Part shown: piece by piece, positions 1 through 40,014 of the stretch | How the letters are laid out: each line of letters starts with the position of its first letter | Numbering within the stretch: the first letter of the stretch is position 1 | Source: Gammaproteobacteria bacterium | GTDB taxonomy: Bacteria; Pseudomonadota; Gammaproteobacteria; Steroidobacterales; GCA-2729495 | Length of the DNA: 40,014 bases | Assembly (NCBI GenBank): GCA_009692345.1 | Contig: SHZI01000015.1 | Location: 1 to 40,014, forward strand | Reading direction: 5' to 3' | Translations under genes and position numbers: made by a program | Notes under the pieces: generated by a model | Databases searched by the model: none | Seen by the model: the letters and a program-made list of their open reading frames with translations, nothing else | Told to the model about the DNA's origin: nothing

Positions 1-530
1 TGGTCGAAGTCCGCGTAGGTCTGCGGGCGGTCAAAACGCAGCATGGCCATGGCCGCCGGCACGTTCACCTTCATCAGGTCCCGAATCCCCAGGGTCTCGG
101 TGCGCCAGGTGAGCTTCGCCACGTTGAAGAGCGGTGCAGACGTCAACCCGGCGAAAGACTCGTTGCCCGTGGGCGTCAGGATCGGGTAGTCGGTGGTGGG
201 TTTCAGGAAGCCAAGCTCCGGATCCACCCGCCGCAGCAGTTGTCGCAGGTTGTAGTACTGGCGGAAAAAGCCGTGAAAGCCCCGCTCCATGTCGAAGGTC
301 GTGCCATCCTTCAGCCGGTCCGTCCAGGCGCCAGCCCGGCCGCCGAGGAAGGTCTCCCGTTCAAGCACCGTCACCCGGACACCCCGCTCGGCCAGCACTA
401 CGGCAGCCGCGAGACCAGCCAGGCCACCGCCGATGACGATGGCTGAGGTCGGGACGGATGGCCGTTCCAGGCGCCCATTGAAGGCTGGCAGGGCAACGCG
501 CCGGGCATGTCTGGAGGGCGGTGGAGACAT
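1..530 (-). CDS. FAD-dependent oxidoreductase, carotenoid desaturase/CrtU-like (partial, C-terminus outside window)
   Basis: N-terminal 176 residues of an FAD-binding amine-oxidase/phytoene-desaturase-type enzyme; the rest lies beyond base 1. The dinucleotide-binding motif GGGLAG is at about residues 34-39, with the ribose-binding Glu in VTVLERE at about 57. The following segment GFHGFFRQYYNLR resembles the CrtU/isorenieratene-synthase and zeta-carotene-desaturase-like branch, so a carotenoid or other polyene substrate is likely but not proven. The ATG at 530 directly follows the TAG stop (533-531) of the upstream YdcZ-type gene, so the two are probably co-translated. About 30 residues precede the FAD motif, so a later start is possible. 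Substrate specificity cannot be read from this fragment. Confidence 0.8.
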   Translation of the reverse strand, partial: MSPPPSRHARRVALPAFNGRLERPSVPTSAIVIGGGLAGLAAAVVLAERGVRVTVLERETFLGGRAGAWTDRLKDGTTFDMERGFHGFFRQYYNLRQLLRRVDPELGFLKPTTDYPILTPTGNESFAGLTSAPLFNVAKLTWRTETLGIRDLMKVNVPAAMAMLRFDRPQTYADFD

Positions 531-974
531 CTAGTGCCGCACGATCAGCACTACACCCACGATTAGCAGCGCGGCACCGAGGATCCGCCAGCCATTCATC
601 TCGTGAGGTGCAAACCCCATCCAGCCGTAGTGATCCAGCGCCAGCGACACCAGGAGCTGCCCACCGATCAGGAGGACCAGCAGCGGCGCCGAACCGAGTC
701 GTGGCGCCAGGAACGCAGACGCCGCCACGTAGGTTGCGCCGAACAGTCCACCCAGCCAGTTGACCGGCGGCACGCCCCGCAACGCCGCTACAGAGGGCCA
801 GTTGGCCCGCATCAGCAGCAGGTAGATCAGGATGGCCACGGTGCCGACCAGGAAGTTGCCGAGGGCAGCGAGGCCGGGATCACCGAGATACTGGCGCAGC
901 TGGGCGTTCAGCCCCACCTGCACTGAAAGACCGCCGCCGATCAGCAGCGCAATCCCCATCAGCCACAGAGACAC
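531..974 (-). CDS. YdcZ-type (DUF606) DMT-superfamily membrane protein
   Basis: Small integral membrane protein of about 147 residues with four to five hydrophobic segments. Gly/Ala-rich helices and the motif SVQVGLNAQLRQYLG near the N-terminus are typical of the DUF606/YdcZ branch of the drug/metabolite transporter superfamily. Members are thought to be small-molecule exporters, but the substrate is unknown. The frame stays open upstream into gabT, but hydrophobic, family-like sequence begins only at GTG 974 or ATG 959. GTG 974 is chosen because it lies 4 bases after the gabT stop and has an AGG about 9 bases upstream; ATG 959 is the alternative. The stop codon abuts the ATG of the downstream FAD oxidoreductase, indicating one transcript. 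Confidence 0.78.
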   Translation of the reverse strand: MSLWLMGIALLIGGGLSVQVGLNAQLRQYLGDPGLAALGNFLVGTVAILIYLLLMRANWPSVAALRGVPPVNWLGGLFGATYVAASAFLAPRLGSAPLLVLLIGGQLLVSLALDHYGWMGFAPHEMNGWRILGAALLIVGVVLIVRH

Positions 975-978
975 GGGG

Positions 979-2286
979 TCAGGCCTGACGCTGACGGGAG
1001 GCTGCCGGGGCGCGCAGCTCGCCGAGCGTGTGCTCCAGAATATCGAGCCCCTCGTTGACCAGCGCATCGCTGGCCGTCAGTGCCACGAGGAAGCGCACCA
1101 CATTCTTGTGCTGACCACAGGACAGCAGGATGAGCCCATTGCAGGCCGCCGCCAGCACCAGGTCCCGCGTGAGTTCGGCATCTGGCTGATCGGCCTTGCC
1201 GTCCCGGACCAGTTCCATGGCCACCATCGCCCCCAGGCCGCGCACGTCGCCGATGCAGCTGTACCGGCTGGCGAGACTGCGGAGCCGCCCCGTGATGAGC
1301 GCGCCGATGGCATTGGCCCGGGCTGGCAGCTGTTCTTTCTCCATGGCCTCCAGGACCGCCAGTCCGGCGGCACAGCCAATCGGCGAAGCCGCGTAAGTGC
1401 CGCCCAGACCGCCCGGCGCCGGGGCATCCATGATCGCAGCCTTGCCGATGACGCCTGCCAGCGGGAAGCCCCCCGCGAGGCTCTTGGCCACGGTCATCAG
1501 GTCCGCCTCGACACCGGAGTGCTCCAGGGCAAACATCTTTCCCGTGCGGCCGAAGCCGGTCTGGATCTCGTCGGCGATGAGGACGATCCCGTGCTGATCG
1601 CACAGCGCGCGGAGCGCTTTCAGGAATTCGGCTGGGGCGATGTAGAAGCCACCCTCCCCCTGCACCGGCTCGACGATGATGGCCGCCACCCGCTTAGGCT
1701 CGATGTCCTCGATAAACAGGCGCTCGAGACCGCCGAGCGCGTCGGCCACGCTGACCCCGTGATAGGCAATGGGAAAGGGCGCGTGGTAGATCTCGGGAGG
1801 AAACGGGCCGAAACCTGCCTTGTAGGGCGTGACCTTGCCCGTAAGGCCCATGGCCAGCAGCGTGCGGCCGTGGAAAGCCCCGCCAAAGCTGATGACGCCG
1901 GTGCGCCCGGTGTGCACCCGGGCGATCTTCACCGCGTTCTCGACGGCCTCGGCGCCCGTCGTGACGAACAGCGTCTTCTTCGGCGTCTTGCCCGGTGCGA
2001 GGGCGTTGAGTTTCTCGGCGAGGGCCACCGCCGACTCGTAGGGCGTGACCATGAAAGAGGTGTGGCTGAAGCGGTCCAGCTGCCGGCGCACGGCAGCCTG
2101 GACGCCAGGGTGCAGGTGGCCGGTGTTCAGCACGGCGATACCAGCGCCAAAGTCGATGTACCGGCGACCCTCCACGTCCCAGAGCTCGGCATTCGCGGCA
2201 CGGTCCACGTACACGGCCAGCTGGCTCGGCATGCCCCGGGCCATGGCCTGTTCCCGGCGCTGCTGCAGTTCTTTGTTGCTGCTCAT
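979..2286 (-). CDS. gabT: 4-aminobutyrate aminotransferase (class III PLP enzyme)
   Basis: Transfers the amino group of 4-aminobutyrate, or a related omega-amino acid, to 2-oxoglutarate, giving succinate semialdehyde and glutamate in the cytoplasm. The protein is 435 residues. The PLP-binding lysine is K268 in [15 protein letters not shown]; phosphate-binding [10 protein letters not shown] is at 109-118 and the pyridine-nitrogen Asp is D239 in [13 protein letters not shown]50 and E211 match the numbering of E. coli GabT, while position 241 is Ile where E. coli has Val. A GGGAG Shine-Dalgarno lies about 6 bases before the ATG. No succinate-semialdehyde dehydrogenase gene is adjacent, so substrate choice (GABA or other omega-amino acids) rests on similarity alone. 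It is probably co-transcribed with the downstream ydcZ-like gene. Confidence 0.9.
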
Positions 2287-2357
2287 GGTTGCTCCCGGTC
2301 GTTCGTTCTGGGGGTGGGCCCGGACGATATTGTACGGCCGCAGGTCCGGTGCCGGGC

Positions 2358-3182
2358 CTACTTCCAGGCCGCCCGGAAGTCCCGGTGCACGGCCAGCGGA
2401 TCCTCGCCCGTACCCGCAGACTTGGCGATTTCCGCGGGCCTAAAGCCCGAGCTGATCGCCAGCACCCGGACCTCGCGCTGCGCCAGCGCAAACTGCACCC
2501 GCCATTCCTTCACCTTGAGCCGGAAGTCGGCGCCGTCCCGCCGGATGCGCCGATAGGCATGGGGCTGGGGGCCCAGCACTAGCGTGGCCGTGATCCTCCC
2601 CCGCAGCCCGAAGCCGGTCCGGGCCTCGATCCAGGCGGCCTGCTCCTCGGCCAGCGGCTCGAAGTGCACGGTGTAAGCCGGGATGGGATCGGGCGGCGTC
2701 TGCCCGCCAACGGTCCGCTCAACGGCGAGCGCCTCATCCTGCAGCCAGCCCGTCGCTGCATCCGGATAGGCATCGGTGTAGGGAACGTAGGGCTTGATGT
2801 CGAGCACCGGCGTGCCATCGACCAGATCCACGTCCCGGATGTGGAGTGTCAGTCCCTCGATCCGTTCCAGGCGCACCGCCGAGAGGCCCAGAGGATTCGG
2901 CCGGTAGGGCGAGCGGGTGGCGAAGACGCCCTTGCGACCCGACGCGCTGCGGGGTGGCAGCACCTTGGGGCGCCAGGTGGTGTTCAGGTGAAACCAGAAC
3001 AGCACCCAGACGCGCTCCCAGCCCTCCAGATCCTCCAGTGCGTGCTCGAAATGCCGATCCGGATAGAGTTCGATGCGGGCGGTGGCATCAGTGGCGGCGG
3101 CGGGTTGCCGGGCAGCCTCGGCCTTGGATTTCAGCGGGCTGTGGACGACGCCGATCGGTTGCAGGTTGAGTCGGGTGGACAC
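2358..3182 (-). CDS. trmO: tRNA (N6-threonylcarbamoyladenosine37-N6)-methyltransferase TrmO
   Basis: UPF0066/TsaA-family SAM-dependent methyltransferase that adds a methyl group to t6A37 in tRNA-Thr. Family signatures are PIGVVHSP near residue 9, FATRSPYRPNPLGLS at about 87-101 and DLVDGTPVLDIKPYVPYTD at about 118-136. At 274 residues it is somewhat longer than E. coli TrmO (235), mainly through inserts and a C-terminal extension. The start is GTG 3182; the upstream pseudogene stop TGA supplies a TGAGG Shine-Dalgarno about 9 bases before it. The gene lies between a degraded hydrolase gene and gabT on the same strand, and neither has an obvious functional link to tRNA modification. Confidence 0.9.
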   Translation of the reverse strand: MSTRLNLQPIGVVHSPLKSKAEAARQPAAATDATARIELYPDRHFEHALEDLEGWERVWVLFWFHLNTTWRPKVLPPRSASGRKGVFATRSPYRPNPLGLSAVRLERIEGLTLHIRDVDLVDGTPVLDIKPYVPYTDAYPDAATGWLQDEALAVERTVGGQTPPDPIPAYTVHFEPLAEEQAAWIEARTGFGLRGRITATLVLGPQPHAYRRIRRDGADFRLKVKEWRVQFALAQREVRVLAISSGFRPAEIAKSAGTGEDPLAVHRDFRAAWK

Positions 3183-3192
3183 TGCCGCAACC

Positions 3193-3861
3193 TCAAGACG
3201 GCGAAGTGCTGGCGAACTCAGCGATCCGCCGGGCCAGTTCCACTCCCTGATCCTCGGTGCTGTAGAAATTTGCGTCCTTCAGCAGCGCATGGGGCTGCCC
3301 CCAGGCACCGGGCAGGTGCGCCAGCCACCGTTCCGGCCCCATGGCGCCGCCGGCAAAGGCCGCGCTGTACAGAGTCAATACAGGTTTCTGCCATCCGGCA
3401 AGGACCTCCCAGGCCCGGGCGTTGGCGAGCGCCGCCGGGTCGTCCGCCAGGATCGGCAGGATCATCGGAAAACGCCTCGGGCCCGTCTTGTAGCTCTCAT
3501 CCGGACAGGGCGCGTCGAAGGCGGCGCTGATCTCCGGCCGGAGCTTTTGCACCACACCGTCGTTGACCATCTCGCCCTGGGGGAACCGGGGCATGGCGAA
3601 CTGCTCTTCGCGCCACTTGATGAACCAGGCGTTGCCGCTGCCCTGCCCGGTGGGGAGATTGGTGTTGCTGAGCACGCGGCTGGCGAAAAACTCGGGGCGC
3701 TCGGCACTGCCTTCATGGAGAGGCAGTACATGCTATTGCTGTCTGTCGCGGCGCTTGGGCTGCTGGTTCTCGGCATCGTCTGGCTGCGCCGGTGAGCAAC
3801 CCGCCAGGCCAACCGGCAGGCTGAGAGTTAGGCGGACGAGACTGAGGTTCATTGTGCTCAT
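3193..3861 (-). pseudogene. Decayed haloalkane-dehalogenase-like alpha/beta hydrolase with lipoprotein signal
   Basis: One reading frame runs from ATG 3861 to 3193 but is broken by TAG at 3735-3733. The first 42 codons have a good ribosome site (AGGGA) and a lipoprotein signal ending in the lipobox LAGC. After the stop the same frame resumes with sequence like the C-terminal half of haloalkane dehalogenases: VLSNTNLPTG, then FDAPCPDESYKTG and WQKPVLTLYS. The middle of a normal protein of about 300 residues, including the nucleophile Asp region, is missing. Where active enzymes carry the catalytic acid and His, this copy has YSAAFAGG and DANFYSTED, so the triad is lost. It most likely reflects a large in-frame deletion plus a nonsense mutation. 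Translation of the lipoprotein stub, or restart at an internal codon, is possible but unlikely to give an enzyme. Confidence 0.75.
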
Positions 3862-3882
3862 CGTTGTTTCCCTGTTCAAAAT

Positions 3883-3927
3883 TCGGGGTCAGACGGCAAT
3901 TTCTGTGTAATTGCCGTCTGGCCCCGA
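3883..3927. repeat. Long inverted repeat (GGGGTCAGAC-type REP/terminator hairpin)
   Basis: Arms 3883-3901 and 3909-3927 form a 19-base stem with one G/A mismatch, readable as G-U on one RNA strand, around a 7-base loop. The arms begin with CGGGGTCAGACGGCAATT, which recalls REP-type palindromes of the GGGGTCAGAC family common in proteobacterial intergenic DNA. On the minus strand the stem is followed by AATTTT, so it may also terminate the patatin-like gene ending at 3941. It lies just upstream of the decayed dehalogenase-like gene. Confidence 0.75.
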
Positions 3928-3940
3928 TTGCGTCTGGTCT

Positions 3941-6202
3941 TCACCGCGCCTCGTCGAGGATCGAGCCCTCGGCGATGGGCCGGCCGATCGCGAGTTGCAG
4001 CGCCCAGCTGTCGTTGTCCACGTAGCCGAGGGAAAGAATGATGGGGCCCAGAGGCGTATTGGCTCCCAGGTTGCCGGATATCCCGTAGACCGCTCCATCG
4101 TCCGCCTCGTCGATGGGTTCACCCATACGCCCGGCCTGGAGCCGCAGACCGGCGTAGATGGTCTGGCCGAACAGGGACTGGATATCGGCGATCTTCCAGT
4201 TGTAGCGGGTCCCCGCTACCCAGTAGCTGTCACCCCGCAGCTCCCCGTACTGGAGGCCGGGAAAGGTCCGGATGCCGCCCAGCTGGAACTCCTGCGTGGG
4301 CGGCAGCTGGCCGTTGAGCCGCTTGCCGCCACCCAGAATGAAGGAGAGGGCATCCCCCCTGAAGGGGTAGAACTTGCTCAGGACCCCCTCGGCCAGGCCG
4401 TAGGACTCCTGGCCACCGAGCCACGCCCCCGAGCTTACGAGCCGTGCGTTCAGAAAAGTGCCGCGGGTTGGCAGGCTCGCGTCGTTGCGGGTGTCGTAGA
4501 CGAACCGGAGCTGGGCGCTGGAATCAACCTGCCTGTCGATGTTGGGGAGAACAGTTGCCCCCGTATCCCGCTGTGCGTCGAGCCAGCCGCTACGCAGCCC
4601 GGCGCGGATCTGGGCCCGGGGGCCCAGGTTCATGCCCGCGTCGATCTGGCCATAAAGCTGCCGGAGTGCGTAGGTGGCAACCCTGTCGCCCTCGTCGTAG
4701 ATGTCTTCCCGGTCGTTCTCGAATCTGATTAGCGGCTCGATGAAAAAGTGCTGGGGCACATCGAGTGGCTGGTAGAGACTGGTCTGCAGCAGCGACTGCT
4801 GGCCGAACTGAATGGCATTGCGCCACTCGCCGCCCCGCTGATTCAGCCAGGTCCGGTCATAGTCGGCACGAATCACGGCCTCGAGATTGCCGACGCCGCT
4901 CGCCGTAAACCCCAGGTCGAAGCGCACGAACCGTGGACCCCAGGACTTTTCCACGGCCCGGACTTCCAGTGTGGTTGCGTCCCGCGGTCCGGAAAGCACG
5001 TACTCCACCCGCTCGAAATCGCCGAGCGCATAGATCCGGGCGGTGTCAGCGACGATCTGCGCCGTGGTCACCTGCTTGCCCGGGGCAACGATCTCCAGCT
5101 GCGTGCGCACATAGTCTGGACTGACACGCTTCAGGCCCGTCACTTTGACGTCGGCCAGCCGCATCGGGCTACCGCTCTCCCGGCTCAGGGACTGGCGCCA
5201 GGCCAGATACTGGTCTTCCGGCAAGGCGTAGCGCCGGAGTTTCGCCTGTTGTGCCAGCGCGGCTGCACGCCCGAGAGGTACCGCCTCCGGAATGCGCTGG
5301 AAGGAGGCTGAGCCGATGTCGCCCATGGGCACCACGATGCTCACGTCAACGTCCGTGAGGGTGGCCACCTGTGCCTTCTGGTTGGCCTCGATCATCACGT
5401 CCAGGGAACGGCTGGCCAGGTCCAGGGTGGTGGTCAGGTTTTCCGGTTGCGGCGCCGGCGATTCCAGAGACACGGCGATCACCACGTCGGCGCAAAGGCG
5501 CCGCGCAACGTCCACGGGCAGGTTACGCATCATCCCGCCGTCGGCCAGAACCATGCCCTCCATAAGCACCGGGGAGAAGGCGCCAGGGACTGACATGCTG
5601 GCGCGCATGGCGACCGACAGGTCCCCATCCTCGAGCACCACCATGTCGCCAGCCAGCATGTCCGTCGCCACGGCACGGAAGGGGATCGGCAAATCGTCGA
5701 AGTCCTTCGTGGACCGGGCAGCGGTCACGAGACCACGGATGACATCCTCGATGTTCTGGCTCTTGAGCAGGCCGCCGCCCCCCTGCAAACGGCCACCCTT
5801 GATGCCAAGATCAAGACTGTTCGTGTAGGTAATGCCTGCCAGCTTCCTGTTGATGGGCATCCGGTCCCGCGCGCCCTCGGAGCCCACGGTCTTCGACCAG
5901 TTGATGGCCAGCACCTCCCGCTCGATTTCCTCCGGCGGCATGCCGGACGCGAACGTCCCGCCGACGAGTGCGCCCATGCTGGTGCCCACGACGCAACTGA
6001 TCGGAATGCGCATCTCGTCGAGAACCCGGAGCACGCCGATGTGGGCCGCACCCTTCGCGCCACCGCCGCCGAGCACCAGGCCGATGCGGGGACCGGCAGG
6101 GCTGACGGGCGGGGGCCCCTGCTCAGCCGCCAGCGGCAAGGCGACGAGCAGGCTGATGAGGACCGGCACCGGGACCGTTCGCGAGTGAACTCTGGCATTC
6201 AT
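3941..6202 (-). CDS. Patatin-like phospholipase with POTRA and C-terminal beta-barrel (type Vd autotransporter-like)
   Basis: About 753 residues. A signal peptide (hydrophobic ISLLVALPLAAEQG, residues about 14-28) is followed by a patatin domain with oxyanion-hole motif GLVLGGGGAKGAAH, nucleophile Ser in VVGTSMGALVGG and catalytic Asp in the DGG of VLADGGMMRNLPVDV. A POTRA-like segment follows (ADVKVTGLKRVSPDYV), then a C-terminal region of alternating strands typical of an Omp85/BamA-type 16-strand barrel. The order matches PlpD-type (type Vd) proteins, so the lipase is probably exposed or released at the cell surface. The chain ends with a polar tail (AEGSILDEAR) after the last probable strand rather than a terminal Phe/Trp. 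ATG 6202 is chosen to place the signal peptide at the N-terminus; ATG 6250 in the same frame is the alternative, and neither has a strong ribosome site. Confidence 0.88.
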   Translation of the reverse strand: MNARVHSRTVPVPVLISLLVALPLAAEQGPPPVSPAGPRIGLVLGGGGAKGAAHIGVLRVLDEMRIPISCVVGTSMGALVGGTFASGMPPEEIEREVLAINWSKTVGSEGARDRMPINRKLAGITYTNSLDLGIKGGRLQGGGGLLKSQNIEDVIRGLVTAARSTKDFDDLPIPFRAVATDMLAGDMVVLEDGDLSVAMRASMSVPGAFSPVLMEGMVLADGGMMRNLPVDVARRLCADVVIAVSLESPAPQPENLTTTLDLASRSLDVMIEANQKAQVATLTDVDVSIVVPMGDIGSASFQRIPEAVPLGRAAALAQQAKLRRYALPEDQYLAWRQSLSRESGSPMRLADVKVTGLKRVSPDYVRTQLEIVAPGKQVTTAQIVADTARIYALGDFERVEYVLSGPRDATTLEVRAVEKSWGPRFVRFDLGFTASGVGNLEAVIRADYDRTWLNQRGGEWRNAIQFGQQSLLQTSLYQPLDVPQHFFIEPLIRFENDREDIYDEGDRVATYALRQLYGQIDAGMNLGPRAQIRAGLRSGWLDAQRDTGATVLPNIDRQVDSSAQLRFVYDTRNDASLPTRGTFLNARLVSSGAWLGGQESYGLAEGVLSKFYPFRGDALSFILGGGKRLNGQLPPTQEFQLGGIRTFPGLQYGELRGDSYWVAGTRYNWKIADIQSLFGQTIYAGLRLQAGRMGEPIDEADDGAVYGISGNLGANTPLGPIILSLGYVDNDSWALQLAIGRPIAEGSILDEAR

Positions 6203-6302
6203 CCCCGTATTCTTACACTGAACCCGGGTCCGGGACCCAGGTGACAGCACCTGCTGCCGCCCCCTAGACTAAAGCCCTGAGTCCCTGCCAGAGACTGGTT
6301 CC

Positions 6303-6824
6303 ATGCAAGCCACCCTCCTCGCCCTGGTGCTGACCGGCCCGCTGCTGGTCTCCCTGGCATTGGCCCAGGGCGATCCGGCGTTTGCGGACCTCGATCAGGC
6401 CACTGAAGAAGCGCGCTCGGTTCTCCAGACCGAGCGCAAGACGCTCGTCGCCCAGGGGCTCGCGCTGTCAGTGGCTGAGGAGAAGGCCTTCTGGCCCGTC
6501 TATGACCGGTACATGGCAGAGCTGAAAACCGCCGGTGATCTGCGCGTGAAGGTCGTCACCGACTATGCCGCGAGCTACGACGACCTCAGTGAAGACACAG
6601 CCCGGGAGCTGCTCGCGAATTCCCTCAAGTACCAGGAGAAGATCCTGGACATCCGCAAGGGCTACGTCCGCAAGTTCCGGAAGGTGCTGCCCGCAATCAC
6701 GCTGGCCCGGTTCTACCAGATCGAGAACAAGATCGATGCGATCACCAATTTTGTGCTCGCCCGGGAGATTCCCCTGGTGCCGGCCGTGCCGAGCTCCCAG
6801 CCTATCGCGCCGCCAGGGCGCTAG
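6303..6824 (+). CDS. Secreted helical protein of unknown function
   Basis: 173 residues with a signal peptide ending near LALAQG (residue about 22). The mature part is largely helical and charged: LSVAEEKAFWPVYDRYMAEL, YDDLSEDTARELL, RKFRKVLPAITLARFYQIENKIDA, then a Pro-rich tail. The pattern resembles a family of uncharacterised periplasmic proteins, distantly like Spy/CpxP-type helical hairpins, seen in many proteobacteria. That link is tentative. It is transcribed divergently from the patatin-like gene across about 100 bases, and no strong Shine-Dalgarno precedes the ATG. Confidence 0.8.
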   Translation: MQATLLALVLTGPLLVSLALAQGDPAFADLDQATEEARSVLQTERKTLVAQGLALSVAEEKAFWPVYDRYMAELKTAGDLRVKVVTDYAASYDDLSEDTARELLANSLKYQEKILDIRKGYVRKFRKVLPAITLARFYQIENKIDAITNFVLAREIPLVPAVPSSQPIAPPGR

Positions 6825-6869
6825 CCGTCGGGTTGCGTGGGGAGTGGCTTGCTTCTTCCGTGGCAGCAC

Positions 6870-7165
6870 GGCATAAGGCTTACCGCCGAGGGCATTCGAG
6901 ATATCAGCGTTAGCCTTCTGGGCCCGGACGCTGTTGCCTGCCGCGTCCAGGGGCGGCGAGATCACCGCGATGCCGAACTTGCCGGGTGATACGGCAACGA
7001 TGCCGCCGCTGGCGAGCGTGGCCGCCATGGTGGCCAGATCCCTGGCGTTGACGCTCACGGAACATTGCTCGGTGTAGATGTTGGTGGCCTGGTCAGGGTT
7101 TGCCTTGATGTGGCCATAGGCATACAGCAACCGCGCAATCGCCTGGTTGCGGTGGTGGCGAAGGC
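6870..7165 (-). pseudogene. Glutaminase (GlsA-type) remnant
   Basis: On the minus strand, bases about 7151-6873 encode sequence closely resembling the C-terminal half of serine-dependent glutaminases: HRNQAIARLLYAYGHI, TEQCSVSVNARDLATMAATL, then VAVSPGKFGIAVISPPLDA and SVRAQKANADISNALGG. The N-terminal half with the catalytic Ser-x-x-Lys is absent. About 45 residues normally found between MAATLASGG and IVAVSPG are deleted in frame. The remaining frame runs on antisense into the neighbouring gene without a family-like ending. It cannot be an active glutaminase, and its ends are approximate. Confidence 0.75.
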
Positions 7166-7193
7166 GTCCCGGATCGACTGGCAGGAATACTGA

Positions 7194-7367
7194 CAGGGCC
7201 CGCTGCCCGGGCATTTCCTGCCGGGCAGGGATTCGGGGGACATGCTGGCGGGGGCCAATGCCGCCGAAGTGGCCCGGGTGCTGAATGCAAGACTGCGCGC
7301 TGCCGTCGAGCAGTCGGTCAACGCAGCTTCGGCATCACCTGCTCCGCAAACAGACGCGTCTGCCTGA
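7194..7367 (+). other. Unexplained reading-frame fragment, possible gene remnant
   Basis: After the TGA at 7191-7193 this frame stays open for 57 codons and reads as plausible protein, for example DMLAGANAAEVARVLNARL, with G/C-rich third codon positions in its first two thirds. The sequence upstream of the TGA in the same frame (ASRIDWQEY) also reads naturally. It has no convincing start codon with a ribosome site and overlaps the 3' end of the LLM oxidoreductase gene. I do not recognise the family. It may be the tail of another decayed gene lying between the glutaminase remnant and the LLM gene, or chance. Confidence 0.25.
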
Positions 7368-8352
7368 TCATCGCCTCCTGGCGCGCGCCGTGGGGCGTGG
7401 CCACCGGGGAGCCGCCCAGCAGGTTGACGTGGTCCAGGCCCATCCCGATCAGGGCCTGCAGACGATCGAAGCACTTCGCCGGCGGCCCGCAGATCGAAAA
7501 CCAGTCGACGAACTCATCGTCCACCATCTGCAGGTGCGAACCCTCGTTCTGGGCGTGCCGGGCCATGTCGTAGCCTGACTTCATCTGGACCGCCAGCGCC
7601 TTGAGTTGCGGGGGCAGGTGTTCTACGGGTGAGTCCTTCATGCCGGCAAAGTGCGCCACCATGCCGGAGATCATGCGGCCAAGGTCTATCGCCCGCTGCT
7701 CATCCGGATCACACACGAGGTTGATGTAGGCACCGACGCTTAGCGTGGAGCGGTCCCGGCCGGTTTCCTGCAATCGCGCGTTCAGGGTGTTCAGGGCCCA
7801 CTCGATGCGTTCTGGTGCACTGCCCACCGCAAAGGTGATCCGGTCTGCAATGTCGGCCGCCATGCGAATGGTTGCGGGGCCCGTGCAGGCAATATCCATG
7901 GGTACGGTGGGCAACTGGCCGGGCTCCAGCCAGCGCATCTTGGAGCTGGTGTCACCCCGCATGACGGTCTCACCGCGCAGATAACCCCGCACCTGCTCCA
8001 CATAGGTGCGCAGTTCAGCTGTCTTGCCATTGGGCCGGCCGATATGCGCTGCCGACGAATCGCCCCGGCCGATGCCGCAGCGGGCCCGGCCGTTGGACTC
8101 GATCTGCAGGGTGGCCAGCGCGCCGGCCGTCACGGAGGAATCCCGGGTGACCGGATTGGTGACCCCGGTGCCGAGGTAGAGCCGCGTCGTCTGCGCGGCG
8201 GCCAGGCTGAGCTGCCCGTAGGGTTCCGGGCTCAGGCACTGGGTGTCGGGGCACAGCAGGGCATCAAAGCCGAGCGCTTCGATTTCGACAGCCAGTCGCG
8301 CGGTGTAACCCGCCGACGGCTCCATGACGATGCCAAATTCAACCTTAGCCAT
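7318..8352 (-). CDS. LLM-class flavin-dependent oxidoreductase (first copy)
   Basis: 344 residues from ATG 8352. A luciferase-like TIM barrel, recognisable from FGIVMEPSAGYTARLAVEIE at the N-terminus, LGTGVTNPVTRDSSVTAG, GRARCGIGRGDSSAAHIG and IACTGPATIRMAADIADRI. It is expected to use FMNH2 or F420H2 to oxidise or reduce an organic substrate. The substrate is unknown. ATG 8352 is preferred over the upstream GTG/ATG options because the barrel's first strand begins here; a GGA lies about 12 bases upstream. It follows the MFS gene by 37 bases on the same strand, so the two probably form one transcript divergent from the flavin-protein cluster at 9905. Its 3' end abuts degraded sequence. Confidence 0.87.
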   Translation of the reverse strand: MAKVEFGIVMEPSAGYTARLAVEIEALGFDALLCPDTQCLSPEPYGQLSLAAAQTTRLYLGTGVTNPVTRDSSVTAGALATLQIESNGRARCGIGRGDSSAAHIGRPNGKTAELRTYVEQVRGYLRGETVMRGDTSSKMRWLEPGQLPTVPMDIACTGPATIRMAADIADRITFAVGSAPERIEWALNTLNARLQETGRDRSTLSVGAYINLVCDPDEQRAIDLGRMISGMVAHFAGMKDSPVEHLPPQLKALAVQMKSGYDMARHAQNEGSHLQMVDDEFVDWFSICGPPAKCFDRLQALIGMGLDHVNLLGGSPVATPHGARQEAMIRQTRLFAEQVMPKLR

Positions 8353-8389
8353 GTGCCGATGATTCCATGTGCGGTGATGCAGCGTAAAT

Positions 8390-9757
8390 CTAGTGCGCGC
8401 CGACACCCAGCATGCTGGAGGAGCGGGCTTCCGTCGGATCGATTCTCACTGGCCGGCCACTGCGCAGCCAGACAGCAAGCGCGAAGGTGAAAGCGGCCAG
8501 GTTCGCCAGGCCGACCAGAATGATCGGGCCTGAGATCCGCCAGTAGTCGAACAGAAAGCCCCCGACGAAGCTCGTAACGAGGATGCCCACCGAGCCACAG
8601 AAACCAGCCAGGCCGATCACGGAGCCCCGGACATTCACGGGAGTCTCCTGGCCCAGCAAGCCGGTGACCGACAGGATCACGCTCATCTGACCGATACCCA
8701 CCAGCACGCAGCCCAGGTAGCCGATGGGCGAGAACGGGTGTTCCTGCAGGCCAAGCAGCGTATAGCCCACGGCGCCCAGTAAGAGGGCGCCCACGACACA
8801 GGCGAGGCGGTGAAAGCGATCGATGAGCCACCCCGCCACGGGCGCCCACAGCAGGGCCGTGCCCTGGATGAGCGCAAACATGAGGCCGGCCTTCGCCAGC
8901 GCCTCGGGCCCATCGAGGCCCTCATCCCGCGCGACGCGCTGCAGCCACAGGGACACGAACGTGGCCACGAGCGTCAGGTCCGCCCGGGAAATAAACGAGC
9001 CCGCATAGCAGACCAGCAGCTTGGGATTCTCCCGGCCCTGCTGAATGCCAATCTCGATGACCCGACGCAGGCTTAACCGGGCACTGACGCCGGTTGGCGT
9101 TCCGCCCTTAAGGCCCCACTGCATCATCAGCGCCGTAAACGCCGCTAAACCGGCCATGACAAACAACATGTACCGCCCGGCATCCGCGCTGCTCAGCCCC
9201 TGAGCCTGAAAGACCGCTGGGAGCGCCGCAAAAAGCGCTGTGGCCAGGCCAATACCGAGGCCATTAAGCACACCACCGGCACCCGCCAGCTTGCCCCGGG
9301 ACCCTTCGGCGGGGTAGTCGGCCGCCGTGACGGCGATCATCACACCAACGCCAGCCAGTCCAATAGCGTAGATGAACCGGCCCACATAGAGATCCGCGAT
9401 GCTGTTGGCCAGACCGTAAACGGCGAAGCCCGCACCGGCGATCAGCGTGCCTGCCGCGTAGATCGGGCGGCGGCCGACCCGGTCAGACAGTCCACCCGCG
9501 AAACTCACCAGGAGCAGCACCACGATTTCGTGCATGGTGATGAGCAGGCCAGTAACCTGCCCGTGCTTCTCCGGGGGTATGCCGATGATCTCGGTCAGGA
9601 CATAAGGCTGGGAGAAGCTGAGAAAGCTGATGACCGGCATGATGGCCATGCAGACATATAAGTAGGTCCAGGCGTTGCGCCCGGTCATGCCCGTGGCGAA
9701 TTCGATGGGTCCAAGCCGGTAGCCGGGCGCGGCGGCGGCAGACAGTGTGTTGCTCAA
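8390..9757 (-). CDS. MFS transporter
   Basis: About 455 residues with roughly 12 transmembrane segments. The MFS signature GGLSDRVGRRPIYAAG lies in the loop between helices 2 and 3, and a related motif, GWLIDRFHRLACVVG, occurs in the second half. The substrate is unknown, but coupling to an LLM oxidoreductase suggests uptake of its substrate or export of a product. TTG 9757 is chosen because it has GGAG about 9 bases upstream and yields a short cytoplasmic N-terminus; an in-frame ATG at 9832 would add 25 residues that look non-coding. The first gene of the leftward arm of the divergent catabolic-looking cluster. Confidence 0.87.
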   Translation of the reverse strand: MSNTLSAAAAPGYRLGPIEFATGMTGRNAWTYLYVCMAIMPVISFLSFSQPYVLTEIIGIPPEKHGQVTGLLITMHEIVVLLLVSFAGGLSDRVGRRPIYAAGTLIAGAGFAVYGLANSIADLYVGRFIYAIGLAGVGVMIAVTAADYPAEGSRGKLAGAGGVLNGLGIGLATALFAALPAVFQAQGLSSADAGRYMLFVMAGLAAFTALMMQWGLKGGTPTGVSARLSLRRVIEIGIQQGRENPKLLVCYAGSFISRADLTLVATFVSLWLQRVARDEGLDGPEALAKAGLMFALIQGTALLWAPVAGWLIDRFHRLACVVGALLLGAVGYTLLGLQEHPFSPIGYLGCVLVGIGQMSVILSVTGLLGQETPVNVRGSVIGLAGFCGSVGILVTSFVGGFLFDYWRISGPIILVGLANLAAFTFALAVWLRSGRPVRIDPTEARSSSMLGVGAH

Positions 9758-9836
9758 GGTTCTGGTCTCCGTGTCCGCAGCAGGGTCAGGGGTGCTGGGC
9801 GGAGTATGGCGCAGGAGTCCCCGGGCCCGCACAGGG

Positions 9837-9854
9837 GTTACAGTTTGTTACAGT
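9837..9854. promoter_or_regulatory. Phased direct repeat in a divergent promoter region (possible operator)
   Basis: GTTACAGT occurs at 9837-9844 and again at 9847-9854, one helical turn apart, in the 147-base gap between the MFS gene and the flavin protein gene at 9905. A GATAAA hexamer at 9872-9877 could be a -10 for the rightward genes. No regulator gene is adjacent. The repeat itself is visible; the operator role is inference. Confidence 0.4.
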
Positions 9855-9904
9855 CACCCGTCCGGTGCGCGGATAAAGTTTCGCCAGCTGTCAGGAGAAT
9901 GCTC

Positions 9905-10741
9905 ATGAAGAAAGAAGCCAAGATCCGCCCCTTCTGGTACTCGGACGTCTGGCTGTTCCCGAAGCTCATTACGATCGTCACGAGCCTCGACAAGGACGGC
10001 AAGGTCAACGCGGCGCCCTACTCCCACATCATGCAGTACGACGTGATGACAAAGAACCCGCGCATGATCATCGGCTTTCGCCAGGACTCCCACACGTTCC
10101 AGAACATCTGTGCAACGAAAGAGTTCGTGGTCAATTGCCCAACCGCGGACTATCTGGACGACATGATGGAGACGGCGCGCTTCTATCCCGAAGGCGTCAA
10201 CGAACTGGACCACACGCGCTTCACGATGATTCCCTCCCTGCACGTGAAGCCGCCCACCATCGAGCAGTGCCCGCAGATCGCCGAGTGTGTCGCCGAAGAG
10301 ATCGTCAGGCTCGACAAGAGCAGCGGCATCGTGATTGCGCAGATCAAGGCGCTGGTCTTTGACGAAGAACTCATCGAGATGGGCCGTGAAGACCGCATCC
10401 GCAAGATGAACCTGCCCATCGGCCTGGGCGATGAAGACCGCCAGGACTACTTCCACACCACCATCGGCGGCCATCTGTCCGTACACCAGCTGGGTGAAGC
10501 CCCCGGCTCCACCAGGGGCAGTGAAGTGCGGCTGAGCATGGCCTGGGATGCAGACGCCCTCCAGTCCCTGATGACCATCCCGCCCATGGTGCGCAAGATG
10601 GTGACGGACCAGACCGAGGAGTACTGCAAGTCCAGGGGTGACGACAAGGTGACCAAGGCCCGGATGGATGCCCACGCCGTGGAGCAGGGCATGACGCCGG
10701 AGCTGATGGAACGGTTCCAGAAGAAGAAAAAGACGGCCTGA
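9905..10741 (+). CDS. Flavin reductase-like (FMN-binding split barrel) protein, first copy
   Basis: 278 residues. An FMN-binding split barrel of the DIM6/NTAB or flavin-reductase-like group, seen in FPKLITIVTSLDKDGKVNAAPYS, then PRMIIGFRQDSHTFQNI and the strand TKEFVVNCPTADY. A C-terminal extension of about 90 residues makes it longer than the usual 160-200-residue reductases. Proteins of this family either supply reduced flavin to partner monooxygenases or act directly as flavin oxidoreductases. ATG 9905 has AGGAG seven bases upstream; ATG 9899 and the long upstream frame are less likely. First gene of a rightward set with an alpha/beta hydrolase, an LLM enzyme and a second split-barrel protein. 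Confidence 0.85.
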   Translation: MKKEAKIRPFWYSDVWLFPKLITIVTSLDKDGKVNAAPYSHIMQYDVMTKNPRMIIGFRQDSHTFQNICATKEFVVNCPTADYLDDMMETARFYPEGVNELDHTRFTMIPSLHVKPPTIEQCPQIAECVAEEIVRLDKSSGIVIAQIKALVFDEELIEMGREDRIRKMNLPIGLGDEDRQDYFHTTIGGHLSVHQLGEAPGSTRGSEVRLSMAWDADALQSLMTIPPMVRKMVTDQTEEYCKSRGDDKVTKARMDAHAVEQGMTPELMERFQKKKKTA

Positions 10742-10784
10742 TACGGCCGGCTCTGATCAAGCCTGACTAAGGGGAGAGGCGGTT

Positions 10785-11726
10785 ATGACCGTAGGGCGTT
10801 TCATCGTCCGTAGCCTGGGTGTGCTGGCGGTACTGGGCGTCGTCGGCCTCGGTATAGCCCTGTGGGCCTACCGGGATATTCCGGCCGCTGAACTGGAGGC
10901 CCGTTACGCCGGGCCCACCTCGCGCTTTATCAACATCGATGGTGTCCGGATGCACTACCGGGATGAGGGCACGGGCCCTGTCGTGGTGCTGTTCCACGCC
11001 AATTTCTCCAACCTGATCGACTGGGATCCCTGGGTCGAGGCGCTCAAGGACCAGTACCGGGTGGTGCGGGTCGACATGACCAGCCACGGCCTCACCGGCC
11101 CCGACCCGACGGGTGACTACACGCTGCCCCGGACGCTGGAACTGACCGAACGCTTGCTTGACGCGCTCGGGATTGAGAAAGCGACGCTGGGTGGCACGTC
11201 GCTGGGCGGCACCGTGGCGATTCACTACACCGCCCGCCATCCGGAACGCGTCGAACGGTTGATCCTCCTCAGCCCCGGCTCACTGGAGGGCAAGGAGAAG
11301 ATGGCGCGCGGCACCGTGCCGAAGGCCGGTTACGTGCTCAAGTACATCATGCCCCGGGCGCTGCCGGAGTTCATGCTCCGCAGCGGCTTCGGCGACCCGT
11401 CACAGCTGCCGGAGGCCCTCGTCGACCGCTGGTACGACCTGTGGATGCGGGAAGGCCAGCGGGAAGCGCAGCTCGACCGCCTGTCCCAGTACGTCGCCGG
11501 CGATATCGAGGGACTGATTCGTTCCATTCGCGTGCCGGTGCTCCTCCTCTGGGGAGAAGCCAACTCCACGGCCGTCTTTGCCCAGTCGGTCGAATTCCGG
11601 GAACTGCTCCACGACACCCCGTCCCTGACCTTCATCAGCTATCCGGGAGTGGGCCACATGGCCGTCGAGGAAGCGGGACCGAGAATCGGCAAGGATGTGC
11701 GGGCCTGGCTGGATAAGCCGATCTGA
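10785..11726 (+). CDS. Membrane-anchored alpha/beta hydrolase
   Basis: 313 residues. An N-terminal hydrophobic segment (about 10-27) is probably an uncleaved anchor or signal, placing the enzyme outside the cytoplasm. The hydrolase fold shows VVLFHANFSN in the oxyanion-hole loop (usually HG), the nucleophile elbow GGTSLGGTVAIHY and the catalytic His in GVGHMAVEEAG. The usual acid after strand 6 (WGxxD) reads WGEANSTAVF, with Asn at the expected Asp position; the neighbouring Glu or an acid elsewhere would have to serve. AGGGGAGAGG precedes the ATG. Its last base is shared with the ATG of the next gene (TGATG), so translation is coupled to the LLM enzyme. A natural substrate would be an ester or lactone formed by the oxygenase, but this is inference. 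Confidence 0.87.
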   Translation: MTVGRFIVRSLGVLAVLGVVGLGIALWAYRDIPAAELEARYAGPTSRFINIDGVRMHYRDEGTGPVVVLFHANFSNLIDWDPWVEALKDQYRVVRVDMTSHGLTGPDPTGDYTLPRTLELTERLLDALGIEKATLGGTSLGGTVAIHYTARHPERVERLILLSPGSLEGKEKMARGTVPKAGYVLKYIMPRALPEFMLRSGFGDPSQLPEALVDRWYDLWMREGQREAQLDRLSQYVAGDIEGLIRSIRVPVLLLWGEANSTAVFAQSVEFRELLHDTPSLTFISYPGVGHMAVEEAGPRIGKDVRAWLDKPI

Positions 11727-12736
11727 TGCGCGTCGACGTCATCCTCTCGCCGGACACCTCGCCGGGTGAGGTGCGCGAGCTCGGCCTGCTGGCTGAAGGC
11801 TATGGCATCAACGCCGTGTGGAGCTCCAATTACCCCTCCTCCCGGGACCCGTTTCTCACTCTGGCCCCGCTGGCCCTTTCCTCAACGCACATCCGGCTCG
11901 GCCCACTGGTCATCACGGCCTATGAGCAGCATCCCTTCAAGACCGCCAAGGCGCTGGCCACGCTCAATGAGCTGTGCCACGGCCGCGCCAACATCCTGAT
12001 CGGGGGCCCCACCGGCGTGAATGCCGCCATGGGCATGGGTGTGGAGCGCATGGTGGGGCGGGTGCGGGAGAGTGTGGAGGTCGTCAAGGCGGCAGGCCCC
12101 GCCCAGCCGCTCAACTACAAGGGCAAGATCTTTCAGGTCTGGAACTACCAGCCCACCTGGGCCACCGACACCCCGCCGCGCATCTACGTGGGCGCCAACA
12201 AACCCCAGATGATGCGCATGGCTGCCGGCGTGGCGGACCACATCATGGTCGGTGACCCCCTGCCCCGCCGCTTCGCCAGCACCCTGGCGATGCTCGACGG
12301 GTTTCTGGCGGAGGCGGGCCGCACGCGCCAGCAGGTCAACATCAGCGGCCTGGTCGCCTGGCACGTCAAGGCGGACCGGGCCGAGTCGATGACCGAGGCG
12401 CGCCAGCAGCTCGCCCTGCGGGGCATGCTGGATACCTGGTACCTGGAGGAGTTCCTGACCCCGGACGAATGCAGCCTCGTCGACAGAAACCGCAACGCGT
12501 TCTTCAAGGCCTACAAGGACCGGAGTGGCGTCGTGCCGGGCGTGCCGGAGGCCGTGCTGCAGAAACTGGTGGACCACCTGAGCCTGGCCGGCACGCCCGC
12601 CGATCTCGACCAGCATATCGAGCGGCTTCTCGCGCTCGGGCGGCTGGGACTGAACGAGGTGGCGCTGAAGCTTCACGACGACCAGGCGGCCGCCATCCGC
12701 CTCATCGGCGAGCGGGTCGTCCCCGCTCTTCATTAG
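11726..12736 (+). CDS. LLM-class flavin-dependent oxidoreductase (second copy)
   Basis: 336 residues with luciferase-like features: VDVILSPDTSPGEVRELGLL at the N-terminus, IRLGPLVITAYEQHPFKTAK, then ANILIGGPTGVNAAMGMGVE and PRIYVGANKPQMMRMAAGVA. It is clearly divergent from the LLM enzyme encoded at 7318-8352 and is not a recent duplicate. Cofactor (FMNH2 or F420H2) and substrate cannot be deduced. The ATG overlaps the stop of the alpha/beta hydrolase by one base, and a split-barrel flavin protein follows after 29 bases. This suggests a two-component monooxygenase or dehydrogenase with dedicated partners. Confidence 0.87.
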   Translation: MRVDVILSPDTSPGEVRELGLLAEGYGINAVWSSNYPSSRDPFLTLAPLALSSTHIRLGPLVITAYEQHPFKTAKALATLNELCHGRANILIGGPTGVNAAMGMGVERMVGRVRESVEVVKAAGPAQPLNYKGKIFQVWNYQPTWATDTPPRIYVGANKPQMMRMAAGVADHIMVGDPLPRRFASTLAMLDGFLAEAGRTRQQVNISGLVAWHVKADRAESMTEARQQLALRGMLDTWYLEEFLTPDECSLVDRNRNAFFKAYKDRSGVVPGVPEAVLQKLVDHLSLAGTPADLDQHIERLLALGRLGLNEVALKLHDDQAAAIRLIGERVVPALH

Positions 12737-12765
12737 CCACCGGCACCGGAACAAGGCCAGAACAG

Positions 12766-13629
12766 ATGCCCCCCGATAATGTCCCCGACGACTTCGTCGC
12801 CAGCCCCCTGCGGGACAACTGGTACCAGTCCAGTTCGTTCTATGGCTCGTCCTTCGCGCTCATCACGTCCGTGGACGAGACGGGCGTGACGAACATCGGC
12901 CCCTATCAGCTGAGCTTCCCCTTCGAGGTCATCAAGCGGCGGTCCTGGATGGTAATCAGCAGGCCAAGTTCCAACACGGTCGCCAACGTGCGGCGCAACC
13001 TGAAGTGCGCCCTCAATTTTGTCGAGTACGACCGGGCGCAGATCGAGACCATCCTGAAATTTGGCTATCCGGGGCAGACAACCGCGGAGAAGACGGCCTA
13101 CAACACCTTCACGCTGGTCGACAGTGCGACGCCCGGCCGGACCGGTCCGGGCATGCCCCAGATCATCAAGGAGGCCTATCAGGTTTTCGAATGCACGCTG
13201 GATGTGGAGAGAATCGCAGCCAACCCGATCCTCCGGGACTCGCCCTCGGCCCACCTGCTGCTGAACATCGACAACATCCTCGTCAAATCGCGCTGGAAAA
13301 GCCTGATCGACGGCAGTGGCGACGAGATGCCCCGCGTGCCCCTGACCTACGGCTTCCGGGGCGGAGCGACGTTCTGGTTTGGCGAAGCGCAGCCCGCCTA
13401 CAAGCTGCCAATCCCGGACCTGGGGATGCGCCACGAGGTGGTGCACTACGAGGCGAACCGGCTGGATGACGTCGTGCGCTTCACGCTGGACGCTTCGAAG
13501 ACTCTCACGGGCATTCCCCGCCCGTTCCTCCGCCAGGTGCTGGAAGGGATCGTGCGCCAGGCGAAGGCGCGGGGCGTGACCGAAGTGAACCCGGAGTTTC
13601 TCGCCGCGCTTAACAAGAAGAGCGGCTAG
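12766..13629 (+). CDS. Flavin reductase-like (FMN-binding split barrel) protein, second copy
   Basis: 287 residues. Split-barrel features are SSFYGSSFALITSVDETG, NIGPYQLSFPFE, and the strand RRNLKCALNFVEYDRAQIE. Like the copy at 9905 it carries a long C-terminal part, ending in helices (FLRQVLEGIVRQAKARG). The two copies share the fold but little obvious identity. The frame is open far upstream into the LLM gene, but ATG 12766 is the first codon with family-like sequence following and lies just after the LLM stop; the ribosome site is weak (AGAACAG). Last gene of the rightward cluster. Confidence 0.85.
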   Translation: MPPDNVPDDFVASPLRDNWYQSSSFYGSSFALITSVDETGVTNIGPYQLSFPFEVIKRRSWMVISRPSSNTVANVRRNLKCALNFVEYDRAQIETILKFGYPGQTTAEKTAYNTFTLVDSATPGRTGPGMPQIIKEAYQVFECTLDVERIAANPILRDSPSAHLLLNIDNILVKSRWKSLIDGSGDEMPRVPLTYGFRGGATFWFGEAQPAYKLPIPDLGMRHEVVHYEANRLDDVVRFTLDASKTLTGIPRPFLRQVLEGIVRQAKARGVTEVNPEFLAALNKKSG

Positions 13630-13665
13630 CCGCTCTCCTGCATTTCGTTGGTGCCGGGCTGCTCC

Positions 13666-13980
13666 CTAGCGCGGCAGGCCCCGAACCGCTGCCACCTCGG
13701 TCGGCAGCCGCTGAATTTTCGGCCGACGCTTCTTCTGGGCGTGCCACAGATCATAGGCAGACTGCATCAGCAACCAGGATTCAGCCGAGCCGCCCAGCGC
13801 GGCCGCCAGCCGGATCGCCAGCTCTGCGCTGACAGCAGCCCGCCCATTGACCACTCGGGAGAGCGCCACGCGGGAAACGCCCAGACGGCGGGCGAATTCA
13901 GTGACTGTGATGCCACCCCCAACGCGCAGCACCGTATCCTGAAGAACCTCACCCGGGTGCGGTGGGTTGTGCATTCGCAT
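13666..13980 (-). CDS. higA: HigA-type antitoxin, Xre family
   Basis: 104 residues. HigA-like antitoxin and DNA-binding regulator: NPPHPGEVLQDTVL at the N-terminus, then the helix-turn-helix TVTEFARRLGVSRVALSRVV and SAELAIRLAAALGGSAESWL. It would normally neutralise HigB and repress its own operon. The start ATG 13980 has GAGGGA about 9 bases upstream; ATG 13974 is close by. The upstream toxin frame has lost its C-terminus and stop, so a continuous frame runs from the HigB remnant into this gene (from TTG 14187, 173 codons). The antitoxin looks intact, so it is effectively an orphan. It may still act as a repressor, or cross-react with the complete HigBA at 18.9-19.5 kb. Confidence 0.82.
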   Translation of the reverse strand: MRMHNPPHPGEVLQDTVLRVGGGITVTEFARRLGVSRVALSRVVNGRAAVSAELAIRLAAALGGSAESWLLMQSAYDLWHAQKKRRPKIQRLPTEVAAVRGLPR

Positions 13981-14191
13981 GATGTGCAGTCCCTCAGTAC
14001 CGCCCAATTCCCCCGTCAGGGGGTGGAATCGCCAGCCTGAGAGATCCAGTTCTCCAGGACGTTGTGCTTTGTCGAGCACACCAAGTTGTAGCCGCAACCG
14101 CCGAGCGTGCTTCGGTTGGATACCGGCCTTCGATCCATTCTCGAAGAAACGCCTCAGTCCACGAGTGACGGTCGAGTAAGCGGACAATCAC
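13981..14191 (-). pseudogene. HigB-type toxin remnant
   Basis: The segment encodes RGLRRFFENGSKAGIQ, then HARRLRLQLGVLD and LSGWRFHPLTGEL, the first two thirds of a RelE/HigB mRNA-interferase toxin. Two defects are visible. The natural first codons (GTG at 14191, reading VIVRLL) are in a different frame from the body, implying a one-base indel. The C-terminal third, normally ending in an Asp-Tyr-His-type motif, is deleted so the frame runs into higA. The GTG overlaps the stop of the upstream hydrolase gene (GTGA). A TTG at 14187 could start the body frame, but a truncated toxin is unlikely to be active. Confidence 0.72.
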
Positions 14192-14970
14192 CTCTTTTTC
14201 GCTGGAAACTCCGAGACCAGCCGCACCGCGCCCCGCGCTTCCGTAGCGTGGGTCCGCAGGCCACTGTCGGGTTCCTGCGCGACCAGGTGATCCCGGTAGT
14301 ACTGCACCGGCCAGTAGTGGCCATTGCGGGTAAACGTGGCGCGCTCCGGGTGGGCGGTCACGTCCAGGTTGAACGCCTGGGCGAGGGTTCGGTTGGTGGA
14401 GGGCGCGGGATCGTCGGTGTTGATGACAGCCAGCGCGAAGTCAGCGCAACGGCCGTGCTCGCGGGCACCCCAGCTCCAGTCCACGAAGCCGCGAATCTGA
14501 AAGGGATCGAGCAGCACCATCGTGACCCGGGCAGGGGCCTGCTGGCCCGCCCGCCAGGCCCCGCAGATGGCGTCGGGCATGAAGGTGCCCGAGCTGTGCG
14601 CGATCAGGTGCAGTTCGCGCAACGTGGTAACTCCGGCCAGCGTGGTTCCCAGCCGGCTGCCGATGGCCTGCGCCGTGGCCGCCGCCCGCAGGCGCTGATC
14701 GGACGCGGGGGACCAGCGCACGAACCGCACGGCGGCATCGGGCACGTCCTGATAGCGGGTCTTCAGACGGGTTACGGTCTCCACGAGCAGCGGACTGTCG
14801 GCATCGCCGCTGCCGTGAATCACGAGGACCAGCGTCGAAACGCCGGGGGGCAAGTCGAGCACCGGTGTTGGTGCGGCGACCGGCTGGCGCGCGTAGATCT
14901 CCAGTGCACCGACCACCAGACACACCACCGCGGCCAGCGTCGCGACGATCCGCGGGGCCCTGCCCTTCAC
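14188..14970 (-). CDS. Membrane-anchored alpha/beta hydrolase-fold protein, function unknown
   Basis: 260 residues beginning with a hydrophobic anchor or signal (IVATLAAVVCLVVGALEIYA). The strand STLVLVIHGSGDADSP provides an oxyanion-type HGSG, and LHLIAHSSGTF matches the nucleophile elbow (Ser in HSSG). A late His (RNGHYWPVQYYRDH) could complete the triad. The overall look resembles secreted lipase/esterase-like hypothetical proteins. It starts at GTG 14970, overlapping the stop of the ASCH gene by 4 bases (GTGA). Its own stop overlaps the start of the HigB remnant the same way, so three genes are chained. Substrate unknown. Confidence 0.8.
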   Translation of the reverse strand: MKGRAPRIVATLAAVVCLVVGALEIYARQPVAAPTPVLDLPPGVSTLVLVIHGSGDADSPLLVETVTRLKTRYQDVPDAAVRFVRWSPASDQRLRAAATAQAIGSRLGTTLAGVTTLRELHLIAHSSGTFMPDAICGAWRAGQQAPARVTMVLLDPFQIRGFVDWSWGAREHGRCADFALAVINTDDPAPSTNRTLAQAFNLDVTAHPERATFTRNGHYWPVQYYRDHLVAQEPDSGLRTHATEARGAVRLVSEFPAKKR

Positions 14971-15500
14971 GTCAGGCTATCTGCGACTGGAGGATCTGCC
15001 CCGTACAGCACGTCGAGCTGCTCAACGAGCACGGGCATGTCAGCCGTCACCTGCAGACCGAAGGGCTTGAGCATCCCGTTCCAGTAGCGGGTGTGGAGCG
15101 GCTTCCAGATGGCCAGCGCCCGGACCGGCGGGCCGTCCACGGCCGTATGGCGCTCGTCGAGGGCGCCGAAGGTCACTTCCTCCAGGCCGGTGAGCTGCAC
15201 GAGCAGGCGGGGCTGGCCCAGAAAGTCGATCAGGATGATGGGGTCACCCACCCGGGGCTCCGGCTGGGTCGTGTGCGCGACGATCCAGGGCAACGTGAAG
15301 GAGCCGGTCTTGTCCCCCGCCTCGATAAGGGCCAGCACCTGCTCCGTGCTCTCGTGGTCCAGGCCAATCCAGCGCACCTGGCAGGCGCCCGCCGCAGCGA
15401 GGCGCGGCCGGGCGGCAACGGCAGACTGCCAGAACCGGTCAAGGGTTGCAGCGTCGGGCCGGGCGCAGCCCTCCGGTAGGTAGTTGATTTCGGGCGACAC
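14967..15500 (-). CDS. ASCH-domain protein
   Basis: 177 residues from GTG 15500. The ASCH fold (PUA-like, putative RNA binding or nucleoside amidohydrolase) is suggested by [38 protein letters not shown] and the motif [18 protein letters not shown]. These are followed by [20 protein letters not shown], as in bacterial ASCH proteins related to YqfB-like enzymes. The frame is open for several hundred bases upstream, but the divergent DUF1838 gene starts at 15579 and family-like residues begin near this GTG. A non-ATG start slightly upstream remains possible, since the N-terminal 40 residues look partly signal-like (SPACAAG just before the chosen start). The stop overlaps the next gene by GTGA. 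Confidence 0.78.
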
Positions 15501-15578
15501 CAGCGTTGTCCCGGCAGCACAGGCAGGGGACTGTAGTATTGCTGCCAGCCCCCCGCAACGCTTCAGGAGACTTAGCCC

Positions 15579-16421
15579 ATGCTCAATCGCAGATCCATCC
15601 TGGCTGGACTCGGGGGCGTCGCCCTTACCGGCACCCTGCGTCCCGCCCGGGCCCTGGGCGGGTCCCCCGCCGGGCTGGATCTGGGCAACCGGCGGGACCT
15701 GCTGACCGCCCTCGCGAGGATGCGGGGCGCCATCGACGAACGCCTGTGCATCGGCTACGTGGTCGGGGCGCGCTATGCAGTCCCGGTCCACAAGGCCATT
15801 CCCATGATGGGGATACTCGCCGGCACCTTCAGCCAGTACCGGCGCATCAGCGCCGATGCCTTCGAATCCCGGGCCCTGGAGATCGCCTATTTCACGGATC
15901 TGGAGACCGGCAAGCTGCTGGAGAAGTGGAAGAACCCGGTTACGGGCGCGACCGTCGACGTGCCGCTGACCCGGATGGGTCCGTCCCGGGTCATCCTTAC
16001 CGCCGACGGGCTGACGGTACCGAAGCTCTCCGGCGAGGCGGCCGGCCTGCAGCTGAAGCACATCTTTCAGCCGCCGGTGAGCGTCGGGGACGACGTCTGG
16101 ATTACGGAACAGATCAACATCGACGGCCCAACCGGGCCCCGGCCCTTCGTCTACAACGAACTCAGCACCTATCACGCCCGCAGGTCCGATCTGGCGGATC
16201 CGCGACTCGCCACCGTGCCCACTCAGGTGCAGTACCAGAGCCTCATTACGTACCGCTCCTGGATGGGTTTCGGGGACACACCCGGGCACACGCTGGCCCG
16301 GGGTGCGGGGACCCGCGCGGCCACCATCGCGGACCTGCCGCCCTACTACGTGGAGCTCACCCGTCGTCTCCACCCCGACGTGCTCAAGGATCCCCTGGCG
16401 CTGCTCGCCACGGCGCCCTGA
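15579..16421 (+). CDS. DUF1838 family protein with Tat-like signal
   Basis: 280 residues. The N-terminus [16 protein letters not shown] has a twin-arginine-like signal. The body matches the DUF1838 pattern: [56 protein letters not shown] and [19 protein letters not shown]. No biochemical role is established for the family; it is frequent in sphingomonads and other aromatic or steroid degraders. It is divergent from the ASCH gene and 26 bases upstream of a glutathione transferase gene, which suggests a joint transcript. An AGGAG lies about 10 bases before the ATG. Confidence 0.87.
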
Positions 16422-16447
16422 CCGCACACTCAAGGACCTGCATCCCC

Positions 16448-17095
16448 ATGATCGACCTCTACACCGCTGCCACCCCCAACGGCCACAAGATCTCCATTGC
16501 GCTGGAGGAACTCGGCCTGCCCTACACCGTGCATGTCATCGACATGGGCAAGCTCGAACAGAAGCGGCCGGAATTCCTCCACATCAATCCGAACGGCCGG
16601 ATTCCTGCCATCGTCGATCGGGAGGCTGGTGATTTTCCGGTGTTCGAATCCGGCGCCATCCTGATTTACCTCGCGGAGAAGACCGGACGACTGATGCCTG
16701 CCGACATGAAGGGCCGCTCGACGGTCATCCAGTGGCTGATGTTCCAGATGGGCGGGATCGGCCCGATGATGGGCCAGGCGAACGTCTTCTTTCGCTACTT
16801 CCCGGAGAAGATCCAGCCCGCCATCGACCGTTACCAGACCGAAGTCCGGCGCCTGCTGGGCGTGCTGGACACGCACCTCGCGAACCGGAAGTACCTCGCC
16901 GGCGACTACTCCATTGCCGACATCGCCAACTGGTCCTGGGTCCGCACCCACAACTCGTCCGGCGTCACACTGGACGGCCTGCCCCATCTGAGCCGCTGGG
17001 TGACCCAGCTCGCCGCTCGGCCGGCGTGCCAGCGGGGTGTGGCGGTCCCGGCGGGCCAGGAGATGCCCACGGGCGCCGGGTCAGGAAAGGTCTAG
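16448..17095 (+). CDS. Glutathione S-transferase, nu-class (YfcG/YghU-like)
   Basis: 215 residues. An N-terminal thioredoxin-fold domain begins [20 protein letters not shown], with the Thr-Pro-Asn motif used by nu-class enzymes in place of the catalytic Tyr/Ser. The cis-Pro and [18 protein letters not shown] define the glutathione site. The helical C-terminal domain contains [16 protein letters not shown]. Nu-class members show disulfide-bond reductase or peroxidase activity on glutathione. It follows the DUF1838 gene by 26 bases. The 3' end overlaps the convergent DUF2237 gene by 15 bases. Confidence 0.9.
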
Positions 17096-17470
17096 CGCGT
17101 TCGCCTTGAGAGCTGCGAGGTCGATGCTTTCCAGTGCCCGGCGGTGAGTCGCCCGCAGGTAGACCCGGGGAGCAACGCCGGCTTGATGTGCTTCGAGCCA
17201 GCGGGCCGCGCAGAGGCACCACCGGTCACCGGGCTTGAGGCCCGGAAAACCTGACTCCGGCTGGGGCGTGCTGAGATCGTTGCCCCGGGACTGGGAGTAC
17301 GCCAGAAACCCGGCGGTCACCGCCACACAGACTGTGTGGGAGCCGAAGTCATCCGCGTCAGTCTCGCAGCAGCCATTGCGGAACCACCCGGTCATCGGCC
17401 GGGTGCCGCAGGTCAGGAGCGGCTCGCCAAACACATTGAGCTGGGATCTGTCGTTACTGCCGCCGTCCAT
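17081..17470 (-). CDS. DUF2237 family protein
   Basis: 129 residues. Strongly matches the DUF2237 pattern: [58 protein letters not shown] and [14 protein letters not shown]. Conserved Cys residues (in the GCC and CLC motifs) may bind metal, but the function is unknown. It starts inside the last 17 bases of the sterol-desaturase-family gene, so the two are probably translated together. Its 3' end is convergent with the glutathione transferase gene. Confidence 0.88.
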
Positions 17471-18266
17471 GCGGGGACGATAGCGCCGGAGAGGCGAATC
17501 CGCCAGTGGGCAGGAATGGCCGCTTAAGCAACCTGGCGAGCGACTCCTCCCGCTGACCCTCAACACCGATGGCCATATCCACCACGCGTCGGTTGGCGCT
17601 GCGGCTGCCAAACAGGCGGTCCCAGACCGACAGTACGGCCGAGTAGTTCGAATCCGTGTCCGTCTGCGTCGCGTGGTGGTGCACCCAGTGGATCGATGGC
17701 GTCACGATCAGGAGCGATAACCCTCGCTCGAGGCTCCGGGGCAAACGCAGATTGGAGTGGTGGAACAGGACAACCACGGCCAGCACTGTCTCGAACACGA
17801 CCACACTCGCCAGCGGCACACCAGCCACGATGATCACCAGCGCCCGCACGAGGGCGGACAGCAGGACCTCACCAAAATGGAAGCGCAGCGCCGAGCTGGC
17901 ATCGAGGAACTCATCCAGATGATGCACCTCGTGAAAGCGCCACAGCAGCGGCCAGCGGTGATTCAGGCGGTGCCACCAGTAGATCCAGAAATCGAGCAAC
18001 AGCAGGTCGAGCCCCAGGCCGATTCCGCCCGCCAGCCAGTCCGGCCGCCAGACTGGCGCCCAGTGGGCCGCCGCCGCAGCAACCGGCACCACCACGACCC
18101 AGCCGAGGAGACCATTGAAGCCTGCCAGCGACAGATTGCGGCCAACACGGCCCAACCCGCCAAGGGCCCGGGCCACCGGGAACAACCGTTCGAGCAGGAG
18201 GAACGCCAGCAGCGTCAGCAGGACGATACCGCCCTTGGCCTGGAGAAAAAGAAGAATGCGATCCAT
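17454..18266 (-). CDS. Sterol desaturase / fatty acid hydroxylase family membrane protein
   Basis: 270 residues with about four membrane segments and the diiron histidine boxes: HRLNH in YWWHRLNHRWP, HEVHH, and HWVHH in SIHWVHHHATQTDTD. It belongs to the FA_hydroxylase/ERG3-type superfamily, whose members hydroxylate or desaturate sterols, carotenoids or fatty acids with O2. The actual substrate is unknown; a carotenoid or hopanoid is as likely as a sterol. ATG 18266 is chosen since upstream codons lack membrane-protein character. A TATACT hexamer at 18285-18280 on the minus strand could be its -10. Confidence 0.87.
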   Translation of the reverse strand: MDRILLFLQAKGGIVLLTLLAFLLLERLFPVARALGGLGRVGRNLSLAGFNGLLGWVVVVPVAAAAAHWAPVWRPDWLAGGIGLGLDLLLLDFWIYWWHRLNHRWPLLWRFHEVHHLDEFLDASSALRFHFGEVLLSALVRALVIIVAGVPLASVVVFETVLAVVVLFHHSNLRLPRSLERGLSLLIVTPSIHWVHHHATQTDTDSNYSAVLSVWDRLFGSRSANRRVVDMAIGVEGQREESLARLLKRPFLPTGGFASPALSSPHGRRQ

Positions 18267-18351
18267 TTGAGTGCCGGGAAGTATAGGCGTAGCCCCGCCT
18301 GTCCCACTGTTTCGCCCAGGGTAATAGGCTCGTGGCGGCTGCGGTGCTTCT

Positions 18352-18708
18352 GTGGAAGTGGATCTGCGCAAGGGCGCGCACAAGCAGCCGGACTTCCTGC
18401 AGCTCAATACCTTCGGCCAGGTGCCCGTGCTGGACGATAACGGCACGGTCATCCCTGACTCCAACGCGATCCTCGTCTATCTCGCCCGGCGCTACGGTGG
18501 CGAAAGCTGGCTGCCGGGCGATCCCGTTGGTGCGGCGGCGGTCCAGCGCTGGCTGTCCGTCGCTGCCGGCCCGATTGCCTTCGGCCCCGCCAGGGCGCGC
18601 CTGATCATGGTGTTCGCCGCCAACGGCCTGCGGATCGAGGCCAGTGAGCGGCAGTTTCACTGGCCCCTGGGACCGTGGCCGGAAGCTCTTCCCGGCTTCG
18701 AACTCTGA
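18352..18708 (+). pseudogene. Glutathione S-transferase remnant
   Basis: This frame reads [43 protein letters not shown], and [17 protein letters not shown], the middle of the thioredoxin domain and first helix of a GST. The N-terminal 25-30 residues with the catalytic site are missing; an in-frame stop TAG lies only about 15 codons upstream of GTG 18352. The C-terminal domain is cut after ARLIMVF and the frame ends with PEALPGFEL, reminiscent of a GST C-terminus. This implies an internal deletion of most of the helical domain. It is unrelated in detail to the intact nu-class copy at 16448. Confidence 0.7.
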
Positions 18709-18819
18709 CTCCAGAACCCGCGTTTCTCCAGCAATTAGCTGGAATCGCGACTTTCAGCGTCGCCATTGCTCGCCTACGCTCACTTCTTGCGCGCTTCCCG
18801 TGCGTTACTGGGAGATCAT

Positions 18820-18840
18820 CTGTCAAGTCACGCTTGACAG
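18820..18840. promoter_or_regulatory. Palindromic operator upstream of higBA
   Basis: CTGTCAAG (18820-18827) and CTTGACAG (18833-18840) form a perfect 8-base inverted repeat with a 5-base spacer, 13 bases before the higB ATG. HigA antitoxins bind such palindromes to autoregulate, so this is a good operator candidate. The right arm contains TTGACA, a consensus -35, with TATACT 19 bases further on. That -10 would lie inside the first higB codons, so the functional promoter is uncertain. Confidence 0.6.
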
Positions 18841-18853
18841 CCTCCGGCTCCCG

Positions 18854-19138
18854 ATGGCTATACTCAGCTTCAGCAGCAAGAGTCTCGAGCGACTCTTCGA
18901 GGACGATGATCGCACAGGTTTTTCACCGGCCTCCGTTCGTAAACTCGGAGACATCCTCGCGGCGCTGGACAATGCCCGGACCCTGTCAGACCTGCGCGTG
19001 TTTCCCGGGTGGCGGCTCCACCCACTGTCCGGCAGCCTGGACGGGCTCTGGAGCCTCACGGTAACCAGAAACCGACGGGTCGTCTTCCACTTTTTCCGGG
19101 GCAACGCTTATGACGTGGACCTGGTTGACTACCACTAA
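18854..19138 (+). CDS. higB: HigB-type toxin (RelE superfamily mRNA interferase)
   Basis: 94 residues, complete. Features are KSLERLFEDDDRTGFSP at the N-terminus, FPGWRLHPLSGSLDGLWSL in the centre and the terminal VVFHFFRGNAYDVDLVDYH, the usual HigB end. HigB cleaves mRNA at translating ribosomes, and HigA neutralises it. Only one ATG is available in a sensible position. It lies 12 bases before higA in the usual toxin-first order and just downstream of a perfect palindrome. The toxin-side sequence of the damaged pair near 14 kb is clearly a different homologue. Confidence 0.88.
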   Translation: MAILSFSSKSLERLFEDDDRTGFSPASVRKLGDILAALDNARTLSDLRVFPGWRLHPLSGSLDGLWSLTVTRNRRVVFHFFRGNAYDVDLVDYH

Positions 19139-19150
19139 GGGGTGATTGCG

Positions 19151-19450
19151 ATGGCCATGAAGACCCCCCCGCACATGGGCGGTTTCATCTGGCGGCAGAT
19201 ACTGGAACCACTCGGCCTGACCGTCAGCGAGGCTGCCGTCGCCCTGGGTGTCTCCCGGCAGGCGTTGTCCAACCTGTTGAACGAGCACGCGGCGTTGTCG
19301 GCCGAGATGGCCCTGCGCATCGAGAAGGCTTTTGGCCCGCGGCTCGAGCACCTGATGCAGATGCAGCTGGCCTACGACGTCGCCCAGGCACGCTCGCGGG
19401 AGCGGAGCATCCGGGTGCAGAAGTTCCGGAAGGCGGCGACCCGAGGCTAG
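19151..19450 (+). CDS. higA: HigA-type antitoxin, Xre family
   Basis: 99 residues. The helix-turn-helix is LTVSEAAVALGVSRQALSNL, followed by SAEMALRIEKAFGPRLEHL and a basic tail. It pairs with the HigB directly upstream; AAGGGGTG ends 5 bases before ATG 19151. GTG 19142 and ATG 19157 are in-frame alternatives. It probably represses the operon through the palindrome at 18820-18840. Confidence 0.88.
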   Translation: MAMKTPPHMGGFIWRQILEPLGLTVSEAAVALGVSRQALSNLLNEHAALSAEMALRIEKAFGPRLEHLMQMQLAYDVAQARSRERSIRVQKFRKAATRG

Positions 19451-19487
19451 GTGTCGCCAACGAAGGGCAGCACTGCCGAAAGCAGCT

Positions 19488-21095
19488 TCAGCTCCCCGCG
19501 ATCCTCAGCCACAGGGTCTTCAGGTAGGCAGGCTCCTCCCGCGTAATCGGAAAGTCCGGCGGCTGGGGCACATAGTGCTCCTGAACGATGCCCCGCCCCG
19601 CCCCCAGGATGGCGCCCCGCACCTGAGCGACAAAGGACGCCGGCATCAGGCGCGCTGTATTCGTCGAGGCCAGCAGCACGCCGTTGGCTCGCAGGAGCGG
19701 CAGCGCCAGGGAAACCAGAAGTCCGTAGTCCGTCTCGCTGCGGAAATCCCCATGCTCCCGCGACCGGGAAAACGTTGGCGGGTCGAGGATCAGCACGTCA
19801 AACTGGCGGTCCTTTCTCGCCAGGCGTCTCAGCCAGTCGAAGACATCGCCGTAGATAAAGTCATGGGCGGCGGGGTCCAGGCCATTCAGCTCGAAGTTGC
19901 GCCGCCCCCAGTCCAGGTATTTGCGGGACAGATCCAGGCTCGTCACGCGGGCTCCGCCCAGCGCGGCGCACACGCTGAAACCACAGGTGTAGGCGAAGCA
20001 GTTGAGCACTTCCGGTTTGCCGGACTGCCCCTCGGCGCTGAGCGGAAAGCCGGCCGCTACGTGGCCCGTCAGGAGACGCCGCCGGTTGTCCCGCTGGTCG
20101 AGGAACAGGCCCACTGAGTAGCCTTCGGTCAGGCTGAGTTCAAAGGTCACGCCGTTCTCGCGGACCGGCAAGCGCTCCGGGGTCGCTGCGCCCGTGAGGA
20201 GCTGGGGAGAGGCCTCGGCGACGGGCACCTTCCGGACCTGACGGAGCAACTGCTTGAAGTAGACGCCCTGAATGGCGGGCGAGCCTTCCCCGGAACCCAG
20301 GAGAGCACTGGCTGCCGCCCCGGTTGGCGGGTCCTCCCCCGCCAGCAGCAGCCATCCCCCGAGACGGTCCCGATAGCGCCCCGGTTCCCCGTCCGCCGCG
20401 CCCTGCACACACCGAAACGTATCCGTGGCCGCCCGGTCGATGACCGCGTCCCGCAGTTGCCGGGCCGCCGGTGTGGCGAAATCCGGCGGCGCCGCCAGGC
20501 GCAGAACATCCCCGGATCCCGGCTGCTTCAACGCCAGTTCAGCCGCGTGCAGATGTAGTCGGGCGGCGGCAGTTCCGCCGTAGAGCGCATCACCCAGGAT
20601 GGGCAGGCCCTCTGCAGCCGCATGAACGCGAATCTGGTGGGTACGCCCGGTCACAGGCTCCGCCTCGAGCCAGGTGCACGCCCCCTCCCGGCGCAGGAAC
20701 CGAAACCGGGTCTCAGACCGCTCGCCACCCGCGGTCAGGGGACGGCTCTCGTAGTGAGCCCCACTCCGCAGGATCGACGAAAGCACGGTGAACTCGTCCC
20801 GCAGCACCGGCCGGTCGGTCACCAGGATGTAGCGCTTGTGGACTTCCCGCTCGGTGAACTGGCGGGTGAGGGCTCGATTGGCCACGGTGGTCTTGCCAAA
20901 CACCAGCAGCCCGCTGGTGTCCTTGTCGAGACGGTGGATGATCGCGAGTTGCGCCCACCGGGGTTCCCGGTGTTTCAGCCAGTCGTAGATGCCCTCCCCC
21001 GCGTGGGGTCCGGGCGCATGGGTGTTCCAGCCGGGCGGCTTGTTCACTACCAGCAGATCGTCGTCTTCGTAAACGACGCAGGGTGGCAGAATCAT
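19488..21095 (-). CDS. Fusion protein: RluA-type pseudouridine synthase + RlmI/K-like SAM methyltransferase
   Basis: 535 residues in two enzymatic halves. Residues 1 to about 225 are an RluA-family pseudouridine synthase: catalytic Asp57 in [20 protein letters not shown], and the RTHQIRVH motif at 151-158. Residues about 235-535 are a class I SAM methyltransferase of the RlmI type: [14 protein letters not shown] at 329-342, SAM motif [11 protein letters not shown] at 365-375, the acidic DLS at about 388 and the DPPTFSRS motif near 438. It could isomerise a uridine and methylate a nearby base in 23S rRNA; the target positions are unknown. ATG 21095 overlaps the stop of the VF530 gene by 4 bases (ATGA). 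The preceding genes encode an rRNA helicase and RNase D, consistent with a role in ribosomal RNA. Confidence 0.9.
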
Positions 21096-21325
21096 ACGGG
21101 CCCGGGCGGTTGGACCTGCAGATAGAGGCTCTCAACCTTCTGGCGCGCCCAGAGGGTCCGGCGCAGAAACTTGAGGCTTGAGGCCACGCTCGGGTCGTTG
21201 GTGAAGCACCGGATCGGAAGGCGGCGGCCCAGTTCGTCCCAGCCAAGAACATCCACAAGCTCACTGACGATGGCCTCGAGGGTAATCCCGTGCAACGGAT
21301 TCTTTGGCTGTGGCCTCGTCGTCAC
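21092..21325 (-). CDS. VF530 family (DUF2132) small protein
   Basis: 77 residues. Matches the VF530/DUF2132 pattern: [36 protein letters not shown] and [21 protein letters not shown] structure of this family exists and DNA binding has been suggested from fold, but the function is not established. The GTG start overlaps the dbpA stop (GTGA) and the stop overlaps the fusion-protein ATG, so it is made together with rRNA-acting enzymes. An RNA-related role is an attractive guess from context. Confidence 0.87.
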
Positions 21326-22734
21326 TTCTCGCGGCCAATCTGGGGACTGCCAAGTTGATAGACGCGAAAGGCCTTCCCCTTGATCTTGCCGGCGCGCAAC
21401 CCGCGCAGCGCGGCCTCGGCCCGGTCGCTGCGGACAGCGACATAAGCCCGTTGGGCGCCGATATCGATCTTGCCGATGGCTTCACCGGGCAGGGCGACGT
21501 CGCCGGTGAGGGCGCCGAGCAGATCGCCCGCCCGGAGCTTGTCCTGACGACCACCTTCGATGATCAACGTCGTCATCAATGCGGTTGGTGGCCGGCGCGT
21601 TTCGTTGACGGGTAGCTGGCCCCACCGCACGGGTGCCCCGGCCTTTAACTCGAGGGCCGCGATGCGACCACGCTCCCGTGGTGCACAGAGCGCCAGAGCG
21701 AGGCCCTTCTGACCCGCACGACCGGTGCGGCCAATGCGGTGCAGGTGAATGTCAGGATCAGTGGACAGCTCCCACGACACGACAGCCGCCAGGCCCTTGA
21801 TGTCGAGCCCGCGGGCGGCGACGTCCGTGGCCACGAGTACCGTGCAGCTCTTGTTGGCGAAACGCAGCAGCGCCTCGTCCCGCTCCCGTTGTTCCAGTTC
21901 GCCATGCAACGCCAGGACGGAAAAGCCCCGCTTCGTGAGCTCCGCCGCGACATCCCGCACGTCGTTGCGGGTGTGGCAGAAGACCAGCGCCGATTCCGGC
22001 TCATAGTGCAGTAGCAGTGCGGCCAGGGCGTCGCTGCGGCTGCCCGACTCAACCTCGAAGAAGAGCTCCTCAATATCGTCAGTGCTGACCACGTTGTCGA
22101 CGGTGACCTCGACGGGACTGCGCTGCAGGCGACGGCTTAAGGAACGGATTTCATCGGGGTAGGTCGCTGAAAACAGCAGCGTCTGGCGCTCCTTTGGCGC
22201 CTGGTCCACGACCGCGGTGATCGCGTCGAGGAAGCCCATGTCGAGCATGCGATCGGCCTCATCGAGCACCAGCACCCGCAGCGCGGAGAGTTCGAACGTC
22301 GCGCGCCCCAGGTGATCGAGGATGCGGCCCGGCGTGCCGACGATGACGTGGGGAGCGGTCTGCAGCGACGGCGTCTGGGTCCGCACGGGCACCCCGCCGC
22401 AGAGGGTCACGACCCGGAGGTTCGGTATGAAACGTGCAAGGCGCCGCACCTCGATGCTGACCTGATCGGCGAGCTCCCGCGTAGGACAGAGCACGAGGAC
22501 CTGCACCTGGTCCCGTTCCACGTCGATCCGGGCCAGCAGCGCCAGGCCGAACGCCACAGTCTTGCCGCTGCCGGTGCGCGCCTGGGCGATCACGTCCTTG
22601 CCCGCCAGCAGGCTCGGCAACGCGTGCTCCTGGACCGGCGTCATCTGGGTGAAGCCCAGCACGGCAATCGCCCGGGCTAGCGGTGGTGCCAGAGCCAGCG
22701 CGGCAAAGGTGCTGGCAGCCGGCTGCCCGTTCAC
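21322..22734 (-). CDS. dbpA: ATP-dependent RNA helicase DbpA
   Basis: 470 residues. A DEAD-box helicase with Walker A ARTGSGKT at 52-59, [16 protein letters not shown] at 158-161 in [27 protein letters not shown] and [10 protein letters not shown]. The C-terminal part ([18 protein letters not shown] to the end) matches the RNA-binding domain that directs DbpA to hairpin 92 of 23S rRNA during 50S assembly. The GTG start overlaps the rnd stop by GTGA, and its own stop overlaps the VF530 gene. Confidence 0.93.
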
Positions 22735-23879
22735 CCGCAGAGGCCGCGCAACGCGTCGCCATACCGGGCCGCACGCCGCGCGCCGAGCTGGGGCACAGTG
22801 GCCAGATCGGCGGCGCCATGCAGCGTGAGATGCTCCAGCGCTCGCGCGGGCAATACGAGCTGCAAGGGCACGGTGCGGCCGTCGGCTTTGGTCCGGCGCT
22901 CGGCTTCGTCCCGGCGCCAGGCCTTGAGGCGCTGCTCCCGGGCCTGGGCCTCCGGCGTCATGCGCAAGAATTCCCTGCGTGCGGGCGCGGGATCGTCCTT
23001 GGCCAAAGCCATTGCCTCAAGCAACGCAGGACCGTAGCGGTCGACGATGTAGCTTTTGAGCCGCGACTTCTTCAGGTCCGCTGGGGTCGCCGGCGGGTGC
23101 CGGGCGAGCAACCCGAGTACCTCGTTGTTGATCATGCGCCCCGCCGGCAGGTTCTCGGCCTGGGCTGCCCCATCCCGCCAGGCATAGAGCCGGGCAAGAA
23201 CTCGCAGGCCATCCGGCCCCAGGGCATTAACGTCGCGGATTCTCCACATCCCTGAGGGATCGAAGCCGCCATTCCAGCCCGACGCCGCGACGACCCGGTT
23301 CGCCTGGTCAACTTCGTCCTCAATGTCGGCGGCAGCGACGGCTGTCTTCAGGGTCTCGGCGATACCAGGCAGGTAGACGACGTCATCGATCGCGTAGGCG
23401 AGCGCCTCGGGATGCAACGGGCGCGTGGCCCAGTCGTAGGTGGCCCAGGCCTTGCCCAGCACGACGCCGGTCATGGCCTCGACGAGGCTGCCGTAGCCGG
23501 TCTTCGGCCAGCCCAGCAGCGACGCGGCCTGTTGCGTGTCCCAGACCCCGCCCATTTCGATGCCGAAGTCCCGACGCATGCAGGCGGCGTCGTACTCGCC
23601 GCCGTGGAGGTACAGCGGCCGGTCGGTGCGCTCGAGCTCGGCCCGCAGGGGCGTGAGTACGGCCGAGGGCGTCTGGCTGGCGACAACGCCGAGGGCCAGC
23701 GGGTCGATAACGAAGAACCCGCCACCGGCGTTGATCTGGATCAGGCAGACCTGCTCCCGGTAGACGAACATCGAGTTGGACTCGCTGTCGAGGGCCACCC
23801 AGGGGGCGGCGGCAAGGGCCTTGGCCACGGTGGCAAGCTGGTCGGGATGGTCGACGCGAAGATGGTTGGGTATGGACAT
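22731..23879 (-). CDS. rnd: Ribonuclease D
   Basis: 382 residues. 3'-5' exoribonuclease for tRNA and other stable RNA maturation. The DEDDy active site is visible: D31 and E33 in VALDSESNS, D97 in LHGGEYDAAC, and Y162/D166 in AYAIDDVVYL. An HRDC domain follows from about residue 205. First gene of a four-gene overlapping set (rnd, dbpA, VF530, fusion enzyme) transcribed leftward. A TATACT hexamer lies 8-13 bases before the ATG, which would put the start of transcription at or very near the start codon. Confidence 0.93.
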   Translation of the reverse strand: MSIPNHLRVDHPDQLATVAKALAAAPWVALDSESNSMFVYREQVCLIQINAGGGFFVIDPLALGVVASQTPSAVLTPLRAELERTDRPLYLHGGEYDAACMRRDFGIEMGGVWDTQQAASLLGWPKTGYGSLVEAMTGVVLGKAWATYDWATRPLHPEALAYAIDDVVYLPGIAETLKTAVAAADIEDEVDQANRVVAASGWNGGFDPSGMWRIRDVNALGPDGLRVLARLYAWRDGAAQAENLPAGRMINNEVLGLLARHPPATPADLKKSRLKSYIVDRYGPALLEAMALAKDDPAPARREFLRMTPEAQAREQRLKAWRRDEAERRTKADGRTVPLQLVLPARALEHLTLHGAADLATVPQLGARRAARYGDALRGLCG

Positions 23880-23886
23880 GGCCGGC

Positions 23887-23892
23887 AGTATA
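23887..23892 (-). promoter_or_regulatory. Possible -10 element for rnd (short or leaderless mRNA)
   Basis: On the minus strand TATACT occupies 23892-23887. Transcription would begin around 23880, next to the rnd ATG at 23879, leaving almost no leader. No convincing -35 is seen at the usual spacing. In the same 84-base gap CATAAT at 23914-23919 may serve as -10 for the divergent DUF4404 gene. Confidence 0.35.
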
Positions 23893-23963
23893 AGGAACCT
23901 GCGATCAACCGTGCATAATGCTGCAGGAATTCAGCAGTTAACTTAAGGATCAGGACCAGCCGA

Positions 23964-24227
23964 ATGGAACAGCAGCGGTTACATGCACTGCTGGTCGAAC
24001 TCGACCGGGAACTCAAGTCAGCCGGCGCGCTGGATGCCCGGTCCCGGGAACTGGTCGACCAGGTCCTCACTGACGTCCGCCAGCTCAACGTGCCCACTGA
24101 CAAGAGTGAGCATCAGTCGGTCGAGACCCGTCTGCGGGAGCTGGTGCTGCGCTTCGAATCCGACCACCCCCGGCTGTCCGGGGCTGTGAGTCAGGTCGCC
24201 GACGCCCTCGGCAAGATGGGCATCTAG
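23964..24227 (+). CDS. DUF4404 family protein
   Basis: 87 residues, helical and charged: QQRLHALLVELDRELKSAG, ELVDQVLTDVRQLNV and LRFESDHPRLSGAVSQVADA, ending LGKMGI. This matches the small DUF4404 family of proteobacteria, whose function is unknown. It is divergent from rnd. Its TAG stop shares the palindrome CTAG with the stop of the convergent nadE gene, so the two genes overlap by 4 bases at their ends. Confidence 0.82.
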   Translation: MEQQRLHALLVELDRELKSAGALDARSRELVDQVLTDVRQLNVPTDKSEHQSVETRLRELVLRFESDHPRLSGAVSQVADALGKMGI

Positions 24228-25861
24228 CTGCCCGGCACCGACCGGTAGCCCGACGTGATCGGGTAGCGCCAGTCCCGGCCGAAGGCGCGACTCGAGATCC
24301 GGACCCCGGGCGGCGCCTGCCGCCGTTTGTACTCCGCCCGCCGCACCATCTCCAGCACCCGCGCCGTCACCGCCGGCTCAAAACCGCGGGCGGCGATCTC
24401 TTCCACGGAACGGTTCTCCAGGATCAGCGCGTCCAGAATCGGGTCGAGCACGTCGTAGGGCGGCAGGGAGTCGCTGTCCTTCTGGTCGGGACGCAATTCG
24501 GCACTGGGCGGCCGCGTGATCACACGCTCCGGAATCACGGGCGACAGCGAGTTCCGGTAGCGGGCAAGCTTAAACACCAGCGTCTTCGTGCAATCCTTGA
24601 TCGGGGCGAAGCCACCGGCCATATCGCCGTAGAGCGTGGCATAGCCCACCGCCATCTCGCTCTTGTTGCCGGTCGCCAGCACCATGCGCCCGGTCTTGTT
24701 CGAGAGCGCCATGAGCAGGATGCCCCGGGCGCGGGACTGGAGGTTCTCTTCGGTCGTATCTTCCGGCAGCCCCGCGAACAGACCGGCCAGCGCAGCGCGT
24801 GCGGCGCCCACGAGCCCGTCAATCGGCAGCACCTGGTAGTCCACGCCTATCTGTCGCGCCTGGAGTGCAGCATCCTCGATGCTTATGGCCGCCGTATACC
24901 GGTAGGGCATCATCACGGCCTGGACTGCCGCCGCACCGATCGCGTCCACCGCAATGGCCAGCGTCAACGCCGAATCGATGCCGCCCGACAGCCCCAGAAC
25001 GACGCCTGGAAAACCGTTCTTGCGCACGTAGTCGCGGACGCCTACAACCAGCGCGCCGTAGACGCTGGCCACCGCGTCCGGTAGCGGACCTGGGCGCACG
25101 CCGTCCGGTACGACGCCTGCGCCGCTGCGGCGGAGCGTCACCACCGGCATACAGGGCTCGAGCGCAGGGGCACGAAACACCGTGCTTCCCCCACGATCGA
25201 CGACGCAGGAGCCGCCGTCGAAGACCAGCTCATCCTGCCCGCCCACCATATTGAGATAGATGAGCGGGACGCCGGTTTCCCGGGCGCGGGCCGCCAGTAC
25301 CTGTTCACGCTGGGCTTGCTTGCCAATTTCGAAGGGCGAACCATTGATGACCAGGATGACCTCGGCCCCCGCGGCTGTCGCCTGGGCCGACGGTTCGGGC
25401 TGCCACAGGTCCTCGCAGATGCCGAGCCCGAGCTTGATACCGCGGAACTCGACGACTGTCGGACCCGTGCCGGGTGTGAAGTACCGTTCTTCATCAAACA
25501 CGCTGTAGTTCGGCAGGCAGCACTTGCGGTAGCTGGCGACCTGCTTGCCGGCGACCAGCAGCGCCACGGAATTGTAGATGTGGTGGTCTGCGTATTCGGG
25601 ATAGCCGACGAGTGCTGCCACCTCACCAGTGCCCGCGGCCAGTCGGGCGAGTGCATCGGCAACTTGCCGGCGCAAACCGGCGTGCAGCAGCAGGTCTTCC
25701 GGCGGATACCCGCACAGGGCGAGTTCCGGGAACATCACCAGGTCGGCCGACCGGTCGCTCTGCACCTGGCCGAGCAAAGCACTGATGCGGGCCGTATTCC
25801 CCGCCACGTCCCCCACCAGGAAATTCTGCTGGGCAAGCGCGATGCGGAGCGTGTCGGTCAG
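24224..25861 (-). CDS. nadE: Glutamine-dependent NAD+ synthetase (probable CTG start)
   Basis: About 545 residues. Amidates deamido-NAD with ammonia released from glutamine. The N-terminal nitrilase-type glutaminase has E46 in [17 protein letters not shown]113 in [12 protein letters not shown] and C149 in [11 protein letters not shown]. The C-terminal synthetase has the P-loop SGGIDS at 292-297. The first conventional start is GTG 25816, but the family's first strand ([14 protein letters not shown]) lies before it. No ATG, GTG or TTG exists between GTG 25816 and the upstream in-frame stop. CTG 25861 sits 8 bases after AGGAG (25874-25870) and overlaps the sucD stop as CTGA, so it is chosen. 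It is translationally coupled to sucD and convergent with the DUF4404 gene. Confidence 0.92.
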
Positions 25862-26727
25862 CGCAGCAACTCCTGCATCGCGCTGCCGAGTTCGGCAGGC
25901 GAGCGGACCGTGCGGACTGAGGCCTTCTCAAGGGCGGCGAACTTGGCGGCGGCCGTGCCCTCGCCGCCAGAAACAATGGCGCCGGCGTGGCCCATGCGCT
26001 TGCCGGGCGGCGCGGTGACGCCGGCGATGTAAGCCACCACGGGCTTGGTGACGTGCTGCTGTATGTAGCGGGCGGCCGCCTCTTCATCGGTGCCGCCGAT
26101 CTCACCGACCATGATGATGCCGTCCGTGGCCGGGTCCTGCTGAAACAACTCCAGGCAGTCGATAAAGTTCATGCCCCGCACCGGATCCCCGCCGATACCG
26201 ATGCAGGTGGTCTGGCCGAGGCCATTGCGGGTGGTCTGATACACGGCCTCGTAGGTCAACGTGCCTGAGCGGGACACAATGCCCACCCGGCCCGGCTGGT
26301 GAATGAAGCCCGGCATGATGCCGATCTTGCACTCGCCCGGCGTGATGATTCCGGGGCAATTCGGACCGATCAGCCGGCAGTCGTGCTCCTTGAGCGCCGC
26401 CTTGACCCGCACCATGTCGAGCACCGGGATGCCCTCGGTAATGCAGACGATCAGTTTCACGCCCGCGTCCGCCGCGGCGAGAATGGCATCGGCGGCGCCG
26501 GGGGCCGGGACGAAGATCACGCTGACGTCGGCGCCCGTGGCTTTTACCGCTTCCGGCATGGTGTTGTAGACGGGAATGCCGAGGTGCTCAGTGCCGCCGC
26601 GGCCTGGCGTGCAGCCGGCCACGATCTGCGTACCGTATTCGATGCACTGCTGGGCGTGGAACGACCCCTGCTTGCCGGTGAGGCCCTGGCAGATGATCTT
26701 CGAATTTTTGTTGACGAGTACGCTCAT
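25858..26727 (-). CDS. sucD: Succinyl-CoA synthetase alpha subunit
   Basis: 289 residues. TCA-cycle enzyme subunit that binds CoA and carries the phosphohistidine. CoA-binding [18 protein letters not shown] is at 16-33, the ligase motif is SRSGTLTYE, and the active-site His is H247 in [20 protein letters not shown]. The start ATG overlaps the sucC stop as ATGA, and its stop overlaps the probable nadE start. It forms a heterodimer or heterotetramer with the sucC product. Confidence 0.96.
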
Positions 26728-27902
26728 GTGGTTGGGGTCGCGCGTGAACGCGCTCCTACAGCCTTGCGGGCCGCGTCGGTGAGGTCGTCGGCGGTTGTGA
26801 TGGCCAGGCCGCTATCTTTCAGCATCTTCCGGCCCTGATCCACGTTGGTCCCTTCGAGACGCACGACGACCGGCACCGCCACGTTCACGTCCCGCACCGC
26901 GCTGATGATGCCTTCCGCGATCAGGTCGCAGCGGACGATCCCGCCAAAGATGTTCACCAGGATCACTTTCACCTGGGGATTGGAGAGGATCAGCTTGAAG
27001 GCCGCTGCGACCCGCTCCGGCGTGGCGCCACCGCCCACGTCGAGGAAGTTGGCCGGCACGCCACCGTGGAGCTTGATGAGATCCATGGTGGCCATCGCGA
27101 GTCCGGCACCATTCACCATGCAGGCAATGTTGCCGTCGAGGGAGACATAGTTCAGGTCGTGCTCGGCAGCCCGGCGCTCCATGTCGTCTTCCTGGCTGGG
27201 GTCCCGCATGGTCTGCAGTTCCCGCTGCCGGAACAGCGCGTTCTCGTCGATGTTGATCTTGCCGTCGAGGGCCACCAGGTCGCCGGCGGCCGTCACGATG
27301 AGGGGATTGATCTCCAGCAGACTGGCATCGCAGTCATTGAAGAGGCGGTAGAGCTTCATCGCCATCGCCACGAACTGGGTGACCTGCTCGTTGGTCAGGC
27401 CCAGGCCGTAACCCAACTGCCGCGCCTGGTAGGGCTGCAGGCCGGCGGCGGGATTGACGGCGGTGGTCAGGATCTTTTCCGGGGTCGTCGCGGCCACTTC
27501 CTCGATGTCCATGCCGCCGGCGGCCGAGCCGATGAAGGCGATGCGTTCCTTGCTGCGATCGACGAGCAGGCTCAGGTACAGCTCCCGGGCGATGTCGCTG
27601 CCAGACTCCACGTACACCTGGTTCACGGGCATCCCCTGGGGACCCGTCTGCTTGGTCACGAGGCGGGTGCCGAGCAGGCTCCGGGCCAGCTGGCCAACCT
27701 CCTCCGGGCTGCGGGCCAGCTTGACGCCGCCTGCCTTGCCCCGGCCACCCGCGTGGACCTGGGCCTTGACCACCCACAACTTCCCGCCGATGCGCCCCGC
27801 CGCGGCCGCGGCCTGGGCTGAGGTGGCAGCGACTTCGCCCGCCGGCACGGGAATCTGAAAGCGCCGAAACAGCTCTTTAGCCTGGTATTCGTGGAGATTC
27901 AT
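26724..27902 (-). CDS. sucC: Succinyl-CoA synthetase beta subunit (REP-extended C-terminus)
   Basis: 392 residues. The ATP-grasp subunit of succinyl-CoA synthetase: [19 protein letters not shown] at the N-terminus, [37 protein letters not shown], and [13 protein letters not shown] near the C-terminal CoA-ligase domain. The normal protein would end shortly after [10 protein letters not shown]. Here the frame continues as [10 protein letters not shown], and the DNA for this tail is a REP-like sequence (see 26737-26762). The stop overlaps the sucD ATG. The extra residues are at a surface-exposed end and probably tolerated. Confidence 0.95.
26737..26762. repeat. REP-like palindrome inside the 3' end of sucC
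   Basis: On the minus strand the sequence GTAGGAGCGCGTTCACGCGC occurs, with GCGCG/CGCGC arms (26740-26744 and 26749-26753) around TGAA. It closely resembles REP elements of Pseudomonas and Xanthomonas, which read GTAGGAGCGCGCTTGCGCGC or similar. It encodes the last residues of SucC and ends just before the sucD ATG. Only this one copy was noticed in the window. Confidence 0.65.
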
Positions 27903-28029
27903 GCGGATGTGCCCGGGGCGGAAGGCGGCTATTGTGGGGGAATTGTGCGCTGAGTCAAAGTGCGAGGGCGGTCATGCATCCCGCCGCGCCGCCAGACATA
28001 ATGCCCCCTGGCATTCCCGGTCTGCACGC

Positions 28030-29682
28030 ATGGCTACTGCCGAACAGACTCTCCACACACCGCTGCGCGCGCCCGCGGAGGAGTTCACCCGGACCATCGG
28101 CAACGATGTGTCCCGGCGGGTGCTGCGCTTCGTTGGGGTGTTCCGCGCCGTGATCAGCCCCTCCATGCTGATCATTGCCCTGGGCTACCCGGTCGCGCCG
28201 ATTCTGGGCACCCGGGATCCCGAACTCTTCCTCCTGACCGCAGCGGCCTACTGCCTGCTGTCCCTGGCGATACTGGCCTGGCAGTGGCAGCGGCCCGTGA
28301 TCCTGCCCCGGGTTGCCCTGCTGGAGCTGGGCGCCGACATTCTCGCGGTGACGGTGCTGATGCACGCGAGCGGCGGCATCCAGAGTGGCATCGGCGGCCT
28401 GCTGGTTGTCTTTGTCGGCGCAGCGAGCCTCACCCTCAGGGGCCCGCAGGCCTTTTTCGGGGCGGCAGTGGCCGCCCTCGCCGTGCTCGCGGAACAAGCC
28501 ATCAGCGTGCTGGACCAGGCCGCGCCCAGCGGGGAGTTCGTGGCCTCCGGGGTCCTGGGCGCCATCATTTTCATGATTGCCTCGGCCGCCTGGCCGCTGG
28601 CCCGGCGGCTGGAGGAAAGCGAGGTGCTGGCCCACCAGCGAGGCATCGACCTGGCCAATCTCGCCCAGCTCAACGAGTACGTCATCCAGAACCTGCGGGA
28701 AAGCATCGTGGTGGTGGATGAAGCGAACCGCATCCGGCTGATCAACCAGTCCGCCGCGGAACACGCCGGCATCCGGACGCGGGAGCCGGGCCAGGACCTG
28801 GCGCGGCTGGCGCCTCATCTGAGCAGGATGCTCGCGGACTGGCGGCGCCAGGGCAATCCGTTGTTGGAGCCACCCTCTTTCCTGTCTGCTGACGGGAGCA
28901 CCCGCATCAACGCCTACCTGGCGCCCCTCGGTAGCCGGGAGGACGGACCGGTGCTGATGTTCCTGGAAGATGCCGGACTCCTGGCGCAGAAGGTCCAGCA
29001 GTCGAAGCTGGCGGCGCTGGGCCGTCTCTCGGCCAGTATCGCCCACGAGATCCGCAACCCGGTGGGCGCGCTCAGTCACGCCAGCCAGCTGCTGGAGGAA
29101 TCGCCCGGCTTGAGCCCGGATGATCGCCGCCTCATCGACATCATCCAGACGAATTCGAAGCGCGTGAACGAGATCGTCGAGAACGTGCTGCAGCTCACCC
29201 GGCGGGAGAGCAGCCGCCCGGAGCTCATCTACCTGGCCGGCTGGACCCGGGAGTTTGCCGCCGAGTTCAGCTCCACCCTCGAACTCCAAGAAGGCCAGGT
29301 CACGGTGCTGCCGGTGGAGGACGTGGAAGTCCGCATGGACCCGAGCCATCTGCGCCAGATTGTCTGGAATCTCTGCGATAACGCAGTGAAGTACGCCAGC
29401 AGCAACGGCGGTATCGCCGTGGAACTCAACTTCGGCCGGCTGCCGGGGAGTCGCCGCCCCTACCTGGAAGTGGCAGATTCCGGTCCCGGCATTCCGGAAG
29501 CGCTGCGGGAGCAGATCTTCGAGCCCTTCGCCACGGGCCGGAACGGCGGCAGCGGCCTCGGCCTCTTCATCTCCCGGGAGCTCTGCGAGTGCAACCGGGC
29601 CGCACTGATCCACGAGGCCCGCCCTGTCCAGGGCAGTATCTTCCGCATCGTCTTCGCTGATCCGGCGCGGTGGGAGAGCTAG
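28030..29682 (+). CDS. pilS: Type IV pilus sensor histidine kinase PilS
   Basis: 550 residues. Six membrane segments occupy about residues 35-190, followed by a PAS domain (LNEYVIQNLRESIVVVDEAN). The HisKA box has H339 in ASIAHEIRNPVGALSH, and the ATPase domain has the N-box VWNLCDNAVKYAS and G-boxes DSGPGIPEALRE and GSGLGLFISREL. It senses pilin level in the inner membrane and phosphorylates PilR. ATG 28030 is chosen because the upstream codons (open from about 27901) do not look like protein and this start leaves the normal N-terminus; the ribosome site is poor. Three bases separate it from pilR. Confidence 0.92.
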   Translation: MATAEQTLHTPLRAPAEEFTRTIGNDVSRRVLRFVGVFRAVISPSMLIIALGYPVAPILGTRDPELFLLTAAAYCLLSLAILAWQWQRPVILPRVALLELGADILAVTVLMHASGGIQSGIGGLLVVFVGAASLTLRGPQAFFGAAVAALAVLAEQAISVLDQAAPSGEFVASGVLGAIIFMIASAAWPLARRLEESEVLAHQRGIDLANLAQLNEYVIQNLRESIVVVDEANRIRLINQSAAEHAGIRTREPGQDLARLAPHLSRMLADWRRQGNPLLEPPSFLSADGSTRINAYLAPLGSREDGPVLMFLEDAGLLAQKVQQSKLAALGRLSASIAHEIRNPVGALSHASQLLEESPGLSPDDRRLIDIIQTNSKRVNEIVENVLQLTRRESSRPELIYLAGWTREFAAEFSSTLELQEGQVTVLPVEDVEVRMDPSHLRQIVWNLCDNAVKYASSNGGIAVELNFGRLPGSRRPYLEVADSGPGIPEALREQIFEPFATGRNGGSGLGLFISRELCECNRAALIHEARPVQGSIFRIVFADPARWES

Positions 29683-29685
29683 ACC

Positions 29686-31032
<1,347 letters not shown>

Positions 31033-31185
31033 CCGGGTGCGCCCAAAAGCGTCACAAAGTGACCTGCAGCGTCCGATCAGCCCGTAAACCCTGGTGAGCT
31101 TATGTCGCCCCACCCGCAGCCGGAACCCCAGGTAAGTAGTTTTTTGCTTTTTACATCAATCAGATAGGGCCCAACAAACCTGGGC

Positions 31186-31200
31186 TGGCATGGAACCTGC
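31186..31200 (+). promoter_or_regulatory. Sigma-54 (-24/-12) promoter of pilA
   Basis: TGGCATGGAACCTGC matches the sigma-54 consensus TGGCACG-N4-TTGC at 9 of 11 defined positions, with the essential GG and GC correctly spaced. Transcription would start near 31212, about 64 bases before pilA. In the 243-base gap after pilR there is also an A/T-rich stretch (31138-31165) with a weak IHF-like match, suitable for looping by PilR. No other gene is seen in the gap. Confidence 0.8.
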
Positions 31201-31275
31201 AAAGTTCCTCCCGCAGGCTTCGGCCGCAACGTGATTCTGGTTCTCGATCCCTTAAACCTTTCGGAGAGTGCACAC

Positions 31276-31776
31276 ATGATGACAACCGTTCAAAAGGGCT
31301 TCACGCTCATCGAGTTGATGATCGTGGTGGCCATCATCGGCATCCTGGCGGCCATCGCCATTCCGGCCTACCAGGACTACACCATCCGTTCCCAGGTGAC
31401 GGAAGGCCTGAGCCTGGCCAGCGCCGTGAAGACGGGCGTGGCTGAGGCTTTTTCCAACACGGGCGTCTGGCCGGTGGACCTGGATGCCGCTGGTGGCGAT
31501 ACCGCTACCCCGCCGTCCGGCAAGTATGTCTCTGGCATCCTCGTCGACGACGGCACGATCACCATCACCTACGGTAACGACGCGAACGCCACCATTCTCG
31601 GCGACCTCTTGTCGCTGAAGCCGATGGTCAGCGCCAACAACGACGTCGTCTGGCTCTGCGGCTACTTCACGGGGTCCAGCTCGGCGCTGATAGACCCGGT
31701 GGCTGGTCCCTCCGGCCTCGATCAGACGGACCTGGACCCCAAGTACCTGCCCCAGTCCTGCCGCCTCGAGGCCTAA
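31276..31776 (+). CDS. pilA: Type IV major pilin PilA
   Basis: 166 residues from ATG 31276 (ATG 31279 equally possible); GGAGAG lies about 9 bases upstream. Short leader MMTTVQKG is cut by PilD before FTLIELMIVVAIIGILAAIA, the class III signal/transmembrane helix, with Glu5 present. IPAYQDYTIRSQVTEGL continues the N-terminal helix. A C-terminal disulfide loop is likely between the Cys in WLCGYF and the Cys in PQSCRLEA. The globular domain differs from well-known pilins, as is usual. Located between pilR and pilB and followed by a strong terminator. Confidence 0.95.
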   Translation: MMTTVQKGFTLIELMIVVAIIGILAAIAIPAYQDYTIRSQVTEGLSLASAVKTGVAEAFSNTGVWPVDLDAAGGDTATPPSGKYVSGILVDDGTITITYGNDANATILGDLLSLKPMVSANNDVVWLCGYFTGSSSALIDPVAGPSGLDQTDLDPKYLPQSCRLEA

Positions 31777-31838
31777 GAGTCGCCTGACGACTCTGGACTA
31801 CCGGAAGGCCCCTGCCGCAAGGCAGGGGCCTTTTCTTT
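31776..31838 (+). terminator. Rho-independent terminator after pilA
   Basis: A perfect 12-base stem, AAGGCCCCTGCC (31805-31816) and GGCAGGGGCCTT (31821-31832), closes a GCAA tetraloop and runs into TTTTCTTTT. A smaller hairpin, AGAGTCG/CGACTCT (31776-31794), begins in the pilA stop codon just before it. The pair should end most pilA transcripts and separate pilA from pilB. Between 31840 and 32018 nothing but the pilB leader is seen. Confidence 0.9.
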
Positions 31839-32018
31839 TGCCGATGCGGGCCCGGGGAGCCGGCTGGCGCAGAAATCGGCGAAAGGCGTGCATTGGCCGG
31901 TTGCGTCAGCACGCAAACCTTAGTAACACTACACTTACCCTAATGCCGTCGTTGGGGCGCAGGGTCCGGTTGGGCCGGCTGCGGGCCCGCTAACGGGCAC
32001 TGGGGATGCAAGGAGCCT

Positions 32019-33743
32019 ATGGCCGTTTCCGCCACCAATTCCGCCCTGAGCGGCCTTTCCCGGCGGCTCGTGCAGGATGGCCTGATCGCTGAGAATGAGG
32101 TCCTCCAGGCCCTGAAGGGGGCCCAGGCCCAGCGCATCACGCTGGTCGCGTACCTGGTGGGACAGCAGCTGATCCAGGCCCAGCAGATCGCCGTCGCCGC
32201 GGCCTCCGAGTTTGGCGTGCCGCTGCTCGACCTGGACGCCATGGACCTGGACCTGGAGGCCGTCAAGTCGGTCGACCATCGCCTGCTCGCCAAGCACCAG
32301 GTGATCCCGCTGGTCCTGCGGGGCAAGCGCCTGTTCCTCGGGGTTGCGGATCCTACTGATCTGCCCGCCATCGACGAGATCAAGTTCCAGTCCGGGCTGC
32401 GCGTGGACCCGATCATCGTCGAGCAGGACAAGCTCGCGGCGATGGTCGCCAGGGCTCTGGAGGCCATTGACACCTCCATGGGTTCGTTCAGCGAGGATGA
32501 CTTCGATCTGGAGAGCCTCGAGGTCAGCGGTGGCGACGACGATGTCGTGGACGATGCCATCGCCCGGGATTACATTGAAGACGCACCGGTGGTGCGCTTC
32601 GTCAACAAGATCATGCTGGACGCGATCAAGCGGGGCGCATCGGACATCCACTTCGAACCCTACGAAAAGACCTACCGGGTGCGCACGCGCCTGGACGGCG
32701 TGCTGAAGCAGGTAGCGTCGCCGCCCCTGGCCCTGTCCAACAAGGTCACCGCGCGGCTCAAGGTCATGTCCCGGCTGGATATCGCCGAGCGGCGCGTGCC
32801 CCAGGACGGCCGCATCAAGCTGCGGCTGTCGAAGAACCGGGCCATCGACTTCCGCGTGAACTCCTGCCCCACCCTCTTCGGCGAGAAAGTGGTGCTGCGT
32901 ATCCTCGACCCGACCACCACCAAGCTCGGCATCGAGGTGCTGGGCTACGAAGACTTCCAGCGCAAGCTCTACCTGGACGCCCTCGCCAAGCCCTACGGGA
33001 TGATTCTCGTCACGGGCCCCACGGGCAGCGGCAAGACGGTGTCCCTGTACACCGGCATCAACATCCTGAACACCGAAGACCGGAATATCTCCACCTGCGA
33101 AGACCCGGTGGAAATCAACGTGCCTGGCATCAACCAGGTCAACGTCAATCCCAAGGTCGGGCTGCACTTCGCCACGGCGCTCAAGGCCTTCCTCCGGCAG
33201 GACCCGGACGTGATCATGGTCGGCGAAATCCGCGACCTGGAAACCGCCGAGACCGCCATCAAGGCCGCCCAGACGGGCCACCTGGTGCTCTCCACCCTGC
33301 ACACCAACGACGCGCCCCGCACCTTAAGCCGTCTCGTCGACATGGGCGTGAAGCCCTATGCCATTGCCACGTCCATCCACCTGATCATTGCCCAGCGCCT
33401 CGTCCGGCGGCTGTGTGAGCAGTGCAAGGAACTGCGGGACATCCCGGAGGAAGCCCTGCTGCAGGAGGGTTTTACCCGGGAAGACCTCCAGGGCCTCCGG
33501 ATCTTCGGCCCGGTGGGCTGCAAGGCCTGCAATGACGGCTACAAGAGCCGGGTGGGTATCTACCAGGTGATGCCCGTCACGGAAGCCATTGGCCGCATCA
33601 TTCTGGCCGGTGGCAACGCCGTCCAGATCGAGGAGCAGTCCATCAAGGACGGGGTCTGGACCCTGCGGCGCTCCGCGCTGCATAAAGTCAAGATGGGCGT
33701 CACAAGTCTTGAGGAAATCAACCGCGTTACGCTTGAGTCTTGA
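32019..33743 (+). CDS. pilB: Type IV pilus extension ATPase PilB
   Basis: 574 residues. Cytoplasmic hexameric motor driving pilin addition. An N-terminal MshEN-type domain (residues 10-150) is followed by the N2 domain (ASDIHFEPYEKTYRVRTRLD). Walker A is GPTGSGKT at 333-340, the Asp box is around EDPVEI, Walker B is RQDPDVIMVGEIRDLETA and the His box is TGHLVLSTLHTND. The zinc tetracysteine is CEQCKE with GCKACNDGYKSR. AAGGAG precedes the ATG at good spacing. The gene order pilB-pilC-pilD is standard. Confidence 0.96.
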   Translation: MAVSATNSALSGLSRRLVQDGLIAENEVLQALKGAQAQRITLVAYLVGQQLIQAQQIAVAAASEFGVPLLDLDAMDLDLEAVKSVDHRLLAKHQVIPLVLRGKRLFLGVADPTDLPAIDEIKFQSGLRVDPIIVEQDKLAAMVARALEAIDTSMGSFSEDDFDLESLEVSGGDDDVVDDAIARDYIEDAPVVRFVNKIMLDAIKRGASDIHFEPYEKTYRVRTRLDGVLKQVASPPLALSNKVTARLKVMSRLDIAERRVPQDGRIKLRLSKNRAIDFRVNSCPTLFGEKVVLRILDPTTTKLGIEVLGYEDFQRKLYLDALAKPYGMILVTGPTGSGKTVSLYTGINILNTEDRNISTCEDPVEINVPGINQVNVNPKVGLHFATALKAFLRQDPDVIMVGEIRDLETAETAIKAAQTGHLVLSTLHTNDAPRTLSRLVDMGVKPYAIATSIHLIIAQRLVRRLCEQCKELRDIPEEALLQEGFTREDLQGLRIFGPVGCKACNDGYKSRVGIYQVMPVTEAIGRIILAGGNAVQIEEQSIKDGVWTLRRSALHKVKMGVTSLEEINRVTLES

Positions 33744-33808
33744 TATGGTGGGCGGGGCATTGGGCGCCTTGATCCGACGGGATCAATTGTTTTTGGGGTT
33801 TGCGGATC

Positions 33809-35026
33809 ATGGCTAGCAGCGTTGCCATCACTCAGAGTCCCTTCACCTGGGAAGGGACGGACACCAAGGGCAATAAAGTCCGGGGCAAGACCCTGGCTGC
33901 CAGTGAGGCCGCCGTGCGCTCCCAGCTGCGCAAGCAGGGCGTCGTGCCGGTCCGGATCAGCAAGGAACTGACTTTTTTCAAGAGCAGCGGCAAGGTCACT
34001 CCCTACGACATCGCGATTTTCAGCCGGCAGCTGGCCACCATGCTCGGCGCCGGCATTCCCCTGGTTCAGGCCTTCGAGATCGTGGGCAGCGGCCACGACA
34101 ACCCGGCGATGCAGAAGCTGATCCTGGGCATGAAGACGGATCTGGAATCCGGCACCGCCCTCGCGGAAGCCCTCGGCCGCCACCCCCTGTACTTCGATGA
34201 CCTCTACATCAACCTGGTGACTGCCGGCGAACAGGCCGGCGCCCTGGACACACTCCTCGACAAGGTCGCCACGTACAAGGAAAAAACCGAGGACATCAAG
34301 AAGAAGATCAAGAAGGCGCTGTTTTACCCGGCCGCCGTCATGGTCGTGGCCGTGATCGTCACCATCATCCTGCTGATCTTCGTGATCCCCCAGTTCGAGT
34401 CGCTCTTCAAGGGCTTCGGCGCCGACCTGCCGGCGTTCACTCGCATGGTGATCAACCTGTCCGAATTCGTGCAGACCAAGGGCTGGTTTCTGGCTCTCGT
34501 GGTTGGTGGCGGCATCAGCTTTTACGTTTACACCCGCAAGCGGGTCGAGAAGCTGCGGGAGTTCGAAGACCGGCTTCTGCTCAAGCTGCCCATCGTCGGC
34601 AACATTATTGAAAAGGCCGCCGTGGCGCGTTTCGCCCGGACGCTTTCCACGATGTTCAGCGCCGGTGTCCCGCTTGTGGAAGCCCTGCAGTCCGTTGCCG
34701 GCGCCACCGGCAACATCGTGTATGAGAAGGCCGTGCTGTCCATGCGGGACGAAGTGTCCACGGGTCAGCGCCTGCAGCGGGCCATGGGAAATACGGGCAT
34801 CTTCCCCAACATGGTGATCCAGATGATCGCCGTGGGTGAGGAATCCGGCTCTCTCGACCAGATGTCTGCCAAGGTCGCCGACTTCTACGAGGCGGATGTG
34901 GACAATGCCGTGGACAGCATGAGCAGCCTGCTTGAGCCGCTCATCATGGCCATTCTCGGCGTCCTGGTCGGCGGCCTCGTGATCGCCATGTACCTGCCGA
35001 TCTTCAAGCTCGGTTCGGTCGTCTGA
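33809..35026 (+). CDS. pilC: Type IV pilus inner-membrane platform protein PilC
   Basis: 405 residues. Two GspF domains: FSRQLATMLGAGIPLVQAFE to LYINLVTAGEQAGALD in the first, and FARTLSTMFSAGVPLVEALQ to MIAVGEESGSLDQMS in the second. Membrane segments are near VMVVAVIVTIILLIFVIPQF, the middle hydrophobic stretch and the C-terminus (IMAILGVLVGGLVIAMYLPI). It interacts with PilB and the prepilin pool. ATG 33809 is preferred over the upstream TTG 33800. The stop TGA overlaps the probable pilD start. Confidence 0.95.
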   Translation: MASSVAITQSPFTWEGTDTKGNKVRGKTLAASEAAVRSQLRKQGVVPVRISKELTFFKSSGKVTPYDIAIFSRQLATMLGAGIPLVQAFEIVGSGHDNPAMQKLILGMKTDLESGTALAEALGRHPLYFDDLYINLVTAGEQAGALDTLLDKVATYKEKTEDIKKKIKKALFYPAAVMVVAVIVTIILLIFVIPQFESLFKGFGADLPAFTRMVINLSEFVQTKGWFLALVVGGGISFYVYTRKRVEKLREFEDRLLLKLPIVGNIIEKAAVARFARTLSTMFSAGVPLVEALQSVAGATGNIVYEKAVLSMRDEVSTGQRLQRAMGNTGIFPNMVIQMIAVGEESGSLDQMSAKVADFYEADVDNAVDSMSSLLEPLIMAILGVLVGGLVIAMYLPIFKLGSVV

Positions 35027-35949
35027 TCGATCCGGCGAGCCTGCAGGCCACGCCGTTGTTGCTGGCGGTTGTGGCGACGCTGCTGGGGCTTCTGGTCGGC
35101 AGCTTTCTCAACGTGGTCATCTATCGCCTGCCCGTGATGATGGACCGGGCCTGGCGCCGGGAGTGTGCGGCCCTGGCGGGTAGTCCTGGAGATGCCAGCC
35201 CACACACCAACCCGGAGGCCAACCCGGAGGCCGAGCCCTTCAACCTCGTCCGGCCGCGCTCCGCCTGTCCTGCCTGCAAGACGCCGATCAAGGCCCGGCA
35301 CAATGTCCCGGTGCTGGGCTGGCTCTGGCTGCGGGGCCGCTGCGCGGCCTGCAACGCGCCCATCCCCGCCCGCTATCCGGTGGTGGAGGCCATCACCGGC
35401 CTCCTGTCCGGGTATCTCGTCTGGCACTTCGGCTCCACGCCGGAGGCCGTCGCAGCGCTGGGGCTGACCTGGGCGCTGATCGCCCTGACCGTGATCGATC
35501 TGGATCATCAGCTCTTGCCGGATTCGATCACGCTGCCCCTCCTCTGGGCCGGCCTGCTCTTCCACCTGCTGTCTGGGCCCCACCCGGAAGGCAGTCCCTT
35601 CGCCCCCAGCCTCGCGGATGGCGTGATCGGCGCCATGGCGGGCTACCTGAGCCTGTGGCTGGTTTATCAGGGCTTCCGGCTGGCCACCGGGAAGGAGGGC
35701 ATGGGCTATGGTGACTTCAAACTCTTCGCCGCCCTGCTCGCCTGGCTGGGCTACCAGATGTTTCTGCCAATCCTGCTGCTCTCGGCCGTGACCGGGGCGC
35801 TGACCGGCATCAGTCTGCTGCTGTTGGGGCGTCACGGCCGCCAGGAGCCGATCCCTTTCGGCCCCTTTCTCGCCGCGGCCGGCTTCGTGGCCCTCGTCTG
35901 GGGCGAGCCCCTGCTGGTCGCCGTCCCCTTCCTCCGGGTCTTCAGCTAG
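35023..35949 (+). CDS. pilD: Prepilin peptidase/N-methyltransferase PilD
   Basis: About 308 residues. Inner-membrane aspartyl protease that removes prepilin leaders and methylates the new N-terminus. The first helix ends in GLLVGSFLNVVIYRLP. The cytoplasmic zinc loop has two Cys pairs, CPACK and CAACN. Catalytic Asp residues are in VIDLDHQLLPDSITLP and GMGYGDFKLFAALL (GxGDxK). The first usual start is TTG 35056 (AGG 9 bases upstream). CTG 35023, overlapping the pilC stop as CTGA, would add 11 residues that align in length with the Pseudomonas N-terminus as I recall it, and is used here with reservation. A duplicated 12-base unit adds residues NPEANPEA in the cytoplasmic loop. Confidence 0.92.
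   Translation: MIDPASLQATPLLLAVVATLLGLLVGSFLNVVIYRLPVMMDRAWRRECAALAGSPGDASPHTNPEANPEAEPFNLVRPRSACPACKTPIKARHNVPVLGWLWLRGRCAACNAPIPARYPVVEAITGLLSGYLVWHFGSTPEAVAALGLTWALIALTVIDLDHQLLPDSITLPLLWAGLLFHLLSGPHPEGSPFAPSLADGVIGAMAGYLSLWLVYQGFRLATGKEGMGYGDFKLFAALLAWLGYQMFLPILLLSAVTGALTGISLLLLGRHGRQEPIPFGPFLAAAGFVALVWGEPLLVAVPFLRVFS
35209..35232 (+). repeat. 12-base tandem duplication in pilD
   Basis: AACCCGGAGGCC is repeated twice head to tail (35209-35220 and 35221-35232), encoding the doubled tetrapeptide Asn-Pro-Glu-Ala in the cytoplasmic loop before the zinc-binding Cys residues. The two copies are identical, which suggests a recent slippage event that kept the frame. Confidence 0.85.
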
Positions 35950-35977
35950 AGCCGGGTCGGGAAAGCACCAGGGCGAT

Positions 35978-36649
35978 ATGGGGAGCACCCGGCCGGAGTT
36001 CCGCGACTGGTCGGTTTTCAGGGTCGGCCTGACGGGCGGCATTGCCAGCGGCAAGAGCACCGTGGCCAGCCTGTTTGGTGCCCTGGGGGTACCCGTCATC
36101 GACACGGACCTCATCGCCCGGGAGGTGGTGGCGCCCGGGACCCCGGGCCTCACGGCCGTGGTCGGTGCGTTCGGCCCGGACGTGCTGCAGGCCGACGGCA
36201 CTCTCGACCGGCGGCGGCTCCGGGACCTGGCTTTCGCTACGGCCGAGCGGCGCCAGCGGCTGGAGGCCATCCTCCACCCCCGGATCCGGGAACGCCTGGA
36301 AGTGCTCTGTGCCACTTCCGGCGGTCCCTACCAGGTCCTGGTCATTCCCCTGCTGGTTGAGGTTGCCCTTGAGGCCCGCGTGGACCGGGTACTCGTGGTG
36401 GACTGTTCAGAAAGTGTTCAGCGGGCGCGCCTCAGGGTCCGGGACGGGGAATCTGCGGCCGGTGCCGACCGTCTCCTGGCAGCCCAGGCAAACCGTGCAG
36501 CACGCCTCAGCCGGGGGGACGACGTGCTGGTCAATGAGGGCACCCGTGACGAACTCCACCGCCGTGTTCAGGAACTGCATGGTAATTACCTGAACTTCGC
36601 CGCACGTCCCCAGCGCGGCAGCGGGTCTGGAGTGCAGGACGTCGAGTGA
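35978..36649 (+). CDS. coaE: Dephospho-CoA kinase
   Basis: 223 residues. Last step of coenzyme A synthesis: ATP-dependent phosphorylation of dephospho-CoA. The P-loop is GLTGGIASGKST, followed by VPVIDTDLIAREVV with the substrate-binding Asp. The adenylate-kinase-like lid includes RRLRDLAFATAERRQRLEAI with HPRIRERL, and the C-terminal part has VVDCSESVQRARLRVRDGES. It follows pilD as in many gammaproteobacteria. About 12 extra residues precede the usual beginning (FRVGLTGG); no strong ribosome site identifies the start. Confidence 0.93.
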   Translation: MGSTRPEFRDWSVFRVGLTGGIASGKSTVASLFGALGVPVIDTDLIAREVVAPGTPGLTAVVGAFGPDVLQADGTLDRRRLRDLAFATAERRQRLEAILHPRIRERLEVLCATSGGPYQVLVIPLLVEVALEARVDRVLVVDCSESVQRARLRVRDGESAAGADRLLAAQANRAARLSRGDDVLVNEGTRDELHRRVQELHGNYLNFAARPQRGSGSGVQDVE

Positions 36650-36670
36650 CGGTCAACGGCGTCAAAAACT

Positions 36671-36705
36671 GCATTTGCCCTCCCCTGCGGGGAGGTGCAG
36701 AATGC
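36671..36705. repeat. Hairpin between coaE and zapD
   Basis: A perfect CCTCCCC/GGGGAGG stem (36679-36685 and 36689-36695) with a TGC loop is extended by outer pairing of GCATT (36671-36675) with AATGC (36701-36705). No T-run follows, so it is not an obvious terminator. It may be an attenuator-like leader structure for zapD or a processing signal. Confidence 0.5.
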
Positions 36706-36742
36706 CGGGAAAACAAGGGCTCAAGCTCGACAGTGGCTATTC

Positions 36743-37552
36743 ATGGTTAGCATTCCCAGCGCAGATTTATTTACCGAGACGTCAACCTCCGCCGCCACCG
36801 GGCTCTACGAGCAGCCCCTGAGCGAGCGGATGCGGACCTTTCTGCGTCTGGAATTCCTCTATCAGCAGTTCTGCTTCAATCTTGAGCAGACCCCCGAATG
36901 GGGCAGCCGGGCGGCGATCACCAGCATGCTCGACATCGTCGCGATCCTTGGCCGGGGCGACGTCCGGGGCGACGTGCTCAAGGAGCTGGAGCGCCAGATT
37001 GGCGTGTACGACCGCTACCAGCACATGGCGGGCATCGACGAAGCCCGCCTGAAGCGTGTCCTGCGCAACCTGCAGGATCTGCGGCAGCGCCTCTTTGCCC
37101 TCGGCCCCCAGTTCATGCAGCCCATTCGCGACAGTGAGTTCCTGGCCGCGATCAAGCACCGCAGCGCCATTCCCGGCGGCACCTGCGAGTTCGACCTGCC
37201 GGATTACAGGCACTGGCTGCTCCACGACTACGAGCAGCGCGTGGCCGACATCGAAAGCTGGATGAAGAATCTGCGCCCGCTCTGCGACAGCATCGCCGAG
37301 TTGTTGTGGCTCCTCCGGGAAAGCGGTCGGAACTCGGACCAGGTGGCCACCAAAGGCACTTTCCAGCACGGCATGATCGGCGAAGGCGTTGCAGGCCTGC
37401 TGCGGGTCGCACTCCAGCCTGGCGTCAACCTGTACCCGGAGATCAGCGGCAGCCATCACCGCTTCACCATCCGCTTCATGCAGTGGCCCGACGCGCTCCA
37501 GCGACCCACGCAGGCCAGCCAGGACGTCAGCTTCCGCCTTACCATCTGCTGA
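36743..37552 (+). CDS. zapD: Cell division protein ZapD
   Basis: 269 residues. Z-ring-associated protein (DUF1342/YacF) that cross-links FtsZ filaments. Recognisable segments are YEQPLSERMRTFLRLEFLYQ, LDIVAILGRGDVRGDVLKEL, LPDYRHWLLHDYEQR and FQHGMIGEGVAGLLRVALQ, ending [11 protein letters not shown] 36743 is chosen; ATG 36695 in frame would add 16 residues and lies inside the hairpin. The position after coaE is the common one. Its 3' end overlaps the convergent mutT gene by 14 bases. Confidence 0.93.
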   Translation: MVSIPSADLFTETSTSAATGLYEQPLSERMRTFLRLEFLYQQFCFNLEQTPEWGSRAAITSMLDIVAILGRGDVRGDVLKELERQIGVYDRYQHMAGIDEARLKRVLRNLQDLRQRLFALGPQFMQPIRDSEFLAAIKHRSAIPGGTCEFDLPDYRHWLLHDYEQRVADIESWMKNLRPLCDSIAELLWLLRESGRNSDQVATKGTFQHGMIGEGVAGLLRVALQPGVNLYPEISGSHHRFTIRFMQWPDALQRPTQASQDVSFRLTIC

Positions 37553-37988
37553 GTACGGGCAATCTGGTGAAGGCGGGCTCTTTGCCCAGCGCCACTGCAA
37601 TCGGTTGATCGGCCTCCAGCAGACCTGCCGTCGGGAGTTCGGCCAGCGCCACCCAGCGTAGCGGCTGCCCCTCGACACCCCGGGGCTCCCCGGAATAGCG
37701 TTCAACCAGAAACACATGGAGCTCGACGACCCGTTCCGGGTACTCGTGCCGGTAGGTCATGAACGGGGTTGCGGCCTCGACCGTGATGCCCAGCTCCTCC
37801 TGGAGTTCCCGAACCAGCGCCTGCCCCGGCGCCTCATCGGGATTCAGCTTGCCGCCGGGAAACTCCCAGAAGCCCCCAACATGGCCACCGGCAGGGCGCT
37901 GGGCAATGAGGATGCGGCCCGCCGGGTCCCGGAGGATGCCGGCGGCAACCCGGATCAGCGGCGGTGCCGCCGGCGCGCTGTCAGTCAA
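37539..37988 (-). CDS. mutT: 8-oxo-dGTP diphosphatase MutT (Nudix hydrolase)
   Basis: 149 residues from TTG 37988. Hydrolyses 8-oxo-dGTP to the monophosphate, preventing A:T to C:G changes. The Nudix box is complete, running from [14 protein letters not shown] to RELQEELGI, with the usual preceding GGFWEFPGG. The frame is open upstream into secA; the TTG overlaps the secA end by 8 bases and leaves the expected short N-terminus ([18 protein letters not shown]). The ribosome site is weak, suggesting translation coupled to secA. The order secA-mutT is conserved in gammaproteobacteria. Confidence 0.92.
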
Positions 37989-40014
37989 GACGACCGTGGC
38001 ACTGCTTGTACTTCTTGCCTGACCCGCAGGGACAGGGGTCATTGCGGCCCACCTTCTTCCCGGTCCGGACGATGGGCGCAGCGGGCTCTGCGGGCGGCGC
38101 CATCGGCCTGGCAGGCCGGGCCACGAGAGGCCGGCGCGCCGGCGCCGCACTCTGGCCTGCAGCTTCGGTGCCTGGCTCTGGCTCGCTGGCGGCCGCCGTC
38201 ATTGCCGAGGGTGCCTCATCGTGGCGATATTGCAGCTGCTCGGCCATGCGCCGGCGGGTCTCCTCTGCTGCCACCTCATCCGGGCTCCGGATGCGTGCCT
38301 TGGCAAGAATCGTGACCACGTCGCGCTTGACCCGGTCCAGCATGGCCCCAAACATCTCGAATGCTTCGCGCTTGTACTCCTGCTTGGGATTCTTCTGCGC
38401 ATAGCCCCGGAGATGAATGCCCTGACGCAGGTAATCCATGGCAGCCAGGTGCTCCTTCCAGTGCAGGTCAACCTGCTGGAGCATCAACTGCTTCTCGAGC
38501 TGGCGGAGCTCCCCGGTATCGACCGTTGAGAACTTCTTGAGATAGCCGGCTTCAACCTCAGCGAGGATCCGGGCCCGGATGCCCGCCTCGTCCAGGCCAG
38601 GTTCGTCGTCCAGCAGGCGCTTCACGTCCAGAGTGGCAGCGAACTCAGTCTCCAGCGCGGTGCTGAGACCCGCCACGTCCCACTGCTCCTCAACGCTCTC
38701 CGGGGCAATGAACTCGCTGACGACGGCATTGACCACCTCGGCGCGGATATCGGCCAGCGCCTCGGAAATGTCGTCGGTCTGCATCAGCTGATTGCGCTGC
38801 TGGTAGATGACGCGCCGCTGGTCGTTGGCCACGTCGTCGTATTCCAGCAGAGCCTTGCGGGCGTCGAAATTGTGGCCCTCCACCTTGCGCTGGGCTCGCT
38901 CGATCTGCCGCGTCAGCAGATTGCTCTCGATCGCTTCCCCTTCCCGCATGCCGACGCCCCGGAGCATGCCCTTGGTGCGTTCCGGGTCGCCGAAGATGCG
39001 CATGAGGTTGTCTTCGATCGACAGGTAGAAGCGGCTTGACCCAGGATCGCCCTGCCGGCCCGCCCGACCGCGCAGCTGATTGTCGATCCGGCGGGATTCG
39101 TGGCGCTCGGTGCCAATGATGCGCAGGCCACCGGCGGCAAGCGTGCGGGCATGGCGCTCCTGCCAGACGACGCGGTGCGCAGCGCGCTCGCTATCCGTCG
39201 TGTCCGGACCGAGCTGGGCAAGCTCCGCTTCCAGGTTGCCGCCCAGGACGATATCGGTGCCGCGGCCCGCCATGTTAGTCGCGATGGTGACCGCGCCGGG
39301 CCGGCCGGCCTCCGCGACCACGTGGGCTTCCCGCTCGTGCTGCTTGGCATTCAGCACCTGGTGGATCACCCCGTCCTTCTGCAGGAGATCGGCGAGAAAC
39401 TCCGAGGTCTCGATGGACGTGGTACCGACGAGCACAGGCTGTTCCCGTGTCCGGCAGTCCTTGATGTCCTCGATGATGGCCTGGAACTTGTCCTTCTGGG
39501 TGAGGTAAACCAGGTCAGCCTGGTCATTGCGGACCATGTTCCGGTGCGTGGGAATCACCACGACTTCAAGGCCATAGATCTGCTGGAATTCAAACGCTTC
39601 GGTATCGGCCGTACCGGTCATGCCGGCCAGCTTGTCGTAGAGCCGGAAGTAGTTCTGGAACGTGATCGAGGCGACTGTCTGGTTTTCCTCCCGGACCCGG
39701 ACCCCCTCCTTGGCTTCGACAGCCTGGTGCAGGCCATCGGACCAGCGTCGGCCCGGCATCGTCCGGCCCGTGAACTCGTCCACGATGACAACTTCGCCAT
39801 TGCGCACGATGTACTCGACATCCTTGCGGAACAGCGCGTGGGCGCGCAGGGCTGCTGTCAGGTGATGCATCAGGCGGATGTTCGCGGCGTCGTAGAGGCT
39901 GTCGTCCTCGGTGAGGAGCCCCTCCTGCACCATCAGCTGTTCCACCTTCTGGTGGCCTTCCTCGGTGAGGAAGATCTGCCGAGCCTTTTCGTCCACGGCG
40001 AAATCGCCGGGACC
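37981..40014 (-). CDS. secA: Preprotein translocase ATPase SecA (partial, N-terminus outside window)
   Basis: C-terminal 677 or so residues; the gene continues past base 40014. Motor of the Sec pathway, moving unfolded proteins through SecYEG. Visible motifs are [49 protein letters not shown] and the NBD2 signature [20 protein letters not shown]. The helical scaffold and wing follow. The Pro/Ala-rich linker leads to the C-terminal zinc-binding SEC-C motif [19 protein letters not shown], which binds SecB and lipids. The frame is uninterrupted to the window edge. Confidence 0.97.

Follow-up and report, generated by a model that had tools for sequence, protein, structure and literature searches.

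A pseudouridine synthase-methyltransferase fusion shared by a Verrucomicrobiota order and a gammaproteobacterial family, a candidate bifunctional RNA-modifying enzyme

The gene at positions 19488-21095 of the window (the whole stretch of DNA analysed, 40,014 nucleotides) is a genuine single reading frame of 535 amino acids, in which an RluA-type pseudouridine synthase is joined to a methyltransferase of the RlmK/COG1092 kind. We give about even chances to its product being a bifunctional RNA-modifying enzyme, early-acting and horizontally acquired, that would make a pseudouridine and an m7G (at a G2069-like position) in domain V, and that would unite two different chemistries in one rRNA-modifying enzyme. 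The gene lies behind three others, all four on the minus strand:

22731-23879, minus strand: rnd-like 3'-5' exonuclease with HRDC (RNase D), 382 aa; PF01612 and PF00570 over cut-off
21322-22734, minus strand: dbpA, DEAD-box RNA helicase with DbpA RNA-binding domain, 470 aa; NF008744
21092-21325, minus strand: VF530-family small protein, 77 aa; PF09905, 110.4 bits
19488-21095, minus strand: fusion gene, RluA-type pseudouridine synthase plus RlmK/COG1092 methyltransferase, 535 aa; PF00849 and PF10672
20481-21095, minus strand: pseudouridine synthase half, residues 1-205; HRLD motif H54-R55-L56-D57, which holds the catalytic Asp; not preceded by an S4 domain
19491-20474, minus strand: methyltransferase half, residues 208-535; motif IV DPPTFS (438-443), Asn479 at motif VI

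As the sequence-only reading had described, three 4-base overlaps join these genes: GTGA between rnd and dbpA (22731-22734), GTGA between dbpA and VF530 (21322-21325) and ATGA between VF530 and the fusion (21092-21095). Overlaps of this kind (ATGA/GTGA) are commonplace in compact operons. The three upstream products match Pfam over the curated cut-offs (DNA_pol_A_exo1 and HRDC for rnd; DEAD, Helicase_C and DbpA for dbpA; VF530 for the small protein, a family over cut-off in 5 of the 37 genomes of the window's family). DbpA passes its NCBIfam equivalog NF008744 with 664.7 bits (cut-off 524), and rnd stays with 146 bits below the 299 of TIGR01388. No structured RNA was found in the window above the Rfam gathering scores.

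The presence of both enzymes in one chain, initially proposed from the letters alone, turned out to be real, with the active-site residues of both halves conserved and the gene in an operon-like run with dbpA. A frameshift artefact at the junction, which the sequence-only reading had named as the result that would undo it, is ruled out because all of the 86 full-length relatives retain the catalytic residues of the two halves. A frameshift or assembly artefact is also rejected because at least 80 loci from named genomes, all 80 that were kept, have the halves in the same frame, and because the fusion occurs in the single-contig genomes G010 and G017. The AlphaFold model of the fusion has a pLDDT of 94.2 and a pTM of 0.92, and its structure matches divide near residue 208. 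Moreover, the computed dN/dS is low in both halves, 0.13-0.21 for the synthase and 0.13-0.23 for the methyltransferase, as obtained from four pairs taken from seven gammaproteobacterial genomes (G006 in two pairs) with an approximate junction between the halves.

The synthase half matches PF00849 (PseudoU_synth_2) at residues 13-161 with 105.4 bits (cut-off 26.8), and R55, L56, D57, K87, Y89, H153, Q154 and R156 are found in 86/86 fusion proteins, H54 in 85/86. The invariance of Asp57, K87, Y89 and R156 in the full fusions, together with the dN/dS of this half, argues against the idea that it is mainly an RNA-binding module replacing the usual N-terminal domain, with methylation as the only activity that matters; we regard this idea as quite improbable, even if the methyltransferase is kept without a working synthase domain in 9 of the 116 genomes of a Verrucomicrobiota order. 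The best fold match of this half is RluA (Z 26.5), followed by RluC (Z 25.2), and its sequence-model scores are 116.8 bits for RluC, 96.0 for RluD, 89.0 for RluA and 71.9 for TruC, none of them near its cut-off (378 for the RluC equivalog, in a protein that lacks the S4 domain and begins at the catalytic domain). The RluA fold, and the lack of an S4 domain that is typical of RluA and TruC too, would fit a synthase half acting on tRNA in an RluA-/TruC-like way and a methyltransferase acting on rRNA, that is, two unrelated modifications on different molecules, and the annotations of E. coli RluA and TruC show that RluA-type enzymes can act on tRNA. We consider this unlikely, as RluC and RluD outscore RluA and TruC, and the confident two-domain model suggests that the halves may keep a fixed arrangement.

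The relationship of the synthase half with RluC depends on the tree. In a careful synthase tree the fusions form their own clade (100/100, starred, with 12 fusion rows) that does not adjoin RluC, whereas in a quick one the fusion half adjoins the gammaproteobacterial RluC (SH-aLRT 91), and the nearest group varies with sampling. Within the window's family, an RluC-like protein occurs alongside the fusion in 4/4 fusion-bearing genomes tested, so that the fusion does not replace RluC in these genomes. The RluC-like proteins of six family genomes, four with and two without the fusion, score 330-349 bits, under the 378 of the model, and in the careful synthase tree the RluC-like L262 joins the RluC of E. 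coli (100/100, starred); a role of the fusion as RluC replacement in this family is unsupported, the RluC-like protein being kept in all six genomes tried.

The methyltransferase half matches PF10672 (Methyltrans_SAM) at residues 294-491 with 84.2 bits (cut-off 27). We take it to be an EEHEE plus Rossmann methyltransferase of the RlmK/COG1092 kind, and the synthase half occupies the place of the own N-terminal part of RlmI. DPPTFS and N479 are present in 86/86 fusion proteins; just before this Asn, position 477 is S in 80, C in 3 and A in 3, and position 478 is T in 75, S in 6, A in 4 and C in 1. The SCS of motif VI is present in RlmI, 2as0 and 1wxw, and its conserved Cys is missing in the fusions. 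Two methyltransferase trees, in which RlmO itself (4dmg) has no row, separate the fusions, their unfused relatives, RlmK and a Firmicutes group from the m5C enzymes at 100/98 and 100/99 (both starred). Motif VI without Cys and this separation lead us to reject an m5C methyltransferase of the RlmI/RlmO kind; by computation, the half groups with RlmK (m7G) and the Firmicutes set.

With the RlmKL model, the 11 fusions listed reach 126-148 bits. In the seven family genomes listed that bear the fusion, the second COG1092 protein has 48-73 bits, and paralogues from Verrucomicrobiota reach 108 bits. The window's fusion scores 135.7 bits against an equivalog cut-off of 466, which is scarcely attainable for an RlmK part by itself because the model spans RlmL too; the top NCBIfam methyltransferase match, just over RlmKL (136), is the m5C2499 model with 140 bits (cut-off 650). 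At 1e-12, none of the genomes searched, 15 from the family (the window's included) and 14 from Verrucomicrobiota, matched the RlmL half, and the full RlmKL was recovered in the 3 same-order control genomes.

The closest folds to the methyltransferase half are 3vse (Z 35.5) and SMU.776 (32.7), followed by 2as0 (29.9), RlmI (29.1), 1wxw (27.6) and RlmK (26.8), and the fusion's own HMM scores SMU.776 (173 bits), E. coli RlmI (167) and 3vse (158) above four RlmK rows (106-149, some of them shortened). 3vse, from S. aureus, and SMU.776 are COG1092 proteins that we take to be RlmQ-like, and RlmQ reportedly makes m7G2574. An RlmQ-like site would place m7G at G2574 and a pseudouridine at a position such as 2580, six bases apart and near the DbpA region, and would come closest to what was first proposed for this locus. 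The quick synthase tree would agree with it, as would the lack of a strong RluC match in 24/24 Verrucomicrobiota genomes tested (best 171 bits, in genomes whose completeness is not given). However, RlmK is sister to the fusions and their unfused relatives in both best trees (88/75 and 92/87, unstarred), and the Firmicutes group in that place is only marginally disfavoured, not rejected, in the two trees, with an AU p of 0.060 in one and of 0.061 in the other, where RlmQ is represented not by YwbD itself but by 3vse, SMU.776 and three Listeria/Enterococcus sequences. Altogether with the careful synthase tree and the RluC-like protein kept in the fusion-bearing family genomes tested, these results make an RlmQ-like site rather improbable.

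One Verrucomicrobiota order carries both halves in 95/116 genomes and the methyltransferase without an intact synthase half in 9/116; since the latter lack the synthase half or have a broken copy of it, the two activities are separable. Six of these nine were tested for a synthase remnant, which was clear in L257 (43.6 bits), weak in L258 and L259 (9.2 and 4.5 bits) and not found in the other three. No full-length fusion match appeared in the 239 other Verrucomicrobiota genomes drawn, where unfused methyltransferases are present, nor in 368 further genomes sampled from the window's class or 298 further ones sampled from its phylum. The gammaproteobacterial family of the window has the fusion in 10/37 genomes, with copies sitting at three places within the verrucomicrobial tree; a single gammaproteobacterial clade occurs in 0/200 bootstrap trees and is rejected (AU p 0.000846). 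Such a polyphyly is most simply explained by repeated transfer between phyla, from the Verrucomicrobiota order to the window's family, three times. Contamination of metagenome-assembled genomes (MAGs) is an unlikely source of these copies because the fusion occurs in the single-contig G010 and G017 and, in G002, beside the same sucD-nadE-rnd-dbpA-VF530 run that precedes it in the window. None of the 72,556 plasmid records and 50,697 phage records held at least 80% of the query in one place.

The order dbpA-VF530-fusion was seen in three genomes only, that of the window (G000) and its two closest fusion-bearing relatives, G002, with all three 4-base overlaps, and G003, with the overlaps on both sides of VF530. 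Neither dbpA nor VF530 lies beside the fusion in the 4-12 kb stretches examined from G004, G005, G006, G010, G017, G023 and G035, and among the 80 fusion loci kept from named genomes only L041, on the contig of G003, has these neighbours; a conserved operon with DbpA was thus not found beyond G000, G002 and G003. For the Verrucomicrobiota neighbourhoods, clustering of ORFs, mostly overlapping and in the wrong frame, yielded no reliable shared neighbour. The proposal of a fusion timed with DbpA in late 50S assembly is weak and finds no support in this restricted gene order. The variable context, as well as the methyltransferase occurring apart, might also point to a fused pair that drift and transfer have spread and whose halves are not functionally coupled, but its retention in 95/116 genomes of the order and its appearance in three distinct branches of a family from another phylum make this highly improbable.

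Our preferred reading is that the fusion would work like E. coli RlmKL, with a pseudouridine synthase as partner of the RlmK methyltransferase. The RluA-type half would isomerise uridine to pseudouridine and the RlmK-type half would methylate a guanine, likeliest at N7 (m7G) and likeliest at G2069 (E. coli numbering) in domain V of 23S rRNA. The substrates would be 50S precursors of an early or intermediate stage. The m7G chemistry, the rRNA substrate, the G2069 site, the nearness of the two sites and the timing are what we infer, as are the direction and number of the transfers; two nearby 23S rRNA marks made by the fusion, as originally advanced, are plausible, with the methyltransferase half in the RlmK group. 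According to PMC11194073, the domain V marks of E. coli are mostly early or intermediate, with the exceptions of Um2552 and perhaps ho5C2501. The fusion would belong to the Verrucomicrobiota order, and the gammaproteobacterial family would have acquired it horizontally, landing behind dbpA-VF530 in the window's lineage. A bolder and rather doubtful version has one enzyme making pseudouridine and m7G on adjacent nucleotides of the peptidyl transferase region, among them a pseudouridine site that the 23S rRNA of E. coli lacks. This enzyme would be a regular component of ribosome biogenesis in the Verrucomicrobiota order and would have moved whole, several times, to a gammaproteobacterial family already with RluC. 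If true, the recipients would owe ribosome marks that they previously lacked to transfer, because they already had RluC, and this repeated uptake would allow to ask how a further mark close to the peptidyl transferase centre affects assembly, translation and antibiotic response. Ribosome marks are usually seen as vertically inherited housekeeping, from which the uptake of a whole enzyme across phyla departs, and the graded loss in one order, from the full fusion through a remnant to the methyltransferase alone, can serve as a natural test of the dependence between marks.

No published account of such a fusion was found in the open-licence literature, which is weak evidence of absence; to our knowledge, fused rRNA-modifying enzymes are few, with RlmKL as the textbook case. 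RluC and RluA have the catalytic domain and motifs in common with the synthase half, but the fusion lacks an S4 domain, carries a methyltransferase, makes up a clade by itself and stays far under the equivalog cut-offs. RlmI and RlmO (m5C1962 and m5C1942) show the COG1092 architecture of the methyltransferase half, although RlmI has a Cys in motif VI and falls in a separate tree group. The Firmicutes proteins 3vse and SMU.776 (2b78/3ldf) share with the fusion the Asn instead of Cys in motif VI, but their N-terminal part differs (the alignment starts at chain residue 79 or 76) and is not a pseudouridine synthase. Relatives do encode the methyltransferase half alone, as had been suggested for checking: the unfused proteins of other Verrucomicrobiota (L158-L182) are the same methyltransferase, mostly of 300-340 aa, a length that leaves no room for an additional N-terminal domain, and BLAST with the window's synthase half found no synthase gene within about 1.5 kb of them. 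The RlmKL (YcbY) of E. coli has, like the fusion, a C-terminal RlmK-type methyltransferase behind a second rRNA-modifying domain, with DPPTFS and a YLxW..RN stretch in common and 28% identity over the aligned part. Its front domain is RlmL, the m2G2445 methyltransferase, which carries THUMP, whereas that of the fusion is an RluA-type pseudouridine synthase. According to PMC11194073, E. coli RlmK makes m7G2069, RlmK and RlmL exist as separate proteins in other bacteria, and 50S assembly is aided by RlmKL and RluC, the effect of E. coli RlmKL being attributed to its RlmL domain. In the fusion this domain is missing and the synthase domain stands in its place.

The fusion gene closes a run of four minus-strand genes in the window, listed here with the searches that confirm their domains.

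22731-23879, minus strand: rnd (Pfam domains)
21322-22734, minus strand: dbpA (Pfam domains and DbpA equivalog)
21092-21325, minus strand: VF530 (Pfam domain)
19488-21095, minus strand: fusion gene, 535 residues (Pfam domains of both halves)

These coordinates bear out the sequence-only reading that rnd, dbpA, VF530 and the fusion are joined by three successive 4-base overlaps (GTGA, GTGA and ATGA). DbpA scores above its equivalog cut-off and the rnd-like protein below its own; in the fusion, an RluA-type pseudouridine synthase domain is directly followed by a COG1092-type SAM methyltransferase. On the plus strand, a HigB-like toxin (PF05015) and a helix-turn-helix antitoxin-like gene (18644-19450) are convergent with the fusion and end 37 bases from its stop codon, and a small DUF4404 protein (23964-24227) diverges from rnd.

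The fusion is real. The best 80 loci kept from a scan of named genomes, in which carriers exceed 80, all hold both halves in a single frame (54-76% identity over the best segment), which rules out the frameshift artefact that had been feared at the junction. Among 86 fusion proteins, nine from the window's gammaproteobacterial family and 77 from those 80 loci, every one keeps synthase residues R55, L56, D57, K87, Y89 and R156 and the methyltransferase DPPTFS and N479, and 85 keep H54. In four gammaproteobacterial pairs, with G006 used twice and an approximate junction between halves, dN/dS was 0.13-0.21 for the synthase and 0.13-0.23 for the methyltransferase. An AlphaFold model (44 aligned proteins; mean pLDDT 94.2, pTM 0.92) shows fold matches dividing near residue 208, the front part matching RluA (Z 26.5) and RluC (25.2), and the rear part 3vse (35.5), SMU.776 (32.7), 2as0 (29.9), RlmI (29.1), 1wxw (27.6) and RlmK (26.8).

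Within the window's family the fusion occurs in 10 of 37 genomes (in G002 and G035 a contig end truncates it), and no full-length fusion was found in 23 other sampled genomes of its order. At 1e-60, the window's own genome was the single match among both 369 class-sample and 299 phylum-sample genomes. At the same threshold, 106 of 116 genomes matched in the Verrucomicrobiota order around genome G424. The match table gives both halves in 95 of the 116 (some copies split over contigs or cut, and that of G1058 with a TGA in frame), fetched and checked stretches hold the methyltransferase half alone in nine, and of the other two matching genomes, G1037 shows just the methyltransferase part, its contig being cut, while G1050 has a match in the table. 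Another 239 genomes drawn from Verrucomicrobiota gave no full-length fusion match; their best match (7.8e-86) covers the methyltransferase part, and their top matches lack a fused partner and are for the most part 300-340 aa long, so relatives with a separate methyltransferase, which the sequence-only reading had proposed to look for, do exist.

A tree with an uninferred root was built from 51 of these 86 proteins, and in it the nine gammaproteobacterial sequences fall at three places amid Verrucomicrobiota ones. Two further fusion loci, on contigs titled Proteobacteria (L054, L055), also group with Verrucomicrobiota sequences. The nine gammaproteobacterial sequences formed a single clade in 0 of 200 bootstrap trees, and forcing them together, which lowered the log-likelihood by 74.5, was rejected (AU p 0.000846). 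A wider tree keeps a fusion clade (95*; 31 fusion sequences) with unfused and worn relatives outside. As the fusion tree is unrooted, we infer the direction and number of transfers; given the distribution and those outside relatives, repeated transfer from Verrucomicrobiota to the window's family is the simplest reading. Contamination as the source of the gammaproteobacterial copies is unlikely, because two carriers are single-contig genomes.

In a careful tree the synthase half forms its own clade (100/100*), not placed beside RluC; a quick tree set it next to gammaproteobacterial RluC (SH-aLRT 91). All six family genomes tried, four with the fusion and two without, have an RluC-like protein scoring 330-349 bits against a cut-off of 378, so in recipients the fusion adds to RluC. 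No comparable match appeared in 24 Verrucomicrobiota genomes of unstated completeness (best 171 bits). Some members of the Verrucomicrobiota order have lost the synthase half, and methylation would thus be the more lasting function. Among six methyltransferase-only proteins of this order, L257 still has a clear trace of roughly the first 50 synthase residues (43.6 bits), L258 and L259 have weak ones (9.2 and 4.5 bits), and L252, L254 and L260 have none above chance; with their worn synthase remnants, L257, L258 and L259 make up a series that starts from the intact fusion and leads towards the methyltransferase alone. The same order has another fusion, a TrhO/UPF0176-like rhodanese domain followed by an RluA-type pseudouridine synthase, in L298 (G424), L310 (G997) and probably L314 (G980); Rhodanese and PseudoU_synth_2 exceed Pfam cut-offs in L298 and L310.

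The dbpA-VF530-fusion order was found only in the window's genome, G002 and G003, and in G002 rnd also lies ahead, with 4-base overlaps throughout. Neither dbpA nor VF530 was found beside the fusion in 4-12 kb stretches of the other gammaproteobacterial carriers, and among the best 80 loci only L041, on the same contig as G003, has them there. Five of the 37 family genomes have a VF530 match over its cut-off, and in G005 and G006 it lies away from the fusion with no dbpA adjoining. Because the order was seen in three genomes only and VF530 is patchy, the link to DbpA looks recent and local. According to a review, DbpA acts at H92 and around H89-H90 (PMC9196750), so the fusion's target may share that neighbourhood. 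The proposed late timing with DbpA finds no support: in E. coli, domain V marks belong to early and intermediate stages, the exceptions being Um2552 and possibly ho5C2501 (PMC11194073).

Two trees of the METHYLTRANSFERASE half group the fusions, unfused relatives, RlmK and Firmicutes proteins apart from RlmI, 2as0, 1wxw and allied m5C enzymes (100/98* and 100/99*); motif VI is SCS in those three named enzymes, and has Asn in the fusions, RlmK and Firmicutes sequences. The nearest named group in both is RlmK (88/75 and 92/87, not starred), which shares with the fusions a YLxW..RN..LNGL stretch and DPPTFS. Several results count against RlmK: the Firmicutes group as sister instead is not rejected (AU p 0.060 and 0.061). 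By fold, the Firmicutes structures 3vse and SMU.776, which we take to be RlmQ-like, are closer than RlmK, and with the fusion's HMM the Firmicutes group outscores RlmK, as does E. coli RlmI. The top NCBIfam methyltransferase model is m5C2499, far below cut-off. RlmQ reportedly makes m7G2574. RlmK makes m7G2069 (PMC11194073). Because both marks are guanine-N7 in domain V, the methyltransferase half is predicted to make m7G there, with G2069 as first choice. In the window's family, G007, G012, G013 and G015 have no RlmKL-model match at 1e-12, and G007, G012 and G015 also no PF10672 methyltransferase at 1e-8, apparently lacking both RlmI and RlmK. Methyltransferase genes of host-housekeeping appearance in unverified wastewater records labelled Listeria/Enterococcus phage (L317, L318, L319) are likely chromosomal carry-over.

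Most likely, the fusion would act in an RlmKL-like manner, a single chain placing two marks, a pseudouridine and an m7G, on folding domain V. PMC11194073 gives E. coli distances to A2451 of 23.9 Å for G2069, 12.9 Å for U2504 and 21.7 Å for U2580, and states that RlmKL and RluC aid 50S assembly, the RlmKL effect being ascribed to its RlmL domain. Open-licence literature listings yielded no account of such a fusion. Taken singly, both halves belong to known enzyme types, and the combination, its order-wide presence and its repeated transfer seem new; the RlmL domain of RlmKL is absent from the fusion, which otherwise would follow the same one-chain, two-mark plan.
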